22,449 nucleotides of DNA from a virus (IMGVR_UViG_3300032084_001789:1-22449); one strand, 5' to 3'; shown: positions 1 through 22,449, numbered from the stretch's first letter. Notes: generated by a model not told the origin, from the letters alone. Made by a program: numbers and translations.

Positions 1-16
1 CATAATTTATAAAAAA

Positions 17-26
17 AAGGAGGTGA
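17..26 (+). promoter_or_regulatory. Near-perfect ribosome binding site of the capsid gene
   Basis: AAGGAGGTGA is fully complementary over ten bases to the standard 3' end of bacterial 16S rRNA, and six bases separate it from the ATG at 33. It is the strongest Shine-Dalgarno sequence I noticed in the window, which suits the most abundant virion protein. Confidence 0.85.
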
Positions 27-32
27 TTTAAA

Positions 33-1802
33 ATGTCTAGTATTATCGAAAGATTGACCGAAGGAGTTGTCAATCGTGATATGCGCGCCGAAGGCTCTGC
101 TCTTCTCTCAAAGTGGGAGAGAACAGGTCTTTTAGAGGGCTTAGATCAAGAATCTAAGCGCAACTCTATGGCTCGCTTGCTTGAAAACCAAGCAAAAGAA
201 CTACTTCGCGAGACCTCGACCATGGCTGGTGGAGATGTTGAAGGCTTTGCTGCCGTCGCATTCCCCATTGTCCGTCGTGTTTTCGCTGGTCTGATCGCAA
301 ACGATCTCGTTTCCGTTCAGCCAATGAGTCTGCCAAGCGGTCTCATTTTCTTCCTCGACTTCACTGTTTCTAGTAACGGTGCTGGTCTCCCCCGCCTTGG
401 ATACGGTACCGATGGTTCCGAAGATTCCCTTTACGGCGGTCAGCGAATTGCATCGCAAATCACTGGTGGTGTCATCATCACCGGTAATGGTGCAGAAGAA
501 GGTCCTTACTCGTTGAACAACGGTTACTCGTCCCCGACTGGCTCGGTGGCTCTTACCCTTTCGTTCTTAACTGCAAGTACCTACAGCTCTTCTGCTGGTG
601 CAATTCCCAAGCTCGTTCAATACGATCCTGAGCTTGAAGCACAATCTGGTGTTGCAAGTGTTGCTGTTTGTACATTCACCGTTAGCGGCTTGACTGGCTT
701 CAACGAAGACGATTTCGTTGCTGTCAACGTTCAAGACGCTTCCGGTTCTAACGCAAGCATCAACGCTTCTGGTTCTGCTGGTGGTGGTAAGAGCGGTGTT
801 CAACTCCGTCGACTTACCCGTCTCAGTGGTTCTAGCGCTACTACCGGTCTTATGGTGTTCGCATCATACGATGGTGATGCAACTGCTGCACAGCTTCACG
901 GTATGCTTACTGCTTCGGCTGGTTCGTTCACCGTTACTTACCCGCAGAAGGATGACTTCATCGCAGGTGGTGCTCTCGGATCTCTTAAGGGTGATGACCC
1001 ATGGGGACTTGAGAACAATGTGAACATCCCAGAGATCGACATCAAGGTCGACAGCATTGCTGTTACCGCGGTGACGAAGAAGCTCAAGGCTAAGTGGACT
1101 CCGGAGTTAGGTCAAGACCTTAACGCCTACCACAACCTTGATGCAGAGGTTGAGCTTACAAGCATCCTTTCGGAGCAAATCGCTCTCGAAATTGATCAAG
1201 AGATCCTCGAGGACCTCATCAAGGGTGCAACCGCTAGTACTCAGTACTGGTCACGCTCGCCCGGTCTCTTCGTGAACCGTAACACTGGTGCTGAAATTGG
1301 CGCTAGCTCTGCGGCTCCGGACTTCACCGGTACAGTGTCTGAGTGGTATGAGACTCTCGTTGAGACCATCAACGATGTTTCTGCTCAAATCCACCGCAAG
1401 ACTCTTCGTGGCGGCGCCAACTTCATCGTCTGCGGACCAGAAGTTGCCAACGTTCTTGAGTTCACCGCCGGTTTCCGCGCGTCCGTCACTGCTGACGATC
1501 AACGCGGTTCCATTGGTGCAGTCAAGGTCGGCGCTCTCACTAAGAAGTTCGATGTTTACGTCGATCCTTACTTCTTGCGTAATGTGATTCTCGTTGGTCG
1601 TCGCGGAGGCTCTTTCCTTGAAAGCGGCTACGTGTACGCTCCATACGTACCACTGCAAACCACCCCTACGATCTTCGGACCAGAAGACTTCGTACCCCGT
1701 AAGGGAGTCATGACGCGTTATGCCAAGAAGATGGTGCGTCCTGATATGTACGGACTTGTTATTGTTCGTGGATTGATTGGTGAGGCTGGCGCTACTGCTT
1801 AA
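33..1802 (+). CDS. 23: Major capsid protein, T4 gp23-like
   Basis: This 589-residue protein is the shell-forming subunit of the phage head. The segment at residues 91-110 (DLVSVQPMSLPSGLIFFLDF) matches the signature VQPM-x-x-P-x-G-x-(I/V)-F stretch of T4 gp23-type capsid proteins, and residues 75-90 correspond to the preceding VRR helix. T4 gp23 is 521 residues and is trimmed at its N-terminus by the gp21 protease after an L/I-x-E site. LRE at residues 58-60 is a possible equivalent, which is inference. Residues about 200-300 are rich in Gly, Ser, Ala and Thr and probably form an insertion domain that makes this protein longer. The ATG at 33 is preceded by a ribosome site complementary to the 16S tail over ten bases, and the gene ends at its own terminator, which fits very high late expression. 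Portal, protease and scaffold genes would be expected upstream, outside the window. Confidence 0.93.
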   Translation: MSSIIERLTEGVVNRDMRAEGSALLSKWERTGLLEGLDQESKRNSMARLLENQAKELLRETSTMAGGDVEGFAAVAFPIVRRVFAGLIANDLVSVQPMSLPSGLIFFLDFTVSSNGAGLPRLGYGTDGSEDSLYGGQRIASQITGGVIITGNGAEEGPYSLNNGYSSPTGSVALTLSFLTASTYSSSAGAIPKLVQYDPELEAQSGVASVAVCTFTVSGLTGFNEDDFVAVNVQDASGSNASINASGSAGGGKSGVQLRRLTRLSGSSATTGLMVFASYDGDATAAQLHGMLTASAGSFTVTYPQKDDFIAGGALGSLKGDDPWGLENNVNIPEIDIKVDSIAVTAVTKKLKAKWTPELGQDLNAYHNLDAEVELTSILSEQIALEIDQEILEDLIKGATASTQYWSRSPGLFVNRNTGAEIGASSAAPDFTGTVSEWYETLVETINDVSAQIHRKTLRGGANFIVCGPEVANVLEFTAGFRASVTADDQRGSIGAVKVGALTKKFDVYVDPYFLRNVILVGRRGGSFLESGYVYAPYVPLQTTPTIFGPEDFVPRKGVMTRYAKKMVRPDMYGLVIVRGLIGEAGATA

Positions 1803-1829
1803 TAGCAGATTAGTGACCTAATCGAATGT

Positions 1830-1861
1830 AAAGCCCCTGTTTTTAACAGGGGCTTTCTTTT
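1830..1861 (+). terminator. Rho-independent terminator after the capsid gene
   Basis: A perfect 12-bp stem (1830-1841 with 1845-1856, core GCCCCTGTT/AACAGGGGC) has a three-base T loop and is followed by CTTTT. It begins 28 bases after the capsid stop codon and isolates the capsid transcript from the genes downstream. Confidence 0.93.
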
Positions 1862-1885
1862 GTGGTACATCTTGTGCCAAAGTAA

Positions 1886-1897
1886 ACTACTTATAAT
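1886..1897 (+). promoter_or_regulatory. Possible promoter upstream of the 168-residue gene
   Basis: ACTACTTATAAT combines a one-mismatch version of the ACTATTTA motif found before other late genes with a perfect TATAAT hexamer at 1892-1897. No good -35 hexamer lies at standard spacing. It sits just after the capsid terminator and 62 bases before the next start, where a new transcript is expected. Confidence 0.4.
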
Positions 1898-1959
1898 CGA
1901 AGTTTCAAAAGAATTTCACCATATGTTTTTGACATGATTATAAATGGAGGGTTTCAAAC

Positions 1960-2466
1960 ATGGGAAGTAAAAGACTTGGCCTCGCTAGAACCGAGGCACT
2001 ATTAGAAAATTTAAAGAGAGAGTTACAATTAAATGGCTCAACCGTCGTGGGTTCTGTACAAAAAGTTGAAGCTGTTGTTGGCGCTGGTTCTTCTAGCACC
2101 AAAACACTCACAGCGCAAGATTCCGGGAAGGTGTATTTGGTAAACGCTGCGGATGGCACACAAACATTCACATTACCAGCACTTACTAGCGGGTTTAATA
2201 TCGAGATTATTGTCACGGTATTATCAGATAACGATGTCGTTATCACAGCACCCGGAGACAACATGATTGTTTCTTGCCGTAACTTTACTGCATCAGGCGC
2301 CGCCGAAGTTGCTGTTACTGATACTTGCACTAATTTGATTATGAATGCTGACACTGTTAACGCAGTCGTTGGTTCAAGAGTTCGTATTTTCTGCGACGGC
2401 ACTAACTACGTCGCTATTGGCGACAGCTCTGTTCAGAGCGGTACAACATTCTGGGTTACCTCTTAA
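1960..2466 (+). CDS. Small beta-rich protein, possible virion accessory protein
   Basis: I do not recognise this 168-residue protein with certainty. An N-terminal helical part with many charged residues (about 1-30) is followed from residue 48 by a beta-rich domain beginning TLTAQDSGKVYLVNAADGTQ and continuing with alternating Val/Ile/Thr strands. Similar 'gap-filling' modules (x-T-x-x-D-S-G-K-x-x-x-x-N) occur in phage surface, fibre and decoration proteins, which is the basis for suggesting a head decoration or other virion role. There are two Cys residues (about 106 and 123) in the C-terminal half. The gene is transcriptionally isolated: it lies between the capsid terminator and its own terminator, with ribosome site GGAGG at 1946-1950. 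That arrangement, shared with the capsid gene, suggests a protein needed in high copy number. The function is inference. Confidence 0.6.
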   Translation: MGSKRLGLARTEALLENLKRELQLNGSTVVGSVQKVEAVVGAGSSSTKTLTAQDSGKVYLVNAADGTQTFTLPALTSGFNIEIIVTVLSDNDVVITAPGDNMIVSCRNFTASGAAEVAVTDTCTNLIMNADTVNAVVGSRVRIFCDGTNYVAIGDSSVQSGTTFWVTS

Positions 2467-2495
2467 TTCAGTATTTCAAAACATAAGATTATGTT

Positions 2496-2523
2496 CCCCC
2501 TCTTCGGAGGGGGTTTTATTTTG
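2496..2523 (+). terminator. Rho-independent terminator with UUCG loop
   Basis: A 7-bp stem CCCCCTC/GAGGGGG (2496-2502 with 2507-2513) is capped by the very stable TTCG tetraloop and followed by TTTTATTTTG. It ends the transcript of the 168-residue gene. Confidence 0.93.
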
Positions 2524-2603
2524 CAATCACATACAAAAAAACGCCATTTTCTTAAATTTTTTCTCCGGTAAATTTTTGAGATTTTCACTTTTGTTAACCA
2601 GCA

Positions 2604-2619
2604 AACTATTTACTGAGTA
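2604..2619 (+). promoter_or_regulatory. Candidate late promoter motif, copy 1
   Basis: AACTATTTACTGAGTA is identical over 16 bases to 10588-10603 before the tape measure gene. Its core ACTATTTA (2605-2612) is also found before the sheath and tube genes. It lies after a terminator and 31 bases before the next start codon, so a promoter function is likely but inferred. Confidence 0.6.
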
Positions 2620-2643
2620 CCTTTATACATACAGGAGAATATC

Positions 2644-2931
2644 ATGGGTAAAAAATGGAAACGCATACTGAAACTTAAAAGAGCCCGCGCAGCCCGACTT
2701 GGCGCCACAGAGACCACAGAGGGAGCAGTAGAAGCAACCACGACAGCAACACAAGAGGATGTCAAAGCACCGCCAGTCGAGACTAAGCCGGCTATCAAAG
2801 CACCGACAGTCGAGGTTAAAGAGACGGTAGAGGTCACCAAAAAGACCCCAACTCCAAAGCTTAAAAAAACCACGACTGCAAAAACGAAAAAAACAACCAG
2901 AACTGCTACCAAACGTACAACCAAAAAGTAA
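2644..2931 (+). CDS. Small Lys/Thr-rich basic protein
   Basis: This 95-residue low-complexity protein has a basic start (MGKKWKRILKLKRARAAR), a Thr/Glu-rich middle, and a strongly basic C-terminal third made mainly of Lys, Thr, Arg and Ala that ends KRTTKK. Residues about 40-61 are an 11-residue tandem repeat (VKAPPVETKPA then IKAPTVEVKET), mirrored in the DNA as a 33-base repeat. The composition resembles histone-H1-like tails and suggests binding to DNA or to an acidic surface, but low complexity alone does not prove it. The start has a good ribosome site (AGGAG, 2633-2637) and a candidate promoter just upstream, and the gene sits between capsid and neck genes, so it may be a late or head-associated protein. 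No named family is recognised. Confidence 0.7.
   Translation: MGKKWKRILKLKRARAARLGATETTEGAVEATTTATQEDVKAPPVETKPAIKAPTVEVKETVEVTKKTPTPKLKKTTTAKTKKTTRTATKRTTKK
2762..2814 (+). repeat. 33-base direct repeat inside the basic protein gene
   Basis: TCAAAGCACCG(C/A)CAGTCGAG occurs at 2762-2781 and again at 2795-2814, differing at one base. The 33-base period keeps the reading frame and duplicates an 11-residue Lys/Pro/Val/Glu unit, indicating a local in-frame duplication. Confidence 0.85.
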
Positions 2932-2956
2932 ACACTGAACACAGGAGACCAAGTGA

Positions 2957-4231
2957 GTGCCCACCAACCTAAATCCAATATCAACCACTAGCGCAGTTGT
3001 CTTAACGTCAACAGGATCTACTACCGATGTAAGTGGGGCTTGTCCGTTCGGGATATATACAGGATCCGTAGCGTTCTTAAGTGGTGCATCAGATCAGGTA
3101 GCCTATGTTTACAAGAAACTTGGTGGTGATGTTGTTGATATCGAGCTGACACCTTCAAATGTATATGCTGCATACGAAGAGGCAGTGCTAGAATATTCAT
3201 ACATTATCAACTTACATCAAGGTAAGAACGTTATATCCAATGCTCTGGGTAATACAACGGGCACGTTTGACCACGATGGCGTCCAGTTGTCTGGTCCTTC
3301 TGGCAGTAACTTAAAATACCCAAGGTTCCAGTCATCTTATGCAAACAAGGTTGGTGACAACATGGCTGCCATGGGTGGATTTGGAGGAACTGTTCCTCAA
3401 TATTCCGCTTCTTTCAAACCAACTCAAAATCAACAAGACTATGATTTACAGAAAATTATTAACGATGCATCAACCAGCGGAGTTAACGATCAGGGTGACG
3501 CGGTTCCCTTTTCTGGCAAAGTTGACGGAAAAAGGGTGATTGTTACCAAGGTCTTCTATAAGACCCCTCGCGCTATGTGGAGATTTTTTGGATATTATGG
3601 TGGAATTGGTGTCGTTGGAAATATGTCGACTTATGGACAGTTTGCGGACGACTCTACGTTCGAACTAATCCCCACATGGCAGAATAAAATGCAAGCAATT
3701 ATGTATGAAGACTCAATTTACACACGCACATCACATTATTCATATGAACTCATAAATAATCACCTGCGATTGTACCCAGAGCCGGGCCATTGGGATTTTA
3801 CAGACATTGATAGCATGTGGGTTCGCTTCTATGTGCAGGATCTGGATGTATTTGGCTCAAATTCTGAATATAATGATGGAGTAGACGGTGTGAACAACTT
3901 AAACACGCTGCCGTTTGACAATGTACCCTATCAGAACATCAATGCGATAGGTAAACAATGGATTCGAAAGTATTGTTTGGCACTTTGCAAGGAAATGCTG
4001 GGCCAAATCCGTGGTAAGTTTACAACCTTGCCTATTCCGGGAGAGAGTGTGACTCTAAACCACAATGAGCTTTTAGGACAAGCAAAAGATGAGCAACAAC
4101 AGTTAAAAGATAAGTTGATGGAGATGCTCAAAGAGACTGAATACAAAGAACTGGTTAAGTACGACTCTGAGACTGCTGATGCAGCCCAAAACCTGTTCAA
4201 GAATTCTCCATTACCGATTTTCGTGGGGTAG
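2957..4231 (+). CDS. Virion structural protein, probable neck or head-tail connector (gp13 position)
   Basis: This 424-residue protein starts at GTG 2957 with AGGAG at 2943-2947. A variable Ser/Thr-rich start leads to a helical stretch (ELTPSNVYAAYEEAVLEYSY, about residues 60-80) of the kind seen in head-tail adaptor proteins. The C-terminal 100 residues form a conserved-looking helical block (WIRKYCLALCKEMLGQIRGK, then TLPIPGESVTL, then a long Gln/Lys/Glu-rich helix). Its place directly before gp14- and gp15-like genes is where T4-type genomes carry neck gene 13, but at 424 residues it is longer than T4 gp13 (about 309), and I cannot show homology by eye. Assignment as a neck or connector protein is therefore inferred from context and helix content. 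It would join the portal vertex to the tail. Confidence 0.6.
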   Translation: MPTNLNPISTTSAVVLTSTGSTTDVSGACPFGIYTGSVAFLSGASDQVAYVYKKLGGDVVDIELTPSNVYAAYEEAVLEYSYIINLHQGKNVISNALGNTTGTFDHDGVQLSGPSGSNLKYPRFQSSYANKVGDNMAAMGGFGGTVPQYSASFKPTQNQQDYDLQKIINDASTSGVNDQGDAVPFSGKVDGKRVIVTKVFYKTPRAMWRFFGYYGGIGVVGNMSTYGQFADDSTFELIPTWQNKMQAIMYEDSIYTRTSHYSYELINNHLRLYPEPGHWDFTDIDSMWVRFYVQDLDVFGSNSEYNDGVDGVNNLNTLPFDNVPYQNINAIGKQWIRKYCLALCKEMLGQIRGKFTTLPIPGESVTLNHNELLGQAKDEQQQLKDKLMEMLKETEYKELVKYDSETADAAQNLFKNSPLPIFVG

Positions 4232-4236
4232 CTTAG

Positions 4237-4725
4237 ATGTCAGATGAATGGGAAAGACCAGCAGCGCCACCACCTCCTCTCTTTTTAGGTAAAAAAGAGC
4301 GAGATCTGGTAAAACAAGTCAATGACGAACTCATCGAGAAGGTCATTGGGCAACAGATCCTCTATTACCCTATTGATCTTGAATCAACTGATTTTCACGA
4401 GTTATACGGTGAGGCAGTCGAGAAAACATACTTACCACCAGTGAGAGTGTACGCTTTGGTAGAGTTTAACGAAGAGACTACTTCATATCTTTCAAACATT
4501 GGAGTTGACTCGGACTCTATGGTTACGGTATACTTCCACAAGAGAAGATTGACCGAAGATCAGGATCTGTTTGTCAGAGAAGGCGATTTTGTTTTGTACG
4601 GTAAAATATATTACGAGATAGTTAAACTGTCGGAGCCAAGAAAGTTATTTGGTCAAGTGGATCATTCGTTCGAGATAGCAGCCACATGCCGACGTGCAAG
4701 AAAGGGACAATTCGATGCTACCTGA
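4237..4725 (+). CDS. 14: Neck protein, T4 gp14-like
   Basis: This 162-residue protein has a Pro-rich N-terminus (PAAPPPPLFLG) followed by KKERDLVKQVNDELIEKVIG, then a beta-rich body. The segment MVTVYFHKRRLTEDQDLFVR-EGDFVLYGKIYYEIVKLSEPRK (about 100-140) resembles the strand-turn core of T4-type neck and head-closure proteins, where 'GD-x-(V/I)-x-(Y/F)-x-x-x-(Y/F)-(Y/F)-E-I' repeats. T4 gp14 is 256 residues, so this is a shorter version. The protein would seal the head after packaging and form the site where the finished tail docks. It begins five bases after the upstream stop codon and its end overlaps the start of the sheath-stabiliser gene, which indicates one translation-coupled neck operon. 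Confidence 0.6.
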   Translation: MSDEWERPAAPPPPLFLGKKERDLVKQVNDELIEKVIGQQILYYPIDLESTDFHELYGEAVEKTYLPPVRVYALVEFNEETTSYLSNIGVDSDSMVTVYFHKRRLTEDQDLFVREGDFVLYGKIYYEIVKLSEPRKLFGQVDHSFEIAATCRRARKGQFDAT

Positions 4726-5590
4726 TGATTTTGATTTTGCGCAATTACCTCCGGGCGCCACTAGTGCAACCTTACAAGAAGTTGGGATGCTAGCTTCTAG
4801 TATAGAAACGATAGATATGGCTGTGACATCTTGGGTGAAAGAGGATCTTAGCCTTTCAGCGCGCACCAACGCGGGATATACACAGGTCCCTGTTTTCTGG
4901 CAAGCGCCCGAAAGAGCATATCAGATTAAAAGCGAAAAATCATTGCGAGACTCTTCTGGGGCCCTTGTATTGCCAATTATTGGTGTAGAGCGCACTGGAA
5001 TCGTTAAAGATCCCGAAAGAAAAGGAAGCTATCAAGCAAATATATTTTCCAAGTATAGCGATGGTAGATCTGGGCGCATGGTAATCGCACGCAGAGTCAA
5101 GCAAGACAAAACACGCAATTTTGCAGTGGCCACGGGTACTCGCACCAACACAGACGGTCGACTCCAGAACTATTACCCAAGAATCAATAAACAAGTGGTG
5201 ATACAAAGTTTGTCGATTCCAATCCCTGTTTATGTAAATGTAGAATACAAGATTGTAATTAAAACCGAATACCAAGAGCAAATGAATCAGTTGGTTCAAC
5301 CTTTTATGACACGCACTGGCCAAATCAATTCATTTTTGATGAAAAGGAATGGCCACATTTACGAAGCTTTCATAGATCAGAACTTTACACACAGCAATAA
5401 TATTGGAGATCTGGGTGAAGACATCAGGATGTTCGAGACCACTATAACCTTACGTATTTTAGGCTATCTTATTGGTGAGGGCGAGAATGACGATCGACCA
5501 CTAATCACTTTGGAAGAGAGTGTGGTAGAAGTGACATTTCCACGCGAGTCAGGGGTAATTCCTGGAGAGCCGTCGTTTTTGGAAGACTAA
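4715..5590 (+). CDS. 15: Tail sheath stabiliser / tail completion protein, T4 gp15-like
   Basis: Starting at ATG 4715 this is a 291-residue protein. I prefer this start to the GTG at 4694 because AAAGGG (4701-4706) lies eight bases before it and nothing similar precedes the GTG. It overlaps the upstream gene by 11 bases. The order of segments follows T4 gp15 (272 residues): a VPVFW-x-x-x-E strand, a PIIGVER region, 'YYPRINKQVV', 'IPIPVYVNVEYKIVIKTEYQ' with the following helix 'EQMNQLVQPF', and a late beta segment 'FETTITLRILGYLIGE'. T4 gp15 caps the end of the contractile sheath and tube and joins the tail to the neck. Neighbours on both sides (neck, sheath) agree with that role. Confidence 0.75.
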   Translation: MLPDDFDFAQLPPGATSATLQEVGMLASSIETIDMAVTSWVKEDLSLSARTNAGYTQVPVFWQAPERAYQIKSEKSLRDSSGALVLPIIGVERTGIVKDPERKGSYQANIFSKYSDGRSGRMVIARRVKQDKTRNFAVATGTRTNTDGRLQNYYPRINKQVVIQSLSIPIPVYVNVEYKIVIKTEYQEQMNQLVQPFMTRTGQINSFLMKRNGHIYEAFIDQNFTHSNNIGDLGEDIRMFETTITLRILGYLIGEGENDDRPLITLEESVVEVTFPRESGVIPGEPSFLED

Positions 5591-5645
5591 TTCAGGAACT
5601 AAACCTTAATTTCTATGTTTGGTTCATCCTTTTGGAATCCAAAAC

Positions 5646-5653
5646 ACTATTTA
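5646..5653 (+). promoter_or_regulatory. Candidate late promoter motif before the sheath gene
   Basis: ACTATTTA lies in the 119-base gap between the gp15-like and sheath genes, 56 bases before the sheath start. A small hairpin (GTCTT/AAGAC with loop TTCT, 5669-5682) follows it, then ribosome site AGAGGA. Confidence 0.55.
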
Positions 5654-5709
5654 GATAATGATTGTGAAGTCTTTTCTAAGACAAATATATACAAGAGGAT
5701 TGCTAAATC

Positions 5710-8700
5710 ATGTCAGTAAAGAAATTTAAGTTCGTTTCCCCCGGAGTTTTTATCAACGAGATTGATAACTCCTTTATCCCAAGAAGGCCCGATACTATCG
5801 GACCTACCGTCGTCGGCCGCGCTACGCAAGGTTTAGCCATGCAGCCGCAAACTGTCGACGCTTACTCTGATTTCGTGAGTATGTTCGGTGAAACTGTCCC
5901 CGGTAATGCCGGAGGTGACGTTTACCGTTCAGCCAGAGATCTCCAGTCTCCAATGTACGGCATCTACGCCGCCAAGGGATTCCTTAATGCTGGTGTGGCT
6001 CCGCTTACCTTTGTTAGAACCTTGGGTCAACAAAGCCCGACCGCTGCGAACGGTACTGCTCCCAACTTTGCCTCCCAGGCTGGTTGGAGAACATTAGAGC
6101 TTGGTCAAGGCGACGGTGGAGAGGGTGGAGCATACGGACTCGTCATGTGGAAATCTGCTTCCCTTACCACTACTGCTAGTAACCCAGTGACTGTCACGGG
6201 CGCCCTAGCCGCAGTCTGGTATCTTGAATCAGGAATGATAGCTCTTTCTGGTAACGCTGCTGGCTCTGGATCTACTACCACTCGCTGCAATTACAAGGCT
6301 CCCGGCACCCTGATCGAGTCTGATGCTAATGGTAACTTCAAGGCTGTAATCCAAACCGGACAATCTGCTCTTGACGAGCACGTTTTCGAGTTCAACATGG
6401 CTGATACGAACGATAAGTATGCCCGACAAGTCTTCAACACAAACCCGCAACTTTTTGTTTCAGGAAACTTCTACCCCAGCGCGCCCAACGGCGCCGACAT
6501 GTACTGGTTAGGCGAAACATACGACCAACACATCAGAGATATTTTCTCAGGAAACTTGGCACAGTCTTTTTATGGCGCAATCGTCCCTATTGCCTTGAAG
6601 GCCACTCCCACTTCAACCCCTGCTAACCGTCTGGGCTCTAACGCTCAAGCTCGCGAAGCAGTTGCGGGCTGGTTTATCAGTCAGGACACTGGTGAGGCTG
6701 CTGACTACAATCCAATAACCAGCACGGTCAAACTGTTTAGGCTCGTCGGCCGCGGCCATGGCGCATGGTTGAGCAGAAATGTAAAAATCTCTATCTCAAA
6801 CATTCGCCAGTCCAACAGTAGCACTACTGACTACGGAACGTTCTCGGTTCTTGTCCGCTCGATGTCGGATACAGACAACGCTATGCAGATTCTTGAACGC
6901 TTTGACGAGTGCACCTTAGACCCAACTTCTCCGAACTACGTCGGTCGTAAGATTGGTGACCAATACTTAAGTTGGGATGAGGCCGAGCGCCGCTATAAGC
7001 GATATGGTCAATACCCTAACCAATCCAAGTACGTGTATGTCGATGTTAACCCTGACGTCGCCGCCGGCGCGACAGGAATGGAAACATTGCTTCCATTTGG
7101 ATACTACGATATGCCAAAATACAAGGACATTGACCTTATTTACGCGGCCGCATCGTCGTCTGCCGCGTTGCCGGGCGCTACAATTGCCGATGGAGCGGCA
7201 TATGTTATTCCAATGACTTCGTCTAACCCGGTGGTCTCGCAACCATCTACATTAAGATTCTCGAACCTTGGAACGAATGCTCTTTCAATGTCCGCTGGTG
7301 GAGACGAACCCGGAGATGCAGGATTTACAGCCCTGAACATTCAGATGCCTCGTCCACTGCTTAGGCACTCTGCTTCTGATGGCGGTATCTCCGATCCTCG
7401 CAACGCATTCTTTGGGTTCATGACCGGCAGAAGCTCTGGCTCTATGAGATATGACGCTAGTGTTGGTTCTTTGACCGAGATGCTTAACAACCAATTCTCG
7501 GCTTTGGTCGACAACTCAACGGTATCCCTCGGTGGTATTGACGGATTCTCACAAGTGGTTACCTTGGATGACTTGGTTGAGTCTGCCGGTTCTAGCGGAA
7601 ACTTAATGTGGTATTGTTCTGGTTCCCGCTCTGGGTATGCCCCCGGCACCGGTAGTTTACCGCACCGCTCCTACACCTCAGCCAATGGCTACCAAGCGCT
7701 TCTTAATAAGGGATTCAACTCCTTCACCGCGCCACTCTGGGGTGGGTTTGATGGATTCGACGTACACCTGCCCGATCCTCTCTACAATAACCAAATGACC
7801 GCAGCCAGCAACAACGATAACAGTTCTGCCTACTACACTATTAAGAAAGCAATCGATAGTGTTGCAGATCCAGAAGTGGTTGAGACCAACTTGATCACAA
7901 TGCCGGGTCTTACCCAGACGGGTCTTACTCGACATATCGTTGAGGTGTGTGAGCGCCGTGCCGATGCAATGTCTCTCATTGATCTTCCGGACGTCTACCT
8001 GCCCACGCACGAAGGTGATTACAGCACTAAGAAAACGCTGGCGTCTCGTATCGCAACCACCCCACAGGCCGCAGCCACTGCTCTGAGAGATCGTCAGATT
8101 GACTCCTCTTACGGTGCAACCTTCTACCCATGGGTTCAGACCCGTGATGAGAACACTGGCGCCGCAGTTTGGCTTCCGCCAAGCGCAGCAATGCTGGGTG
8201 TTCTTGCAAGCTCTGAGAAGAAAGCGCAACTTTGGTTCGCTCCTGCCGGCTTCAACCGCGGTGGACTTACCGAGGGCGCTGCTGGAATCCCAGTTAGTGC
8301 AGTAACCGAGAAACTTACCTCTAAGGAACGTGACTTGCTTTACGAAGCTAACATCAACCCGATTGCCTCCTTCCCATCAACCGGAATCGTGGTATTTGGT
8401 CAGAAGACTCTGCAAGAGCGTCAGTCCGCTCTGGATAGAATTAACGTTAGACGTCTTGTCATCTTCCTCAAGAAGGAGATTTCAAGAATCTCTACCAAGA
8501 TTCTCTTCGAGCAGAACGTACAAACTACTTGGAACCGCTTCACCGGTCTCGTTGAGCCTTTCCTTGCCAATGTTAAGAGCAACTTCGGTATCTCTGACTA
8601 CAAGTTGGTTCTTGATGAATCGACAACAACCCCCGATCTTATTGATCAAAACATCATGTACGCCAAGATTATGGTTAAGCCAGCGCGTTCAATCGAATAT

Positions 8701-8751
8701 ATTGCGATTGACTTCGTGGTTGCTTCAACCGGCGCATCATTTGATGACTAA
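5710..8751 (+). CDS. 18: Contractile tail sheath protein, T4 gp18-like
   Basis: This 1013-residue protein polymerises around the tail tube and contracts to drive the tube into the cell. The N-terminus (KKFKFVSPGVFINEIDNSFI, then RRPDTIGPTVVGRATQG) is the hallmark start of T4-type sheath proteins. The C-terminal domain (INVRRLVIFLKKEISRISTK, then LFEQN, TWNRFTGLVEPFL, and the final YIAIDFVV strand) is the conserved core that carries the inter-subunit strand exchange. T4 gp18 is 659 residues. The extra 350 or so residues lie in the middle, roughly residues 130-650, and probably form additional surface domains outside the core, which is inference. Ribosome site AGAGGA is ten bases before the ATG, and the tube gene follows after a short promoter-like gap. 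Confidence 0.95.
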   Translation: MSVKKFKFVSPGVFINEIDNSFIPRRPDTIGPTVVGRATQGLAMQPQTVDAYSDFVSMFGETVPGNAGGDVYRSARDLQSPMYGIYAAKGFLNAGVAPLTFVRTLGQQSPTAANGTAPNFASQAGWRTLELGQGDGGEGGAYGLVMWKSASLTTTASNPVTVTGALAAVWYLESGMIALSGNAAGSGSTTTRCNYKAPGTLIESDANGNFKAVIQTGQSALDEHVFEFNMADTNDKYARQVFNTNPQLFVSGNFYPSAPNGADMYWLGETYDQHIRDIFSGNLAQSFYGAIVPIALKATPTSTPANRLGSNAQAREAVAGWFISQDTGEAADYNPITSTVKLFRLVGRGHGAWLSRNVKISISNIRQSNSSTTDYGTFSVLVRSMSDTDNAMQILERFDECTLDPTSPNYVGRKIGDQYLSWDEAERRYKRYGQYPNQSKYVYVDVNPDVAAGATGMETLLPFGYYDMPKYKDIDLIYAAASSSAALPGATIADGAAYVIPMTSSNPVVSQPSTLRFSNLGTNALSMSAGGDEPGDAGFTALNIQMPRPLLRHSASDGGISDPRNAFFGFMTGRSSGSMRYDASVGSLTEMLNNQFSALVDNSTVSLGGIDGFSQVVTLDDLVESAGSSGNLMWYCSGSRSGYAPGTGSLPHRSYTSANGYQALLNKGFNSFTAPLWGGFDGFDVHLPDPLYNNQMTAASNNDNSSAYYTIKKAIDSVADPEVVETNLITMPGLTQTGLTRHIVEVCERRADAMSLIDLPDVYLPTHEGDYSTKKTLASRIATTPQAAATALRDRQIDSSYGATFYPWVQTRDENTGAAVWLPPSAAMLGVLASSEKKAQLWFAPAGFNRGGLTEGAAGIPVSAVTEKLTSKERDLLYEANINPIASFPSTGIVVFGQKTLQERQSALDRINVRRLVIFLKKEISRISTKILFEQNVQTTWNRFTGLVEPFLANVKSNFGISDYKLVLDESTTTPDLIDQNIMYAKIMVKPARSIEYIAIDFVVASTGASFDD

Positions 8752-8764
8752 AAATAATCTGAAC

Positions 8765-8772
8765 ACTATTTA
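8765..8772 (+). promoter_or_regulatory. Candidate late promoter motif before the tube gene
   Basis: ACTATTTA (context GAACACTATTTAAAA) lies in the 46-base gap after the sheath gene, 25 bases before the tail tube start. The preceding bases AACAC are shared with the copy before the sheath gene. Confidence 0.55.
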
Positions 8773-8797
8773 AAATTGAATATAGGAGCCAATTAAA

Positions 8798-9388
8798 ATG
8801 CCATTCTGGTCAGACAACTTTGCCGAAAGCACACAACTCAAAGACCCTAAACGTCAGTTTAGGTTTAAGGTAGAATTTACAGGAATTAGTGCCCCACAAG
8901 GAGGTTCCCTCATGTGGTACGCTAAAACCGTTAATAAGCCTGCCTTCACTATCAACACAGCCGAACACCAGTACTTGAACCATACGTTCTACTATCCGGG
9001 TGCCGTTAGCTGGGAGCCGATCAGCATGACCCTTGTTGATCCTCGTGATCCCGACATGACTGCTACTCTTTCGGATATTATCAACCTTTCGGGCTATACG
9101 CCACCTTCGAACCCCAACTCGCTTGGCTCCATGTCGAAATCCCGTGCCGCCGGCGCACTGGGCGCAGTGTACATTTCCCAGCTTGATGGCGACGGAAACG
9201 AAATTGAAAAATGGACGCTCTGGAATGCATTCATCACCAATGTAAAATATGGTGATCTTGCTTATGGAAACGATGACTTGGTTGAGATGACCTGTGAAAT
9301 TAGATATGATTGGGCACGCTTACAGTCCTTCGGTGGCGTATCTCGCGCAACCGGTGGTGACGATGGCAACACTTTCTTCCAATCATAG
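8798..9388 (+). CDS. 19: Tail tube protein, T4 gp19-like
   Basis: This 196-residue protein is the subunit of the inner tube through which DNA passes. The N-terminal half (DPKRQFRFKVEFTG, WYAKTVNKPAFTI, NHTFYYPGAVSWEPISMTLV, DP) follows the beta-sandwich pattern of T4 gp19: a 'R-F-x-V-x-F' strand, 'K-T-V-x-K-P' linker and 'PG-x-x-x-W-x-x-I-x-x-x-L-V-D' strand. T4 gp19 is 163 residues, so this is modestly longer, with an extension after about residue 100. It follows the sheath gene directly, as in T4, with ribosome site TAGGAG. No Cys-rich or membrane segments are present. Confidence 0.93.
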   Translation: MPFWSDNFAESTQLKDPKRQFRFKVEFTGISAPQGGSLMWYAKTVNKPAFTINTAEHQYLNHTFYYPGAVSWEPISMTLVDPRDPDMTATLSDIINLSGYTPPSNPNSLGSMSKSRAAGALGAVYISQLDGDGNEIEKWTLWNAFITNVKYGDLAYGNDDLVEMTCEIRYDWARLQSFGGVSRATGGDDGNTFFQS

Positions 9389-9403
9389 TACAACACAGCA
9401 TTT

Positions 9404-9421
9404 AAACATGTTATAATGTTT
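9404..9421 (+). promoter_or_regulatory. AT-rich hairpin or weak promoter in the tube/chaperone gap
   Basis: AAACAT (9404-9409) can pair with ATGTTT (9416-9421) around a six-base loop, followed by TCAT, which would be a weak terminator. The same place contains TATAAT (9412-9417), a perfect -10 hexamer without a convincing -35. I cannot tell which function, if either, is real. Confidence 0.3.
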
Positions 9422-9449
9422 TCATACAATATTTCAAAAGAGGTGTATA

Positions 9450-10310
9450 TTGTCAAGAAATAGTGATAGACTGGGTTCGCAGTTTGATGCGGATGCTGCG
9501 ACCCAGCAACAAGTAGTTCAAAACACAGAGAGCAATGACTTTTCGTTTATTGTTCCAACAGAGATTATCGACTTGCCCTCCAAGGGCACGTTATATCCGC
9601 TTGGTCATCCCCTTTATGGGAAAGACACAATCGAAATCAAGCAAATGACAGCGAAAGAAGAGGATATGTTAACTTCTCGTTCTTTGCTTAAGAAAGGCGT
9701 AGCGTTAGATCGTGTTCTAAGCAGTATTATTACTGATAAGTCCATCAACGCCGACACGCTGCTTGTTGGAGACAGGAATGCTCTCATCATTGCAGCAAGA
9801 ATCTCGGCATACGGCAACGAGTATAATACCAAGGTAACATGCCCAGCATGCGGTACCGCCCAAGAGTATAATTTTGATTTAAACGAGCAAAACGTTTATT
9901 CGGGAGAGGGCTTGCAAGAGTTTGTTACCGAAGAGCCCTCGGATGGCGTATTTACGACCAAACTCCCTCGCACTGGCCTCGACATCGGATTTAGAATTCT
10001 GACGGGTGCTGATGAGCGCCGCCTCATTGAGGGAGTTGAGATGGATCGTAAGAACAAGAGAGTTCATGAAAGAAACGTGTCACGCCAACTTTTAAACATG
10101 ATAGTTTCTGTAAATGGAAACGCAACAAGCGAAGCAATTAACTACGTTGTAGAAAACTTGCCATCTGTAGATGTTCGCCATCTTCGTCAGGCATATAAAG
10201 CAGCGTCACCGAACGTAGATTTAACTCAACACTTTGAGTGTGCTGAGTGTGATCACGAGCAGGACATGGAGGTCCCGCTTAACGCGGACTTTTTTTGGCC
10301 TGACGCCTGA
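9450..10310 (+). CDS. 26: Baseplate hub / tail assembly chaperone protein, T4 gp26-like, with zinc ribbon
   Basis: This 286-residue protein starts at TTG 9450 with AGAGGTG (about 9438-9444) just upstream. The block DLPSKGTLYPLGHPLYGK followed by IEIKQMTAKEEDMLTSRSLL is typical of the gp26-like baseplate-hub assembly family of T4-type marine phages. Two Cys pairs, C131-x2-C134 and C264-x2-C267, can form a zinc ribbon that bridges the middle of the protein. Its position between the tube and the tape measure is the classic position of tail assembly chaperones, which bind the tape measure before tube growth. The last codons run through a T7 tract (10290-10296) into WPDA and stop, overlapping the next ORF, so a frameshifted longer product is likely. 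The gp26 name is by resemblance; a pure chaperone role is an equally good description. Confidence 0.7.
   Translation: MSRNSDRLGSQFDADAATQQQVVQNTESNDFSFIVPTEIIDLPSKGTLYPLGHPLYGKDTIEIKQMTAKEEDMLTSRSLLKKGVALDRVLSSIITDKSINADTLLVGDRNALIIAARISAYGNEYNTKVTCPACGTAQEYNFDLNEQNVYSGEGLQEFVTEEPSDGVFTTKLPRTGLDIGFRILTGADERRLIEGVEMDRKNKRVHERNVSRQLLNMIVSVNGNATSEAINYVVENLPSVDVRHLRQAYKAASPNVDLTQHFECAECDHEQDMEVPLNADFFWPDA
10290..10296 (+). other. Candidate programmed frameshift site (T7 slippery run)
   Basis: The upstream ORF reads GAC TTT TTT TGG CCT GAC GCC TGA. The downstream ORF reads TTT TTT GGC CTG ACG CCT GAT. A +1 slip, or equivalently a -2 slip, on the seven-T run would join them only four codons before the first stop, giving a fusion of 371 or 372 residues ending at 10566. 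Programmed frameshifting of this kind is widespread in tail assembly chaperone genes placed just before tape measure genes. Confidence 0.6.
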
Positions 10311-10314
10311 TTAT

Positions 10315-10566
10315 ATGGAGAATGTCTATGAGCAGTTCTTCTTTTTGAAATATTCAGGAGGCTGGTCAATAGGTGAATCATATAATCTTCCGATTGGTTT
10401 GCGTAAATGGTTTGTTGAGAGATTAGTTAAACAGTTAGAGGCAGAGAAAGAAGCCATTGAGAGCGCAAATCGTGGCAAGGGCTCGAATTCACAGACTCAT
10501 ACATTGACTGATAGTAACTCACCAATGGGCCCACAATCGTATAGTAAAAAATATGGACAAGGGTAA
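10315..10566 (+). CDS. Small tail assembly protein, gp51-like, probably the frameshift extension of the upstream gene
   Basis: From ATG 10315 this would be 83 residues (MENVYEQFFFLKYSGGWSIG, then ESYNLPIGLRKWFVERLVKQ). The 'LKY-x-GG-(W/F)-S-x-x-E-x-Y-x-LP-x-x-L-R' pattern is typical of small baseplate-hub or chaperone proteins of T4-like phages (gp51 type). The open frame continues upstream without stop, and the residues before the ATG (FFGLTPDY) look equally protein-like. No Shine-Dalgarno sequence precedes the ATG. I therefore think most or all of it is made as a C-terminal extension of the gp26-like protein by frameshifting at 10290-10296. The C-terminal 30 residues are Ser/Gln/Thr-rich and probably flexible. 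The stop codon lies in the loop of the following terminator. Confidence 0.65.
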   Translation: MENVYEQFFFLKYSGGWSIGESYNLPIGLRKWFVERLVKQLEAEKEAIESANRGKGSNSQTHTLTDSNSPMGPQSYSKKYGQG

Positions 10567-10582
10567 AACCTTGTCTTTTTTT
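10556..10582 (+). terminator. Rho-independent terminator before the tape measure gene
   Basis: A 7-bp stem GACAAGG/CCTTGTC (10556-10562 with 10569-10575), loop GTAAAA and seven T residues. It includes the TAA stop of the chaperone ORF in its loop and is followed within six bases by a candidate promoter, so a transcription boundary lies here. Confidence 0.88.
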
Positions 10583-10587
10583 GTGGC

Positions 10588-10603
10588 AACTATTTACTGA
10601 GTA
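10588..10603 (+). promoter_or_regulatory. Candidate late promoter motif, copy before the tape measure gene
   Basis: AACTATTTACTGAGTA is identical to 2604-2619. It lies directly after a terminator, and its core ends 20 bases before the tape measure start. Its last base overlaps the ribosome site AAGGAG (10603-10608). The repeat of both sequence and context supports a promoter. Confidence 0.62.
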
Positions 10604-10616
10604 AGGAGCTTTTCTT

Positions 10617-13169
10617 GTGGCAGTCACACCAGCAGATTTAGAAGCAATTAAGCAGGCAATTATCGGTGCTATCAACAGCGCAGCCGGCACTGCCAGCGGT
10701 GGCGCCACTGTTGGTGATCCAGCCGAAATCGCTCGACTTGAAGCATACGTACAAACTCTCAATAGAGCAAACGCAGCCCTTGGCAGACAGGAGCAGCGCG
10801 CCCAAAGTTTGTCAAATGCGACAGAAAGACAAAATGAGCTTAATCGAATTCGCATTGAGCGACAACAAAATTTAATCGAGGGCTATGAGACTGATATAGC
10901 CCTCAACAACCAGCGCGGTCCTGGCTATGAGGCTGTAAATGCCGCTATTCAGCAGCAGATCGAACTGGCAGAAATAGCAATACAAAAATTAGAAGAAGAT
11001 AATCAAAAACGCGAAAAATCGATAGAACTCTTAAAGAAGCAAGAGGAGGCAATGAGAAGTCTATCGGCTGGTATGGAGAACCTCATCGCGGTATATGATC
11101 AACATAACCTAATCAATGTTGAAAACATACGAAGCATGGTTTCCCAGATCCGTCAAGCCGGCATCCTAAAAGCAGCTCAGGGCGCGCTAGCCGGGGTCTT
11201 AAAGGGTCTTGTCAACACAATGATCAATTTGGCGTTTATGACCGATGAATCAGCTAAGTCATTCATGGCAGCAACCGGCGCCGCACGAGAAACCGCCGAT
11301 GCTATCATGGGCGACGTGCAGGCGATGTCTTTTTACGGCGTACAAGTTAATGAAGTTTATGCAGCGCACACCGCACTTCGTGGAGAGATGACAGAGTTCT
11401 CCATGATGTCAACTGAAAACCAACGCGCAGTGGCCAATACAGGCGCTCTGCTGCAAAAGCAGGGTGTGAGTCTGACCGACTTTGGAAAAGCCACTCAGAC
11501 GGCAATGAAGGCGTTTAGTATGGGTGCAAGAGAAGCCGCCGGAGCCAGCGTCGAGTTAAATGATTTAGCGCAGAAAATTGGCGTGACTCCTCAACAGATG
11601 CAAGCAGACTTTGCAAAGGCTGGTAATGAATTATCCGCTTTTGGTTCTTCTGGTGTCCGCGCATTCAAAGACTTGGCTATCGTATCTAAGTCGACCGGCT
11701 TAGAAATGGATAAATTGCTGAGAATCTCAGAGGGATTTGACACCTTCGAAGGCGCCGCAACACAGGCTGGTAAGCTGAATGCCGCACTCGGCGGTAACTT
11801 CGTGAATGCCATGGATTTGATGATGGCCAAAGAGCCTGCTAAGCGTTTCCAACAAATCAGGGATGCTGTTTTAAGCACCGGCAAAGTATTCGATGATATG
11901 GACTACTTCGAGAAAAAATTCTACGTAGGAGCCATTGACGGGATTGAGACGACTACTGATCTCGCACTTTTAATGTCCGGCGATCTCGATAAGCTTAAAG
12001 ACAGCGCCACAGAAACAACAGCTTCAATTAAGAAGTTGCAAGAGCGTACAAAGGCGATCCAAAGTATTCAAGAGAGATTTAAGAGTCTAATGATGAGTTT
12101 GATTCCCGTAGTGGAGCCGCTCATTAAAACATTCGAAGATTTAGCCAAAAAGCTCGAGAATAACAAAGCAGCAATGCAGACTTTTACCGGTGGAATTAAG
12201 GCTCTCATGGAGGTTTTTGTTGCCTTAGTACCTCATCTGGATAAAATAGTGTACGGCTTCCTTGCAGTTGGCTTTATAAAGTTGGCCGCCGGCATGCTTG
12301 TGTGGGCTAAAACTATGGGCTTTATTGGTAAAACGGCCCCTCCTGCTGCTGTCGGGATGAGTTCTCTGGTGGGACCAACAATCGCCTTCGGTGCTGCCGC
12401 TTTATTAGCAGGCGTTGGTATCGGCATAGCCGCAAACGGCCTGTCTAACCTAGCAGAATCATTTGCTCTGTTGACTTCGGGACAAATTGAGGGCTTAAAT
12501 GAAGCCATCGGTGGACTTCTGTCTACAATGTTAATCTTTGGTGTTGGTCTTGCGGGTGTCGGCTTGATTGGTGCCGCCGCAATCAAGCCGATGTTGGCTT
12601 TTGGTGTTGCTATTGCATTGATCGGCGGCATCATCGGGCTCACCGCCCTCGCTATTGGCGAAATGGCCGGTGGCTTCTCGGCAATGTTTGATAGTATCAC
12701 AGCAGAAAACGTTGGTCTGTTCACCACCTTTGCAACCACAATGGCTCTCGGCGCCCCCGCTTTTGCAACAGCGGGGGTTGGTCTCGGAATCATGGCATTG
12801 GGTATTAGCGCTATCGGCCGCGCACTTGGTGAACTGCCAATGGAGACACTTAAAGAATTGTCAAAACTTGGCGGAATCGATGTGGATGTCAACACCAGCG
12901 GAGTTACAAAGAATATCGAAGCGATCATGGAATCTATTAACAAAGCAGACACCCTCAAGTTGGCCGCTGCGTCACTGTTGGTGACGTCAGCCACTGCGAA
13001 CAATGTCGGCAGTCGACCAGCAGCCGCCAGTGCAGCGATGACGCAGCAAGCAGCACCATCAGTTGATGTCAAGGTGTATATTGATGGCAGAGAAATGAAA
13101 AAGGATATTCTTGTAGCAGTAAATGATGAATTTGTGGGCAAAGTAACAGGCCGACCAAAAATACAATAA
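10617..13169 (+). CDS. 29: Tail tape measure protein (gp29 position)
   Basis: This 850-residue protein sets tail length and is ejected with the DNA. It starts at GTG 10617 with AAGGAG eight bases upstream. Residues about 20-150 form a long, charged coiled coil rich in Gln, Glu, Arg and Ala. Residues 180-480 are an Ala/Gly/Met-rich helical region with phrases such as MAATGAARETADAIMGDVQA and GKLNAALGGNFVNAMDLM, typical of tape measure repeats. Residues about 540-725 contain several long hydrophobic, Gly/Ala-rich segments that could span or pore the host membrane. A short polar C-terminus follows. T4 gp29 is 590 residues. If length scales with the ruler as in other phages, this tail is longer than that of T4 (inference). 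The neighbours (chaperone before, tube initiator after) are those expected. Confidence 0.85.
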   Translation: MAVTPADLEAIKQAIIGAINSAAGTASGGATVGDPAEIARLEAYVQTLNRANAALGRQEQRAQSLSNATERQNELNRIRIERQQNLIEGYETDIALNNQRGPGYEAVNAAIQQQIELAEIAIQKLEEDNQKREKSIELLKKQEEAMRSLSAGMENLIAVYDQHNLINVENIRSMVSQIRQAGILKAAQGALAGVLKGLVNTMINLAFMTDESAKSFMAATGAARETADAIMGDVQAMSFYGVQVNEVYAAHTALRGEMTEFSMMSTENQRAVANTGALLQKQGVSLTDFGKATQTAMKAFSMGAREAAGASVELNDLAQKIGVTPQQMQADFAKAGNELSAFGSSGVRAFKDLAIVSKSTGLEMDKLLRISEGFDTFEGAATQAGKLNAALGGNFVNAMDLMMAKEPAKRFQQIRDAVLSTGKVFDDMDYFEKKFYVGAIDGIETTTDLALLMSGDLDKLKDSATETTASIKKLQERTKAIQSIQERFKSLMMSLIPVVEPLIKTFEDLAKKLENNKAAMQTFTGGIKALMEVFVALVPHLDKIVYGFLAVGFIKLAAGMLVWAKTMGFIGKTAPPAAVGMSSLVGPTIAFGAAALLAGVGIGIAANGLSNLAESFALLTSGQIEGLNEAIGGLLSTMLIFGVGLAGVGLIGAAAIKPMLAFGVAIALIGGIIGLTALAIGEMAGGFSAMFDSITAENVGLFTTFATTMALGAPAFATAGVGLGIMALGISAIGRALGELPMETLKELSKLGGIDVDVNTSGVTKNIEAIMESINKADTLKLAAASLLVTSATANNVGSRPAAASAAMTQQAAPSVDVKVYIDGREMKKDILVAVNDEFVGKVTGRPKIQ

Positions 13170-13180
13170 GGATTTAAAAA

Positions 13181-14284
13181 ATGGGTAAAAAAGCACCAGC
13201 TAACCGCGGAAGTTTAGGAATATTCAAACAACAAAAATACAAAGAAGTTACTCTTAGCAATGGAGTTTCTGCGGGGCATTTAAGCCCGGCCAGCACAGAT
13301 GGTCTTGCCAATAATGCAGAAGCAGTACTGTCGTTCTTCCATGTTCCATCAGAGTCTGATGTATTTTTCAAAGCTTTTATCACAACTTTTGCAGAAAATT
13401 ACAATTGTGATTGGAACCCCGACACGGTTTTTGGTCGAACAGATCCGATCTATACATTTAAAAACACAACTCGCTCAATTACGTTAGGATGGAAGATTCC
13501 TGCCGAAACTATCAGCGAGGCATATGAAAATTTAGGTAAACTACAAAAGCTCTCGCAGTTCCTGTATCCAAATTATGCAGACTTGGGAAACTCCTCAACT
13601 GTCATGACACAGAGCCCGTTAGTGAGAGTAAAATTGATGAACTTGTTGGCGCAGAGTAAGGGCCCTGTGGAAGCGGTAACATCACAAGAGCTTAATGCCA
13701 GAACAATTTTTCAAAATTATATATCTACGAACAATCCGTCTGAGGGACTATTGTGCGTTATAAACAGCATGAACATTGTTCATAATTTAGAAAATCCTGA
13801 TGCCGGCGTAGTACAAACAGCAACGAATACGATTTTGCCCAAACTCATAGACGTGAGCATGGACCTTGCAGTCATTCACGAGGAAACATTAGGGTGGGAT
13901 ACGGACAATACGTTTAAAGACCCTAATTTCCCTTACAATGCAATTTTGGAGTCAGAGTCTGACTCTGTCATGAGTGCAGGAAGTTACGACGAGAAGATAG
14001 CCGCTCGACAGGCCTCCGAACGTGCCCGAGTAAAAGCCGAGCAAGATAGGGCCAATGCACAAGCACGTGGATACAATGGTATGTTTGGTGAAGCATTCAA
14101 AAAGGCCGATGCAAAAAAACTAGGGAAGCTGACAGAAAAAGCGTATGCCGGCGAGGAGTTGTCAGAACGCCAACAGGACAAATTTCAATACCTCATCAGC
14201 GCGCAACAGGGCTACGTTGCCGAAGGCAAGACCGTTGAAGAGCGTGGTGAACGCGCCAAAGAATTATTGGACTATTTAGAGTAA
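13181..14284 (+). CDS. Baseplate tail tube initiator/cap protein, T4 gp48/gp54-like
   Basis: This 367-residue protein most likely sits on the baseplate hub and starts tube polymerisation. The central block 'FKAFITTFAENYNCDWNPD-TVFGRTDPIYTFKNTTRSITL' (about residues 63-103), then 'LGKLQKLSQFLYPNY' and 'SPLVRVKLMNLL', matches the shape of T4 gp48/gp54-type proteins: a G-R-x-D-P-I-x-x-(F/Y)-x-N-T-x-R signature followed by a helix and 'YP-x-Y'. T4 gp48 is 364 residues and gp54 is 320, so size favours gp48, but I cannot separate the two by eye. The last 100 residues are a charged, Ala/Glu/Lys-rich helical tail that I do not recall from T4. The gene follows the tape measure after 11 bases with ribosome site AAGGA. 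Confidence 0.72.
   Translation: MGKKAPANRGSLGIFKQQKYKEVTLSNGVSAGHLSPASTDGLANNAEAVLSFFHVPSESDVFFKAFITTFAENYNCDWNPDTVFGRTDPIYTFKNTTRSITLGWKIPAETISEAYENLGKLQKLSQFLYPNYADLGNSSTVMTQSPLVRVKLMNLLAQSKGPVEAVTSQELNARTIFQNYISTNNPSEGLLCVINSMNIVHNLENPDAGVVQTATNTILPKLIDVSMDLAVIHEETLGWDTDNTFKDPNFPYNAILESESDSVMSAGSYDEKIAARQASERARVKAEQDRANAQARGYNGMFGEAFKKADAKKLGKLTEKAYAGEELSERQQDKFQYLISAQQGYVAEGKTVEERGERAKELLDYLE
14271..14278 (+). promoter_or_regulatory. ACTATTTA inside the end of the gp48/gp54-like gene
   Basis: This is the same octamer as the intergenic candidates, ending ten bases before the gp53-like start. Here it encodes part of DYLE at the protein end, so it may be coincidence, and a start site from it would leave almost no leader. 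Confidence 0.25.
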
Positions 14285-14288
14285 AACA

Positions 14289-14630
14289 ATGTCAAGATAT
14301 AGCAGATACAAAAAATTATTAAACCGTGACTCTTTCTATGATTTCTTAAGAAAGGAGCGCAACAACATAAAAGGTATATCTCACTACGAGACACCGATCA
14401 TGTACCACCCTACAATTTCGGATCGTATGCAGTTGAGAACAACCACATACATATGGGCCACTGGTGACAGATATTACCGCCTAGCAGACGAGTACTACGG
14501 AAACCCACAGTTGTGGTGGATAATTGCATGGTACAACGGACGCCCCACAGAAGGGGATGTGTTCCCCGGCGACTTGCTGACGATTCCGCTTGATGCAGAA
14601 GAAGTTTTGAATATGCTGGGTATGGGGTAG
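14289..14630 (+). CDS. 53: Baseplate wedge protein with LysM domain, T4 gp53-like
   Basis: This 113-residue protein has a basic helical start (residues 1-30) and one LysM-type domain at about 52-102: 'TTYIWATGDRYYRLADEYYG-NPQLWWIIAWYNGRP' and 'VFPGDLLTIPL'. The pattern 'G-D-x-(Y/L)-(Y/W)-x-x-A-x-x-(Y/F)-G-(N/D)-x-x-L-W-W-x-I-x-x-x-N' with a final 'G-x-x-L-x-I-P' is the standard LysM frame used by baseplate proteins such as T4 gp53 and P2 gpX. T4 gp53 is 196 residues, so this one is shorter and consists of little but the LysM fold. It is probably one of the proteins attaching wedges to the hub. It starts four bases after the upstream stop with a poor ribosome site, so translational coupling is likely. 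Confidence 0.8.
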   Translation: MSRYSRYKKLLNRDSFYDFLRKERNNIKGISHYETPIMYHPTISDRMQLRTTTYIWATGDRYYRLADEYYGNPQLWWIIAWYNGRPTEGDVFPGDLLTIPLDAEEVLNMLGMG

Positions 14631-14634
14631 AATA

Positions 14635-17600
14635 ATGGCGGACTGGCACGAAAAATATACAGAAGCAGATTATCCGGAAACTCATGCTTTTCTTAATGGC
14701 GGCAAAGGAAGAAATACTAGCGCCTTCGAAAAACTTACGACAAATGCTAAGGAGTTAAATACACAACTAAACAGAGAGATATCCGATCTCGACGACAGAC
14801 TGAAAGAAGCGGGCATGACAGACTACAGTTTGTCTTCCATCGATTTAAAATATACACCAGAACAGATATCAGACCCCACAGACGGTGCTTTCGCGGAGAA
14901 TGGCGGGAAAGAACTGTACGATCACTACGAAGCCATCGCCAAAGAACTTGAAAATATTGTAGACGCCATAAACCAAAAACATTCCTCCCCTATCGTCGAT
15001 ATTCCAGTCTCTGGTGCCAAGCTGGCGGCCGGCCAATTAAAAAATAGACTAAACTATGCTAAGAATGAGTACGCCCAATACATCAGTATACTCGCTCAGC
15101 TTCAACATAAGATCCAAATCGATAATTTCCAAAGAAATAAGCCGGGCCTGTTTGGCAATCTTGATTCTGATAAAAACTTCGGAGGAAATGCAATAGCCAG
15201 ACAGAACGAAGCTGCCGAGGAGAAAAAAGCCCTCAAAAAAGAAGTCGAAGAGCAAACAAAAAAAGACCTCAAAGGTATTCTCACAAAAATAGATCCCAAC
15301 GAAAACTATCTAAATTTATCTTTCCGGGATCAGTGCTATATTCAAAAAAATATTTGGCCGCTTATAACCCTCCGCAGAGGCGCCAATTTTGACAAAAAGA
15401 CCACACTGCCTTATTTCGAGGGAAAAGGCAACTCTTCTATTATGTGTGCCGGGGAACCATATGCATTTATGAACGTCTTAGCTAGCAATCCAAGTTCGAG
15501 CGATATGTTTCAGATGCCGCACTCGGTTTTGTCCAACCTACAACCAATCGTACGGTTCTATAAAGTAATCACAGATAGAAAGGGAAAACAGCTAGACGAA
15601 GTGGAAATTACTTTCCCGTCATCCACCACGGAGCAAGACGCCCGTGATGTTTTCAAAAACAAACGCCGCCGCGGATTTGGAATTGGTATGAAGAGTTTTG
15701 AATGGAGCATGGAGGGATCAGATCCATTCTCAGCCAAAAGAATGATTATGGGCAAATTGACTATCCATGCTACCACCTTTGCGGAGATATTACGAGATAG
15801 AGAAACAAAAACTCTGGCAGGCGCCCCAAGGACTTTTAAATATGCTGATTTGGCAATTAAAACGGGCACTACGGCGCTGCAAGAGTTAAGCCCAGCAGCC
15901 TGTTCGGCACAAATTGGAGAATTGCGCAGCGATCCAGCCTACAACCTAAATTTTAGATTAAAGGTTGTTGTGGGATATGCGATGCCACAGAACATCGATA
16001 TCAGAGGTCAAGATAAAAAGATGTATCAACAAGCAATCAGAAATAGTTTTGCTACATACGACCTGATACCAACTATTCATGAGTTCAATTTCGAAGAAGA
16101 TGGTCGTTTACAGTTTGTTATCAATTACCAAGCGTATATACAAGATTTCTTTGATACCGCTTACTTCGATATTTTTGCGTCCGCGAACAAGAACAGTCTC
16201 AGGTTGTTTGAGCTTAGGATGAAAAAAGCGTTCGCTGCTGCAACCAACGATGCCAAATCATCTACCGAAAAAGATGACAAGGATGAAAAAGATGCAAATG
16301 CGATCAGATCCCTTAAAGAAGCAAACTTAAAATCTCTTCTCACGACTTTATTTGAAAAACGTAAAATATATTACTATGACATCCCATATAGCGAACTCAA
16401 TCGAGCCATGAGTTCTACCGGAATACTACCAGTATATGACAGTAATGAGCAATTGAAGAATCAAGATCAGGTCAGGAATGAAATTAACAATTTGAAAAAT
16501 AAAGCGTCATCTGAGGAGAACAAGGCAACTGCTCAAATATTAAAAAAGAAAATCAAAAAACTAGAAGACAACCTCGCAAAGGATTCACATCTGGGTATCA
16601 AGAATTCGTCGTCCTTCAATACAGATACATACAGAAAGGTTGGATTCTTCTTCTTTTATGATCTGGTGGATATTATACTCGAGAACATAGAGGCATCACT
16701 GGAACAATACCCGAAACTGCTTGGAAAAATGAAACCTGTTCTAAACGCCGAAAAAGTAAAGCAAAGAGAGATGGACACGCTGATGAAGACAAAGCAAAAT
16801 TTCTCCAAATTAAGAGTTCTGCTGGGTCCGATGGAAATCAGGGATCCACAATCACCTAAAACATATAGGCACATATCAATAGGAGAGATACCAGTATCTG
16901 TAAAATACTTTTCTGAGTGGGTAGCCGATAAAATGTTGAATGGTGATCGTCTCAGCTATAATCTTTCTACTTTCATCGAAGAATTTGTCAAAAACTTCTT
17001 ATCTGTATTCTTAAATGACGATACTTGTGGTGGCAAACGAGCCACTCAGCCATCATCGTTTAACAGCACTACCCTGACATCGTATGCAGACACAGACCTC
17101 GATGAAATTACTGATTCTATGGCTCTTTTTAATGATTTGCTTTCAAAGCCAGATATGAAAGATATGTGGGTTCCTCAGCCCGGTACGGTCGGCTTTTTAA
17201 ATACTATGGGCAGCCGTGTGCCGGACGCTAGTCGGAACCCAGGCCCAGCGGCTAATCGAAACTGGATGGTTTTCTATTCGGGCCGGCCTGCTCCAAAATC
17301 GAAAATGGCAGGCTTCAAAGCCGCCGATAACGCCAAAGGCATTAATCACTATATTTTGGGGCAGGACAGAGGCATTGTAAAGACTGTGCGGCTTGAAAAA
17401 ACTCCGGCACCAATGTTGAAGGAGTTGCGATATGAACAAGAAGGTTACGACGGGCTAATGCAGTTGAGAGAAGTCTACAATGCAAATGTTGACATGTTTT
17501 TGCTACCAAATACTTTTCCGGGCCAAGTAATTTTTGTCGACCCGCGAGGATTCGCTCCCGACACTTCAGAATACAGTATGGTGCCCGAAGATTCTGAAAA

Positions 17601-17919
17601 AAGAACACCGGTAGAGCTTGATAAATTTGAGCTTTCGCGGTATGGTATAGGGGGCTACTACCTTATTGTGAAAGCGTCACACCGAATCGCCGAAGGAGAG
17701 AGGAGCACTCAAGTTATAGCTCAATGGCTGCATTCGCACGAGAAAAGCGATGGAGACGATTCCGAAGAGGGTACCGACATTGACGTTCAATTCGAGCAGT
17801 CAATGAAAAAATGTCGTGTGAGAAAAACAGAACAAGCCGGCGGGCAGCCCACGGGGGGCGCCGGAGACGTGGCTACCGGATTGGGCGGTAGCGTGACAGC
17901 TAATCCCAACATGATATAA
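14635..17919 (+). CDS. Large baseplate or hub-type structural protein
   Basis: I do not recognise a named family with certainty in this 1094-residue protein. Residues 1-240 are charged and mostly helical, with likely coiled coil near 200-240 (AAEEKKALKKEVEEQTKKDL). Residues 245-530 are a mixed domain with several aromatic beta-like strands (PIVRFYKVITD, FGIGMKSFEWSMEGSDPFSA, LQFVINYQAYIQDFF). A charged linker follows at about 540-700. The C-terminal region (about 835-1060) includes MWVPQPGTVGFLNTMGSR, YILGQDRGIVKTVRLEKTPA, PNTFPGQVIFVDPRGF and 'LSRYGIGGYYLIVKASHRI'. That last part recalls the closing strands of hub proteins of the gp27/gpD type. Position just after gp53 and the lack of any other hub gene here make a hub or large wedge role plausible, but it is inference. 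Confidence 0.6.
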   Translation: MADWHEKYTEADYPETHAFLNGGKGRNTSAFEKLTTNAKELNTQLNREISDLDDRLKEAGMTDYSLSSIDLKYTPEQISDPTDGAFAENGGKELYDHYEAIAKELENIVDAINQKHSSPIVDIPVSGAKLAAGQLKNRLNYAKNEYAQYISILAQLQHKIQIDNFQRNKPGLFGNLDSDKNFGGNAIARQNEAAEEKKALKKEVEEQTKKDLKGILTKIDPNENYLNLSFRDQCYIQKNIWPLITLRRGANFDKKTTLPYFEGKGNSSIMCAGEPYAFMNVLASNPSSSDMFQMPHSVLSNLQPIVRFYKVITDRKGKQLDEVEITFPSSTTEQDARDVFKNKRRRGFGIGMKSFEWSMEGSDPFSAKRMIMGKLTIHATTFAEILRDRETKTLAGAPRTFKYADLAIKTGTTALQELSPAACSAQIGELRSDPAYNLNFRLKVVVGYAMPQNIDIRGQDKKMYQQAIRNSFATYDLIPTIHEFNFEEDGRLQFVINYQAYIQDFFDTAYFDIFASANKNSLRLFELRMKKAFAAATNDAKSSTEKDDKDEKDANAIRSLKEANLKSLLTTLFEKRKIYYYDIPYSELNRAMSSTGILPVYDSNEQLKNQDQVRNEINNLKNKASSEENKATAQILKKKIKKLEDNLAKDSHLGIKNSSSFNTDTYRKVGFFFFYDLVDIILENIEASLEQYPKLLGKMKPVLNAEKVKQREMDTLMKTKQNFSKLRVLLGPMEIRDPQSPKTYRHISIGEIPVSVKYFSEWVADKMLNGDRLSYNLSTFIEEFVKNFLSVFLNDDTCGGKRATQPSSFNSTTLTSYADTDLDEITDSMALFNDLLSKPDMKDMWVPQPGTVGFLNTMGSRVPDASRNPGPAANRNWMVFYSGRPAPKSKMAGFKAADNAKGINHYILGQDRGIVKTVRLEKTPAPMLKELRYEQEGYDGLMQLREVYNANVDMFLLPNTFPGQVIFVDPRGFAPDTSEYSMVPEDSEKRTPVELDKFELSRYGIGGYYLIVKASHRIAEGERSTQVIAQWLHSHEKSDGDDSEEGTDIDVQFEQSMKKCRVRKTEQAGGQPTGGAGDVATGLGGSVTANPNMI

Positions 17920-17933
17920 TAGGAAACAGATAA

Positions 17934-19163
17934 ATGTCAGATTTTTACAAAAAAAGCAGTAATGAAGGGACAAAAGATTTATACCAGAAGTCTTTGATAT
18001 ACAAGCTAGATATATCTGACGCGAACTACGGCAATCTGAAAGATTTTAACTTTGCAGAAAAGTATCTTTATGGCCGGGTAAACCGAAATTATGTTCCCAT
18101 CGAGATTGATACATCTCGCGCCTCCGCGTTCAAAGGACTACCCAATACGAACAAAAGTGAGTCCGCCGGCTTTCAAGCGATGAACTTTGTCGCAGATGCT
18201 TTTAGTGATTTGGCCATGCAGTTTAGAAAAAAAGTTGCCGTAGGTCAAATCAGAGCAGATGACCCGTTTTTGAGCGAACTTAATGTTAACCGTGCGTATG
18301 AGAGTCCCCGAACTCTGTACAGAAATTTAAATTTAGGCAACAAACAGACGATAGATCAGATGTTTGTAGAGGCAGACATCAAGTTTGAGACTTTTGGCCA
18401 ATTTATGATGCATTTGATGGAAATTCTTGAAGACTTACTCGAGTTGGTTCCCTTCACGTATCCGGCCTTTGTCAAAAGTTCATTGTGTCCAATGGAGGTT
18501 ACGGGTCTTGTTATTGACATTGCGAATAAATCATCCTCTAATGATGAAGAGAAAATAAAAATGTTCAAAGAGAGTCCCAACTGGAATTATTACTTAAATG
18601 TATGTCGTTCTTACGGCTTTTCGGTAGACATGAATGTACCATGGCGCCTTGTGGCAGACATAGGGACACCCGAAATGATTCAGTATGCAAGAAGATATGG
18701 ATTTTTAAGCACGGACTCTGTATTGGCCATGGCGTACACGCCGAGTTACAGGACATATTATGAAAACTTTAAAAATATTATGTTAGAGCTTTACAACACG
18801 GTGAAATCAGATTATATTGAAGTTGAATATTGTCAAGATGGCACAACTAGAAACAAAGTTGTTAGACCGGTTGAGTATACCCGCGATACTCTGTCAGAGA
18901 CATACAGCGAGAGGCAGTTTTTAGAGTTTTATATGAATCTTAGAATAGCAGAAGAAAAAGAAATCTCACTTAATCAACATGAGATAAGAGAACTAATCAG
19001 GCAGTGTCTTCAAATGGCAAGGACACGCGCCCCAATGGACGTGGTCAGTATGTTTGAAACCTCGGTCGCAGCCACATACGATAGCAGTGGCTCCTTGACA
19101 GATTTACTATACCGTGTTAAAGTACAGGAAGAAGAGAGGGTAAATGTACTTTCAAACACTTGA
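17934..19163 (+). CDS. Unrecognised protein, probably virion-associated
   Basis: This 409-residue protein is mostly alpha-helical and rich in aromatic residues and Asp/Glu, with no signal peptide or membrane segment. Notable stretches are NFAEKYLYGRVNRNYVPIEI, NFVADAFSDLAMQFRKKVAV-GQIRADDPFLSELNV, and a Phe/Met/Leu-rich helix with acidic residues near residues 155-178. Two Cys residues (about 188 and 224) lie in the central part. It starts 14 bases after the baseplate-type gene with AGGAAA upstream, and its end overlaps the polymerase gene by 20 bases, so it belongs to the same operon as both groups. I can assign no function. A late structural role is the simplest reading because everything before it is structural, but it could also be an early gene of the following replication group. 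Confidence 0.6.
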   Translation: MSDFYKKSSNEGTKDLYQKSLIYKLDISDANYGNLKDFNFAEKYLYGRVNRNYVPIEIDTSRASAFKGLPNTNKSESAGFQAMNFVADAFSDLAMQFRKKVAVGQIRADDPFLSELNVNRAYESPRTLYRNLNLGNKQTIDQMFVEADIKFETFGQFMMHLMEILEDLLELVPFTYPAFVKSSLCPMEVTGLVIDIANKSSSNDEEKIKMFKESPNWNYYLNVCRSYGFSVDMNVPWRLVADIGTPEMIQYARRYGFLSTDSVLAMAYTPSYRTYYENFKNIMLELYNTVKSDYIEVEYCQDGTTRNKVVRPVEYTRDTLSETYSERQFLEFYMNLRIAEEKEISLNQHEIRELIRQCLQMARTRAPMDVVSMFETSVAATYDSSGSLTDLLYRVKVQEEERVNVLSNT

Positions 19164-20343
19164 TGATAAATCTGAATGTGTGGGTGTGTATAAAGACGGG
19201 AGACTTCATTTTGAAGATATTCCAACTGGTTTACTGCGCACTTGGCGCCCCGGTGGCTTTGTCCATGATGATGGCATCGAATATGCGTGGCTAATGAGCA
19301 GCGGAGCCACACTCTTAGAAGCATGTCCCTCGAATTTGATTGAAGAATACCAAGCAAGTATTCGGAAGATGACGGCTTTTTACAAATCTTTCAAGATAGC
19401 TAGGTTAAATTTTGATGATCATTGTATTTTCGATTTAATACCTCATGACTCGCTAATTCAATTCTGTGAAATAAAAAATAAAATCACTCAACATGTATTT
19501 GAGACCTGCGAGAAACCAGAAAACTATGATTTCATGGTCAAGGTCGCGACTCTGATCCACAAGATCAGGTACCAGCCCCTGAACATCGATATGTCTGACT
19601 GTAAGGGTCTCCATACTAGTACAAGCAACCGCGCCAGCATCAAAAAAATAATGCAACTTCAAAAGTATATTGATTATAATATCTACGGCACCGTCACAGG
19701 GCGCCTTACCACCAATTCGGAATCCTTTCCGGTCCTCACTATGAAGAAAGAGCTTAGGAAAATCTTAAAACCACAGAATGATTGGTTTGTATCGCTCGAT
19801 TACAATGGCGCCGAGGCGAGAACTGTACTGTCTCTGCTGGGAAACGATCAGCCAGACGTAGACATTCATGAGTGGAATATTAAAAACATCTTCCATTCGC
19901 ATAGGTTTAATTCCAGCCCCAGTCGCGAAGAAGCCAAGATCATGTTTTTTGGTTGGCTTTATGATCCTACGTCCTCAGCTATCAAGAGCAGATACTATGA
20001 TCGCGATGGCTTGCTAAAAAATCACTATAAAGAGGGTTGTGTAAAGACAGTATTTGGTCGCTCAATTCAAGTTGAGCAGCGAAAAGCTTTGAATTACCTT
20101 ATTCAGAGCACTACATCTGATTTGGTGTTGGAGCAGGCGATTGAGATCGATAACTTCCTGAAAGACAAGAAGAGCTTTATCTCTCACATCGTTCACGATG
20201 AATTGGTGATTGACATGTCCGATGACGAGCGCGATCTGGTGCCTGATATAAAGGACATTTTCGCCAACAATAGGCTAGACAGGTTCATGGTCAATCTGCA
20301 AGCCGGCCAGAACTACTATGACTTAAAGGATTTGAAAGTATGA
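19144..20343 (+). CDS. Mini family-A DNA polymerase without exonuclease domain
   Basis: This 399-residue protein carries all three polymerase motifs of the Pol I family: motif A at 217-226 (SLDYNGAEAR, metal-binding D219), motif B on the O helix (R261, K265, F269, G270, Y273; REEAKIMFFGWLYD) and motif C at 350-353 (VHDE, metal-binding D352). Supporting sites are TGRLTT (185-190) before motif A and VFGRSIQVEQRKALNYLIQS (303-322), which corresponds to the conserved R...N...Q helix. The first 180 residues show none of the 3'-5' exonuclease motifs, and the whole protein is far shorter than E. coli Pol I (928), T7 polymerase (704) or most phage family-A enzymes. Catalytic residues are intact, so DNA synthesis is plausible. 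It may be a repair or accessory polymerase. It overlaps its neighbours on both sides. ATG 19144 is supported by GAGAGGG just upstream, though spacing is short. Confidence 0.8.
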   Translation: MYFQTLDDKSECVGVYKDGRLHFEDIPTGLLRTWRPGGFVHDDGIEYAWLMSSGATLLEACPSNLIEEYQASIRKMTAFYKSFKIARLNFDDHCIFDLIPHDSLIQFCEIKNKITQHVFETCEKPENYDFMVKVATLIHKIRYQPLNIDMSDCKGLHTSTSNRASIKKIMQLQKYIDYNIYGTVTGRLTTNSESFPVLTMKKELRKILKPQNDWFVSLDYNGAEARTVLSLLGNDQPDVDIHEWNIKNIFHSHRFNSSPSREEAKIMFFGWLYDPTSSAIKSRYYDRDGLLKNHYKEGCVKTVFGRSIQVEQRKALNYLIQSTTSDLVLEQAIEIDNFLKDKKSFISHIVHDELVIDMSDDERDLVPDIKDIFANNRLDRFMVNLQAGQNYYDLKDLKV

Positions 20344-21203
20344 TTTCGTTAATAGGCATCGGAAACGCTTCTTCGGCAATTGTGCAAAAGTTTTCCGAGA
20401 TATCTCAATATGATATCTACACCCTTAACAGCAAAGTGGAGAAGAATACCAAAAACGCGCTAAAACTGGAAGCCTACAACCGCCCAGAGGAATACGAGAA
20501 GAACTTACCAGACGTGAGAAAGTTTCTCAAGAATGCCAAGGGTCGCGTTCAAGTTTTTGTTATGGGCGCCTCGATGAGTTCAATTTATTCTTTGGGCATA
20601 CTACAACAAATACAGCATAAAGAAATTGATGTATTTTATATTAAGCCGGATACTGATCTGTTGACTGGTGTTCCACGCCTTGTGGAGAACACGGTATTTG
20701 GGGTTTTGCAAGAATACGCCAGATCTGGTCTTTTCCGAACGTTTACAATATTATCCAATGAGAACATTGAAAGAGTTGTGCAAAAGATTAGTTTAAAAAA
20801 CTACTACGAAACCTTGAACGATACAATCTTTTCGTGTGTGCACTATATGAATTATTTTGAGTACACAGAGCCACACATCGGCAATGTCTCCAAGCCCAGC
20901 GAAGTAAATCGCATCCGTACGGTTGGAATGCTTGACATGGCAAAGATTCAAGAAAAATGGCTTTTTGACCTTGACGCCGAACGAGAACTGTGTTATTATA
21001 TGTGTATAAACGAAGAAAGATTAGAAAAAGAAACAGGGCTACATAAGAAGTTGGTAGACACTTTGAAGACAAAACCTAGAAATGCCTACCGGAAGATTTC
21101 CTATGCAATTTACGAAACACCTTTACCAGACTTTGGGTTCTGCGTTGCCCACACTAACGCAATACAACAACAAAAAACTCTTGACAAGCTAGGACAAGAG
21201 TGA
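20340..21203 (+). CDS. Diverged FtsZ/tubulin-like protein
   Basis: This 287-residue protein starts inside the polymerase stop codon (ATGA), so translation is coupled. The order of segments follows FtsZ: a first beta strand and glycine turn (ISLIGIGNASSAIV, 2-15, compare FtsZ IGVGGGGGNAV); a strand and turn at 71-81 (QVFVMGASMSS) where FtsZ has the GGGTGTG loop; 'DVFYIKPDTDLLTG' and a helix at about 97-130 like the VVTKPF segment; 'FTILSNENI' (135-143) like the TLIVIPN-x-x-L strand, with N140 64 residues after the glycine loop (61 in FtsZ); 'YYETLNDTIFSCVHYMNYF' (155-173) like the AND-x-L-x-x-A-x-x-x-I helix; then 'RIRTVGML' (191-198) like DVRTVM. The glycine loop and catalytic acidic loop are degenerate, so GTPase activity may be weak or lost. 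Homology is inferred by eye. Confidence 0.58.
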   Translation: MISLIGIGNASSAIVQKFSEISQYDIYTLNSKVEKNTKNALKLEAYNRPEEYEKNLPDVRKFLKNAKGRVQVFVMGASMSSIYSLGILQQIQHKEIDVFYIKPDTDLLTGVPRLVENTVFGVLQEYARSGLFRTFTILSNENIERVVQKISLKNYYETLNDTIFSCVHYMNYFEYTEPHIGNVSKPSEVNRIRTVGMLDMAKIQEKWLFDLDAERELCYYMCINEERLEKETGLHKKLVDTLKTKPRNAYRKISYAIYETPLPDFGFCVAHTNAIQQQKTLDKLGQE

Positions 21204-21209
21204 TACATT
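21181..21209 (+). promoter_or_regulatory. Sigma70-type promoter of the gp32 gene
   Basis: A perfect -35 hexamer TTGACA (21181-21186), a 17-base spacer and a -10 hexamer TACATT (21204-21209, four of six matches) preceded by TGA, which gives an extended -10. It overlaps the end of the FtsZ-like gene. The predicted start is near 21216. It is the only convincing host-type promoter I see, so gp32 can be expressed separately from the late genes. Confidence 0.6.
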
Positions 21210-21211
21210 AG

Positions 21212-21237
21212 ATATCGAGGAAAGCTCGGTATACTTT
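21212..21237 (+). promoter_or_regulatory. Leader hairpin and possible pseudoknot of the gp32 gene
   Basis: ATATCGAG (21212-21219) pairs with CTCGGTAT (21225-21232) around loop GAAAG, with one G-T pair. Loop bases AAAG can pair with CTTT at 21234-21237, giving an H-type pseudoknot if only the inner CGAG/CTCG stem forms. The following 26 bases to the start codon are A-rich and unstructured. T4 gene 32 mRNA has a leader pseudoknot used for autoregulation by gp32, and this layout resembles it. Confidence 0.45.
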
Positions 21238-21263
21238 ACAACAACAAACAGGAGAAAAAACTA

Positions 21264-22028
21264 ATGTCAATCAATATGGAACTAATGAGAAAGAAGCTCG
21301 CTTCACTACGTGGCGAGGGAACCAAGGACGCATCGTCCCCTTGGTTTAAACCGGACGAGGGAGATACAGATATTCGTATCGTGCCCACCAACGATGGTGA
21401 CCCCTTGAAGGAAATGTTTTTCCACTATAATGTGGGTGAGCACCGCGGAGGTATCCTTTGTCCGAAGCGCAATTATGGCGAACACTGCCCAATTTGCGAA
21501 TTTGCCTCTTCTGTATGGCGAGAAGGCGTTGACAACAACGATGAGGAAAGCAAGAAGCTTGCCAAGTCTCTGTTCGTCCGAGGCCGCTACTTCTCACCAG
21601 TCGTCGTTCGTGGACGGGAAGAAGAGGGAGTTAAGATTTATGGATACGGCAAGAAGGCTTACGAGCTACTTCTTGGATACATCCTCGACCCCGAATACGG
21701 AGATATCACAGATGCCAGTGAGGGTACTGACATCACGCTGACCTACACAAAGCCCACTACACCGGGCGCATACCCTCAAACTAATATGAAGATGAGGCGA
21801 AACACGTCCCCATTGCTCGAAGATACGGAAGCGATCCCAGCCCTCCTCGATCGCATGCCGGACTTTGCTTCTCTTTTCGAACGCCACACTCCAGAAGAGA
21901 TTGATAGCATCTTGGATGAGCAGCTTTCAGGTAACAAAAGTGCCGAATCCCGCTCCCGAGAGACTACAGCATATGGAAAACCCACTAGTGACGTAGACAA
22001 AGCCTTCGACGAACTGATGAACGGATAG
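21264..22028 (+). CDS. 32: Single-stranded DNA-binding protein, T4 gp32-like
   Basis: This 254-residue protein coats single-stranded DNA during replication, recombination and repair. The N-terminus has the basic 'MSINMELMRKKLASLRG' stretch that in gp32 drives cooperative binding. A core with a zinc site follows: H54-x11-C66-x8-C75-x2-C78, close to the T4 gp32 pattern H-x12-C-x9-C-x2-C. The OB-fold region then includes SLFVRGRYFSPVVVRGREEE and VKIYGYGKKAYELLLGYI. The C-terminus ends in an acidic, hydrophobic tail (DVDKAFDELMNG), the part of gp32 that contacts partner proteins. T4 gp32 is 301 residues, so this is a compact version. It has its own promoter, a structured leader and AGGAG (21250-21254) nine bases before ATG. 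It follows the polymerase and FtsZ-like genes, consistent with a DNA-metabolism block. Confidence 0.9.
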   Translation: MSINMELMRKKLASLRGEGTKDASSPWFKPDEGDTDIRIVPTNDGDPLKEMFFHYNVGEHRGGILCPKRNYGEHCPICEFASSVWREGVDNNDEESKKLAKSLFVRGRYFSPVVVRGREEEGVKIYGYGKKAYELLLGYILDPEYGDITDASEGTDITLTYTKPTTPGAYPQTNMKMRRNTSPLLEDTEAIPALLDRMPDFASLFERHTPEEIDSILDEQLSGNKSAESRSRETTAYGKPTSDVDKAFDELMNG

Positions 22029-22049
22029 TAAGCCATATAGTTTGAGATA

Positions 22050-22086
22050 CCGATGGCAGAGCGGGTTAATACTCTGCCACATTTAC
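22050..22086 (+). promoter_or_regulatory. Structured intergenic element A
   Basis: A perfect 8-bp stem TGGCAGAG/CTCTGCCA (22054-22061 with 22072-22079) with loop CGGGTTAATA, preceded by CCGAT and followed by CATTTAC. There is no long T run, so it is not a typical terminator. It shares outer bases and loop with the element at 22409-22443 while its stem sequence differs. Confidence 0.6.
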
Positions 22087-22108
22087 TAATCACAAAAGGA
22101 GTAATACT

Positions 22109-22402
22109 ATGGATTGGTTGAAATCACAATGGGCCTCATGGAAGGTTAAAGTATCTGTCGTCGGAGGCGTTCTTGTCATCGCGACTGCATACGGAAGCTG
22201 CGAGGTGGACCCCGGAGACGTGTCAACAAACACGACAACGGAGACTACCGAGATCACAGGCACCACAGGTGAGACGGTTGAAGTCTCTGCCACTACTACG
22301 ACAGAGGTGACCACCACCGGAACCAGCACAACAGGTACGGAAGGCGGAACAACCACTGGGACCACCACTGATGGTGGCGAGACCACCACAACTACTGAGT
22401 AG
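22109..22402 (+). CDS. Small membrane-anchored Thr-rich protein
   Basis: I do not recognise this 97-residue protein. Residues 1-14 (MDWLKSQWASWKVK) are amphipathic and basic, residues 15-29 (VSVVGGVLVIATAYG) form a single hydrophobic segment, and Cys31 follows. From about residue 33 the protein is almost entirely Thr, Gly, Glu and Ser (GTTTGTTTDGGETTTTTE at the end), so it is probably an unstructured, acidic chain. The sequence before Cys31 (AYGSC) is only a poor lipobox because Tyr is at -3, so lipoprotein modification is uncertain; a signal-anchor is the alternative. ATG 22109 has a good ribosome site (AAAAGGAG, ending at 22101). The gene is flanked by two related hairpins. A role in the envelope or in lysis is possible but unsupported. 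Confidence 0.65.
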   Translation: MDWLKSQWASWKVKVSVVGGVLVIATAYGSCEVDPGDVSTNTTTETTEITGTTGETVEVSATTTTEVTTTGTSTTGTEGGTTTGTTTDGGETTTTTE

Positions 22403-22408
22403 TGAAAG

Positions 22409-22443
22409 CCGATGCGCCCCGGTTAATGGGCGCCCACTTTTAC
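22409..22443 (+). terminator. Structured intergenic element B, terminator-like
   Basis: A 6-bp GC stem GCGCCC/GGGCGC (22414-22419 with 22428-22433) with loop CGGTTAAT is followed by CCACTTTTAC. It starts 7 bases after the Thr-rich gene stop. The T run is short. CCGAT before the stem and GGTTAAT in the loop are shared with element A. Confidence 0.6.
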
Positions 22444-22449
22444 AGTCAA

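Follow-up and report, generated by a model that had tools for sequence, protein, structure and literature searches.

A predicted tubulin-fold protein encoded beside a divPolA1-type mini-polymerase in uncultured marine T4-type phages

We report that a small family-A DNA polymerase of uncultured, marine, distant T4-type phages is encoded directly upstream of a protein (henceforth Z) whose structural model has the two-domain fold of the FtsZ/tubulin superfamily. The polymerase falls within divPolA1, a class already published in 2024, and Z is a clade-specific element of the divPolA1 cassette. What is new here is thus the cassette with its tubulin-fold partner, and not divPolA1 itself. The window, the whole stretch of DNA that we analysed, is an entire virus record of 22,449 bases and represents a genome fragment. 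A preliminary description of this DNA had placed two overlapping reading frames with a common ATGA between T4-type virion genes and a gp32 gene, and both the frames and their setting were borne out (Table 1). It had also named no described system with this pair. Our search of the open-access literature likewise found no paper on the pair; the polymerase itself is already described as divPolA1 (PMC11348598).

The 5' end of the window encodes a gp23-type capsid protein, followed by genes for the tail sheath, the tail tube and the baseplate. After these virion genes come an uncharacterised 409-residue ORF, the polymerase gene, the Z gene and the gp32 gene, in this order.

Table 1. Position of the polymerase, Z and neighbouring features, numbered along the window unless another genome is named
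Feature	Position	Strand	Basis
Mini family-A DNA polymerase, divPolA1 type, 399 aa	19144..20343	+	Pfam DNA_pol_A 2.4e-17
N-terminal region of the polymerase, reduced, vestigial exonuclease, about 98 residues	19144..19440	+	Family-conserved C12, C61, C94
Polymerase motif A, SLDYNGAEARTV, catalytic D219	19789..19824	+	D219, N221, E224, R226 invariant, 66 sequences
Polymerase motif B / O-helix, R261-x3-K265-x3-F269-x3-Y273	19924..19962	+	Invariant, 66 sequences
Polymerase motif C, HDE, residues 351-353	20194..20202	+	H351, D352 invariant, 66 sequences
ATGA start/stop overlap, polymerase/Z junction	20340..20343	+	-4 overlap retained in 146/164 pairs listed
Z, predicted tubulin/FtsZ-fold protein, 287 aa	20340..21203	+	AF2 model; Foldseek; VIA
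Z T1 loop, GxG (G6, G8)	20355..20363	+	G6 98%, G8 100% of 63 sequences
Z T4 position, G[AS]SxSS replacing GGGTG[ST]G	20565..20582	+	Signature absent, 171/171 Z proteins
Z family-specific motif QEYARSG, residues 124-130, end of helix H4; candidate partner surface	20709..20729	+	Conservation
Z N140 (T6), candidate guanine contact	20757..20759	+	Invariant, 63 sequences; equivalence via secondary-structure order only
Z N160 (helix H7), candidate guanine contact	20817..20819	+	Invariant, 63 sequences; equivalence via secondary-structure order only
gp32-type single-stranded DNA binding protein; next cassette gene	21264..22028	+	Pfam gp32 4.2e-15; PHROG 1192 1.6e-23
Canonical FtsZ-like protein, away from the polymerase-Z pair	G001 9060-10202		Pfam Tubulin above cut-off; PDB FtsZ 5.8e-12

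The AF2 model of the polymerase (pLDDT 93.2) superposes on the large fragment of Bst Pol I (VIA Z-score 25.6 over 354 residues), residues 1-395 of the model aligning with residues 316-876 of the Bst Pol I chain. Motifs A, B and C, noted as intact in the preliminary description, are indeed so, their catalytic residues being invariant in 66 relatives. The accompanying claim that the protein has no exonuclease domain needed amending: searches of Pfam (including PF01612) and PHROGs matched no exonuclease family in the window polymerase, but its N-terminus is a vestigial, inactivated exonuclease, as judged from the alignment with Bst Pol I and from the published account of the class (PMC11348598). 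In addition to the conserved cysteines of this N-terminal region, H93 is mostly conserved in the family. Strong purifying selection acts on the polymerase (median dN/dS 0.04 in 16 pairs), and the identity of its relatives to the window polymerase goes down to about 41% among the matches listed.

The divPolA1 class was described from 14 phages as a PolA with an intact palm, a truncated thumb and an inactivated exonuclease (Yutin et al., 2024, PMC11348598). In each of these phages it accompanies a regular polymerase, which is of family A, B or C, its gene lies upstream of replication genes, and the immuto phages head the group (PMC11348598). The window polymerase, a short protein with a confident model, may share the truncated thumb. 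The words FtsZ, tubulin and GTPase are absent from the main text of that paper. A profile of the window family matches the divPolA1 of Flavobacterium phage vB_FspM_immuto (E 1.4e-17) and, in Microcystis phage Mel-JY01, a protein of 408 aa that carries no annotation (E 3.4e-13). In both phages the order is divPolA1, a small gene, gp32, UvsX/RecA, a 5'-3' exonuclease and a DnaB-type helicase, with additional ORFs ahead of gp32.

Larger relatives of the window reveal the corresponding cassette in Z-encoding genomes. In G001 (195 kb, and probably complete, since 127 bases are repeated at its ends) and G002 (187 kb), it opens with the polymerase and Z and continues with gp32, UvsX, a 5'-3' exonuclease, a DnaB helicase and a class II ribonucleotide reductase, and farther along, past the cassette, both genomes encode a DNA polymerase III alpha of 1143 residues. 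Of 18 Z-type contigs, 15 encode a PolC; 20 outgroup contigs yielded none. No family-B polymerase was found in the Z contigs, nor did these contigs yield a match to a 3'-5' exonuclease of the DnaQ or Pol I type. The departure from the family-B polymerase gp43 that is the norm in T4-type phages, pointed out in the preliminary description, is therefore real for the lineage, but it does not make the mini-polymerase the replicase. That the mini-polymerase replaces gp43 in this function was first suggested by contigs of as much as 195 kb in which neither PolB nor a further PolA was found, and we rejected the idea because PolC is present in related contigs. The replicase of Z phages is likely of family C, and gene content makes an auxiliary role for the mini-polymerase the most likely one. 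Since gp32 and a Pol I-type 5'-3' exonuclease are encoded by separate genes close by, this role would naturally be gap filling, either after primer removal or in repair.

Having been called FtsZ-like on the order of its segments, the second protein was placed by structural comparison in that superfamily and not in an unrelated fold. The AF2 model of Z is confident (pLDDT 91.4, pTM 0.90). Foldseek comparison of the model with the PDB retrieved FtsZ/TubZ (E 2.9e-12), and VIA superposed it on CetZ over 267 of its 287 residues (Z-score 23.5, rmsd 3.9 A) and on TubZ over 278 residues (Z-score 22.6). The top structural matches were exclusively chains of the FtsZ/tubulin family, and the best matches among viral models included phage FtsZ and PhuZ-type proteins. 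We conclude that Z, as modelled, has the two-domain FtsZ/tubulin fold.

Profile searches, proposed in the preliminary description for both proteins, identified the polymerase (Table 1) but gave no significant tubulin or FtsZ match over the length of Z. Queried as a single sequence or as a profile, Z has no significant relative in Pfam (including Tubulin) or PHROGs and nothing meaningful among PDB sequences. Single stretches of Z matched Uteroglobin chains in the PDB; these matches, with E-values of 2 to 5 and to small chains of no common kinship, are ascribed to chance. By hhalign, Z and FtsZ pair over 20 columns only (E 0.008), corresponding to the first strand-loop-helix, and no match extends past this segment with either FtsZ or the canonical phage FtsZ described below. 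Among the relatives listed, identity to the window Z goes down to about 30%, and purifying selection on the protein is strong (median dN/dS 0.05 in 16 pairs).

The order of loops and helices in tubulins and their contacts with guanine are established, and we mapped Z onto this plan by the order of secondary-structure elements in the AF2 model. The T1 loop of Z retains GxG and falls inside the sole stretch that hhalign pairs with FtsZ. By contrast with canonical tubulins, the T4 loop signature GGGTG[ST]G occurs in none of 171 Z proteins and the catalytic T7 motif NxDxx[DE] in a single one of them. Because both the T4 signature and the T7 motif are wanting, we regard Z as a divergent, non-canonical tubulin and do not assign it to FtsZ, TubZ or PhuZ. 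According to the model and to conservation, the H8/H9 (T7/H8) region is reduced and the nucleotide side is partly retained. Lacking the phosphate-binding signature and the catalytic T7, Z would bind nucleotide and would not form a self-sufficient GTP-driven filament. Some GTPase activity is possible, given that position 188 is acidic in 80% of members. The most conserved patch peculiar to the family is QEYARSG, in which Q124, Y126 and R128 are invariant and A127 and S129 are conserved at 97-98% in 63 Z sequences.

The linkage of the two genes was surveyed by scanning IMG/VR with family profiles. The Z phages are abundant in marine data, with each gene confirmed on at least about 590 contigs, and 80 relatives were examined per scan. 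Among the matches listed, Z accompanies each of 164 distinct polymerases on its contig, and the exact 4-base overlap is kept in 146 of these 164 pairs; the adjacency seen in one genome is thus conserved, and it cannot be put down to chance. Among the same matches, Z without a polymerase was seen solely at contig starts. The coupling is not absolute, since ORFs of the pentapeptide-repeat, MazG-like or another kind, or other sequence, separate the polymerase from Z at seven loci. Mirror-tree and distance correlations did not single out the pair (partial r 0.39, against 0.65 for Z and gp32). Both the insertions and the correlations weigh against the accessory role of Z that we discuss below. Two records were set aside. 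The single match in a bacterial genome, a WOR-3 MAG (L301), is probably an assembly chimera, with host genes and a stretch of N adjoining the phage piece, and a locus inside the Z clade that appeared Z-negative (L142) is a cut-out of a contig that carries Z.

Phages related through the polymerase alone have a different arrangement. Searches with the immuto and Mel-JY01 polymerases gave 160 outgroup loci. None of them encodes Z, and 147 carry a small gene that we refer to as 'LVHRKKESNT', which in turn is found in none of 282 Z loci. In a tree of 279 polymerases, the Z-positive members form one clade, separated by a long branch from the rest, and the N-terminal exonuclease remnant has a median length of 99 residues in the Z clade versus 139 in the non-Z clade. 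That the cassette occurs without Z in sister phages, with another small gene in the slot, speaks against reading Z as an accessory of the cassette.

Away from the polymerase-Z pair, Z genomes encode a second, canonical FtsZ. All four Z genomes of at least 130 kb (G001-G004) encode it, and so does G010; it was found in none of six non-Z divPolA1 genomes, of which immuto was covered to 150 of its 160 kb. The phosphate-binding motif GGGGTGS is found in 74 of 74 of these proteins and the T7 motif F[DN]xxD in 72 of 74. The canonical phage FtsZ is hyperconserved: between G001 and G002 it is 94.9% identical, compared with 74.5% for gp32, 58.8% for Z and 49.9% for the polymerases. It has no match in the cultured-phage collection and no significant sequence relation to Z.

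How might a divergent tubulin serve a polymerase cassette? We lean, tentatively and at somewhat less than even odds, toward Z being an accessory of a gap-filling divPolA1 module (lagging-strand or repair synthesis), possibly coupling this module to the canonical FtsZ of the phage. In its favour are the intact palm motifs, the modelled tubulin fold of Z and the purifying selection on it, the steady linkage of Z to one polymerase clade, the gene order of the cassette, the presence of PolC in contigs where no PolB and no 3'-5' exonuclease was found, and a canonical FtsZ that keeps the motifs missing from Z. In this scheme the family-C polymerase would copy the genome, and divPolA1, together with the neighbouring 5'-3' exonuclease and gp32, would fill gaps in Okazaki-fragment maturation, repair and recombination, so that Pol I would in effect be divided among several genes. 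Z may bind nucleotide, probably without hydrolysing it, and act as a protein-protein module or accessory subunit in a putative complex of the gap-filling set. It could also link this set, as an adaptor, to the canonical phage FtsZ or regulate that protein, whose filament would organise sites of replication or repair; an interaction between Z and the canonical FtsZ is guesswork on our part. It is unlikely that Z goes as far as docking the auxiliary polymerase and the cassette onto canonical phage FtsZ filaments, such that DNA synthesis or gap repair depends on a cytoskeletal partner.

The canonical FtsZ also bears on a reading in which Z modulates tubulin filaments, capping them or co-assembling with them through one retained face after loss of the T7 face, and targets either the phage FtsZ or the host's own to block division. 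The reduced T7/H8 region and the partly retained nucleotide side are what such a modulator would display, and in our sample the canonical FtsZ is confined to Z phages. Nevertheless, Z adjoins the polymerase gene in nearly all cases, the canonical FtsZ gene lies elsewhere in the genome, and no likeness to a known FtsZ inhibitor was found, so we hold this reading to be improbable.

We also give little credence to a frozen gene order, in which Z was acquired once beside divPolA1 and kept by linkage, with a function unrelated to DNA synthesis. Since the Z-positive polymerases are a single clade, co-occurrence of the two genes need not mean repeated selection, and the unrelated small gene filling the slot in sister phages agrees with such a history. 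Order and overlap nonetheless persist at polymerase identities down to about 41%, despite some insertions at the junction. Least likely of all is that Z is an active cytoskeletal protein of the PhuZ/TubZ kind, which self-polymerises with GTP and positions or segregates replicating DNA, its adjacency to the polymerase reflecting no more than the time of expression: the tubulin fold, the PhuZ-type proteins among the best viral structural matches and the invariant N140 and N160 at tubulin's guanine-contact positions agree with it, but the Z family has neither the T4 signature nor, save in one protein, the T7 motif, and a canonical FtsZ with both motifs is already encoded in the same genomes.

If the polymerase and Z cooperate, as in the accessory scheme that we favour, the roles of the tubulin superfamily, so far in the cytoskeleton and in plasmid partition, would come to include DNA synthesis. 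Such cooperation would also show how a polymerase with a putatively truncated thumb and without proofreading becomes useful.

Several known systems resemble parts of this arrangement. Rhodothermus phage RM378, likewise distantly of the T4 type, also distributes polymerase functions over separate genes; however, its annotated polymerase genes have no match to the divPolA1 profile and their neighbours none to Z, and we rejected kinship with its split polymerase. Bacterial DNA polymerase I unites a polymerase domain with an N-terminal 5'-3' exonuclease of the type encoded by a downstream gene in the phage, whereas the phage has a gene for each of these activities and either lacks the 3'-5' exonuclease or has it in inactive form. 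With FtsZ, TubZ, PhuZ and CetZ, Z shares the predicted two-domain fold over nearly its full length (VIA Z-score 21-23.5), the T1 GxG and asparagines at the guanine-contact positions, but it differs from them in having no tubulin signature, no conserved T7 motif and no long C-terminal tail, and in its reduced H8/H9. The polymerase itself has a counterpart in the divPolA1 of immuto, which has the same intact palm motifs and inactive exonuclease region, is likewise additional to a replicase and is followed by replication genes. The N-terminal remnant is about 40 residues shorter in the window clade than in immuto, and where immuto has the small 'LVHRKKESNT' gene next to the polymerase, the window clade has Z.

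A second FtsZ-like protein, this one canonical and about 380 aa long, is encoded by the Z-carrying relatives G001 and G002, and also by G003, G004, and G010; its N-terminal extension is acidic and conserved. The G001 and G002 versions are 94.9% identical, whereas most other proteins common to these two genomes diverge far more. An SbcD-like gene lies close by in both. IMP dehydrogenase, which catalyzes one step in the supply of guanine nucleotides, is encoded in G001 and in the Microcystis phage Mel-JY01.

In phages lacking Z, a gene of the 'LVHRKKESNT' small protein family lies between divPolA1 and gp32, and no member was seen at any Z locus examined. At loci L117 and L121, a MazG-like ORF is inserted between pol and Z. 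A pol-Z-gp32-UvsX piece also occurs within a bacterial MAG chromosome (L301; CP070664.1, WOR-3 MAG), where a run of N adjoins it; this piece is probably a chimeric assembly.

Within the polymerase N-terminal region, C12, C61, and C94 are conserved and H93 mostly so, residues that could form a metal site. A small threonine-rich ORF of the window carries a hydrophobic segment followed by a lipobox-like stretch (ATAYGSC), and its product may be a lipoprotein. The tail sheath protein (1013 residues) has a large N-terminal addition, with sheath families matching only about the final third.

Coordinates of the features described
Feature	Location	Strand
Canonical FtsZ-like gene	G001 9060-10202 (L151)	(-)
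Canonical FtsZ-like gene	G002 127088-128224	(-)
IMP dehydrogenase gene	L158:2182-3201 (G001); Mel-JY01 82271-83368	
'LVHRKKESNT' family genes	L309:1346-1801; L306:1674-2063	
MazG-like ORF	L117 9182-9496; L121 9182-9490	
Polymerase N-terminal region	window 19144-19440	
Threonine-rich ORF	window 22109-22402	
Tail sheath gene	window 5710-8751	
Small ORFs with common N-termini	G001 7763, 10213, 14771, 15385, 92666, 95470; L058 1049-3603	

Several otherwise unrelated small ORFs in G001 and at locus L058 have N-termini in common, for example MKITKQQLKQIIKEE or MKLLxENWRxFLNE. These are reminiscent of the capsid-targeting sequences of T4, which are cleaved off by the prohead protease.
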